In this document: positions 1 to 36,340 of the stretch, piece by piece
Position numbering within the stretch: the first letter of the stretch is position 1
Layout of the letters: every line of letters begins with the position of its first letter
Program-made: the position numbers and the translations under genes
The notes under the pieces: generated by a model
Told to the model about the DNA's origin: nothing
Database searches by the model: none
The model's input: only the letters and a program-made list of their open reading frames with translations
Source: a virus
Strand: one strand, 5' to 3'
Length of the DNA stretch: 36,340 nucleotides
Virus record (IMG/VR): IMGVR_UViG_3300022743_000001
Location: 1 to 36,340 of that record

Positions 1-114
1 TCTGCGCCTGCTGCTGACCTGCGCCATAGAGGTTCTGCGCCTGCTGCTGACCTGCGGCGTATTGCTGGGACTGGATCTGCGCACCGCCGAGGTACAGGTT
101 CTGGGCTTGCTGCG
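1..114. repeat. Terminal direct repeat, left copy (circular overlap)
   Basis: Bases 1-114 are identical to bases 36227-36340. The reading frame of the virion-protein gene continues unbroken from one end to the other through this repeat, so it is best read as the overlap left by circular assembly. A true short terminal repeat is less likely because it would sit inside a coding repeat array. The unique genome length is then 36,226 bp. Confidence 0.93.
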
Positions 115-1147
115 CCCCGGCGTTGTAGAGGTTTGACTGGTTCTGGGCGCCGGCCGAGAACTGGTTTTGGGCTTGCTGCTGACCTGCGGCGTAGACGTTT
201 TGCGCGAGCTGCGAGCCCGAGTTGAACTGGTTTTGGGCTTGCTGCTGACCTGCGCCGTACTGCTGTGATTGCAGCGACTGTCCGCCCTGGTACAGCCGGT
301 TCGTCGCGTTCTCCTGCAGGCCTTGCCGCGTGGTGTAGTCCTGCATCCGCATCCCGGACGCGATGTTGCCAAGCTGCTTGCCGAGGTCGGTCTGCTGGTT
401 CGCCTGCACCTGCTGCAACCCGCTGTTGCCGAAGCTTCCCGACTGCGCCATGGCTGCATCCATTTGCGGCCGGACCACCTGGGAGTAGTTGCGCATCGTG
501 TCCAAGCTGGCGGCGTCGATCTGCTGCTGCAGGTACGGGCTTTCGGCCTGGGCGAGCGGGTTCTGGGCGGTCAGGTACGGGTTCGACGCCCCGGCGTTGC
601 GGTTGTAGACGTCGGCGCTCGCGTTTTGCGTCCATGCATCCGCGTTCCGCACGTTCGCAGCCGCATTGAGCGTGCCTGCGTTGGCGTTGTAGGCGTCAAG
701 GTGCTGGTTCTGCGCGCCGGCTGCCGCATTGGTCGCGTTCGCATACTGGTTCCAGGCGTTCGCGTTCGCGTTCGTCGCGCTCAGGTACGGGTTCGACGCC
801 CCGGCCGCACTGTTCTGGATGTTGCCGTAGGGGTTGAACGTGTTCGCGCTGGCGTTTTGCTGTCCGAGGTAGGGATTCTGTGCCGCCTGTGCGCCCAGCC
901 CTTGCCCGCCAGCGATGCCCTGCAGTGCACCCTGGGCGGCGTTCATCACCGGATTGCCGTTTATGGCCCGGTTCTGGACGGCATCCATCGCCGTCTGCTG
1001 CGTGTCGTTGAGGTCGGCGACGCGCTGGCCCTGGTACTGCTGGTACGGCTGGTCCCCCACCTGGAACGCCCGGTCCACGTAGGTCTTGAGGTACGGCTGG
1101 AGCCACTCGGGGGCTTGGCTGCTGGTGGTGGTGATCGTGTCGGCCAT
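1..1147 (-). CDS. Gln/Asn/Ala-rich virion protein, N-terminal part (continues at 36226-35787)
   Basis: This is the N-terminal part of a 528-residue protein that crosses the contig ends. It starts at ATG 1147, runs to base 1, continues from 36226 and stops at 35787. The first 60 residues (WLQPYLKTYVDRA, then YQQYQGQRVADLND) resemble the N-terminus of a family of large podovirus tail or internal virion proteins. Residues from about 75 to 200 are spaced NPYL, QNA and NANA repeats, and the middle contains 11-residue repeats of the type QYGAGQQQAQN. It follows the tail-fibre-like gene by 11 bp and precedes two other putative ejection proteins. A structural, probably DNA-ejection or tail-associated role is inferred from position and composition; no enzyme motif is seen. 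Confidence 0.8.
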   Translation of the reverse strand, partial: MADTITTTSSQAPEWLQPYLKTYVDRAFQVGDQPYQQYQGQRVADLNDTQQTAMDAVQNRAINGNPVMNAAQGALQGIAGGQGLGAQAAQNPYLGQQNASANTFNPYGNIQNSAAGASNPYLSATNANANAWNQYANATNAAAGAQNQHLDAYNANAGTLNAAANVRNADAWTQNASADVYNRNAGASNPYLTAQNPLAQAESPYLQQQIDAASLDTMRNYSQVVRPQMDAAMAQSGSFGNSGLQQVQANQQTDLGKQLGNIASGMRMQDYTTRQGLQENATNRLYQGGQSLQSQQYGAGQQQAQNQFNSGSQLAQNVYAAGQQQAQNQFSAGAQNQSNLYNAGAQQAQNLYLGGAQIQSQQYAAGQQQAQNLYGAGQQQAQ

Positions 1148-1158
1148 GCTGGCTCCCG

Positions 1159-1596
1159 TCATTTGGCTTGAAAACAGATTCCGTCCAGGCTGAACCAGAC
1201 TGCGGAGCCGGCGCCGATTGTCACCCGGCCGTCAGTGCTCACGTAAGCAAAGCCAAACGCGCCGGCCGAAACTGCAGGGAAATAGCACTCCGCCGCGGGT
1301 CTGCAGCCTTCGGGGAGCACGAACGCGACGGCACCCACTGCACCCGCCGAAATCATGCCGCGCAGATGCACGAAGCCCAGCCCGTCCAGCAGGTACCCCG
1401 CCGCCGGGAAACCACCGCCGCCATAGTTGCCCCAGCCGTTCACCAGCACTGGAGCGGCGGGCGGGTCTTCTCGCGTGTCGATGGCGTTGACCTTGCGCAG
1501 CAACGGGCGCAGGGTGTCGGTCAACGCGCGTTGCAGGGCGCGGTCGTAGACCGATTCGGGTGCGATCGGCAGGGCGGGCGTTTCGTTGAGCCTCAC
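1159..1596 (-). CDS. Small tail-associated protein with fibre-tip-like C-terminal domain
   Basis: A 145-residue protein. The start is GTG 1596, which overlaps the TGA of the upstream stopper gene by 4 bp (GTGA). The first 50 residues are helical and polar. The C-terminal part (GFVHLRG, LPEGCRPA, then SDG/SLDGICF-type ending) follows the pattern of a small beta domain common near the C-terminus of phage tail fibre and receptor-binding proteins. Here it stands alone, between the neck hub gene and the Gln-rich virion protein. A structural or adhesin role is likely, but its exact place in the tail is not determined from sequence. Confidence 0.65.
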   Translation of the reverse strand: MRLNETPALPIAPESVYDRALQRALTDTLRPLLRKVNAIDTREDPPAAPVLVNGWGNYGGGGFPAAGYLLDGLGFVHLRGMISAGAVGAVAFVLPEGCRPAAECYFPAVSAGAFGFAYVSTDGRVTIGAGSAVWFSLDGICFQAK

Positions 1597-3029
1597 CGGG
1601 TGCCCCCGGTGACGCCGTTGATCGTGATGGCCCTGATCTCGGGTGTCGCGCTGCCGTAGGCGTAGGGCAGGTTGACCGTGAACTTGTGCCAGCGGTCGTG
1701 CTGGCGGATCGGGAGCTTTCCGTCCATCTCCGCACCGGTGCCGGCTGCAGTCGTGACCGCGCCAGACGTGCGCCCGGTGTAGCCCTGCACGGTCGCGCCG
1801 GTGGCCGCGCTGCTGGCGCAGATCAGACGCAAGTCGAGCACGCGGGTGTTGGTCGAGTCGTCACCAAGCACGCCGGTGGTGAAGGACGGCAGGGGGGCGG
1901 GTGCCTTGCTTTCGTCGTCAATCCACTGGTATCCGACGGCTGACCCGTCATTCGCAGCGACGCACATCGTCGTCACGCCGCCAGAGGGAATCGGGCCGTA
2001 CTCCCCCACCGCCGTGACCTGCCGGACGTGGCGGCGGTACCCCCACGTCCCTGTGGCCACGTTGTAGACGAGGCAGGAGTCACGACCGGCGCCAGTGGAG
2101 CGGCTGAACCAGACGTGGACGCTTGTTGTGCGCTTGTTGTAGTAACAGAGGCAGTCCCGGGCGCTGCCGAGGTACATCATGCCCCCGAAAAAAGACTGGG
2201 CGATCGCGTCTACGCCGATCGGCTGCGGGCGGGTGCCGTCGAAGAGCCAAAAACCGTCCGGGCCAACAATAAAATGCGCGCCGCCGATGTCGCACACGCA
2301 GCCGGGGCCGGCCGCGCCCGCGTACCCGGGTACGCGGTCCCATTGCCAAACGACCGGGCTGCCTACGTAGGCGCCGACGAACATTGCGCGGTCTTTGTAC
2401 GCCACCACGTTTTGGCCGAGCGGTAGCGCAGAAGTGAAACCGCCGCCGTCTTGGACGATTCGGCCGGTCGTGGCCTGCGTGCTCAAGCTCGGCGTCCAGG
2501 AGGTGTGATCGTTGATCGCGGAGCACCACCACCGGTCGCCCTGCTCGCCGTAAGTCGCGTCGTTGGTGCCGAACGCCAAGACGAAGTTCGCCGCGCTGAC
2601 GATGAGCTTGGCCTTGGGCGCATCGGCGATTTCAGCGAAAACCCATCCGCTCGCCGCGCTCGCCTGTTGAATGCGGCTGAAGTAGCCGCTGACAACTGCA
2701 GCGTTACCGAACACCCCCATCGCCCACGGCTGCACTGCAGCCGGGACCACGGTGTCAATGTGGGAGGTGGGATTGGTGTAGTCCAGGTAGACCCCGAGCC
2801 GTGCTGCGCTCGCCAGCACGAACACCGGGGTGCCGTCGGTGGCCTGCGCGCGCAGCATCCCGGTGATTGAAGCTGCAAGCGCGGGGGTGGTCTTGAGCCA
2901 GCCGTTTGCCACCTTCATCCCGTTCGTGGTCGGGACCACGTTCAGGCAGTCGGTGAGGATCCCTGCCTTGGTCGGCTCGTCGTCCGGGGCAAGCCCCGTG
3001 AGGGGGATGGCCTTGGCGAGCGGGATCAC
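1593..3029 (-). CDS. P22 gp10-like tail hub / stopper (packaged DNA stabilisation) protein
   Basis: A protein of about 478 residues, close to the length of P22 gp10, the hub that seals the neck after packaging. The sequence opens with an IPL..G/KAGILTDCLNVVP element and then shows blade-like repeats rich in Gly, Trp and Asp (GDRWWCSAINDHTSW, WQWDRVPGY, DGFWLFDG), as expected of a beta-propeller-like hub. GTG 3029 is preferred as start because it overlaps the TGA of the adaptor gene by 4 bp; an upstream in-frame codon at 3041 is possible. It follows the head-tail adaptor and precedes the tail-fibre-like gene, the usual neck gene order. Assignment rests on family pattern and synteny. Confidence 0.75.
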   Translation of the reverse strand: MIPLAKAIPLTGLAPDDEPTKAGILTDCLNVVPTTNGMKVANGWLKTTPALAASITGMLRAQATDGTPVFVLASAARLGVYLDYTNPTSHIDTVVPAAVQPWAMGVFGNAAVVSGYFSRIQQASAASGWVFAEIADAPKAKLIVSAANFVLAFGTNDATYGEQGDRWWCSAINDHTSWTPSLSTQATTGRIVQDGGGFTSALPLGQNVVAYKDRAMFVGAYVGSPVVWQWDRVPGYAGAAGPGCVCDIGGAHFIVGPDGFWLFDGTRPQPIGVDAIAQSFFGGMMYLGSARDCLCYYNKRTTSVHVWFSRSTGAGRDSCLVYNVATGTWGYRRHVRQVTAVGEYGPIPSGGVTTMCVAANDGSAVGYQWIDDESKAPAPLPSFTTGVLGDDSTNTRVLDLRLICASSAATGATVQGYTGRTSGAVTTAAGTGAEMDGKLPIRQHDRWHKFTVNLPYAYGSATPEIRAITINGVTGGTR

Positions 3030-3661
3030 ACCTGACCCCAAGCGTCGGAGCGGATCGCCAGCGCAGACAGACCGCCGGCTTCTGCGCGCTTGTCCGCCGC
3101 TTGGGCCCCCGCCATCGCCGACACGTAGGCGCGCATCGCGCGGGCCTGCATCTCGTCGTCTGCCAGGAACCCCGCCACCTCGATCAGCATCGCGTGCAGG
3201 TAGACCGAGGGGTACCTCGACATGATGGCGTTTTCGTCGCCGTCCGCCGCCGCCGTGGCGAGCTTGCCGTAGTAGACGACCTCCAGGGGACCGACGCTGG
3301 CTGCACCAGGCGCGACGATGACTTTTCCGCCGCGCACCGCGAACCTGAAGGGGGCCCCTGCAGTGAAGCCCTCGATGTCGCCGATCTTATCTTCGCTGAC
3401 CGGCGTCATGACCACGCGGGACGCTGCGTCCCGCAGGCGCAGCAGCTCCAGGTAGCCGGACGGCATGGTGATCACGCCGGACACCGGGGTCAGGCTGGCC
3501 GTGGCGACCATCTCGGCGCAGCGCAGGGGCTCGATGTTGTTGACTGGGTCGCCGCTGTAGATGCGCTCCTCGGCCAGCAGCAGGAACGTGCCCATCTGCG
3601 CCGACAGGTCGTTGCGGTTGGCCCACGAGGCCACGGCGGTCTTCAGCGCGCCCCACTGCAT
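3026..3661 (-). CDS. Head-tail adaptor (connector) protein
   Basis: A 211-residue protein resembling the adaptor family that assembles on the portal in SU10- and P22-like podoviruses. It opens with MQWGALKTAVASWANR and contains LLLAEERIYS and the EPLRCAEMV / PSGYLELLRL segment. The C-terminal third is helical (VAGFLADDEMQARAMRAYVSAMAGAQAADKRAEAGG). ATG 3661 overlaps the stop of the preceding gene by one base (TGATG). Its place between the small head-completion genes and the stopper agrees with the neck role. Confidence 0.8.
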   Translation of the reverse strand: MQWGALKTAVASWANRNDLSAQMGTFLLLAEERIYSGDPVNNIEPLRCAEMVATASLTPVSGVITMPSGYLELLRLRDAASRVVMTPVSEDKIGDIEGFTAGAPFRFAVRGGKVIVAPGAASVGPLEVVYYGKLATAAADGDENAIMSRYPSVYLHAMLIEVAGFLADDEMQARAMRAYVSAMAGAQAADKRAEAGGLSALAIRSDAWGQV

Positions 3662-3948
3662 CAGATGCGCCCCGGCCAGACCCGAAACGCAGCCAGCGCC
3701 GGATCGTTGCAGACGCGCCGGATGTGCGCGGGGTTGCCCACAAACTCGCCGAACGTGATGCCGTTGTCATTGCAGTACCGCTCGACCACCACCTCGGGCA
3801 GCCGGGCGGCTAGGCGCACATCGCCTCGCTGCTCGGTCTCGTTGTGCAGGGCCTTGCAGTGGTCGGCGAGCACGGTGCAGTCCTGCCCCCGCTCCACAAC
3901 CATCAGGCCGTCGATGAAGTGGAACTTGGTGGTGGTCGGGCTGGTCAC
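3661..3948 (-). CDS. Small conserved neck/head-completion protein, function unknown
   Basis: A 95-residue protein starting at GTG 3948 with a 4-bp GTGA overlap with the gene upstream. It begins TSPTTTKFHFIDGLMVVERGQD and contains a conserved-looking centre (DHCKALHNETEQRGD) and the tail FGEFVGNPAHIRRVCNDPALAAFRVWPGRI. No catalytic motif is visible. Its position between the major capsid region and the adaptor suggests a head-completion or neck component. Confidence 0.7.
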   Translation of the reverse strand: MTSPTTTKFHFIDGLMVVERGQDCTVLADHCKALHNETEQRGDVRLAARLPEVVVERYCNDNGITFGEFVGNPAHIRRVCNDPALAAFRVWPGRI

Positions 3949-4235
3949 ATGTCCTCCACCGGACTGACTTGCAGTTGGCCCGAGCCGCCGATCTGGATGG
4001 CGGCGAAGTGGGTGAGCGAGTGCGTGCGCAGCACGATGGCGTCCGCCGGCTGCACCAGCACATCGCCAGGCACAGCGGTGACGCCCGCCACGCCGACGCG
4101 CACGTAGCACGCTGCCGTGGCGGCGAAGCGGCAGTATTTCGGGACGGAACCCGAGACGGTCGGCAGCGCCGCGGTAGCCGAAGTGCCGCTGGTCGTCATC
4201 GTGACGCCGGTATTGACGATGGTCAGTAAGTCCAT
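3945..4235 (-). CDS. Small head-associated protein, function unknown
   Basis: A 96-residue protein rich in Thr, Ala, Val and Gly with a beta-strand pattern (VTMTTSGTSATAALPTVSG, YCRFAATAACYVRVG, LTHFAAIQIGGSGQLQV). ATG 4235 is chosen because a GAGGA ribosome-binding sequence lies 5 nt upstream; an in-frame ATG at 4247 lacks a comparable site. It follows the major capsid gene after a stable hairpin. A decoration or head-completion role is plausible by position only. Confidence 0.65.
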   Translation of the reverse strand: MDLLTIVNTGVTMTTSGTSATAALPTVSGSVPKYCRFAATAACYVRVGVAGVTAVPGDVLVQPADAIVLRTHSLTHFAAIQIGGSGQLQVSPVEDM

Positions 4236-4251
4236 GCGGATCCTCATGTGA

Positions 4252-4269
4252 GCGGGGCCGAAGCCCCGC
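4252..4269 (-). promoter_or_regulatory. UUCG-capped hairpin downstream of major capsid gene
   Basis: GCGGGGC-CGAA-GCCCCGC on the plus strand reads as a perfect 7-bp GC stem closed by a TTCG tetraloop in the minus-strand transcript. It lies between the major capsid stop (4287) and the next gene (start 4235). No T-run follows it in the direction of transcription, so a classical terminator is unlikely. It may stabilise the capsid mRNA 3' end or cause partial attenuation. Confidence 0.7.
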
Positions 4270-4286
4270 GGGTGGTCAGGTCAGGC

Positions 4287-5222
4287 TCACAGTACGTCGC
4301 GCACGGCGGCCGAGGATTTTTCCTGCCGCGCAACCAGGCTGTACTCGACCAGCAGCTGTCGGCGGTCGCTGTCACCCGTCTTGGCGAGCGGCACGGTCTG
4401 CATCGGGCGCAGCGTGGCCAGGCTCCACATGTCGGTTTGCAGCGCAAACACGGTGCGGGCGCGCTGGAATCGGTTCGGCTTGGCGGTGATCGTGCCGAAG
4501 TCGCTGATGTAGACATCGACCGATGCCGTGACCTTCTTGTCTTCGCTCACGTCGTAGCGGGTCGAGCCGCCGGTGAAGGTCGAGAAGGTCTGCTTCTGGG
4601 TGCCGCCCATCATCAGCATGTCCACCTTGCCGCCCTGCGCCCACGCGAGCTGCAGCACGTTCTTGAGCTGCGTTTCGGTGAAGGCGCGGGCGGTGCCGTC
4701 CGTGGCGGCGGTGTTGGTCGTGATGTTCGGCGCCGCGCCGCCAACACCCAGATCGTTGTTCGTGGCGATCCAGCCTTCGAGGCCGCGCAGCTGGCGGGCA
4801 GTACCGGCCGCGCCCACGGCGTAGACCGTGTTCTGCGTCAGCGCCACTTCCATGTCGCGCTTCAGCTCCAGGCCCTTGAGGCTGACCTGGTAGGCCAGTT
4901 CATCGTCACGGCCTGCGGTGTTGACGGCCTGCGCAGTGCCGGACACCACCACGGTCTTGGAACTGATCTGCGTGTAGTTGCCGATGCGCGCGGTCGGCGT
5001 CGCGGCTGCGGCCGTGGCGTCGTCGCCTTCGATCTGGGCGTTGTTGGCCGCGGTGGCGAGGTCTTGGGTCTGCCACTCGTGGAACGTCGATGCCGCCTTG
5101 CTCTTGGCGATCGCCGACAGGAACGGGGTTTCCGTGGGCGCGATGCGGTAGATCACGTCCTCCAGGTCTTCGCGGATGCCCTTGGCTTGGTAGGTCTGGA
5201 GGGTGTTGGTCGGGGCTGCCAT
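4287..5222 (-). CDS. Major capsid protein, SU10 (DUF5309) type
   Basis: A 311-residue protein matching the SU10-type major head protein pattern, an HK97-fold family. Its N-terminus TNTLQTYQAKGIREDLEDVIY is followed by RIAPTETPFLSAIAKSKA and HEWQTQDLA. The central part has the GRDDELAYQVSLKGLELKRDMEVAL helix and the C-terminal part a strand-rich VYISDFGTITAKPNRF segment. AAGGAA lies 7 nt upstream of ATG 5222, one of the better ribosome-binding sites in the late operon. It directly follows the scaffold gene. About 415 copies per head would be expected only if T=7, which cannot be read from sequence. Confidence 0.9.
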   Translation of the reverse strand: MAAPTNTLQTYQAKGIREDLEDVIYRIAPTETPFLSAIAKSKAASTFHEWQTQDLATAANNAQIEGDDATAAAATPTARIGNYTQISSKTVVVSGTAQAVNTAGRDDELAYQVSLKGLELKRDMEVALTQNTVYAVGAAGTARQLRGLEGWIATNNDLGVGGAAPNITTNTAATDGTARAFTETQLKNVLQLAWAQGGKVDMLMMGGTQKQTFSTFTGGSTRYDVSEDKKVTASVDVYISDFGTITAKPNRFQRARTVFALQTDMWSLATLRPMQTVPLAKTGDSDRRQLLVEYSLVARQEKSSAAVRDVL

Positions 5223-5245
5223 GGCAGTTTCCTTTCAGCGATTGG

Positions 5246-6271
5246 TCACAGGAGGCCGCGCAGTGCTGCGGCGGCGTCGTTGATGGAGCCGGTGCGGCGC
5301 AGCGACTGCATCGCGCGCGTCCGGCCATCGGTGGATCCGGTTTCCGCGCTGCCCGGGCGCTCGGTGCGCACAGGTGGCAGGCCACGAAGCCGGCTGTTGA
5401 GGTCGTTCTGGGCTTTGGCGTTTGCCTCTTTCAGCGCCGCCAGTTCAGCGCGCACGCTGTCGAGCTGCGCCGCCTTGTGGGCCAGTGCCACGACTCGGGA
5501 ATCAGCGATCGACCCGATTTCCTCGTCGCGGAAGCCAAAGCTTGAAAGCGCCTTCTTGACGCCTTCCTTGCCGGCCTTGGCTTTCTCGGCGTCGGCCCAT
5601 TCGGGGATCGCCTTCACCAGCGCGGCGGATTCCGCCTCCAGGTGCGACCGATACCACTGCTCTTGCGCGGCCTGTTCCTGCCGCATCAGGTGGGCTTGCG
5701 CCGCCGTCGCTTGCTGGGCTTGCTGGAAGTGCTGCTGGTACTGGTGCTGCTGGCGCAGGTATTCAACCGGATCGCTGTTGAGCAACGACGGGTCAGGCTC
5801 GGGCGGCGCACTGGCCTGCAGTTGCCGGGCGAAGTGCTGCAGGGCCTGGGCGAGCTGGGCGCGCTCCTGGGCGGCTGCGCGGCCCTCGGACTCGGCCGCC
5901 TTGCGCACGGCGGCTGCTTCCTCGAATCGCTTCTGTACCGCTTCGTCCTTCTGCAGGCGCCGCGTCAGCTCGGAGTGCGTGAAAGTGCGCTCCTCTTCCT
6001 TGCCGTCAACCTTGAGCTTGAGCTTGTACTCGGGCTCGCCGTCTTCGGCCTTCGCGTCCGCTGGGGCGTCGTCGGCCGGCTTGGCACTGTCAGGGTGCGC
6101 GGTGTCGCGGTCCTGTGGCGTGCGGTCGGCTGGGGCGTCGTCTTCGCGGTCGCGGTCGCCCGTCATCTCGGCAAGCCGGGATGCCAGGGCATTGTCAAAG
6201 CTGGGCTCGGTCGCGGCCGGCAGTGGCGCCGGTCCGGACTCTGCTGCTGGTGCTGCGGCTTGATCGCTCAC
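5246..6271 (-). CDS. Capsid scaffolding protein
   Basis: A 341-residue, highly charged, helix-forming protein. The N-terminal 75 residues are low-complexity (Ala, Pro, Asp), followed by YKLKLKVDGKEEERTFTHSELTRRLQKDEAVQKRF, a motif typical of scaffold proteins beside SU10-type capsids. The middle is a long coiled-coil rich in Gln and Ala, and the C-terminus is basic (LRGLPPVRTERPG; TRAMQSLRRTGSINDAAAALRGLL), fit for capsid binding. ATG 6271 overlaps the preceding stop by 4 bp and the gene lies directly upstream of the major capsid gene, as usual. Confidence 0.87.
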   Translation of the reverse strand: MSDQAAAPAAESGPAPLPAATEPSFDNALASRLAEMTGDRDREDDAPADRTPQDRDTAHPDSAKPADDAPADAKAEDGEPEYKLKLKVDGKEEERTFTHSELTRRLQKDEAVQKRFEEAAAVRKAAESEGRAAAQERAQLAQALQHFARQLQASAPPEPDPSLLNSDPVEYLRQQHQYQQHFQQAQQATAAQAHLMRQEQAAQEQWYRSHLEAESAALVKAIPEWADAEKAKAGKEGVKKALSSFGFRDEEIGSIADSRVVALAHKAAQLDSVRAELAALKEANAKAQNDLNSRLRGLPPVRTERPGSAETGSTDGRTRAMQSLRRTGSINDAAAALRGLL

Positions 6272-6453
6272 AGGGAAAACTCCTGTCCATCGTGAGTCAC
6301 GTAGCGCGCCGCGCCGTCGGTGACAAGCGGGTGCGAACTGGCAAGCGGCATGGACTGCGCCACGGCGCCGGGGTAGCTGACGCGGTAGACGCGCAGATGC
6401 GGATCAGCCGTCTCCAGGGCCAGCAGGCGGGCGCGGATGCTGTCGTGCGTCAC
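6268..6453 (-). CDS. Small conserved protein between portal region and scaffold
   Basis: A 61-residue protein. GTG 6453 gives a GTGA overlap with the upstream stop and leaves THDSIRARLLALETADPHLRVYRVSYPGAVAQSMPL and a tail ending DGAARYVTHDGQEFSL. Alternative upstream starts would bury the start deep in the previous gene and add an Asp/Ala-rich stretch that looks like out-of-frame sequence. Function is unknown; it belongs to the head operon by position. Confidence 0.6.
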   Translation of the reverse strand: MTHDSIRARLLALETADPHLRVYRVSYPGAVAQSMPLASSHPLVTDGAARYVTHDGQEFSL

Positions 6454-6776
6454 TCCCACCGCCCCCGCATCCAGTCCGCCGCCTTCGCCAGCGTCGAGCG
6501 GTGCGTCTGCAGTTGCATCGAGGCCATCTGCCCGGTCTGCATCACCTGCGTCAGGTGCGTCTCGATCCGCTGCAGCAGGTTTTGCGCGAGCCATAGTTGT
6601 TCACGTCCTTGCGTGTCTCGGCCGGTGGTATCTCGCCACTCGGACATGAGTTGTTCGCGCAGGCCGTCAATGGCCTCGCGGTAGATCGGCGAATCGATGA
6701 CGATCCGGGCTTGTTGCCCTCGGTCGATCTCTCGAATCAGCTTGTGCTCGTCATCCATGCGCGGATACTGCGACAT
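6450..6776 (-). CDS. Helical head-operon protein, function unknown
   Basis: A 108-residue, mostly helical protein (SPIYREAIDGLREQLMSEWRDTT; REQLWLAQNLLQRIETHLTQVMQTGQMASMQL). This type of small protein is often found beside the scaffold gene in podoviruses. ATG 6776 is taken as start; ATG 6758 is an alternative, and the codons further upstream lie in an intergenic repeat. There is no strong ribosome-binding site. It is the first gene after the glycoside-hydrolase cassette. Confidence 0.65.
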   Translation of the reverse strand: MSQYPRMDDEHKLIREIDRGQQARIVIDSPIYREAIDGLREQLMSEWRDTTGRDTQGREQLWLAQNLLQRIETHLTQVMQTGQMASMQLQTHRSTLAKAADWMRGRWE

Positions 6777-6789
6777 TCCGCAGCGCGGA

Positions 6790-6811
6790 GCGGCAACAGC
6801 GGCAACAGCGG
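6790..6811. repeat. Tandem 9-bp motif GCGGCAACA (copy 1 of 3 sites)
   Basis: Two full units GCGGCAACA plus GCGG lie in the gap between the glycoside hydrolase stop (6833) and the next gene. Related 9-bp doublets occur at 10929-10946 and 26438-26455, all on the plus strand and all just after a gene end. Confidence 0.7.
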
Positions 6812-6832
6812 TCAATACTCACCGGCAGGGGA

Positions 6833-8005
6833 TCAGGTGAGCAGCACGCCCACTCCGTTGATCGTTCCTCCGAGCTGCCCGCCGAACGTGCTATTTTCGG
6901 TCCCCGTTGCAATGGTCCTAATCGTGTTCAGGCTCTGCATTGTGGCGCCCGCGAACTGCGCGTTCAGGGCGTTCAACTCGGCCTTCGTGCAGTAATTCTT
7001 GATGCGCATGTCGCCCTTGCCTGGATTATCCCACGCGTACATCACACACCGCTTGATGCCCTTAGCGAGACATACAGCCAGCGATTCGGTGACGGTGCGA
7101 ATGTTGGGCCGGGACCAACCCACTTCGGTGCACCAGATGTCCAGAGTGCGAAGCGGGGCGGGGCCGGCTGCAATTGCGGTTTTCACAGAATCGATACACC
7201 CGCGGCTAAACCGGAGGAAATTCGATTCCGCGTAGAAGTGATATCCCCAAATGTCAAAGTAGCCGCCAACACTGCCCGAATCGGCATAGGCTGCCGTCGC
7301 GTAGTTGCTCAGGCCAAGAGTGGCAGACACTCCACTGACAAATGTCCACGATGGGCTGATGACCTGCAGTGACGGGTTCAGTGCCTTGATTGTTTGGTAA
7401 ATCGTTTTTTGGTGGCTGACAAGCTGAGTCATTGTCCCGGCGAACGAGTTGACGACGTTGGGCTCGTTCCAGCCCTCGTAGTACATGATCTTCGTTCCGT
7501 AGCGGTTGTATAGAAATGTCAGCCAGTTTGCCAGATTAGTCATATTGGCCGGCGGCTCTTTCGTGTTGTTGCCTGCTGTGGCCCACGCCGGCGTCTCATA
7601 TACGGTGTAGATGATGTCCCGGCCTGCAGCATAAGCTGCGTTAACCCATGCATCGAGCTTCGCCAGCCTCGTTGCGTTGTAGACGCCCTGCGATGTTTCG
7701 ATTTCGTCCCACCGCACACCGGAATCGTGCAGCCGCATGATGCCGTAGTTGAGCCCTTCCGGCAGCTCGTCGGTAAAGCAATACCCCAGCGCCTTTGCGT
7801 GGATGCCAAGCGAGCCGCTGAAAATCGACTGGATTTTGCCAATAGGGTCAGCGGTGATAGCCGCAGGCAAAGTGGCAAGCGTCAGGTCCGACAATTCGAT
7901 GCCGGTCCAGGTTGTGCCGTTGTAGTACATCGAGATGAAGGCGTTGGCCGGGAACGGCGGCTCGCTGCGCGAATTGAAAGGATTGGTATAGGTGCCCTGT
8001 TGCAT
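6833..8005 (-). CDS. Glycoside hydrolase (clan GH-A TIM barrel, GH39/PslG-like), putative depolymerase
   Basis: A 390-residue protein with a (beta/alpha)8 glycoside hydrolase signature. The first 75 residues are a short N-terminal segment of virion-like composition. The barrel starts near YGIMRLHDSGVRWDEIE and contains TVYETPAWA, YYEGWNEPN (general acid Glu about residue 181) and DIWCTEVGWSRP (nucleophile Glu about residue 294). The spacing and motifs fit retaining GH-A enzymes such as GH39. It probably cleaves a host capsule or exopolysaccharide as part of the virion. The location between the portal and scaffold genes is odd for a receptor or depolymerase gene, and the DNA looks less GC-rich than its neighbours, suggesting acquisition. 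The substrate cannot be told from sequence. Confidence 0.82.
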   Translation of the reverse strand: MQQGTYTNPFNSRSEPPFPANAFISMYYNGTTWTGIELSDLTLATLPAAITADPIGKIQSIFSGSLGIHAKALGYCFTDELPEGLNYGIMRLHDSGVRWDEIETSQGVYNATRLAKLDAWVNAAYAAGRDIIYTVYETPAWATAGNNTKEPPANMTNLANWLTFLYNRYGTKIMYYEGWNEPNVVNSFAGTMTQLVSHQKTIYQTIKALNPSLQVISPSWTFVSGVSATLGLSNYATAAYADSGSVGGYFDIWGYHFYAESNFLRFSRGCIDSVKTAIAAGPAPLRTLDIWCTEVGWSRPNIRTVTESLAVCLAKGIKRCVMYAWDNPGKGDMRIKNYCTKAELNALNAQFAGATMQSLNTIRTIATGTENSTFGGQLGGTINGVGVLLT

Positions 8006-8006
8006 T

Positions 8007-8723
8007 TTATGCCCCGTTGATAACTTCGACCGATGCGCCCAGAAGGGTCACGCTGTTGCTGATGTTCAGCAGCTCGCCAGTGAACGACAGCTCCAAGTCG
8101 TTGTTGGCAAAATCAAACGTACTCAGCAGCGGAGTTGCGCCGCCAGTAAGGCCGATGCCGCTGCTCGAATAAGCCTGGCCGGAAACTTGGGCGTACAAGG
8201 AGCTCTGGAACTGAATCTCGGAAATTGCCGTGTACTGCTGGCTACTGGTCGATGCGTCAATTCTGTAGAAACGCACATCCCCGGGGTTTGCGTCGTGTTC
8301 GTTGAGCTGGATGCACAGTCGATTGGCGGTGCCGTTAGCGACAGACAGCCATGTGTGATGCACCAACAGCCGACAGTTTTTCGTCAGCCGGGCTCGCGGG
8401 ATGCGGATTTTCGCCAGCACGCGTTCGTACAGCACCCCCGTCACGCTGCATGGGGTTCCGATGCTGGTCTGATACCCTGACACCGATGCTTGGAAAGCGA
8501 CCTTTCCCTCGGCGCTCCCGGCGTCGTATGCCGCCTGCATGTTAGGCAACGTCACCGCGCTGCCAGACTCGCTGATGAACTTGAAAATTGTCACGTACCC
8601 GAGCAACTCGTCAGCAACATCGTTTTTCAGTTCGGCTTGCATCCCGGTGGTCCACGTCAGATCAGACCCGCCGAGGGTGTCATACCAAGGCGACCGCACG
8701 CCCGTGTACTCGATTGTCTTCAT
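8007..8723 (-). CDS. Beta-rich structural protein paired with glycoside hydrolase, function unknown
   Basis: A 238-residue protein that I do not recognise. It is rich in beta-forming segments and Ser/Thr (NCRLLVHHTWLSVANGTANRL; TFDFANNDLELSFTGELLNISNSVTLLGASVEV). ATG 8723 overlaps the portal stop by 4 bp and the gene is followed after one base by the hydrolase, so the two form a cassette. Its base composition, like that of the hydrolase, looks more AT-rich than the head genes. Possible roles are a capsid-surface or tail attachment protein, or a carbohydrate-binding partner of the hydrolase; none is proven. Confidence 0.7.
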   Translation of the reverse strand: MKTIEYTGVRSPWYDTLGGSDLTWTTGMQAELKNDVADELLGYVTIFKFISESGSAVTLPNMQAAYDAGSAEGKVAFQASVSGYQTSIGTPCSVTGVLYERVLAKIRIPRARLTKNCRLLVHHTWLSVANGTANRLCIQLNEHDANPGDVRFYRIDASTSSQQYTAISEIQFQSSLYAQVSGQAYSSSGIGLTGGATPLLSTFDFANNDLELSFTGELLNISNSVTLLGASVEVINGA

Positions 8724-10897
8724 ACCGATACTCCTTGCGGGCCGCCTTGGTCGGGGCCGCCAACCATCTGCTCGGATTGCGCGTAGAGCGCGCGGTAGGC
8801 GGCCAGTTCCTGGTCGGCGCCCATCTGTATCGCGGCCAGTTCACGCTTCAGTGCGATCTCCGCTTCCAGGCGTTCACGGGCCAGTGCAGCCTCCGCTTGC
8901 CACTTCTCGCGCTCCATCTGCAGGCGGGCTATGGCTTCCTGCTGGTCGGCCTGCATCTGCATCTGCTTGAGCTGCATCTCCGCCTGCGCGCGCTGCTGGT
9001 CGCCCTGGGCCTTGAGCATCTCGGGCGGAGGCGGTGCGGGAGGCTTGGGCGGCTGGCTGGCGGGGTCGGCGAAGAACATCTCGGGCTGTTTGAACCCGAG
9101 CGCCTCGGCAAGCTTGCTGGCGAGCTTGTAGAGGTTGTCTGGCTGCACCAGGCCCATTGGTAGCATCTGCATCTGCGTCTGTAGCAGCGCCATCAGGTGC
9201 TGCACTTGCTGGTCCTTGTTGCCAGTGCCGAGCCCGACATTGACCGAGAAATCGAACTGGTTGCGCCACTCGCGCGGGTCGAAGTTGACCCACTTGCCGT
9301 GCACATGAGCAACCGTGGCCTGGTCCTGGTGCTGGCTGACGAGGCGCAGGATGGCCTTGAACAGGTCTTGGAATCCTGTCTCAGCGAACACGCGCGCAAT
9401 CAGCTCCACGCGGCTGTCTGCCCGGTTGGTGATGATGTTCATCCCCGTGGCCGTGTCGTTCAGGCTGTCGGCGCTGGTTCCTTGGCTATACCGCGTAAAG
9501 CCGGTGCGATTCTCCTTCACGACCTCGGCGTACTCAAGCATTGCCTGGGCTGCGCCGAGGTCGGGCTTGCCCTCCATCAGCGGCCCGACCATTCCGGGAG
9601 CACGCACGCGGACAACGCCACCCGGGCGAGAGGTCATCAGGTCGTCAAGGTTGACCTGGCCGTCCACTGCGAACGTGCGCCCGTTGATCGACGTGTAGAG
9701 CCCGTCCAGACTGGCGCGCAACAGGCTTGTCTTGAGCCTCTGCGGCTCCACGGCCTGGTCTGCCGGGCACAGGCCGAAGAAGCGGTGTGGCAGCGGGATC
9801 GGGGTGATCGTGACGAACGGCACCGCGTCGCACTCGCGCTCTTCCAGGATCACGCCGCCGGCCCGGACGACCTTGATCAGTTCGGCGATCCCGTCCCCGT
9901 TGCGATCGCAGCGGATGTAGCACTCTGTTACCCAGACGCGGCGCTGACTGTCATCGGCCGAGGTGTCGCCGGCACCGAAGCTGTACGCTTGCTCATCGTC
10001 AAAGCTACGGCGCTCGATCCGCTCGGCGTTGAGCGCGCCCGCGGCGTCGCCGTCGCTGCCGATGTCGTCGACGTTCTTGTAGCCGGCCGAGCGCAGGTCG
10101 CTGATGCTGCGCTCCACCCGGTGGCCGACGAAAGCGGCATCATGAACGGTCTTGGCTTCGCGCGATATCAGGAATTCCTCGGGCGGCACAGCATCGATGC
10201 GCACCCGGTTCTTTGGCTGCGAGCGCGTCACCGTCACATCGTGCAGCATGGGCGGCTCAGGCGGCGGCATGGGTGCCTGTGGCGGCTGGCCGGGCATGGG
10301 CGGCTGCATCTGCTGCTGCGCGTGCGCCTGGGCCATTGCGGCGGCGGCCTGCTCGTCGATGCGCTCGGTGTGCTCGATGATCTCGACACCCTTGTCCTGC
10401 GCCAGGATCTGCATTTGCTCGGCGGTCAGGTCGCGGTATGACTCGCGCACGTCCTCGTCGTCAGCGTCCCAGGCGACCTTCAGGACGCCAACCTTCTCGA
10501 TCAAGGCATCTTTGAACCATGTGTAGATGAGCTGGAAGCCGGGGTTCTGCCGGTAGAACACATAGTTCGCGTAGTCGGTCGCCTGCCGCGCTGCTTGCTC
10601 ATCCTCCTGCCGGCGCGGGACGAACTCCACCACCTGATCCCCGGCTGTGAAAATCTTGAGCAGGCCCGGAAGCATCCACTCGACCGTGTCGGCCACGTCC
10701 GTGCTGACCACCTGAGAGCGCCCCTCGATCTGCGGCGGCGCAAGTTCGCCCTCAGCCTTGGCGAGGTAGAACGAGACGTTGCGCCGTCGAGCCTCCGACA
10801 GCTTGCCGCCCATATAGCCCATGGCGGCGCGGATGTGCTGGTCGGTGATCGCGATCAGCGCGTCATCGGTGATCGTTGGTGGTTTTGCGCGAGACAT
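8720..10897 (-). CDS. Portal protein, P22-like
   Basis: A 725-residue protein, the usual size of P22-type portals. Features include QVVSTDVADTVEWMLPGLLKIF and GDQVVEFVPRRQEDEQAARQATDYANYVFYRQNPGF near the N-terminus, then a proline-rich insert (PMPGQPPQAPMPPPEPPM). The core contains KNRVRIDAVPPEEFLISREAKT, VPFVTITPIPLPHRFFGLCPADQ and SADSLNDTATGMNIITNRA. The C-terminal 130 residues form a Gln/Ala/Glu-rich coiled coil, likely the barrel. It forms the dodecameric DNA entry ring. It follows the terminase gene after 50 bp that hold a 9-bp tandem motif and a short GC run. Confidence 0.9.
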   Translation of the reverse strand: MSRAKPPTITDDALIAITDQHIRAAMGYMGGKLSEARRRNVSFYLAKAEGELAPPQIEGRSQVVSTDVADTVEWMLPGLLKIFTAGDQVVEFVPRRQEDEQAARQATDYANYVFYRQNPGFQLIYTWFKDALIEKVGVLKVAWDADDEDVRESYRDLTAEQMQILAQDKGVEIIEHTERIDEQAAAAMAQAHAQQQMQPPMPGQPPQAPMPPPEPPMLHDVTVTRSQPKNRVRIDAVPPEEFLISREAKTVHDAAFVGHRVERSISDLRSAGYKNVDDIGSDGDAAGALNAERIERRSFDDEQAYSFGAGDTSADDSQRRVWVTECYIRCDRNGDGIAELIKVVRAGGVILEERECDAVPFVTITPIPLPHRFFGLCPADQAVEPQRLKTSLLRASLDGLYTSINGRTFAVDGQVNLDDLMTSRPGGVVRVRAPGMVGPLMEGKPDLGAAQAMLEYAEVVKENRTGFTRYSQGTSADSLNDTATGMNIITNRADSRVELIARVFAETGFQDLFKAILRLVSQHQDQATVAHVHGKWVNFDPREWRNQFDFSVNVGLGTGNKDQQVQHLMALLQTQMQMLPMGLVQPDNLYKLASKLAEALGFKQPEMFFADPASQPPKPPAPPPPEMLKAQGDQQRAQAEMQLKQMQMQADQQEAIARLQMEREKWQAEAALARERLEAEIALKRELAAIQMGADQELAAYRALYAQSEQMVGGPDQGGPQGVSV

Positions 10898-10928
10898 CGC
10901 CGCACCATGCGCGCGCGCGCGTCACGGG

Positions 10929-10946
10929 GCGGAAACAGCGGAAACG
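10929..10946. repeat. Tandem 9-bp motif GCGGAAACR (copy 2 of 3 sites)
   Basis: GCGGAAACA followed by GCGGAAACG lies immediately after the terminase large subunit stop (10948), in the 50-bp gap before the portal gene. Compare 6790-6811 and 26438-26455. Confidence 0.7.
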
Positions 10947-10947
10947 A

Positions 10948-12261
10948 TCAGGCATAGCCGAGCGACTTATAGGCGAGAGGCTTGCCCCATGTGGTCGATG
11001 GAGGCTGGTATGCAACGCACATCAGCCCGAACGCGTCCGCGCTGTGGCTGCTCCAGTCGTGCTCCGGCCCCAGCCCAATGTCGCGCTTCTCGTCTTTGCG
11101 CTCGTGGTACCAGCCCAACGCCTCAAGGCCCGCCTCGGTGGTCGCCTCGTTGAACCAGATACAGGGGAACAGCCGGCGGCCCTCCTCGATCCGCGCCTTT
11201 GCTGCGCCCTTGCCTTGGTTCGGGATCACATCGACCGTGTAACCGGCAGCCTTCAGCGCCGAAGCATAGGACACGTCGTGAACCTTGTCGTTCGTTTCCC
11301 CGTCGTGCGGGAGGATCCATTGCGCCCTGTCAGTCGTGTAGCCCTTCTCACGCGCCCATGCCAGGTGAGCAGCGAGCGGTTGCCCTTGGGCCTCGTAGTG
11401 GTCGATGATGCGGATCTCATGGCCGATGAACTGCGCCGCCCAGATTGCGAAGTTGTCGGCCTTGGCGCCGGTCCCGCCGATGTCGCAGAACAAGCGGATG
11501 GTCATGAGAGGGTCAGCGCCCACCCTGCCAATCCGGCCCTCTTCGCGCGCTTTGGTGATCGAGGCCGCGTAGTAGGCGCCGGCCACCACGCCGACGAAAT
11601 CACCCTCCCAGACGTGCCGGTACGTGTCGGGCCTGTTCGCCTTGGCGTCAACCCGCTGACGCTCAAGGACTGCCGGGAATTTTGGATTGTCCCGCCAGTT
11701 CAGCTCAACCACCTTCACCCGCGGGTCAGTGCTGCGGCGCCAGCGCGTTTCGACCGCTGCAGCCTTGCGCTTGGGGTTCCACGTGACCCATAGCTCGGCG
11801 TTCCACTCGTCGCCCTCCTCCCGCAGCGTCGGCACCACGATGTCCCATGCCGCGTCACTCACCGGCTCGGCCTCGTCCGCCCACAGCAGCAAGATCCGCC
11901 CCTTGGACTTGATGGACTCGATGTTGCGATCCAGGCCGCAGAACACGAAGTCGATGCGCCGGTCCTTGCTTCGGATGTACGTGTCACCGATCTCGTAGTA
12001 GTCCGACAGCGCGGGGTTGTCCTGAATGGCTCGCTTGCACTCTTCCAGGGACGAATCGGCCAGCGAGTTCATGAACTGCCGGCCGCAGACGATCAGCCCC
12101 CGCACGCCCGATTGCCCGTAACGCAGGCCCACCACGGCGGCCATCGTGGCGAAGCTGCGCGTCTTGGCGCTACCCCGCCCGCCGTAGGCCCCGCGCACAT
12201 CCGCAGGACCGTCGAACACCGGGAGCAGCTTCGGCGGTAGCTCGATCTGTAGTTCAAGCAT
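10948..12261 (-). CDS. terL: Terminase large subunit
   Basis: A 437-residue packaging ATPase/nuclease. Walker A is GAYGGRGSAKT (Lys about residue 33). Walker B with the catalytic Glu is ILLLWADEAEP (about residues 133-143). The C-terminal RNase H-like nuclease begins at FCDIGGTGAKADNF with its first Asp, and further acidic residues follow. The pattern is that of the PBSX/Terminase_3-type large subunits. ATG 12261 overlaps the small subunit gene by 8 bp. The protein docks on the portal, translocates DNA into the prohead and cuts the concatemer. Confidence 0.92.
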   Translation of the reverse strand: MLELQIELPPKLLPVFDGPADVRGAYGGRGSAKTRSFATMAAVVGLRYGQSGVRGLIVCGRQFMNSLADSSLEECKRAIQDNPALSDYYEIGDTYIRSKDRRIDFVFCGLDRNIESIKSKGRILLLWADEAEPVSDAAWDIVVPTLREEGDEWNAELWVTWNPKRKAAAVETRWRRSTDPRVKVVELNWRDNPKFPAVLERQRVDAKANRPDTYRHVWEGDFVGVVAGAYYAASITKAREEGRIGRVGADPLMTIRLFCDIGGTGAKADNFAIWAAQFIGHEIRIIDHYEAQGQPLAAHLAWAREKGYTTDRAQWILPHDGETNDKVHDVSYASALKAAGYTVDVIPNQGKGAAKARIEEGRRLFPCIWFNEATTEAGLEALGWYHERKDEKRDIGLGPEHDWSSHSADAFGLMCVAYQPPSTTWGKPLAYKSLGYA

Positions 12262-12799
12262 CGCGAGTCCTCATCGGCACCAGTGTGATGCCGGTCACTG
12301 CCCGGGCCTTCGCCGCCTCTTCATCGTCGGCAGCCTTGACGCGATCCTTGTTCGACGCCAGCAGGTTCAGCGCGATGTGGCTCGAATCGTTCGCCAGCTT
12401 TGTCAGCACGCCGACATTGCGCAGGCTCTCAAGGCTCGCCATCGGCTCGGCGTCGTCCACCTTCGCCACCTCACTGTTCGCCAGGGCGTGCAGGCGGTGC
12501 GCAGTGGCCGCGCCAAGCTCTGCGGCACTTGCCAGACTTCCGCTGATGTTGCGCAGCTTCTCCGCCAGGCTGACTGCGGCGTACTGCTGGCGCACTGGCA
12601 GCGATGAAAGCTCCGCTTGGGCATCTGCCAGTTTCCTTGCCACATTTCTGACCTGCGTGGTTTGCGTAGATACGCGCAGCCGGATTGTCCCCTCGCTGAT
12701 GCCGAACTCACGCGCCAACGCCCGAATGCCCTCACCCTCTGCGGCCCTGCGCTCAATCTCCGCCCACTGCGCAGGCGTCAGCTTCGATGGTCTTGCCAT
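12254..12799 (-). CDS. terS: Terminase small subunit
   Basis: A 181-residue protein with an N-terminal helix-turn-helix (KLTPAQWAEIERRAAEGEGIRALAREFGISEGTIRLRV, residues 6-43), then a helical oligomerisation region and a basic tail (TLVPMRTRDA). It sits directly upstream of the large terminase gene. ATG 12799 overlaps the preceding stop by one base (TAATG). It should recognise the packaging site, which is not identifiable by eye here. Confidence 0.85.
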   Translation of the reverse strand: MARPSKLTPAQWAEIERRAAEGEGIRALAREFGISEGTIRLRVSTQTTQVRNVARKLADAQAELSSLPVRQQYAAVSLAEKLRNISGSLASAAELGAATAHRLHALANSEVAKVDDAEPMASLESLRNVGVLTKLANDSSHIALNLLASNKDRVKAADDEEAAKARAVTGITLVPMRTRDA

Positions 12800-13074
12800 T
12801 ACCGAACCCCTCCAAGAGCGACCTGAAGCCGCGTGATTTCCATCCTGAGCCGCTCGCGCTCGGCCAGCAGATCGGCGTACGCCGGGCCAGTGCGCGCCAC
12901 GACGTACCGGCGATCGTGAAAGCGGATCTCACCCTTTTGCTTGAGCGACAGGATCCGCGACCTCACGGTCCTGTCGCTGCACCCGAGCATCTCCGCCACA
13001 TCCGCAGAGCTGGCCGGCGCCAGTCGCAGCAGCGCCTCGAATACCTGTTCCTCTGTGATGACCATTGCGCTCAT
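12799..13074 (-). CDS. Winged-helix DNA-binding protein
   Basis: A 91-residue protein with a clear winged-helix/HTH: EEQVFEALLRLAPASSADVAEMLGCSDRTVRSRILSLKQKGEIRFHDRRYVV, ending in a short coiled coil (LLAERERLRMEITRLQVAL). It overlaps the DUF1064-like gene by 4 bp and the small terminase gene by one base. It may regulate late expression or help packaging; the sequence does not decide. Confidence 0.75.
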   Translation of the reverse strand: MSAMVITEEQVFEALLRLAPASSADVAEMLGCSDRTVRSRILSLKQKGEIRFHDRRYVVARTGPAYADLLAERERLRMEITRLQVALGGVR

Positions 13075-13433
13075 CCGAACACCTCCACATTCCAGCCGCC
13101 ACCATCCTTCTTGGCCTTGACCGTCACGGCCACAAAGCGGAACGGGAACATCGCGGCGGCGATCTTGATCTTTGCCCTAGCGTCGTCCTGCCAGAACCCC
13201 TTCACCTCATGCATCTCCATCTGCCCGTTGGTCAGCATCACGGCGTAGTCCGGGGTGTAGAACGTGTTGTCAGCGAGACGCAGCTTGACGCCCTCGAACT
13301 TGAACCAGGCCACCTGTCCGGCCTGCACCAACCGCTTCAGGAATTCCTCGTAAGCCAGTTCGGTTTTGTTCTGCGCACCAGCCTTCAGTCGGCCAAGGGC
13401 TAGCATCCCCTTGGGCTTGTTGATCATGGTCAT
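13071..13433 (-). CDS. DUF1064-like PD-(D/E)XK nuclease
   Basis: A 120-residue protein with the nuclease core FYTPDYAVMLTNGQMEMHEVKGF, that is PD followed by E-x-K, characteristic of PD-(D/E)XK enzymes of the phage DUF1064 family. The C-terminus (MFPFRFVAVTVKAKKDGGGW) completes the small fold. These proteins are thought to act on recombination or packaging intermediates, in some phages in the place of a RusA-like resolvase. It is coupled by ATGA overlaps on both sides. Confidence 0.78.
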   Translation of the reverse strand: MTMINKPKGMLALGRLKAGAQNKTELAYEEFLKRLVQAGQVAWFKFEGVKLRLADNTFYTPDYAVMLTNGQMEMHEVKGFWQDDARAKIKIAAAMFPFRFVAVTVKAKKDGGGWNVEVFG

Positions 13434-14041
13434 GCAGCCCCCAGATGAGAGAGCCCCAGATGCCCAGCAGCAATCCGCTGATGCAGATGCTTGCCCTGGT
13501 TGATCTTGCTGGCCGTGGCCAGGCTGATGCCATGCCTAGCGCAGATGTCGCGCTGCAGAACCCCTGCAGCCATCTCCTCGGCGATGGTGCTGACCTTCGT
13601 TGGTGGCAGGGCCTGGGTGCGGGCCACGTTGCGGATGCACGCGATGCGCCGCGCGACACTCCCCTTCAAGGCGCCGGTCCGCGTAATCCATGCGCCCTCC
13701 TGCGCCTTCGTGCCGGACATCAGGTGGGCAGGGTTGACGCACTCGCGGCAGCCGCAGGCCCGCCACACCACCCGCTTGTACAGCAGGCGCCGGCCCGACA
13801 GCAGCCATGCCGCCTTTCCACCGGCCATCGATGACACACGGTGTTCGCACAGCACGCCGGCCGGGATCGACACGCGAGGGACGATGGCCCCGTTCCCGGC
13901 TTTGTTCATCGACAGGCCCCACTGCCAGCAGCCGGAATCTTTGTCGATCACGCAGCGCTGGCGCAGATCCTCCAGGCAGTAGATGCCGGGCCCGATGCGC
14001 TGCGCATTCGGGTTGAACGTGAATTTCTGATGAGAGCCCAT
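13430..14041 (-). CDS. HNH endonuclease-like protein with C-terminal HTH
   Basis: A 203-residue protein. It has the HNH treble-clef pattern: CWQWG near residue 38, CEHRV about residue 65, then CGCRECVNPAHLMSGT about residues 97-112. The C-terminal region (AAGVLQRDICARHGISLATASKINQGK) is a helix-turn-helix that may give DNA specificity. ATG 14041 directly abuts the preceding TAA. It stands just before the terminase genes. It could be a homing-type enzyme or an HNH protein that helps terminase cutting, as found in HK97-like phages. Confidence 0.75.
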   Translation of the reverse strand: MGSHQKFTFNPNAQRIGPGIYCLEDLRQRCVIDKDSGCWQWGLSMNKAGNGAIVPRVSIPAGVLCEHRVSSMAGGKAAWLLSGRRLLYKRVVWRACGCRECVNPAHLMSGTKAQEGAWITRTGALKGSVARRIACIRNVARTQALPPTKVSTIAEEMAAGVLQRDICARHGISLATASKINQGKHLHQRIAAGHLGLSHLGAA

Positions 14042-14377
14042 TTAAGCGACCTTTTCGTTCTCAAGCACCATGGGGTGCTTGATGGTTGAGTTCTCGCGCT
14101 GGCGGACCGATCTGGCCGCCTCCCGGCCCATCGGCGACGGCAGGAGGCGCCACGCCGTGCAACCGGTGTGCCGATCGCCGTTGCGATCGACCCGGTCGAC
14201 CGTGATCGTCTCGATCTCGATGCCCGTCGCCCGCAGGCCGGCAATCAGCGCCATGGGGGCGGGAACTCCACCCATGGCAAGCCCGGCCTCGGTGACGGTG
14301 TGGCCGCAGGTCAGGTGATGCGTCACCCACTCCAGCCGCTCGACGGCACTGGCGCAATCGGTCAGGTGGCGGTTCAT
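14042..14377 (-). CDS. Small HTH-type phage protein
   Basis: A 111-residue protein starting at ATG 14377 (ATGA overlap). Residues about 10-85 follow the pattern of a small phage helix-turn-helix family: a helical N-terminus (ASAVERLEWVTHHLTCGHTVTEAGLAMGG), then ALIAGLRATGIEIETITVDRVDRNGDRH and TAWRLLP. The last 30 residues are basic and probably disordered. DNA binding is inferred from the pattern; targets are unknown. Confidence 0.6.
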   Translation of the reverse strand: MNRHLTDCASAVERLEWVTHHLTCGHTVTEAGLAMGGVPAPMALIAGLRATGIEIETITVDRVDRNGDRHTGCTAWRLLPSPMGREAARSVRQRENSTIKHPMVLENEKVA

Positions 14378-14658
14378 GCAGGGCTCCATGCCGCGGCGAA
14401 CGCGGCTCGCAGTTGCTGGGCCGTACGCTCACCCTCTCGGCTGCGCACCGTGTCGATGTACTCGCGCCAGCCGGCTCGGTCGCCGCGGCGGGCGATGGCG
14501 GTCAGCGTGATGACGTGCAGTGGGACCGATCGGGCCTGGTGGTTGTCGCACTCGGCGATCGTCGAACACCACACCGTTTCGCCGGTCTCGGCCAGCAGGT
14601 AGCCGCAGGATCTGGCGCCGGTCTGGTGGCTGCAGGTGTTGCAGTTGGGGTGGGTCAT
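14374..14658 (-). CDS. Small cysteine-rich protein, possible zinc ribbon
   Basis: A 94-residue protein with CNTCSHQ near the N-terminus, CGYLL, then WCSTIAEC, giving two close Cys pairs that could bind zinc. The C-terminal half is an Arg/Ala-rich helix (RREGERTAQQLRAAFAAAWSPA). ATGA overlaps join it to both neighbours. Function is unknown; it belongs to the early or middle block of small genes next to replication. Confidence 0.65.
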   Translation of the reverse strand: MTHPNCNTCSHQTGARSCGYLLAETGETVWCSTIAECDNHQARSVPLHVITLTAIARRGDRAGWREYIDTVRSREGERTAQQLRAAFAAAWSPA

Positions 14659-15140
14659 GCCATCACCTCAAGCCTGAGCACCGGGTCGGCGACACAGGCC
14701 CGGTAGCAGTCCAGCACCAGCCGGCGCGGCAGCGCAGTGAGGGTCGCCTCAGCGATGTCCGCGAGGTCGGCCAGTGCGGCGCGCTCATCAGGCAGGCACT
14801 CGATGAGGCCCGTCGACGCGAGGCGTTCGCCGATCGCGTGGATGGCGGGGGCAATGGCCGACTCCAGCCGGCCCAGCGCCGCCGAAAGCTCGCCCGCATC
14901 AGCCCGGTGCGCCGCCGGCCGAGCCAGCGCATCGCGGACCATGCGGATTTGCGCGATGGCGATCATCTCGACGCCGTGGAGGTCGTCGCGCACGCCGGCT
15001 CCCGTCAGCACGCGGTCGATGGTGACCCGATCCTTCACCGCAAGGTTTCGCGCAGCATCCGGCGACAGCGAGAACGTCGCCGGCTCGCACAGCACTTGGC
15101 GCGGCCGGTACTGCTTGCGTGGCTTGCTGTTGCGGGTCAC
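14655..15140 (-). CDS. Helical protein of replication block, function unknown
   Basis: A 161-residue protein starting at GTG 15140 (GTGA overlap). The basic N-terminus (TRNSKPRKQYRPRQ) is followed by long Ala/Leu-rich helices (LSAALGRLESAIAPAIHAIGERL; ALADLADIAEATLTALPRRLVLDCYRACVADPVLRLEV). I do not recognise a family. Its position between the helicase and nuclease genes suggests a role in DNA metabolism. Confidence 0.65.
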   Translation of the reverse strand: MTRNSKPRKQYRPRQVLCEPATFSLSPDAARNLAVKDRVTIDRVLTGAGVRDDLHGVEMIAIAQIRMVRDALARPAAHRADAGELSAALGRLESAIAPAIHAIGERLASTGLIECLPDERAALADLADIAEATLTALPRRLVLDCYRACVADPVLRLEVMA

Positions 15141-15253
15141 GCCGTCACCTCGACCCCTCGGACGATGCCGCGCGCCGACAGCGGCGCCACGAACAGATGG
15201 AGACCATCGCGCCCGCCGAACATCCGCGCTACCCAGCGCAGGCGGCTGGCCAT
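15137..15253 (-). CDS. Tiny coupled ORF after helicase, function unknown
   Basis: A 38-residue ORF starting at ATG 15253, 25 bp inside the end of the helicase gene, and ending in a GTGA overlap with the next gene. It is basic and hydrophobic (ASRLRWVARMFGGRDGLHLFVAPL). It is kept because it fills an otherwise empty 90 bp in a fully coupled operon. Confidence 0.5.
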   Translation of the reverse strand: MASRLRWVARMFGGRDGLHLFVAPLSARGIVRGVEVTA

Positions 15254-16182
15254 GTTGCGCACCTCCCGGCCCAGATGATCGGACTGGCGCCCTCTTCGGG
15301 CAGGTACTGCTGGCTGCCCGGGTCGAACCACAGGTTCACCGCCCCTTCCCACTCGCCGTTGCGCTGCTTGCAGCAGATGACGCGGGCATCGGGGTCGCCG
15401 GGCTTCTTGTTCTCGGCCTTGTTCCGCCACACCATCATCACGTTGGCCACCTGGTCGGCAATGGCCCCCGAGCCCTTGATGTCCATCTTGTCGGGCTGCT
15501 TCGACTCGTTCTCCAGCTTGCGGATGTGGTGGACGAGGTGGACGTGGATCTCGTGATCGTTGGCGATGCTGCACAGCTCGTTGACGAAGTCCTTCTGGCC
15601 GTTGTAGTCGTCCTCCCCCTTGACGCACTTCATCAGGCTGTCGATGAACAGGTGCTTCACGTTCAGCACCTTGGCGCAGTACCGGGCGACGCTGATCATC
15701 TGGTCGGCGTCGATCGTCCCCTGGTGGTCGTACAGCCACAGCCGGTCGGCGGACTGCTCCTTGAGCTGGCGGTAGTTCTCGGCCAGCTCGCCCATCCAGT
15801 TGTTCGAGCCCTGCATGAGCACCGGGTTGAAGCCCATCCACTGCCGCGCCATCCGCTCCAGCGTCTTGCGGGGGCGCATCTCGAACGAGGCGAGGCACAC
15901 CCGGTGCAGGTTGCAGACCAGATCGAGCGCGACCATGCCGGTGACGAGGCTCTTCCCGTGGCCGTTCGGACCAGCCCACAGGGTCACATCCCCCGGGCGA
16001 AACTTGAACAGGCCCGCGGTCTTGCCCCATGGCAGGTCTTCGCCGGGGTCGGCCTTTCCCTTGCCGATATCGTCGATCATGTCGTCGAGGTAGTCAGCGG
16101 CAGCGCGCACCTTGCGGGTGGCTTCCGTCTCGTGGCGGTACGCCGCGAAGTCGATGTCGTCTTTCGTGACAAGCAGAGCCAT
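15229..16182 (-). CDS. DnaB-like replicative helicase
   Basis: A 317-residue RecA-fold ATPase. Walker A is WAGPNGHGKS (Lys77, Ser78). Further motifs are CLASFEMRPRKTLERMARQWMG (helicase motif 1a), VKHLFIDSLMKC (Walker B, about residue 178), VHLVHHIRK (motif 3) and DIKGSGAIADQVANVMMVWRN (motif 4). It lacks the DnaB N-terminal domain, so it resembles the short phage helicases of the twinkle/DnaB type. ATG 16182 overlaps the preceding TAA by one base. It acts downstream of the DnaD-like initiator in leading the replication fork. Confidence 0.87.
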   Translation of the reverse strand: MALLVTKDDIDFAAYRHETEATRKVRAAADYLDDMIDDIGKGKADPGEDLPWGKTAGLFKFRPGDVTLWAGPNGHGKSLVTGMVALDLVCNLHRVCLASFEMRPRKTLERMARQWMGFNPVLMQGSNNWMGELAENYRQLKEQSADRLWLYDHQGTIDADQMISVARYCAKVLNVKHLFIDSLMKCVKGEDDYNGQKDFVNELCSIANDHEIHVHLVHHIRKLENESKQPDKMDIKGSGAIADQVANVMMVWRNKAENKKPGDPDARVICCKQRNGEWEGAVNLWFDPGSQQYLPEEGASPIIWAGRCATWPAACAG

Positions 16183-16541
16183 TACGCGGCCTCCTTGAAT
16201 TCGGTGTCCATGAGGAGCCAGGGGGCGTCATCGCATGTGGCAACCACACGCTCAGCACCCGCGGCCTTGATGCGCTCGAACGCGGCCATGACGCGCACCG
16301 GGTCGGTCCCGTCGATCTGGACGCGCAGACCGACGCACCATGACCAGTCGGCAGTCCGGGCTGATTCGTTCGGCGCCAGGCAGACGTGCGGGTTCATCGG
16401 CTCGGTGTCGTTCAGCATCCGGGCGTTCTGCTCCAGCAGGAACGACTGCCACCCGGTGTGCTGGCCAACATCGACGAACACCATGGTGGACGGCTTCATG
16501 CCGCGGTGGCGGGCTTCGAGGATCTGCTCTTGGCCCTTCAT
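16182..16541 (-). CDS. Conserved-looking protein between initiator and helicase, function unknown
   Basis: A 119-residue protein from ATG 16541 (ATGA overlap). It shows an alternating alpha/beta pattern: TMVFVDVGQHTGWQSFLLEQNARML, TADWSWCVGLRVQIDGTD, VRVMAAFERIKAAGAERVVATCDDAPWLL. No catalytic motif is certain. It lies between the initiator and helicase genes and could be an accessory of either. Confidence 0.68.
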   Translation of the reverse strand: MKGQEQILEARHRGMKPSTMVFVDVGQHTGWQSFLLEQNARMLNDTEPMNPHVCLAPNESARTADWSWCVGLRVQIDGTDPVRVMAAFERIKAAGAERVVATCDDAPWLLMDTEFKEAA

Positions 16542-17266
16542 ACCGCCCCCTTGGACCAGTCTTGAGAGCCAGCGACCTCGCCGGCCAGTTCGTCTTTCCA
16601 CCGGCCCTGGTTCAGCCAGGTGGCGGGGTTCGGGATGTACTGCCCGCCGTCTCGCGCCCATGCCTCGTTCTTGGTGTGGGCCTTGAGGGCAGTCATCACT
16701 TCTTCAGCCGTGGCCTTGGTCTTGACCTTGCGGTTCCACGACTTCTCTGCTGCGTCCTTGCCAACCTTCTTGGGGTAGATGGTCCAGAACTCGGCGAAGC
16801 CATCGGCGCCGGCCCCCTTGGGGGCTTGGGGGGTCTCTTGTGTAGTCTCTGTATAGAGAGACGGTAAATTCGTCCGGCCTGAGGCGGTAAATTTCTCCGC
16901 ATGGTCCGGAACTGCAGTGACTGACGATGCGGTAAATTTCTCCGCATCAAGCAGCCCCAGCCGCTCGTAGTCGATCGTGTATTCGTTCACGCGGTCGAAG
17001 GCATGAAGACCACGAGGGCGAGACAGGACCAGACCCTTCTCACGCAGGTTCTTGAAGATTTTCCGGATCGCCTCCGAACTCCAGAACGGGAACTGGATCG
17101 CCCACTGCTCATAGGTGTTGTAGACCCAGCATTCGCCGCTCTTGGGCTTCGCCATCTGCACCCAGTAGTGGATCTGCTGCAGCACGATGGCCTCTTGCAG
17201 GCCCACCTTGACTGCCAGCGACGGCAGCACTTGAAGGGGCGGCTCGTTGATCATGAGGCGGCTCAC
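16538..17266 (-). CDS. Replication initiator / helicase loader (DnaD-like, winged helix)
   Basis: A 242-residue protein. Residues 1-100 form a winged helix (PLQVLPSLAVKVGLQEAIVLQQIHYWVQ; NTYEQWAIQFPFWSSEAIRKIFKNLREKGLVLS) typical of phage replisome-organiser proteins. A low-complexity linker contains the repeated AEKFTAS element. The C-terminal domain (FAEFWTIYPKKVGKDAAEKSWNRK ... YIPNPATWLNQGRWKDEL) is the common helicase-interacting tail. It binds the origin, probably within or near this gene, and brings in the helicase encoded just downstream. Confidence 0.82.
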   Translation of the reverse strand: MSRLMINEPPLQVLPSLAVKVGLQEAIVLQQIHYWVQMAKPKSGECWVYNTYEQWAIQFPFWSSEAIRKIFKNLREKGLVLSRPRGLHAFDRVNEYTIDYERLGLLDAEKFTASSVTAVPDHAEKFTASGRTNLPSLYTETTQETPQAPKGAGADGFAEFWTIYPKKVGKDAAEKSWNRKVKTKATAEEVMTALKAHTKNEAWARDGGQYIPNPATWLNQGRWKDELAGEVAGSQDWSKGAV

Positions 17267-17496
17267 GGCTTCAACTCCCAGATGCCGGCGCGCACCAGTT
17301 CGTCGATCAGCCGATCCGCCAGAGACAGGCTCATTCCGAAGGTGTCAGACAGACACACGGCGGTCAGGGGGATGTGGGGGGATGCCTCGGTGCGCACCCA
17401 GAGACCAAGAGCGCCGACCGACAGGCCAGCCCTCAGGATGTCAACGGGTACGACCACGTCGCCGCGCGGGCGGCGGATGATGGTGATGTTGCTCAT
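17263..17496 (-). CDS. Small putative winged-helix protein
   Basis: A 77-residue protein (IIRRPRGDVVVPVDILRAG, LSVGALGLWVRTEASP, LADRLIDELVRAGIWELKP). The pattern of a helix, a turn segment and a recognition-like helix followed by a short strand suggests a winged helix related to the initiator N-terminus. It is coupled by 4-bp overlaps to both neighbours, directly upstream of the initiator gene. Confidence 0.65.
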   Translation of the reverse strand: MSNITIIRRPRGDVVVPVDILRAGLSVGALGLWVRTEASPHIPLTAVCLSDTFGMSLSLADRLIDELVRAGIWELKP

Positions 17497-17729
17497 GCGT
17501 CCTCTGCCAAGGTTGAGCGTTGATGAGTTTGTTCCCGGCCAGACGGCAAAAAGCCGCTTGGGTGACTGGATCCCTCTTGCTGGTGGCAGCCAGCCCGTGT
17601 TTCCACGGCACGAAGGATCCAGTCGCCGAAGCGGCCGGGAGCTGCGATTCTACCTACTGCCATAGGTTCACCGCGTTGAAGATGGTAGCAGAAACCCGCG
17701 CTCGACGGGCTCAAGTTCGGGGCGGTCAT
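17493..17729 (-). CDS. Small basic protein, function unknown
   Basis: A 78-residue protein starting at ATG 17729 (ATGA overlap). It is polar and basic, with VGRIAAPGRFGDWILRAVETRAGC in the middle and a His/Gln/Ser-rich end (HQQEGSSHPSGFLPSGREQTHQRS). No family recognised. Support is mainly the unbroken chain of translational coupling. Confidence 0.55.
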   Translation of the reverse strand: MTAPNLSPSSAGFCYHLQRGEPMAVGRIAAPGRFGDWILRAVETRAGCHQQEGSSHPSGFLPSGREQTHQRSTLAEDA

Positions 17730-17959
17730 GCCGACACCTCGACTTCGACTGGCGCGGCGTTGAGGTCGACCAGCCATGACTCGGGCACCTTGCCAGCCAG
17801 GCGCAGGCCGCCCTTGTTGATGTCGCCAAGGACGCGGATGCGCCCGAGGATCAGGGGCCGGTCGGCGTCGCGGTAGACACCAGCGATGTGCCAGGGGATG
17901 ACCAGCGCGAAGCCGGCCGGGTGCTTGGCGAGGACGCCTTTCGGGCTAGGCTTGCTCAC
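17726..17959 (-). CDS. Small protein of accessory block, function unknown
   Basis: A 77-residue protein from GTG 17959 (GTGA overlap). It contains LAKHPAGFALVIPWHIAGVYRDADRPLILGRIRVLG and ends in an acidic tail (APVEVEVSA). The alternating hydrophobic pattern suggests a small beta fold. Function unknown. Confidence 0.6.
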   Translation of the reverse strand: MSKPSPKGVLAKHPAGFALVIPWHIAGVYRDADRPLILGRIRVLGDINKGGLRLAGKVPESWLVDLNAAPVEVEVSA

Positions 17960-18192
17960 GACTTGCCCTCTCGCACCGTAGCGCACAGTTCGAAGTCCGC
18001 GCACCGCCGCTGATTCCTGATCCGCGCGTCGGCCACCAGCGCCGACAGCGGGCGGATCGACCCGCAACGGATGCAGGACATCGTGTTGCACAGGCCGGTG
18101 GACGCCGGGCGCGGGATGTAGGTCGCGCCGGTGGTGACCGTGGCCGACGAGCGGCCCGTGCCGGACGTGTGGGCGTGGTTGAGGTAGGTCAT
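17956..18192 (-). CDS. Small Cys-containing protein, possible zinc binding
   Basis: A 78-residue protein from ATG 18192 (ATGA overlap with the methyltransferase stop). It has a Thr/Ser-rich start and a CNTMSCIRCGSIRP cluster, followed by RRCADFELC, so two Cys pairs about 25 residues apart could form a zinc knuckle. Function unknown. Confidence 0.6.
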   Translation of the reverse strand: MTYLNHAHTSGTGRSSATVTTGATYIPRPASTGLCNTMSCIRCGSIRPLSALVADARIRNQRRCADFELCATVREGKS

Positions 18193-19109
18193 GCCTGCCT
18201 CCTGATTGCGTTGAGGATGTCGCGGGCAACGACCGGCACCACGGCGTTGCCGAGCATGTGGACAGCGGCCTTGTGGTTGGTGGGCAGCACGTAGTCGGAC
18301 GGGAATCCCATCGCGGCGCGGCACTCCTGAGCCGACAACATGCGCATCCGGTCGCCGTCGATCACTCCCCATCGGTCAACTGTCGTGATCGTGCCAAGCG
18401 GTCGAGACAGCGCCCGCCCTCCCCGCTCGCTGCCGTAGTACGCAGTCACGAAGCGCGCGCCATGGGCGGCCCGGCCAGCACGGACCCGGGCCAGCGTCGC
18501 TGGTGCCCGGCCCGGCTTGTCGATCTGCGACCACTTGCCGGCCTCGAAGTCGATCAGGCTCTCGCTGCCGACGTGCGCCAGGCTCGGCAGGTCCAGCATG
18601 AGCGGGCGAGCAGAGCGCGTGCAGACGATGAACAGGCGGGTCCGGTGCTGCGCCACGCCATGATCGGCAGCGTCGACGATGTGCGGCGCCAGCGTGTAGC
18701 CCAGCGCCTGCATTGCCATGCGCCATGCCGGGTAGAGCGACCACTCGGCGAACTCGGGGACGTTCTCGACGACGACCACCTCGGGCCGGTGGTACTCGGC
18801 GGCCGAGACAACGGCCCACGCTGTCGACCGGCTGGCGTCGTGCTGCGGGTTGCCGCTGGCCTTGCCGCGGGCCTTGCTGTGGCCCTGACAGCAGGGAGAC
18901 GCCAGCAGCACGTCATGGGCCGGAACCTTCGACCAGTCGGCCTGGTGCAGGTCCTGGCAGGCGTGCACGGCGCCAGGGTGGTTGCGGGCATGGATCTCGA
19001 CGGCGGCAGGCCAGTGGTTCGCGGCATAGACAGGGGTCATCCCAGCCATGCGCGCGCCGGTGGAAAATCCGCCGGCACCGGCGAAGAGGTCAGCGCAGGT
19101 GGTCATCAT
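18189..19109 (-). CDS. DNA (cytosine-5) methyltransferase
   Basis: A 306-residue C5 methyltransferase. Motif I (SAM binding) is CADLFAGAGGFSTG at the N-terminus. Motif IV with the catalytic Cys is LLASPCCQGHSKA, a variant of the usual PPCQ. Motif VI is VVVENVPEF, motif VIII QHRTRLF, and the target-recognition and motif IX-X region ends with AAVHMLGNAVVPVVARDILNAI. ATG 19109 is favoured by its overlap with the preceding stop. No restriction partner is next to it. It probably methylates phage DNA to evade host restriction; the target is unknown. Confidence 0.9.
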   Translation of the reverse strand: MMTTCADLFAGAGGFSTGARMAGMTPVYAANHWPAAVEIHARNHPGAVHACQDLHQADWSKVPAHDVLLASPCCQGHSKARGKASGNPQHDASRSTAWAVVSAAEYHRPEVVVVENVPEFAEWSLYPAWRMAMQALGYTLAPHIVDAADHGVAQHRTRLFIVCTRSARPLMLDLPSLAHVGSESLIDFEAGKWSQIDKPGRAPATLARVRAGRAAHGARFVTAYYGSERGGRALSRPLGTITTVDRWGVIDGDRMRMLSAQECRAAMGFPSDYVLPTNHKAAVHMLGNAVVPVVARDILNAIRRQA

Positions 19110-19366
19110 GCGCAAGTCCTCCACGGCAGCGGACGGACGCCGCGTTTCCCATGCTCGCGTTCGCCGATGCGAACCGGCGTGATGAGCCCGCGGGACTGCA
19201 GCGCGGGCACCTGGTTGTGCACCATTCGGATGTGCACAGGCTGGTCATCGCCATGGATCGCCAGCGCGACAGCCCGAACGGTGACGGGCTGCAGGCGCCG
19301 GAATGCGTCCAGCAGGCGCAGCTGCTTGGCCTTGAGCGACTGGATGGGGAGGTCGGCGCGGCTCAT
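19106..19366 (-). CDS. Small winged-helix-like protein
   Basis: An 86-residue protein from ATG 19366 (ATGA overlap). RADLPIQSLKAKQLRLLDAFRRLQPVTVRAVALAIHGD followed by IRMVHNQVPALQSRGLITPVRIGEREHG reads as a winged helix with a recognition helix and wing. It lies directly upstream of the methyltransferase and overlaps its start. It may regulate the operon. Confidence 0.65.
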   Translation of the reverse strand: MSRADLPIQSLKAKQLRLLDAFRRLQPVTVRAVALAIHGDDQPVHIRMVHNQVPALQSRGLITPVRIGEREHGKRGVRPLPWRTCA

Positions 19367-19485
19367 GCGACACCTCGATCGGCGAGCGCCAGCCCGGCGC
19401 ACTGGCGGCGCAGGGCCTTGCAGCCGCGGTCGGCCAGCACCTGGGGCGCCAGCAGGGTGAGAAGCAAGTGCTGAAGCTCACGCAC
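19363..19485 (-). CDS. Tiny coupled ORF, function unknown
   Basis: A 40-residue ORF from GTG 19485 to the TGA overlapping the next ATG. It reads as an amphipathic helical peptide (RELQHLLLTLLAPQVLADRG, then CKALRRQCAGLALADRGVA) and is more protein-like than the other two frames here. It overlaps the end of the preceding gene by 8 bp. Confidence 0.5.
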   Translation of the reverse strand: MRELQHLLLTLLAPQVLADRGCKALRRQCAGLALADRGVA

Positions 19486-19714
19486 GGCGGCCTCCTTCGA
19501 TGTTGAGCGGGTAGTCGGCGCGCAGGTAGTCGTCCAGCGCCATGGCGTGGGCGTGCAGCGCGGTCAGGTCGGAGTGTGTCGGCCGGTGGCGCCCGAGGTG
19601 CTCGATGACGATTCGGTAGTACGCGAGGCGGACCACGCAGTACGCCCGGACGCAGGTCAGGAACGCTGCACAGGTGACGTGCGCGAAGGCGGTCTTGATG
19701 GCGCGAGCGATCAC
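19478..19714 (-). CDS. Small hydrophobic-helical protein, function unknown
   Basis: A 78-residue protein from ATG 19714 (ATGA overlap). Residues 6-38 are hydrophobic with several Cys and Tyr (TAFAHVTCAAFLTCVRAYCVVRLAYYRIVI) and could form a membrane-associated helix. The rest is acidic and polar (MALDDYLRADYPLNIEGG). Function unknown. Confidence 0.6.
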   Translation of the reverse strand: MIARAIKTAFAHVTCAAFLTCVRAYCVVRLAYYRIVIEHLGRHRPTHSDLTALHAHAMALDDYLRADYPLNIEGGRRA

Positions 19715-20037
19715 TTGGTCACCTCGACGACCAGGATGTCGCCGCGGCGCGGTAGGTACTCGCGGCCGGTCGTGGTCCTGAACTGGTGGCGCAGGTCGAT
19801 CAGCGCACGCTGGCAGTCAGGGTTGGCGTTGGTGCGGATGACCAGCGGGGCGCGCAGGAGCCGGGGGCGGGTCAGCGTCACCCGGTGGCCTGCAGGCTCG
19901 GCCAGTAGTTGCGAGACGCTCAAGCTCTGGCAGCGGGCGCCGGCCAGGGTCAGCAGCGCCGACGTGCTGCCGGCATGGGCCAGGCCGAGGGCGCGCAGGT
20001 GCAGCCTGGCGGCGAAGAGACGGGCGGCGGCGATCAT
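19711..20037 (-). CDS. Small protein of accessory block, function unknown
   Basis: A 108-residue protein from ATG 20037 (ATGA overlap). An Ala/Leu-rich N-terminal helix is followed by a strand-rich basic part (GHRVTLTRPRLLRAPLVIRTN) and a C-terminus QFRTTTGREYLPRRGDILVVEVTK. The final segment resembles the edge of a small beta barrel. No family recognised. Confidence 0.6.
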   Translation of the reverse strand: MIAAARLFAARLHLRALGLAHAGSTSALLTLAGARCQSLSVSQLLAEPAGHRVTLTRPRLLRAPLVIRTNANPDCQRALIDLRHQFRTTTGREYLPRRGDILVVEVTK

Positions 20038-20195
20038 GCGGCGCTCCTGTAGCTGTTGAGGATCGGCGCGCGGTAGCTGGTGCGCACAAGGTGCTCGCGC
20101 TGGGCGATGTGGCGGCGTGCAGTAATCTCGTCCCAGCCGAACAGCTCCATGACGGCGCGCACAGCGGTGGGGATGGGCGGGCGGGGCTCTGTCAC
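20034..20195 (-). CDS. Small HTH-like protein
   Basis: A 53-residue protein from GTG 20195, overlapping the antirepressor stop by 4 bp. TAVRAVMELFGWDEITARRHIAQREHLV has the spacing of a short helix-turn-helix, followed by a basic tail. DNA binding is a guess from pattern. Confidence 0.55.
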   Translation of the reverse strand: MTEPRPPIPTAVRAVMELFGWDEITARRHIAQREHLVRTSYRAPILNSYRSAA

Positions 20196-20983
20196 GCGGC
20201 AACCTCGACGGCGAATGCCTGGGCCAGCTTGGCGAGGCCCTTCTGCGTGATGTGGCAGTACGGCTTCACGCACTCCATGCCCGTCTTCTCATCCGTGTAC
20301 TGAAGGCGGCCGTTCTTGATGTGCTGGTCGTAGGCCACCCAGGACTGGTTCTGGCGGTAGATCCAGCCGTCGGCGTGCATCTTGGCCACCAGCACGGCGC
20401 GCTTGATGCCGAGCACCTTTGCTGCCTCGGTGATCGTCACGGTGTCGTGGCCGGCGCTGATCAGGTCGAGGGCGGCAGCCTTCGGGGCGGCAAGGGCCAG
20501 GGCGCCCTGCGCCGCGTCACGCTCGACCTCGGCCTTCTCCTTCGCGTCCTCGGCCGCGATGACCATCAGGGCCAGATCGCGGACGCTTGGCAGCGCAGGG
20601 GTCGCGCTTGGCGCGCTGCCGTACTGGCCGGTCTTGCGGATCGACGGCAGCACCTCGGCGGTGACCCACTTCTTGAAGCGCTTCGCCTCGGGCTTGCGGC
20701 TGGTCAGGACCAGCGAGTAGAGGCCGGATTCGCTGACTGCGCTGGCCTGCTGGGCGCCGCCGAGGGTGTCCACAGTGTGGATGCCCTTCTCGTCATCGTC
20801 GAGGCGGCTGACGACCTGGGCCACATTGGGCTGACCAAGGATGGCGCACACGTCGGCAGCCACAAACCACGGCTCGCCGCCGATGGTGATGACGCGCACC
20901 GGCGAGTCGCCGAAGCTGAACGGGGTGATCTGGCTGGCGTTGCCGGCGCTGATCCCTTGAACGGGGGGTTGGTGCTGTTGCAT
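20192..20983 (-). CDS. Phage antirepressor (BRO-N plus KilAC domains)
   Basis: A 263-residue protein. The N-terminal BRO-N domain reads PVRVITIGGEPWFVAADVCAIL, SRLDDDEKGIH, SESGLYSLVLTSRKPEAKRFKKWVTAEVLPSIRKTGQYG. The C-terminal KilAC domain reads VTITEAAKVLGIKRAVLVAKMHADGWIYRQNQSWVAYDQHIKNGRLQY and KPYCHITQKGLAKLAQAF. ATG 20983 is chosen because AGGA lies 7 nt upstream; an in-frame TTG at 21004 is weaker. Such proteins are often antirepressors that disable CI-type repressors, which fits its place in the lytic arm. Confidence 0.88.
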   Translation of the reverse strand: MQQHQPPVQGISAGNASQITPFSFGDSPVRVITIGGEPWFVAADVCAILGQPNVAQVVSRLDDDEKGIHTVDTLGGAQQASAVSESGLYSLVLTSRKPEAKRFKKWVTAEVLPSIRKTGQYGSAPSATPALPSVRDLALMVIAAEDAKEKAEVERDAAQGALALAAPKAAALDLISAGHDTVTITEAAKVLGIKRAVLVAKMHADGWIYRQNQSWVAYDQHIKNGRLQYTDEKTGMECVKPYCHITQKGLAKLAQAFAVEVAA

Positions 20984-21011
20984 ACTGGAGTCCTGCTGTT
21001 GCAAATGCCGC

Positions 21012-21353
21012 TCACGCGGCGGAGAGGCCAGATCGGTTGCACCCGGTCTGGCTTTTTTCTTGGGCGCGCCGTTCGTCGGTGACGGCGTGCGGGTGGTGGT
21101 CGTCGATGCGGCTCGGGCACGGCTGGGTGCGCAGGTCGGGCGCAGTCATCCAGGTGCAGCGCGTGTCCGGAGTGCGGTCGCGGTCGCCGCGGCTCGGGCG
21201 CCCTGCTTCGATCCACGCCGCGGTGTCAGCACGGGCCGCGATCAGGCGATGGCAACCTTCGCAGGGCGGGGCCGTGTAGATCCGCGCGGTTTCGCGGTCG
21301 ATCAGCGCGTGGCCTGGGCAGCGGCGCACGTCATTCGGGAGGGTAGCGGCCAC
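21012..21353 (-). CDS. Small CxxC/His-rich protein, function unknown
   Basis: A 113-residue protein from GTG 21353, two bases after the barrel-protein stop. It contains RRCPGHALIDRETARIYTAPPCEGCHRLIAARADT, a Cys/His cluster suited to binding a metal, followed by a polar, Arg/Asp-rich end with scattered Cys. The frame was chosen over others for its coupled start and coherent Cys pattern. Confidence 0.6.
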   Translation of the reverse strand: MAATLPNDVRRCPGHALIDRETARIYTAPPCEGCHRLIAARADTAAWIEAGRPSRGDRDRTPDTRCTWMTAPDLRTQPCPSRIDDHHPHAVTDERRAQEKSQTGCNRSGLSAA

Positions 21354-21355
21354 GG

Positions 21356-21784
21356 TCAGAACTCCAGCGCCAGGGACGCGGTCTGCACGCCCTTGGGCTC
21401 GACCCTCGGTGCGTAGATCAGCCGGACGTGGTCGCCGATTAGCAGCGACGGCACGACAAACGGCAGGACCTTCGCGCGGCTGTAGCCGGTGAGCACGCCG
21501 CCGGTCAGGCTGACCTTCAGCCCCGGGGTCGGCTCCCAATCGGCGTGCTGGCCGAGGTAGGCCGCAACCTGGCAGCGCTTCGCGGTCGGAAACCGCTCGC
21601 TGCGGCTCTCGCTGTTGCAGTGCGCGCCGGCAGTCAGACCCGACTCGGCGCGGACCATCAGGCCCGGGTTCACGTTGTTGTAGCCCTGGGCGCTGTGCCA
21701 TGAGCCGACGTGGACGCCGATCGTCTTGGCGCTGGCCACGGTGGCGATGCACAGCGCGGCGGCGGTGATGAGGCGGCGGATCAC
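21356..21784 (-). CDS. Secreted outer-membrane beta-barrel-like protein
   Basis: A 142-residue protein from GTG 21784 (GTGA overlap with the KilA-N stop). Residues 1-19 are a signal peptide (IRRLITAAALCIATVASA, cut before KT). The mature part opens with IGVHVGSWHSAQGYNNVNPG and continues as alternating strands with aromatic edges, ending LALEF; a C-terminal Phe is typical of outer-membrane barrels. The pattern is reminiscent of small PagP-like barrels seen in phages and bacteria. It may alter the cell surface early in infection, for example to exclude other phages. Confidence 0.72.
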   Translation of the reverse strand: MIRRLITAAALCIATVASAKTIGVHVGSWHSAQGYNNVNPGLMVRAESGLTAGAHCNSESRSERFPTAKRCQVAAYLGQHADWEPTPGLKVSLTGGVLTGYSRAKVLPFVVPSLLIGDHVRLIYAPRVEPKGVQTASLALEF

Positions 21785-22317
21785 TGCAACACCTCGGCGA
21801 CAGCGACGGGCGCCGACAGGTCGAGCGTGAGTTGCAACTGGCACTCCAGCGCCTCGATGCGCTGCGTCATCGCGCGGCGGCGCTTGCCCCACTTGCCGAG
21901 GACGCGGCCGCAGAGACTTGCTTCCGACTTGCCGGCCAGGAGGCCGAGGACGAGCTGGGCGAGCTGCTGGTGTTGGACGGCGGCTTCGTGCATGGCCTGC
22001 TGCTGGGCGCCGTCGAACGCACGGATCACCTGCAGCATGAAGGCCGGGCTGATCCACATGGCGTAGGCAATGACCAGCTCACGGCAGACGTAGGTGCTGC
22101 CGCCACCAATGCCGCCGCGCTCGACCGACACCGGGGCAAGGTGCTTTTCCGCACCTCGCTCGATCTCGGCAACAAGGCCCTTGAACATGTCGTGGCGCAT
22201 CCACTGGCCGGGCTTGTGGCGCTTGGATCCGCCGCTGGCGCGGTGCAGGTCGTTCAGGCAGAACCGGCCCGCGTCGTCGGCGGCAATCTGCGTGTTCAGG
22301 ATGGTCAGCGAGTTCAT
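21781..22317 (-). CDS. KilA-N domain protein
   Basis: A 178-residue protein. The KilA-N domain covers residues 1-100: ILNTQIAADDAGRFCLNDLHRASGGSKRHKPGQWMRHD, then GSTYVCRELVIAYAMWISPAFMLQVIRAFD. A coiled-coil follows (QQAMHEAAVQHQQLAQLVLGL, MTQRIEALECQLQLTLDL). KilA-N proteins bind DNA and are frequent in phage early regions, sometimes as antirepressors. It overlaps the Cro-like gene by 4 bp. Confidence 0.85.
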   Translation of the reverse strand: MNSLTILNTQIAADDAGRFCLNDLHRASGGSKRHKPGQWMRHDMFKGLVAEIERGAEKHLAPVSVERGGIGGGSTYVCRELVIAYAMWISPAFMLQVIRAFDGAQQQAMHEAAVQHQQLAQLVLGLLAGKSEASLCGRVLGKWGKRRRAMTQRIEALECQLQLTLDLSAPVAVAEVLQ

Positions 22318-22556
22318 GCAGCTTCCTTTTGTGCGGTCTGCGCGACGGGCGCGGGTTGGGTACTGGCGGGGTCGGCCGATGACGAGGGGATCGGGCGGAA
22401 CAGCTCGGGGTGGTCGAGCTGGATGCGCGGCGGGATCCCGCGGTCGCGCCAGTTGTGGACGCGGCGCGAGCCGCTGGGGGTCTGGAAGCCGAGCTTCTTT
22501 GCCAGCGCCGTATCCCCGCCGTGCGCGTCGATGAGTTGGATGGCTTGTTGGTTCAT
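22314..22556 (-). CDS. cro: Cro-like HTH regulator (YdaS/Cro type)
   Basis: An 80-residue protein with NQQAIQLIDAHGGDTALAKKLGFQTPSGSRRVHNWRDRGIPPRIQLDHPELF, the pattern of Cro/YdaS-type single HTH proteins (ALAKKLG...VHNWRDRGIP). ATG 22556 is the start: the only upstream ATG (22574) lies at or before the predicted transcription start. GGAGG ends just one base before the ATG, so the leader is unusually short. It is the first gene of the leftward unit, facing the repressor across a shared operator region, and should switch off repressor and early transcription. Confidence 0.82.
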   Translation of the reverse strand: MNQQAIQLIDAHGGDTALAKKLGFQTPSGSRRVHNWRDRGIPPRIQLDHPELFRPIPSSSADPASTQPAPVAQTAQKEAA

Positions 22557-22563
22557 GCCTCCA

Positions 22564-22605
22564 TTAAACACCATGTGTAATAAAACATCAACACCGTGTT
22601 TTCAA
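22564..22605. promoter_or_regulatory. Left operator pair of repressor/Cro
   Basis: Two related 19-bp sites: TTAAACACCATGTGTAATA (22564-22582) and ATCAACACCGTGTTTTCAA (22587-22605), the second containing the perfect dyad AACAC-C-GTGTT. They cover the -10 and the -35 of the leftward promoter. Three further sites of the same type lie at 24221-24291. A related half-site (GTGTAAA) lies at 22612-22618 just before the repressor start. Confidence 0.78.
22577..22605 (-). promoter_or_regulatory. Leftward early promoter for cro operon
   Basis: On the minus strand, TTGAAA (22605-22600) and TATTAC (22582-22577) are separated by 17 bp, a good sigma70-type promoter. Transcription would start near 22570, 14 nt before the cro ATG. 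Both hexamers are inside operator-like sites, so repression by CI or Cro is expected. Confidence 0.72.
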
Positions 22606-22621
22606 CGGGCCGTGTAAACGC

Positions 22622-23299
22622 ATGGAAAATTGCACAATGCAAGAATCAGCAAAACGCCTGCTCGACGCCGCTCGTGATGCGCGGTCCGCCGTGGTGTGCC
22701 TCGACTTCAGTGCTCTGCAGGCCGCGCTGAACGCATCGCCGGCAGTCATGACGAACTGGAAAGCGCGCGGCGTGTCGAAGGAGGGAGCGCTGAAAGCCCA
22801 GGCCATCCTCGGCTGCTCGGCGCACTGGGTGCTCACCGGCTTGGGAGATGCATTCCCCGGGCAACCCGGAAACGTCGCCACTTTTCCAGATCGCGCAGTG
22901 CCAGCGCCGCAAGCCCCCGAGGCAAGCGGTACTGTGAATATTTACACACTGGATGGGCCTCCAGTACCGAAGATGGTTGCATGGGAGGAACTTCACATGC
23001 ATGACCAACTGCCGAACGTGTTCGAGCTGACCCTGCGTGACGGATCGTTGTCACCCAAGCACGAGGCTGGCGACTACATCAAGCTGCGCCGGGATCTGGA
23101 GCCGGCAAACCGCGACTGGGTTCTGGTGCGCGCAGCCAGCGGCAAGCACCTGTTGCGCGAGTTCATCAGCCTGGGCGGCGGCGAGTGGGCTGCCGCGCCG
23201 GTTGGCCAGGCGGGCGAGACGGTCACATCGCAGTCGGGGGCGGTCGTCGTCGCGGTCTACGTCGGCGGCGGCGTGTCGGGGCGGATGAGCCAGCGCTGA
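22622..23299 (+). CDS. CI-like repressor with S24/LexA-type C-terminal domain
   Basis: A 225-residue protein. The N-terminal HTH is ALQAALNASPAVMTNWKARGVSKEGALKAQAILGCSAHWVLTG. The C-terminal domain has the S24 pattern FELTLRDGSLSPKHEAGDYIKLRR with Ser142 in the nucleophile place, but the catalytic Lys position reads HLLREF (Leu178), so self-cleavage may be lost. ATG 22622 follows the operator region closely; ATG 22637 is an alternative, and no ribosome-binding site precedes either, suggesting a leaderless or weakly translated message. Divergent from cro, it should hold both arms silent in a lysogen. A terminator at 23749 closes its unit. Confidence 0.85.
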   Translation: MENCTMQESAKRLLDAARDARSAVVCLDFSALQAALNASPAVMTNWKARGVSKEGALKAQAILGCSAHWVLTGLGDAFPGQPGNVATFPDRAVPAPQAPEASGTVNIYTLDGPPVPKMVAWEELHMHDQLPNVFELTLRDGSLSPKHEAGDYIKLRRDLEPANRDWVLVRAASGKHLLREFISLGGGEWAAAPVGQAGETVTSQSGAVVVAVYVGGGVSGRMSQR

Positions 23300-23303
23300 C
23301 CGC

Positions 23304-23396
23304 GTGAAAGACTTGGCGAACATTCACCTCAAGTTCGCCGGCCTCTGGTTCAAAGTTCCCGTGTCGGCGCTGTTTGCCGTCACAACAGGGGATTGA
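23304..23396 (+). CDS. Tiny ORF between repressor and lipoprotein
   Basis: A 30-residue ORF from GTG 23304, five bases after the repressor stop, to TGA 23394-23396, one base before the lipoprotein ATG. The sequence KDLANIHLKFAGLWFKVPVS ends in a hydrophobic ALFAVTTGD and might be membrane-active. Support is only its tight packing in the unit and its protein-like composition. Confidence 0.35.
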   Translation: MKDLANIHLKFAGLWFKVPVSALFAVTTGD

Positions 23397-23397
23397 G

Positions 23398-23730
23398 ATG
23401 AGGTTGATTGCAGTTGCCGCCATGTGCGCGGCGTTGTCCGGTTGCGGAAGTTGGCACAAGCCCAGCGCATCGGATGCGGAGATGAATTCGGACAAGATGC
23501 AGTGCCAGTCAATGGCGTACGGCGCATACCCACCGGTGATGATGGCAAGCGGGAGAGCGGTCCAATCCCCATCGCAGACAACGTGCTCCCAGTTCGGCGG
23601 GCAGTTGCATTGCACCACCACGCCAGGGGTGTCAACGCCAGCGCCTCAGATCGACATCAACTCAATCGACCGCGGGAACGCCATCAACTCTTGCATGAGG
23701 GGCAAGGGCTGGTCCTGGAAATCCCAGTGA
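23398..23730 (+). CDS. Small lipoprotein in the repressor operon
   Basis: A 110-residue lipoprotein. ATG 23398 is preceded by GGGGA; the upstream in-frame ATG (23374) would hide the signal. Residues 1-15 (RLIAVAAMCAAL) lead to the lipobox LSGC with Cys at residue 16. The mature part is Ser/Gln/Pro-rich with several Cys and ends CMRGKGWSWKSQ, a motif seen in small envelope proteins. It is cotranscribed with the repressor and followed by a terminator, so it should be made in the lysogenic state. A superinfection-exclusion or other lysogenic-conversion role is a reasonable inference. Confidence 0.75.
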   Translation: MRLIAVAAMCAALSGCGSWHKPSASDAEMNSDKMQCQSMAYGAYPPVMMASGRAVQSPSQTTCSQFGGQLHCTTTPGVSTPAPQIDINSIDRGNAINSCMRGKGWSWKSQ

Positions 23731-23748
23731 CGCCGCCCTGATCCTGCG

Positions 23749-23773
23749 AAGCCCGCCGAGTGCGGGCTTTTTT
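23749..23773 (+). terminator. Intrinsic terminator after lipoprotein
   Basis: AAGCCCGC (23749-23756), loop CGAGT, GCGGGCTT (23762-23769) and a run of T to 23773 form a textbook rho-independent terminator 18 bp after the lipoprotein stop. It ends the repressor/lipoprotein unit. Confidence 0.9.
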
Positions 23774-23912
23774 GCGCCGAAATGGGCCGCCCGCCATCTT
23801 TTCCATCGGATCCCCTGATCTACCTCCCTAGGGGATTTCACCCAACAGCCTCCCCTACCCACAACCATTGCAGTTGACTGGGGAGAGAGGAGGTTTCACC
23901 CCGCCGTAGCGG

Positions 23913-23952
23913 ATCGACATGCCAACTTTCGTTGGTCCCCGGGCTTGTCGAT
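23913..23952. ncRNA. Nested hairpin, candidate RNA structure
   Basis: Outer arms ATCGACA (23913-23919) and TGTCGAT (23946-23952) enclose an inner perfect hairpin CCAAC-TTTC-GTTGG (23922-23935). No ORF explains it. Strand of transcription is unknown. Confidence 0.4.
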
Positions 23953-24079
23953 GCAGCCAGCCCCACGGGTTGTTCGGGATCTGCCCCCTAGCCTTGCGGC
24001 GTACCGTGTCGCGGTTTCCTTCCGAGCGGCCCCACTTGCGGCCCCTGCTGTCGTGCGGAGTACGGCCGGCCGCGAATGC

Positions 24080-24161
24080 AAAAGCCCCTTGCTACTGCGT
24101 TCGCGCCGTCGGGGGCCGGCATCGACCCGTTGGGCGGGCCGTGAACGCATGAGCAAGGGGC
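24080..24161 (-). terminator. Long hairpin, possible leftward terminator or small-RNA end
   Basis: Arms GCCCCTTGCT (24084-24093) and AGCAAGGGGC (24152-24161) pair perfectly. After a 2x2 mismatch the stem continues with TGCGTTC (24096-24102) and GAACGCA (24143-24149). On the minus strand the final arm is followed by TTTT (24083-24080), as in an intrinsic terminator, although the apical region is long (40 nt). It could stop leftward transcripts or be part of a structured RNA. Confidence 0.45.
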
Positions 24162-24220
24162 CTCATGTTTCTTCGTCTTCACCATCCCCCGACAGATCCG
24201 ACAGGCGCAAGACTACCACA

Positions 24221-24291
24221 AAATACACACGGTGTTTTACACCTCGCGTTTACACATAGCGTTGACAAGCGGTTAAACGTGGTGTGTAATA
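24221..24291. promoter_or_regulatory. Right operator triplet
   Basis: Three 19-bp sites like those beside the repressor: TAAAACACCGTGTGTATTT (minus strand of 24221-24239), GTCAACGCTATGTGTAAAC (minus strand of 24248-24266) and TTAAACGTGGTGTGTAATA (24273-24291). The last matches the left site at 22564 at 15 of 19 positions. The second touches the -35 and the third covers the -10 of the rightward promoter. Confidence 0.75.
24262..24290 (+). promoter_or_regulatory. Strong rightward promoter
   Basis: TTGACA (24262-24267), a 17-bp spacer and TGTAAT (24285-24290) make a near-consensus sigma70-type promoter. The start would be near 24297, 50 nt before the first gene. An operator-like site overlaps the spacer and -10, so it should be silent in the repressed state. 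Confidence 0.82.
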
Positions 24292-24346
24292 GATCCCAAC
24301 GCAGCACGAGACGCCCGCCGGGTGACGGAGCTGCAAAGGGATCGAG

Positions 24347-24553
24347 ATGAGCAAGCGCAACACCCCTGCCAAGTCCGCAGCATCTAAGCGCGCCGCGTTC
24401 GCCGGACAACGACAGCAGTTCGCCGCCAAGGGTCGCGCCAAGAGCTACGGCCCGACGGCGCATGAAAAGCGCGTAGCCCGCGGCGTCCGCGACGAGATGG
24501 GGCAAATGGGGTTTTCAGTCTCGCATCTCTGCGGGCACTGGATCGCCATCTGA
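24347..24553 (+). CDS. Small basic protein, first gene of right operon
   Basis: A 68-residue protein with GGGA upstream of ATG 24347. It is strongly basic in its first 40 residues (SKRNTPAKSAASKRAAFAGQRQQF; AKGRAKSYGPTAHEKRVARGV) and ends VSHLCGHWIAI. A nucleic-acid-binding or regulatory role is possible; no family recognised. Confidence 0.6.
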   Translation: MSKRNTPAKSAASKRAAFAGQRQQFAAKGRAKSYGPTAHEKRVARGVRDEMGQMGFSVSHLCGHWIAI

Positions 24554-24622
24554 CCCACTGCCCGAGCGCATCTGCGGGTGCGCTTCGCAGTGGGCCAGTG
24601 GTGGCCTGAGAAGGGGTGAAAG

Positions 24623-25345
24623 ATGGAGCAGATCAAGAGGTTCGAGTTCGTTCCTGGTGACGAGATCGTCATCGCGCCAGGCCGGACGGTGAAGCGCGTC
24701 CGGGCGCTGGTGGCAATTGCGGCGCTCGGCGTGTCGCCTGGTGATCTGGGCGGGTATGTCGAGAAGGAGGGCCAGGTCTACGGCGATGCCTGGGTCTCCG
24801 GCAATGCCCGGGTCTACGGCAATGCCCGGGTCTCCGGCGATGCCTGGGTCTCCGGCGATGCCTGGGTCTACGGCAATGCCTGGGTCTCCGGCGATGCCTG
24901 GGTCTACGGCAATGCCTGGGTCTCCGGCGATGCCTGGGTCTACGGCAATGCCCGGGTCTCCGGCGATGCCTGGGTCTACGGCAATGCCCGGGTCTCCGGC
25001 GATGCCCGGGTCTACGGCGATGCCTGGGTCTACGGCGATGCCCGGGTCTCCGGCAATGCCCGGGTCTACGGCGATGCCTGGGTCTACGGTTGCGGCCTGA
25101 TCTTCTGGGCATCCATCGTCGGCACCGAGAACGGCACGCTGACGGTCTACAACGGCAATGACAACACGCTGCTGGTGACGCGCGGCTGCTTCTGCGGGAC
25201 GGTGGACGAGTTCCTGGCGAGGTCGGCCGACAAGCACGACGAGCGCACGCGCACCGAGTACCGGCTGCTGATCGATGTGGCTCGTTCGCGGATCGAGCAT
25301 GCGCGCACCGTGACCGCTGTTCCGGCTGACGAGGTGGCGGCATGA
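24623..25345 (+). CDS. Hexapeptide-repeat (left-handed beta-helix-like) protein
   Basis: A 240-residue protein. Residues 1-50 are a globular start (EQIKRFEFVPGDEIVIAPG ... VSPGDLGGYVEKEG). Residues 52-153 are 17 perfect six-residue units V(Y/S)G(D/N)A(W/R), then a partial unit. The C-terminal 85 residues (GLIFWASIVGTENGTLTVYNG; LVTRGCFCGTVDEFLARSADKH) form a separate domain. The period fits a left-handed beta-helix as in hexapeptide transferases or bactofilin-like polymers, but no active site is visible. ATG 24623 has AAGGGG upstream. Similar repeat proteins occur in phages and gut bacteria with no known function. Confidence 0.8.
   Translation: MEQIKRFEFVPGDEIVIAPGRTVKRVRALVAIAALGVSPGDLGGYVEKEGQVYGDAWVSGNARVYGNARVSGDAWVSGDAWVYGNAWVSGDAWVYGNAWVSGDAWVYGNARVSGDAWVYGNARVSGDARVYGDAWVYGDARVSGNARVYGDAWVYGCGLIFWASIVGTENGTLTVYNGNDNTLLVTRGCFCGTVDEFLARSADKHDERTRTEYRLLIDVARSRIEHARTVTAVPADEVAA
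24776..25090 (+). repeat. 18-bp tandem repeat array coding for the beta-helix
   Basis: Seventeen 18-bp units GTC-T(A/C)C-GGC-(G/A)AT-GCC-(T/C)GG fill 24776-25081, followed by a partial unit. Only three bases vary, each with two states, giving Tyr/Ser, Asp/Asn and Trp/Arg. The unit lacks stop codons in several frames, which creates long spurious frames on both strands. Confidence 0.93.
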
Positions 25346-26004
25346 GCACCCACGACGAACAGACGATTGACCGAGCAGTGCGAGCCATGGGCCGCGCACT
25401 GGCGGCGGGCGCAGACCACAAGGCGGCGATGCGCGCCGCACTGAACGCAGCAGCCTCGACGGGCTGCCTGCGCGAGTACAGCGTGACCGTGGACACCGTC
25501 GGCCTGGTGGCTGGCTTTGACGCCGACATCGAGGACGGCTGGGTGATCGTCGCCCCAGCCGGCACCGACCTGGCGCCACTGCTGGCCCGCGGTGAGTTGT
25601 TCGAGCGCATCGACAAGGCTGTGATTCACGAGATGGAGCGGATCGAAACGAAGAAACTGCTGCCGGCGCTGACCGCTGGCTACAAGCGCGTGCTGCTGCA
25701 ACTGCAGAGCAACTCGATGCGCTGGCCCGTCAACTGCGAGGCCTGGGTCGATTACGAGCTGTTGAGCAAGCGGACGCTGAACATTGAGGGTGACGACATC
25801 GCTGCAGTGGCCGTGCGGTCTGTCGATGGGGTTGACCTGCTGAACGGCGAAGGACCGAACTGGCCCGACATGTCGGAGTGCGTCGCCAACACCTACCGGT
25901 GCGCCCAGCGTGCGGCGGCCGGCCACGAGTACGCGCTGGAGGCGGAAGACCTCGAAGCATCCCGCGCTCGTCGCGCCGAACGCATGCTGACGGGGGTGCT
26001 GTGA
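25342..26004 (+). CDS. Conserved-looking phage protein, function unknown
   Basis: A 220-residue protein from ATG 25342 (ATGA overlap with the repeat protein). An Ala-rich helical start (RAVRAMGRALAAGADHKAAMRAALNAAAS) is followed by an alpha/beta part with DIEDGWVIVAPAGTDLAPLLARGELFERIDKAVIHEMERI and a C-terminal helix rich in Arg. No motif allows assignment. Confidence 0.65.
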   Translation: MSTHDEQTIDRAVRAMGRALAAGADHKAAMRAALNAAASTGCLREYSVTVDTVGLVAGFDADIEDGWVIVAPAGTDLAPLLARGELFERIDKAVIHEMERIETKKLLPALTAGYKRVLLQLQSNSMRWPVNCEAWVDYELLSKRTLNIEGDDIAAVAVRSVDGVDLLNGEGPNWPDMSECVANTYRCAQRAAAGHEYALEAEDLEASRARRAERMLTGVL

Positions 26005-26207
26005 TGGCCACCATGGGAGCCCAAGGGCGCCACGACGCCGACAACTGGACCGGCTACGAATCGGGCTGGATCGCCGGCAAGACGTGGCAGCAGCCGGCGC
26101 CGCGCCGCATGGGCCGCATCGAGGCCGCTGGCCACCGCGTTCTGGCCGTGACGCTCGCGCCGCTGGCGGTGGTGATCGTCGTGGCGCTGGCCGTGGGGTG
26201 GCTGTGA
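26004..26207 (+). CDS. Small single-span membrane protein
   Basis: A 67-residue protein from ATG 26004 (TGATG overlap; GTG 26001 is also possible). A soluble part (RHDADNWTGYESGWIAGKTWQQP) is followed by a C-terminal membrane helix (RVLAVTLAPLAVVIVVALAVGWL). Function unknown; next to another membrane protein. Confidence 0.65.
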   Translation: MATMGAQGRHDADNWTGYESGWIAGKTWQQPAPRRMGRIEAAGHRVLAVTLAPLAVVIVVALAVGWL

Positions 26208-26431
26208 TGAGCCGCCACGATACCGACCGGATCCAGTTCGACCCCGACAGCGACTGGCAGGACAGCGTGCAGGCCATCGAGCACGAGACAGCGCCGCGCG
26301 TGCCACGTGACCGCGAGCCGACGTCGCTCGGCGCCCTGCTGCTGGCCGTCGTGATCGTCTGCCTGTGCGCCGCCACTGTGCTTGTGGCCTGCGATCCGGC
26401 GATCAACTGCGCCTCAACCACCTGCAACTGA
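26207..26431 (+). CDS. Small membrane protein with Cys-rich end
   Basis: A 74-residue protein from ATG 26207 (one-base overlap). The acidic N-terminal half (DTDRIQFDPDSDWQDSVQAIEHE) is followed by a transmembrane helix (LGALLLAVVIVCLCAATVLVAC) and the tail DPAINCASTTCN. With the gene before it, it forms a pair of small membrane proteins in the right operon. Function unknown. Confidence 0.65.
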   Translation: MSRHDTDRIQFDPDSDWQDSVQAIEHETAPRVPRDREPTSLGALLLAVVIVCLCAATVLVACDPAINCASTTCN

Positions 26432-26437
26432 CATCAA

Positions 26438-26455
26438 GGGGCAACGGGGGCAACT
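26438..26455. repeat. Tandem 9-bp motif GGGGCAACK (copy 3 of 3 sites)
   Basis: GGGGCAACG then GGGGCAACT, with a degenerate third unit CGGCAAG after it, lies 7 bp after a gene end in a 193-bp non-coding gap (26432-26624). The gap also has small GC hairpins (for instance CCGGTGAGAAGCCGG). Compare 6790-6811 and 10929-10946. Confidence 0.65.
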
Positions 26456-26624
26456 CGGCAAGCGCATCGAGTCCCACGCCCGCCCATGGGGCTATTCCAG
26501 CGCCGGCACCGCGCCGGCAAAGAAATGCGCAAGCGGCGAGGCACACGAGACATGCAGACGCAGCGGGTGAGAGCGCTGCGCCAGCCGGTGAGAAGCCGGC
26601 ACCTACAACCAACTGGAGAACGAG

Positions 26625-27452
26625 ATGCCGATTGAACGCGGTCTGACGCATGCCGAGTACCTGAGCCGGCGCGCGGTCAGCAACAGCCTGATGACGGACC
26701 TGAAGCGGTCGCCGGCCTACTGCTGGGCGATGAACATGAACCCAGCGCGGCCGAAGCGCAAGGCAACGGCTGCAATGCTGTCCGGCACGCTGGCACACTG
26801 CATGATCCTTGAGCCGAGTGAATGGGGGTTGCGCTACAGCGTGCGCCCCGATGGACTTGACCTACGCACCAAGGCTGGAAAAGAGTGGGCAGAGCGCCAG
26901 TGCGCCGAACCCATTTCCATGGCACAGGAGCTTGACGCCGAGTTCCAGCGAGCGGCAGTGACAAACGTCCCAGAGCTTGCCGAGATCCTGAGCAGCGGGG
27001 AACCGGAGCTTTCAGTGTGCTGGGTCGATGAAGCAACCGGACTGCAGTGCAAGGCCCGCCCCGACTGGCTGCACAAGCGCAAGGATGGCCGCTATGTGAT
27101 CCTCGACCTCAAGACTACCAGTGAGAATAGCCCGGATGATTTCGGCCGATCGGTCAACACCTGGGGGTACCACCGCCAGGCCGCGCACTACATCGACGGC
27201 GTGGAGGCCTGCGGGCTTGATGTGGCTGAGTTCCGCTTTGCCATCGTCACATCGGCTTACCCGTTTCTCGCCTACACCGCGGTGCTGGACGAAGACACGC
27301 TACAGCAGGGGCGCGAAGAGGTGGCGGAACTGCGGGCCCTATACGCCGACTGCCAGCGCGCAAATCACTGGCCGCACCACGTCGGCACGCAAATCGTCGG
27401 CCTGCCGAACTGGGCGCGCCGCAGCATTGAAATCGAAGTGGGGTACGCGTGA
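26625..27452 (+). CDS. RecE/exonuclease VIII-like nuclease (PD-(D/E)XK)
   Basis: A 275-residue protein with GGAG upstream of ATG 26625. The N-terminus (YLSRRAVSNSLMTDLKRSPAYCWAMN, then SGTLAHCMILEP) is typical of the RecE/YqaJ-like phage exonucleases. The active site is CKARPDWLHKRKDGRYVILDLKTT, that is D, then D-x-K, followed by the WGYHRQAAHYIDGVEA helix with the conserved Gln and Tyr. It should resect double-stranded DNA 5' to 3' for phage recombination together with the gene that follows. Confidence 0.87.
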   Translation: MPIERGLTHAEYLSRRAVSNSLMTDLKRSPAYCWAMNMNPARPKRKATAAMLSGTLAHCMILEPSEWGLRYSVRPDGLDLRTKAGKEWAERQCAEPISMAQELDAEFQRAAVTNVPELAEILSSGEPELSVCWVDEATGLQCKARPDWLHKRKDGRYVILDLKTTSENSPDDFGRSVNTWGYHRQAAHYIDGVEACGLDVAEFRFAIVTSAYPFLAYTAVLDEDTLQQGREEVAELRALYADCQRANHWPHHVGTQIVGLPNWARRSIEIEVGYA

Positions 27453-28027
27453 TGGACATCAGCAACCTGCGGCACACGATCGTGCCGACGTCGGACCAGC
27501 TCAACAGCGAACAACTGATCGGCGGGCCGATGACGATCACCGTTACCGACGTGCGCCTGGGAAACACCGACGAACAACCGCTCATCGTCCACTATGAGGG
27601 AGACGACGGGCGACCATACAAGCCCTGTAAAACAATGCGTAAAGTGCTGATTTTCGCCTGGGGCGAAGACGGCCGCACGTGGCCCGGCAAGTCCATGACG
27701 CTGTTCAACGACCCCGGCGTGCGCTTCGGCGGCGCCACTGTCGGCGGTATCCGAATCAGCCACATGTCCGGCATCGAGCGTGACATCAGCCTGAGCCTGA
27801 CCGCGACCAAGGGAAAGAAAGCCGGCCACACGATCAAGCCTATGCCGACGCTGCAGGAAGTAACGCGGCTGATCGACTCGGCCAGCAACCGCGCTGCACT
27901 CGACACCGCCAAGGCTGCCGCCGCAATGCTGCCAGCCGCTGAGCGTGAGCAAGCCCGCACGGTCTACAGCGCCCGCATCACTCAACTCAAGGCCGCGGCA
28001 CAACAGCCGGCGACCGAGGCCGCCTGA
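27452..28027 (+). CDS. Putative recombination partner / ssDNA-binding protein
   Basis: A 191-residue protein from ATG 27452 (TGATG overlap with the exonuclease). It has a strand-rich region compatible with an OB-fold (GGPMTITVTDVRLGN, EQPLIVHYEGDDGRPYKPCKTMRKVLIFAWGEDGRTWPGKSMTLFNDP) and an Ala-rich helical C-terminus. It does not look like RecT, Redbeta or Erf. As the gene translationally coupled to a RecE-like exonuclease, it is probably the annealing or ssDNA-binding partner; this rests on synteny. Confidence 0.65.
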   Translation: MDISNLRHTIVPTSDQLNSEQLIGGPMTITVTDVRLGNTDEQPLIVHYEGDDGRPYKPCKTMRKVLIFAWGEDGRTWPGKSMTLFNDPGVRFGGATVGGIRISHMSGIERDISLSLTATKGKKAGHTIKPMPTLQEVTRLIDSASNRAALDTAKAAAAMLPAAEREQARTVYSARITQLKAAAQQPATEAA

Positions 28028-28069
28028 ACAACAACGGGCCGCACTGCGCGGCCACAACGAGGAATGACC

Positions 28070-28477
28070 ATGACCACCGAACAACTGCCCGACATCAATA
28101 GCCCGTTCAATGCGTGCATGTACCGAGACGGCTGCCGATCCGAGCACGCCCAGCGCCTGACGCTCCAACACCACGCCGCAGACCAGGCGCAGCGCATCGC
28201 CGAACTGGAGGTCGAGCGCGACGAGCTGGCGCTCAGGCATCGATCACAGCACGACGCCGACAGTACCGAGCTGCGCCGCGTGTGCGCTGCCCGGGATGCA
28301 GCACGGAAAGAGCGCGACGAGCTGCGCGCACAGATTGACGCTCAGGCGGCAGAGATCGAGCGGCTGAATCAGATCATCATCAATGCCGTGCATCGCTGCT
28401 GCCGCGCAGCGGCGAACGGCCCACACAAAATGGGCTGCGATGCGCAGCGCACTCGACAAGGGAATGGCAATGACTGA
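28070..28477 (+). CDS. Coiled-coil protein, function unknown
   Basis: A 135-residue protein. ATG 28070 is used because GAGGA lies 6 nt upstream; ATG 28064 is too close to it. The N-terminal 35 residues hold two Cys (FNACMYRDGCRSEH). Residues 40-105 form a charged coiled coil (AQRIAELEVERDELALRH; ARDAARKERDELRAQIDAQAAEIERLNQIIINAV), and the end has further Cys and His. Function unknown. Confidence 0.65.
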   Translation: MTTEQLPDINSPFNACMYRDGCRSEHAQRLTLQHHAADQAQRIAELEVERDELALRHRSQHDADSTELRRVCAARDAARKERDELRAQIDAQAAEIERLNQIIINAVHRCCRAAANGPHKMGCDAQRTRQGNGND

Positions 28478-28817
28478 AATCACAAGCGAAACGCTGGAGC
28501 TGGCCGCGCTGGCGGCTGGGATGCCAGTTCGCGACATGGTTGACATGTCCGGCGGACTGTCTTGTCTAGATCTGGATGGAGATCTGGACGGAGAGGTATG
28601 GCGCCCGCATCTCGACGACGGAGATGCAGCGCGGCTAGCTGTGCGGCTGCGCATTTACCCACACTGGGGGACTGAATGGGTGGCGGTAATTAACCGACAG
28701 GATGATTATGTGGTGGCTCATGATGGCACCGAGCCCGACACGCTACGAGCGTGGCGTGAGGCGGTTGTGCTGTGCGCGGCCGAGGTCGGGCGGCGGATTC
28801 GGGAGGGCGGGCGATGA
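28470..28817 (+). CDS. Small phage protein of ABA-sandwich-like type
   Basis: A 115-residue protein from ATG 28470, eight bases before the end of the previous gene (ATG 28464 is an alternative). The pattern LELAALAAGMPV, EVWRPHLDDGDAARLAVRLRI and LRAWREAVVLCAAEVGRRI resembles the small alpha-beta-alpha phage sandwich proteins found in many accessory operons. The sequence is more AT-rich in the middle than its neighbours. Function unknown. Confidence 0.6.
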   Translation: MTEITSETLELAALAAGMPVRDMVDMSGGLSCLDLDGDLDGEVWRPHLDDGDAARLAVRLRIYPHWGTEWVAVINRQDDYVVAHDGTEPDTLRAWREAVVLCAAEVGRRIREGGR

Positions 28818-28937
28818 GCGCAGATTGAGCGCGATGACCCGGCGGCGTTTTACTGGACGATGTCGCCTGCGGTGCTGCGGGAGCGATGTGTGTATTTCAT
28901 CGCTGGACGGGTCGAAGACAAGGGGGTTACGCGATGA
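28814..28937 (+). pseudogene. Probable frameshifted small gene
   Basis: After the ATGA junction at 28814 the frame runs only ATG AGC GCA GAT TGA. One frame over, from 28818, a coherent peptide follows without a normal start: AQIERDDPAAFYWTMSPAVL, then RERCVYFIAGRVEDKGVTR, ending in a TGA that overlaps the next ATG. Both ends fit the coupling seen elsewhere, so a small deletion or a sequencing error near 28820 probably broke a 40-residue gene. An ATG at 28860 could express the last 25 residues. Confidence 0.5.
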
Positions 28938-29176
28938 GCAAGACCACGCGAACTGAGGCCTGCCGCGTCACCGGCCACCCGCCCGGCATGCTGCAAGACG
29001 ACAGCCGCGAGCTGACCGCGTGGCTCGCCGGCAGGCCCGACGCGATGATGCATGCTCGGGATGCTGCTGCGAAGATCAGGGCTGACCATATGGAGGATGT
29101 CCTCGCAATGGTCAGGCCGTGCCGGTGCGGGCCAGAGGGGTGCTCGGACAGCGGGTGTGCGGGGAGGGCTGGGTGA
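28934..29176 (+). CDS. Small Cys-rich protein, possible zinc binding
   Basis: An 80-residue protein from ATG 28934 (ATGA overlap). The helical centre (DDSRELTAWLAGRPDAMMHARDAAAKIRADHMEDVLAMV) is followed by RPCRCGPEGCSDSGCAG, four Cys in a compact knuckle. Function unknown. Confidence 0.65.
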   Translation: MSKTTRTEACRVTGHPPGMLQDDSRELTAWLAGRPDAMMHARDAAAKIRADHMEDVLAMVRPCRCGPEGCSDSGCAGRAG

Positions 29177-29571
29177 TGGACCTGATCGGAACCGGCGACA
29201 TCGCTGACATCCTAGGCCTGGGCCGCGAGCATGTCACCAGCCGCGTGACAAAACGACCAGACTTCCCGGCCCCAGCGCTGGTCCTGAGCCGCAAGACGGT
29301 TCGGTGGGACCGGTCCGCACTATGCTTCCAACCAGTCCGTGGGGAATTCTTGGGGACGTGGCCCCGATCATGGCCCTTTCGGCTCGGTCACCGATCCTCA
29401 AGCCTGTGGGTTGGGTGCTGCCCGGTCTTGAGCAAGTACAGCTCCCACAGCCCCGCTGGCATCGCGCGCTCGGTGTACTCCCACTTCTTCCATGCCCCCT
29501 GCGTCACGCCGATCACCGCGGCAGCCTGGTGCATCGCGTGCCGCACAGCATCGCGGGCAGATTTGACTTGA
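29176..29571 (+). CDS. AlpA/excisionase-like HTH protein (C-terminal part uncertain)
   Basis: ATG 29176 overlaps the previous stop by one base. Residues 1-52 (DLIGTGDIADILGLGREHVTSRV, TKRPDFPAPALVLSRKTVRWDRSAL) are a clear AlpA/excisionase-type MerR-like HTH. The frame then runs to 29571 across the minus-strand HTH gene at 29388-29591, and this extension does not look like a family continuation. The true protein may have lost its usual end at about residue 52. Genes of this type regulate or direct excision, yet no integrase is found. Confidence 0.6.
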   Translation: MDLIGTGDIADILGLGREHVTSRVTKRPDFPAPALVLSRKTVRWDRSALCFQPVRGEFLGTWPRSWPFRLGHRSSSLWVGCCPVLSKYSSHSPAGIARSVYSHFFHAPCVTPITAAAWCIACRTASRADLT

Positions 29572-29591
29572 GTGGGTGTCGGTGTGTCCAT
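29388..29591 (-). CDS. Small HTH regulator, second switch
   Basis: A 67-residue protein from ATG 29591 (an in-frame TTG at 29609 is possible). DAVRHAMHQAAAVIGVTQGAWKKWEYTERAMPAGLWELYLLKTGQHP follows the pattern of small XRE-like phage regulators (ITQxAWxxWExGxRxMPxGLWELxLxKTG). It lies alone on the minus strand inside the rightward arm, opposite the end of the AlpA-like frame, 11 bp from a TGCCCCA palindrome. It probably represses itself and the small gene to its right. Confidence 0.8.
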   Translation of the reverse strand: MDTPTPTQVKSARDAVRHAMHQAAAVIGVTQGAWKKWEYTERAMPAGLWELYLLKTGQHPTHRLEDR

Positions 29592-29601
29592 GCCGCTATT
29601 G

Positions 29602-29660
29602 TGCCCCAATGGGCTAAAAATAGTTGCGCGAACCCCTTGCTATGTTGCCCCATTGGGGCA
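29602..29660. promoter_or_regulatory. Pair of TGCCCCA/TGGGGCA operators
   Basis: TGCCCCATTGGGGCA (29646-29660) is a perfect dyad with 7-bp arms. TGCCCCAATGGGCTA (29602-29616) is an imperfect copy 44 bp away. They lie between the divergent genes at 29591 (minus) and 29715 (plus). Binding by the 29388-29591 HTH protein is the natural inference. Confidence 0.75.
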
Positions 29661-29664
29661 TAAT
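29637..29664 (+). promoter_or_regulatory. Rightward promoter for 29715 gene
   Basis: TTGCTA (29637-29642), 16-bp spacer and CATAAT (29659-29664). The palindromic operator fills the spacer and reaches the -10. The 5' leader would be about 45 nt. Confidence 0.55.
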
Positions 29665-29714
29665 TAGGGCATCGGATCAGCAAACGGCAGGTCCGGCAAC
29701 TCAAGGAGATTGAC

Positions 29715-29966
29715 ATGACCAACGCATACAGCCACATCGCCACGTACCGCGCACACCAAGCAGCCGTTGACCTGCAGCGCGCTACTCGTGAGGCCATCCC
29801 CAGCGTCGGCGGCCAACAAGATGACCCGCTGTTCGTGCCCGCGATGGCTGCATACGATGCGGCCTGCGTCGCGCTCAAGGCTGCTCAGGCTGCGCTCGAT
29901 GCCGACCCGGCGTATCAAGCTGAGGTCGCGGCGGCTGGCAACTGGCTGGCCAGCCTCTGTGCCTGA
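29715..29966 (+). CDS. Small helical protein controlled by the second switch
   Basis: An 83-residue protein with AAGGAG 6-7 nt upstream of ATG 29715, the best ribosome-binding site in the window. It is Ala-rich and helical (YSHIATYRAHQAAVDLQRATREAI; AAYDAACVALKAAQAALDADPAYQAEVAAAGNWLASL). No family recognised. It is the last plus-strand gene and faces the lysozyme gene end 18 bp away. Its private promoter and operators suggest separate timing. Confidence 0.7.
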   Translation: MTNAYSHIATYRAHQAAVDLQRATREAIPSVGGQQDDPLFVPAMAAYDAACVALKAAQAALDADPAYQAEVAAAGNWLASLCA

Positions 29967-29984
29967 CACAGTCCCACATGCGCA

Positions 29985-30461
29985 TCAAGCCCCGGCACCG
30001 CCCGGGGCAAGCAGCGCCGCCTCGGCTGCGCGCCGAAGCACGAGACCGGGCAGCACGCGACCGCCGCCGCGAACCCAGCGCCGCATTTCGGCCTGCGCGC
30101 CAGGCCAGTCGCCGGCATTGATCCGCCGCCGCAGCGCGGACGCTTGGAGCGCGTAGACGCCGAGGTTGAACGCGAACGACACCAGCGCAGCCACGCGCGG
30201 CGCAGTGTCTGCGCCGGGACACAGCCGCAGCACGGCGGGCACATACTCGCGGGCCGCCGAATCGCGCAGCAGCACCAGGGCCGCCTCCCGCGTGATTGGC
30301 GGATCAGTGAGTGCAACGCGGTGGCCGTCGAGGTAGCGGGTCGCGCCCGCACCGATCGTGGCAACACCAGCGGGGCATAGGTACGGCCGCAGGCGCAAGC
30401 CCTCAAACCGCAGGATCAGGGGTAGCGCCAGCCGGAGTACATCGTCAGCGGCCGGTCGCAT
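29985..30461 (-). CDS. Endolysin, GH24 lysozyme
   Basis: A 158-residue phage lysozyme. LPLILRFEGLRLRPYLCPAGVATIGAG gives the catalytic triad Glu20, Cys29 and Thr35 with T4-like spacing (9 and 15 residues from Glu); Cys replaces the usual Asp, a known functional variant. ALVSFAFNLGVYALQASALRRRINAG and MRRWVRGGGRVLPGLVLRRAAEAAL are the typical C-terminal lobe. ATG 30461 overlaps the holin gene by 17 bp. There is no signal or SAR helix, so release through the holin is expected. A GC hairpin (GCCCCGG/CCCGGGGC, 29989-30008) covers the gene end. Confidence 0.88.
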   Translation of the reverse strand: MRPAADDVLRLALPLILRFEGLRLRPYLCPAGVATIGAGATRYLDGHRVALTDPPITREAALVLLRDSAAREYVPAVLRLCPGADTAPRVAALVSFAFNLGVYALQASALRRRINAGDWPGAQAEMRRWVRGGGRVLPGLVLRRAAEAALLAPGGAGA

Positions 30462-30909
30462 GGATTCGGCCCCCGACGTACAGCCCCAGCGCACCGCAGA
30501 CAACCTCGCCCACCAGTCCGGTCAGCGCCACGTGAGCCGGGAACAGCGCGTTGCCCAGCAGCAGCAGGATGGAGGCAGAGGCGAGCGCCGGACGGATCGA
30601 TCCGTTCCAGGAATCGACCCACTGCACGCCGGACGGCCTGCCGACCGCCTCCACGCCGGCCAGCATCATCCGGTCCGCTGCATCGCTGGCGCTGGCCTCG
30701 CGCTGCGCCTCGACCAGTTTGACGCCTGCCGCCGCAGCATCGGCCACGGCCAGCCGCTGACGCTCTGCGCGCTCGCGCTCCAGATCAGCCTGCAGGCGCA
30801 GCATGTCGATCTCGGCCCGGCGATCCTCGCGGGCTTTGACGATGCCGAGCAGTTCGCCAAGCAGCCAGCGAAGGGAAGCCGAGCCGAGGAATGAGATGAG
30901 GGCGGTCAT
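30445..30909 (-). CDS. 3TM-type holin-like protein
   Basis: A 154-residue protein from ATG 30909 (ATGA overlap). After a hydrophobic start (TALISFLGSASLRWLLGELLGIV) comes a charged coiled coil (DMLRLQADLERERAERQRL). The C-terminal half is WVDSWNGSIRPALASASILLLLGNAL and VALTGLVGEVVCGALGLYVGGR, two membrane helices as in the GTA-type 3TM holins. It precedes the lysozyme gene. It probably forms the membrane lesion or helps the neighbouring small holin. Confidence 0.72.
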   Translation of the reverse strand: MTALISFLGSASLRWLLGELLGIVKAREDRRAEIDMLRLQADLERERAERQRLAVADAAAAGVKLVEAQREASASDAADRMMLAGVEAVGRPSGVQWVDSWNGSIRPALASASILLLLGNALFPAHVALTGLVGEVVCGALGLYVGGRIHATGR

Positions 30910-31130
30910 GCCAGATCCCCCGGCGAAGTGGTGGCCAGCGCATCCCGGCGCGCACGCCGCTTGCGCACGATCTTGTCCCGGACCAGCACGTAGAGCTGTG
31001 CCACCGTGTACACGATGGCCAACCATTTCCCGACCTCGTCCGGCTGCAGGTGCATCAGCCAGGCGATCGAGAGCCTCATCGCGGCCAGGAAGTTCTCTTT
31101 CACTTCGATGGGTGTGTGGCTCAGGCTCAT
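30906..31130 (-). CDS. Small holin-like membrane protein
   Basis: A 74-residue protein. A central transmembrane helix (VGKWLAIVYTVAQLYVLV) is preceded by an amphipathic part (ENFLAAMRLSIAWLMHLQPDE) and followed by a strongly basic tail (RDKIVRKRRARRD), the usual layout of small phage holins. ATG 31130 lies 6 bp after the ejection protein stop. No spanin gene was found nearby. Confidence 0.7.
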   Translation of the reverse strand: MSLSHTPIEVKENFLAAMRLSIAWLMHLQPDEVGKWLAIVYTVAQLYVLVRDKIVRKRRARRDALATTSPGDLA

Positions 31131-31136
31131 ATGTCT

Positions 31137-33539
31137 TCAGTCCAGCAGGCCGCGACGTGGGCCAGTCGTTGAGCGAGCATCGCCGCCTCCTGTGAGTAGC
31201 AGCGGCGCACCGCCGCTGGTGCCGCCCCCCCGTCGTGCCGGGGTGCCGATCAGCTGGCGGGCGTATTCGGGGTCAAGCAGAGCGCGCGACAGGCGATCAG
31301 TGATCTGTTCGTTCGCGCCGCCGTAGATCAGCCCCAACGGCTTGCGCATAATGCTGCTGACCATCGGGGATTCGCCAAGCTCGCCGAAGACGCGCTGCAG
31401 CAGCCACGACTGAGACAGGTTTTGCACGGTGTTGGAGCCGACGGATTTCCCCGCTTCCAGGCCGAGGCGTGCGGCGTTCGCATCGGCTGCGACTTCGCGC
31501 AGGCGCTGCAGCTGGTCTGGCGTCAGGACGCGCTTGAGGTCGTCCCCCTCGTTTTTGATGAGGTTGTTCAGCTTCGCCGCGCTGATGACTGGGGTCCCTT
31601 GCATGTCGGTCGTGCCAGTCTGCACCCGCTTCAGCGCATCCTGCAGCGCCTCCATCTGATTGACCGGGCCGGACTGGCGCGCAAACGTCGAGAGGTAGTC
31701 GCGCCATGGGTCAGCGGCCTTCCCAGCCGGCACTGGCCCGACTGCGCGCGCACTGGCGCCGCCTATCGCGTCGTCGAACATGGATTGCACGCCGTCGAGA
31801 ACGCCGCGGGCGTGTCGCAGGTTGCCGGCGTCGCCCTGCAACTTGCCCTGCATCGCCAGGCCAATGTCTTTGCGGATCTCGTACAGCGCCCGCGCGTCGA
31901 TGCCGCCCGCTTCGTCGGTGGACTGGAGCACCTGCTGGCGCACGCGGTCGAGGGCTTGGCGGTTGGTGCTGCCTGCGTTGCTCGGGTTGCGGATCAGGTC
32001 GTCAAGCTGACCGAGGATCTCGCGACCATCGATCTGGCCAGCGCGCTGCAACACGCCTTCACGCATCGGGGTGGTTGCGAGCCTGCGCGCATCCTTCGCA
32101 AGGTCGATGGCCGCTGGCGTGCCGGCCACCTGCTCAAGCGCTGCGGTGCGCGCCGCGTTCTGCGCAGTGCCGCGCATGGCGATCTCGTTGGCGGTCTGCG
32201 GGTTGACTGCTTGCATGGTGCGAGTCAGCCCGGCTAGGCCCACGTCGCCAGCCGCTGCAGATGTGAGGGGGACGGAGCCCTGAACTACCTGCCGGTACCG
32301 GGTCAGCGCCTCAGCGGCTGCAGCCGGGTCGTGGGCATAGCGCCGCAGGATGTCGCCGACGATGCGGTCCTGCCCCGCCCCAGTGAATGGCTTGACGATG
32401 CCAGTTGCCAGCGCCGCGGCTTTGCCGGCCGCGCCGAAGCCGACAGGGAGCATCCCGCCAAGGAATGCGGCTTGTGCTGCATCTTGATCGTCGCCGCCAG
32501 CCATGCCAGCCGCTGCCGCGCCAGCAGCGGCACCGCCGGCCGCACGCAGGCCGAGCCCAGAAATTCCGCCGACACTGCCGGATGACATGCCGCCGGTCTC
32601 GACCGACGCCAGCAGTGGCATGACGCGCGCCGCCAGCATCGGGGCGGCGGCGGCCATGCCGCGGGCCAGTCCGCCCCCGACGCCAAGCGTTCCCGCCAGC
32701 TCGCCGCCGACTTTCCCGACCGCGAATGAGTTGCTCCCGGTGTCTGCGCCCAGCGTTCCGAGCGCATCCGCCATGCCCTGCCGGCGGTCGCCACCGAACT
32801 CGAAGCCGACATCGGTGCCGGGGATCATCAGGTTCACCGGCTTGCGCGCCGCGTAGTCGAGGGGCGACAGCAGCGTGGCGCCGATCGACCCAGCACCGCG
32901 GATCGCACCGGCCGCCAGGTCGCCAGCCAGGCCGGCCAGGCTGCGGTCCGGCTTGGCGGCTGTCTGATCGGGCCTGTAGCCGGCAGCCGCGTATTCCTCC
33001 CACGGCATTTTCGCGGGCGATGTCTCGGCGGTGCCGCGGTTCGTCGCCCGGCCCTTTTCGGTGCCAACACGCCGCCCAGCTACGGACACCAGCTTGCGCA
33101 CGTAGTCGGGGTCCGTGGCATATCCGCCGGCCTTGAGGCCCTGGGCAAACTCCTCCACCGTGCGAGCCTGCGCCGCCTGCGGGTACCGGCTGCGGATCAG
33201 CGCGGCGTAGTCCTGGGCGGCCCGCTCGGGGTCGGAGTAGCTCCGGAACTTGGACGGCTCACGGTAGGTACCCCCGCTCTTGTCGTACTCCAGGGCGTTG
33301 ACGCTGGCCGTGTCGCCCTGCCACTTGCTGCCGGCTTTGATGTTGCCGTAGTTGTAGGCGCCGACCGTCTTGGAGGCATCAGCCCCGGTTTCGAGCGCGG
33401 TGTGCGCCAGGATGGCTGCTTCCGGAATGCCTGTTGCTGCGCTGGCCGCCGCCGCGAACTGAGCGCGTGCCGCCTTCGGATCCGCCTTTGCCGGCTTGTT
33501 GCCGTATCCAGCCGCGGCGTACTCTTCCCACGGCATCAT
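31137..33539 (-). CDS. Large ejection-type virion protein with N-terminal glucosaminidase domain
   Basis: An 800-residue protein from ATG 33539 (ATGA overlap). It opens with MPWEEYAAAGY. Residues about 20-165 resemble a FlgJ-like (GH73) peptidoglycan hydrolase: PEAAILAHTALETGAD with the likely catalytic Glu, then AYNYGNIKAGSKW and FRSYSDPERAAQDYAALI. At residue 178 the MPWEEYAAAGY motif recurs. A Gly/Ala-rich, amphipathic middle (about 200-370) is followed by a long helical C-terminus. It is probably a virion protein ejected to breach the cell wall. It ends the tail block before lysis. Confidence 0.82.
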   Translation of the reverse strand: MMPWEEYAAAGYGNKPAKADPKAARAQFAAAASAATGIPEAAILAHTALETGADASKTVGAYNYGNIKAGSKWQGDTASVNALEYDKSGGTYREPSKFRSYSDPERAAQDYAALIRSRYPQAAQARTVEEFAQGLKAGGYATDPDYVRKLVSVAGRRVGTEKGRATNRGTAETSPAKMPWEEYAAAGYRPDQTAAKPDRSLAGLAGDLAAGAIRGAGSIGATLLSPLDYAARKPVNLMIPGTDVGFEFGGDRRQGMADALGTLGADTGSNSFAVGKVGGELAGTLGVGGGLARGMAAAAPMLAARVMPLLASVETGGMSSGSVGGISGLGLRAAGGAAAGAAAAGMAGGDDQDAAQAAFLGGMLPVGFGAAGKAAALATGIVKPFTGAGQDRIVGDILRRYAHDPAAAAEALTRYRQVVQGSVPLTSAAAGDVGLAGLTRTMQAVNPQTANEIAMRGTAQNAARTAALEQVAGTPAAIDLAKDARRLATTPMREGVLQRAGQIDGREILGQLDDLIRNPSNAGSTNRQALDRVRQQVLQSTDEAGGIDARALYEIRKDIGLAMQGKLQGDAGNLRHARGVLDGVQSMFDDAIGGASARAVGPVPAGKAADPWRDYLSTFARQSGPVNQMEALQDALKRVQTGTTDMQGTPVISAAKLNNLIKNEGDDLKRVLTPDQLQRLREVAADANAARLGLEAGKSVGSNTVQNLSQSWLLQRVFGELGESPMVSSIMRKPLGLIYGGANEQITDRLSRALLDPEYARQLIGTPARRGGGTSGGAPLLLTGGGDARSTTGPRRGLLD

Positions 33540-34789
33540 CGCACCGGCTCCCAAGAGTTCGGATCAGCAGGGCTACCCCCGGGCTTGAGTCGGTAGCCAT
33601 TACGCACCATGCCGGGCATCGGCGTGGGGACGCGAGCGGACGGCGCATCCTGCTGCCCCGCATACCGCTGCTGGATTTCGCGCACGGTCTGCAGCGCGGC
33701 GAGGCGGGTCTGAATCGGCTTCGAGGCATCGCCGACAGCGCCGGCCATATCGCGATAGAGCTGCACATCCTTGTCAGACTGCGGGCCGGACATCTTGGGC
33801 ATCTTGGCGGTGAGCATGCCGCCGATGGCCTGCAACTGCGCTGACGCCTGCGCGCCCTGGGTGGAGCGCCCGAAGAACGCCGCGCCGCTGTCGATCAGGC
33901 TGCCCGCACCGGAGCCGGTGGCGCCGCCAGTTTTCAGGATGGCCTCGGCTTGATCCGCCAGCGCGAGCGCCTCCTTTGCGTCCTTCGAACCGCCAGTGCC
34001 GGCCGACACGGGGCGCGGTGTGATCTGGCCGCCCGGCCCCATCTGCTTCGGTAGTGCAACAAGCTGACCGGTTGCGGGGTCGGTCTGGTACGTCACTTCG
34101 CCGGCACCCTGCAGCATGTTGAAGTCCTGCCCGCGCCGGGTAGTTTCGGCCGCCAGGATGGCGTCGGGGCTGTTGGTCTTGGGTGCGGAGAAGATCGGCC
34201 GGCCGGTGGCGGGGTCAAACAACACCTGCCCCTCGCTGACCGCCATTGGCTTCTGACCAGCCGAGAAGATCGGGCGACCGGTGCGCGGGTCAACCAGCGT
34301 CTGCCCCTCGCTGACCGTGACCGGCGCGGCCTGCTGCTTGGCGATCAACTGCTGGAACGCCACGCCGGCCTGTGGGTCTACGCCCATCAACGCGCGCCCG
34401 TAGCCCTCGGCGTCAAACTGAGGCGTCATGCCTTCCAGGCGCTGCGCGTTGCCGACAGTCGGTCCGCCGCCGCCCGCGAGCGCCTGCTGGGCGGGCGAGC
34501 GGTAGAACTGGTCCGGGAGGGCATCAAGGCGCTGTTGTCGCGCCGCGCCGCGCTGGGCTTGCTGGAGCTGCAGTTCCTGCATCTGGCGCAGCGTCTTCTG
34601 CGACTGCTCGGCCTTCTGCTTGTCGAGCGCATCCTGGTAGCCACCGAGGCCGGCCAGCCCGCCGCGCCCGAGCTGCTGTGCGAAGCTGCCGCCCCCGGCC
34701 AGCATGTTCAAGCCCATAGCGAGCAGCCCCTGCCGCACCGCGCTCTTGCGGTCGTCCGGCATGGTGTCGAATTCGTCGAGTAGTCCCAT
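33536..34789 (-). CDS. Putative internal virion / ejection protein
   Basis: A 417-residue protein from ATG 34789 (TGATG overlap). The N-terminus GLLDEFDTMPDDRKSAVRQGLLAMGLNMLAGGGSF and LGGYQDALDKQKAEQSQ is common to a group of podovirus internal or tail proteins. Two similar segments, VSEGQTLVDPRTGRPIFSAG and VSEGQVLFDPATGRPIFSA, form an internal duplication. The C-terminal half is helical with ALADQAEAILKTGG and ends in a proline/glycine tail. A role in the ejection apparatus is inferred from position. Confidence 0.7.
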   Translation of the reverse strand: MGLLDEFDTMPDDRKSAVRQGLLAMGLNMLAGGGSFAQQLGRGGLAGLGGYQDALDKQKAEQSQKTLRQMQELQLQQAQRGAARQQRLDALPDQFYRSPAQQALAGGGGPTVGNAQRLEGMTPQFDAEGYGRALMGVDPQAGVAFQQLIAKQQAAPVTVSEGQTLVDPRTGRPIFSAGQKPMAVSEGQVLFDPATGRPIFSAPKTNSPDAILAAETTRRGQDFNMLQGAGEVTYQTDPATGQLVALPKQMGPGGQITPRPVSAGTGGSKDAKEALALADQAEAILKTGGATGSGAGSLIDSGAAFFGRSTQGAQASAQLQAIGGMLTAKMPKMSGPQSDKDVQLYRDMAGAVGDASKPIQTRLAALQTVREIQQRYAGQQDAPSARVPTPMPGMVRNGYRLKPGGSPADPNSWEPVR

Positions 34790-35784
34790 CAGAGCAGCCC
34801 CTTTTTCGTGCCGCGGCCCAGCTTGTTCAGTTGGGCCAGCTTGTCATACCCGATCACGCGCGCGGCCTCGGCCGAAATCACGAACTCCCCCGTCTTCAAG
34901 GCGCCATAGCCCTCATCGGGGCCGGCCGGGTCTGGGCCGTGCAGCCGGTCGGCAGTGACAACGCCGCCGCGCGCCCATCCGTCGCCCCCACTTTCTCCGC
35001 CGCCGTCGCCAGCCCCGTCGCCAGACCCGCCATCTCCGGACGATTCGCCTTCGATCCCGCCGCCATCGCCAAACCCGCCGAAACCCCCGCCGAAGCCGGA
35101 GTCCAGCCCCCCGCCGAAGCCCTCGCCGATGCCGACCCCCAGCCCGCCGAAGCCCTCGACGCCCGACAGCCCTGCCGCAGACAGCCCTCCATCGTCGGCC
35201 CCCATGCCGAAGCCGGCGTCCAAGCCGTTGACGGCGTTGACGCTGCTGGGGTTGGTCTGGTCCGACGAGACGGCGAGCCCCAGCAGCCCGCCCAGCGCCG
35301 CGCCGATTGGACCGCCGAGGCTGAATCCGGATTGCGCACCATTGCCGATGCCCGTGATACCGAGCGCATTGCCGATCTGAGACCCGATCGACTCGCCTGA
35401 CCCAACTGCGCCGCCGAACCCGCCGCCGATGGACTCGGAAGGCCCTGCGCCGCCGTCCGCCGAATCGCCGTGCTCCTGGGTCGCGCTGGCAGCCGCCGCC
35501 GCGCGGGCCGCCTCTTCGGCTTGCGCGGCCGATGCTGCCTGAGCCTGCGCGCGGTACTGTGCCAGGCTGTCGGCCAGCGACCGCATGGCCGGCGGTGCGT
35601 ACTGCTGCATGGGGGGCTGCGCCACGCCCATGACCGGCGTCATGGCGGCGCCGGATTGCTGCCCGATCCCTCCGGGCCGCATGCTGGTGTACCGATTGAG
35701 GCCGGAGCCAGCCTGCAGCCCGGCCGGCGACCACGGGGCCGCGTCGAGCAAGCCGGGCCGGTTGAGGTAGTTGTTCAGTGCCAT
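34789..35784 (-). CDS. Gly-rich virion protein with conserved TGEFVISAEAAR tail
   Basis: A 331-residue protein. ATG 35784 (ALNNYLNRPGLLDAAPW) lies two bases after the preceding stop; a longer frame to 35883 lies inside the upstream gene and is rejected. Residues 60-125 are Gln/Ala-rich, residues 130-300 nearly all Gly with Asp/Ser (GGGFGGFGDGGGIEGESSGD). The C-terminus GALKTGEFVISAEAARVIGYDKLAQLNKLG is a motif shared by many phage tail and internal proteins. A structural role is likely. Confidence 0.72.
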   Translation of the reverse strand: MALNNYLNRPGLLDAAPWSPAGLQAGSGLNRYTSMRPGGIGQQSGAAMTPVMGVAQPPMQQYAPPAMRSLADSLAQYRAQAQAASAAQAEEAARAAAAASATQEHGDSADGGAGPSESIGGGFGGAVGSGESIGSQIGNALGITGIGNGAQSGFSLGGPIGAALGGLLGLAVSSDQTNPSSVNAVNGLDAGFGMGADDGGLSAAGLSGVEGFGGLGVGIGEGFGGGLDSGFGGGFGGFGDGGGIEGESSGDGGSGDGAGDGGGESGGDGWARGGVVTADRLHGPDPAGPDEGYGALKTGEFVISAEAARVIGYDKLAQLNKLGRGTKKGLL

Positions 35785-35786
35785 GG

Positions 35787-36340
35787 TTACCCCAAGAGCC
35801 CGGCGAGCCCGCCGAGCGCGGCGCCCCACGGGCTGCCCGTTGCGCCGTAGCCGGCCAGCGCGCCGCCCGCGGCATTGCCCCACGTCGAACCGCCGCCTTG
35901 GCTCTGCGTGCTGGTGTTCGTCTGCCCGTAGTTCATGCCCAGCGCCTGCCCGAGGATGCCGAGCTGCTGCTGCGGGTACTGCTGCGCCGCCTGCCAGTTG
36001 CCGTAGTTGGCGTTCAATCCGGCTTGCTGCTGGTTCTGGAGCGCGTTCCCAACGTTCATGACCTGTGAGGCGTCGGTGTAGTCCTGTGCGGCGTACTGCG
36101 GGGCCATCGACAGCGCCTGCATCTGGTTCGCCTGCTGGGACTGGAACATCTGGTTCTGAGCCTGCGCCTGAGCTTGCCCCCCGGTAAAGAGCTGGTTTTG
36201 GTACTGCGATCCCGCGTTGTACTGGTTCTGCGCCTGCTGCTGACCTGCGCCATAGAGGTTCTGCGCCTGCTGCTGACCTGCGGCGTATTGCTGGGACTGG
36301 ATCTGCGCACCGCCGAGGTACAGGTTCTGGGCTTGCTGCG
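35787..36340 (-). CDS. Gln/Asn/Ala-rich virion protein, C-terminal part (starts at 1147)
   Basis: This is the remaining part of the 528-residue virion protein whose start is at 1147; the frame enters through the terminal repeat. The first part here is the 11-residue repeat array (LYGAGQQQAQN twice, then QYNAGSQYQNQ). Next comes MFQSQQANQMQALSMAPQYAAQ, and the end is a Gly-rich hydrophobic tail GSTWGNAAGGALAGYG and GAALGGLAGLLG. Such a tail is common in podovirus proteins that move from virion to membrane. The TAA at 35787-35789 is two bases before the next start. Confidence 0.8.
   Translation of the reverse strand, partial: QQAQNLYLGGAQIQSQQYAAGQQQAQNLYGAGQQQAQNQYNAGSQYQNQLFTGGQAQAQAQNQMFQSQQANQMQALSMAPQYAAQDYTDASQVMNVGNALQNQQQAGLNANYGNWQAAQQYPQQQLGILGQALGMNYGQTNTSTQSQGGGSTWGNAAGGALAGYGATGSPWGAALGGLAGLLG
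36227..36340. repeat. Terminal direct repeat, right copy (circular overlap)
   Basis: Identical to bases 1-114; see that entry. The array of 33-bp coding units within it (11 residues each) means the circle was closed inside a repeat, so the number of units could be wrong by one or more. Confidence 0.93.

Follow-up and report, generated by a model that had tools for sequence, protein, structure and literature searches.

An exchangeable slot after the portal gene of SU10-type phages and a predicted polysaccharide-cutting gene pair that occupies it

Here, we describe a two-gene module in IMGVR_UViG_3300022743_000001, a virus contig of 36,340 nucleotides that was analysed over its full length (hereafter, the window). 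The contig ends overlap exactly by 114 bp (1-114 = 36227-36340) and a 533-aa repetitive ORF spans their junction, so the 36,226-base genome appears complete and circularly assembled. Because its portal, major capsid and adaptor (PF24175) proteins match the Pfam SU10 families, we classify the virus as an SU10-type short-tailed phage. It carries antirepressor-type genes (Bro-N/ANT and KilA-N) and may be temperate. The virion genes of this seemingly complete genome, including the stretches 1-1600 and 29985-36340, contain no long gene that we could recognise as encoding a tail fibre or tailspike. Outside the virion genes, a 240-aa ORF (24623-25345) contains 17.5 copies of an 18-bp repeat that encodes a YdcK-type beta-solenoid (PF18836, 2e-29). 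The window also holds a C-5 cytosine DNA methylase (18189-19124; PF00145, 2e-42).

The module consists of a predicted glycoside hydrolase and a beta-rich partner, both on the minus strand and both at the coordinates given by a first-pass annotation made from the sequence alone (Table 1). That annotation placed the pair between the portal and scaffold genes. The pair does follow the portal gene; on its other side, a small conserved gene comes first and precedes the scaffold gene together with a further small ORF. This small conserved gene, which we call the border gene, likely starts at an ATG near 6758. The start codon of the beta gene overlaps the portal stop, no sigma-70-like promoter was found in the 4-13 kb region, and neither N-terminus of the pair has an evident signal peptide (judged by eye). 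Taken together, these features suggest that the enzyme would reach its substrate either on the virion or at lysis.

Table 1. The gene pair, its neighbours in the window, and slot proteins of related loci.
Feature	Position in window, or loci	Strand	Evidence
Clan GH-A glycoside hydrolase (predicted), 390 aa	6833..8005	-	PF00150, 2e-9; catalytic Glu E181 and E294
Beta-rich partner, 238 aa; proposed spike base/anchor	8007..8723	-	Weak model; N-/C-terminal divergence from the L002 copy
SU10-type portal protein; left slot border	8720..10897	-	PF23899, 2e-218
Conserved small protein (border gene) following the portal; right slot border	6450..6815	-	Family in 95 loci of the first set, where 107 loci have a portal
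Further small ORF, flanked by border and scaffold genes	6268..6594	-	Present in L003, 83% identity
Head scaffolding protein	5246..6271	-	phrog_3927, 1.4e-41
Major capsid protein, SU10 type	4287..5222	-	PF17236, 2e-100
Slot proteins with a shared C-terminal domain	L007, L013, L017, L034, L038, L041, L060, L072, L123, L126, L141, L161		

Sequence evidence supports the 390-aa protein as a clan GH-A enzyme, probably a barrel, that is predicted to cut polysaccharides. It matches the Pfam Cellulase/GH5 family at 37.8 bits (cut-off 23.5) and carries paired glutamate motifs, WNEPN (E181) and CTEVGW (E294), so that both an acid/base Glu in an NE motif and, close to where the domain ends at its C-terminal side, a nucleophile Glu are present. 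In the alignment, three other proteins keep both residues, namely the copy from phage L002 (see below), gp072 of Caulobacter phage Cr30 and the spirochaete homologue L029; the homologue L030 is truncated ahead of both positions. The GH-A type assignment of the first-pass annotation thus holds; its narrower "GH39/PslG-like" label fares less well, since the GH39 model (PF01229) is not reached (12.7 bits against a cut-off of 26) and the GH5 model is. Matches in the PDB are to GH39 beta-xylosidases. An AlphaFold model of low confidence (pLDDT 40, from a two-sequence alignment) alternates helices and strands, and its best Foldseek matches are GH5 and PslG at a TM of only about 0.38, a hint that agrees with the sequence evidence. 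A beta-helix tailspike depolymerase, with which the annotation had contrasted the hydrolase, was rejected given the GH-A family match, the lack of any tailspike family match and the alternating helices and strands of the weak model. Identity to PslG is about 18%, and the phage hydrolase lacks an additional N-terminal region seen in its bacterial homologues L029 and L030.

The 238-aa partner matches no family in Pfam, PHROGs or NCBIfam and has no sequence match in the PDB. Its weak AlphaFold model (pLDDT 38), likewise from a two-sequence alignment, places helices at the N-terminus and seven strands within residues 99-236, and the earlier description of a beta-rich protein of no known family can be retained. 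Two sequences are too few for good models, and pLDDT is near 40 for both proteins. Searches with the partner model by Foldseek (PDB and BFVD) returned only weak beta-sandwich, lectin and tail-protein resemblances, which we do not count as evidence for its fold. More informative is the comparison with the L002 copy, in which 27 of the first 90 alignment columns are identical (about 30%) against 111 of the last 151 (about 73%). An N-terminal part that adapts to different capsids would be expected to diverge faster in this way.

That the hydrolase and beta genes are an acquired foreign module is well supported by sequence comparisons: their codon usage is foreign, the same pair occurs in an unrelated phage, and relatives have either nothing or different genes at this place. 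A GC profile bore out the lower GC content that the annotation had noted, with the pair forming the lowest-GC 1890-bp stretch of the window (56.9% against a mean of 66.1%). The GC3 values are 0.73 and 0.72 (0.76-0.90 in other head and tail genes), and the codon log-odds are 0.09 and 0.08 (0.28-0.47 in the other genes tested), making the codon usage of the pair the least like that of those genes. Low GC is not a general sign of cargo at this site, since the GC content of other cargo mostly differs only slightly, upwards or downwards. The pair is neither present in all relatives nor of normal composition, and the first-pass reading of an acquired module is upheld. A scan of bacterial species-representative genomes returned only distant relatives of the hydrolase, in two Spirochaetes genomes (26-27%), and plasmid matches are likewise distant; recent capture from a sequenced host species was rejected on these grounds.

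In searches of viral contigs, only L002, an unrelated HK97-type phage, was found to carry the pair besides the window. There it lies in the same order and with the same 1-bp gap, flanked on one side by an HK97-type capsid gene (PF05065, 2e-51) and on the other by head-tail connector genes, again with low GC3 (0.74 and 0.72 against 0.88-0.96). Both copies thus keep a composition unlike that of their present genomes. Synonymous sites are saturated between the two hydrolase copies, which indicates that they parted long ago, and a dN of about 0.17 with saturated dS points to strong constraint on the enzyme. The closest relative of the window, L003, has a portal 93% identical to that of the window and lacks both genes. 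Overlapping its portal stop (4947-4961), it has ATGAAGACGATC followed by TAG, which resembles codons 1-4 of the window's beta gene, ATGAAGACAATC. By our own count, agreement of at least 8 of the 9 bases after the ATG at a given position has a chance of about 1 in 10,000. The L003 stretch is therefore probably a beta-gene remnant, with the pair present in the common ancestor and lost in L003, and we reject insertion of the pair into an empty L003-like site.

The site after the portal gene varies well beyond these genomes. We compared 135 distinct portals (the first set and two larger scans), and in 114 of these the border gene is the next conserved gene. The portal adjoins it in 77 of the 114, in keeping with the annotation's statement that the block is usually continuous, and more than 100 bp separate the two in 37, with inserts of 0.1-4.6 kb; this 37 is an upper figure because a few gaps (L082, L088, L156) hold no clear ORF. 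Cargo genes mostly start at the portal stop. Three states are seen among loci with similar portals: no insert in L003, the pair in the window, and a G8-domain protein directly after the portal in L004 (a truncated contig). In L004 (293-3870), the portal is 91% identical to that of the window and TerL only 33%, which marks a recombination border between TerL and portal.

Other cargo includes a GDSL hydrolase (an esterase; L118, 9.5e-9), an F5/8C lectin domain (L116), an esterase-like alpha/beta-hydrolase that matches phrog_10356, "virion structural protein" (L021, 7e-20), a head-spike-fibre domain (L038; NF048003, 9e-13) with a 58% identical homologue in L072, and a glycine-rich protein (L041). 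Additional slot proteins match phrog_3758 (virion structural protein) and phrog_5939 (tail protein), and some resemble tail fibres. The L021 and L118 proteins share an N-terminal domain (43% over 69 aa) and differ in their enzyme domains, which reads as a direct sign of enzymes being swapped on one anchor. Most of the longer multi-gene inserts include a protein whose C-terminal domain is conserved (...DEEDVELLLL..) and whose N-terminal part varies and is often repetitive (Table 1); this C-terminal domain is absent from the window. On these comparisons, we regard the site between the portal and the border gene as a general accessory swap slot and not a one-off insertion. No description of the slot was found in the titles and abstracts of the literature searched, of which a few papers were covered in full.

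The pair and the slot resemble known systems in parts. The RcGTA head spike consists of a beta-fold base (Rcc01079), attached to the capsid by its N-terminus, and a fibre (Rcc01080), and binds host polysaccharide (PMC7296036). It shares with our pair the proposed two-part design: a candidate base gene adjoins an enzyme gene with a 1-bp gap in both the window and L002. The NCBIfam head-spike-fibre domain that corresponds to RcGTA is also encoded at this slot in L038, with the homologue in L072. It differs in that the RcGTA fibre binds, whereas the second protein of our pair is a predicted glycoside hydrolase, and neither RcGTA protein showed sequence homology to the pair. The capsid turret of HFTV1 likewise combines two head proteins, a base (TBP gp30) and a protein (THP gp31) that carries a carbohydrate-binding module and a domain predicted to be a glycan deacetylase/hydrolase (PMC12494034). 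Here the likeness is that of a base, the role proposed for our beta protein, joined with an enzyme-domain protein; HFTV1 is an archaeal virus, and its deacetylase-like domain contrasts with the GH-A barrel predicted here.

In Gordonia phage Ranch, a small protein and a GDSL esterase (gp4-gp5) directly follow the portal gene. The enzyme class and phage type are different, and N-terminal homology of our beta protein to gp4 was rejected (hhalign probability about 1%), leaving no detectable homology between the two. Caulobacter phage Cr30 has a beta-rich gene followed by a related glycoside hydrolase of similar length (gp071-gp072), with gp072 28% identical to our hydrolase over 54% of the query (hhalign 98%); these genes do not lie in the head block, and gp071 was dismissed as a homologue of the beta protein since no homology was found. 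The C-terminal part of gp071 is homologous to a slot protein in L007 (2e-15). With PslG and clan GH-A (GH5, GH39) our hydrolase shares both catalytic Glu motifs. Sequence similarity of the beta protein to known base proteins was not found.

What, then, might the pair do? On balance, we lean towards the view that the two genes encode a single virion-borne, two-part enzyme spike, most likely mounted on the head. We infer a base role for the beta protein, in which the fast-diverging N-terminal part would contact the particle and the conserved C-terminal beta domain would carry or orient the hydrolase. The GH-A enzyme would cut host exopolysaccharide, capsule or biofilm glycan, the substrates we infer for it, by a two-glutamate retaining mechanism, and thereby clear a path for adsorption. 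The module would occupy the accessory slot where SU10-type phages exchange surface adhesins and enzymes. Mounting on the head is plausible because of the L038 head-spike-fibre domain and its L072 homologue at the slot and because the L002 pair lies behind the major capsid gene; it fits both gene contexts as well as the RcGTA head spikes and HFTV1 turrets. Where a gene lies is, however, no proof of where its product sits in the particle, and other slot proteins resemble tail fibres.

Mounting on the tail, with the pair acting as a tailspike substitute on the adaptor or nozzle and merely encoded in the head block, seems to us unlikely. It would agree with the usual location of depolymerases on tails, and with the LUZ24-like phage Lyrsu01, where a GDSL lipase and a particle-associated lyase are encoded between the adaptor and the tail genes that follow. 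Matches to tail or tail-fibre families are seen for several slot proteins, and a genome in which no long tail-fibre gene is recognised would need a tail adhesin. However, L003 lacks the pair and yet has the adjacent head and tail genes in common with the window as far as 1159-1596, the pair in L002 lies close behind the capsid gene, and the slot of L038 holds a head-spike-fibre domain.

An enzyme that stays outside the virion is less probable still: it would be made late, freed at lysis and thin the polysaccharide around cells, helping progeny to spread. The late-operon position, the lack of an evident signal peptide and the failure of Pfam, PHROGs and NCBIfam to recognise a virion-anchoring domain are in keeping with such a soluble enzyme. 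What speaks against it is that the enzyme keeps the same partner, the two ends of which differ in evolutionary rate, that slot proteins of relatives match virion structural families, and that the pair lies in the head block of two unrelated phages. Very improbable, in our view, is a moron, a passenger gene by which a lysogen alters its own exopolysaccharide. The foreign composition and the antirepressor-type genes of a possibly temperate phage would suit this role; against it stand the head-operon strand, the coupling of the beta gene to the portal by the start/stop overlap, and the lack of both a recognisable sigma-70-like promoter nearby and an evident signal peptide.

The exchangeable slot after the portal gene is the larger finding, and this general swap slot, together with the probable loss of the pair in the closest relative, goes beyond the reading of the first-pass annotation. 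Extending the head-mounted spike that we prefer for the window, we tentatively suggest that SU10-type phages may keep a post-portal slot for head-mounted spikes, namely adhesins and glycan-active enzymes (GH-A, GDSL, alpha/beta hydrolase) with matching anchors, and that the capsid too may carry polysaccharide-degrading enzymes. The search for phage depolymerases usually centres on tail genes. If a swap slot in the head block houses enzymes and proteins of lectin type, it would represent a source of polysaccharide-degrading enzymes that has been overlooked, and some of the variation seen between SU10-type phages would be accounted for. The idea that enzymes are mounted on capsids could then also be tested in phages whose bacterial hosts are in culture. 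For the virus described here, the pair is predicted to be of help, probably by easing its way through the slime around its host.
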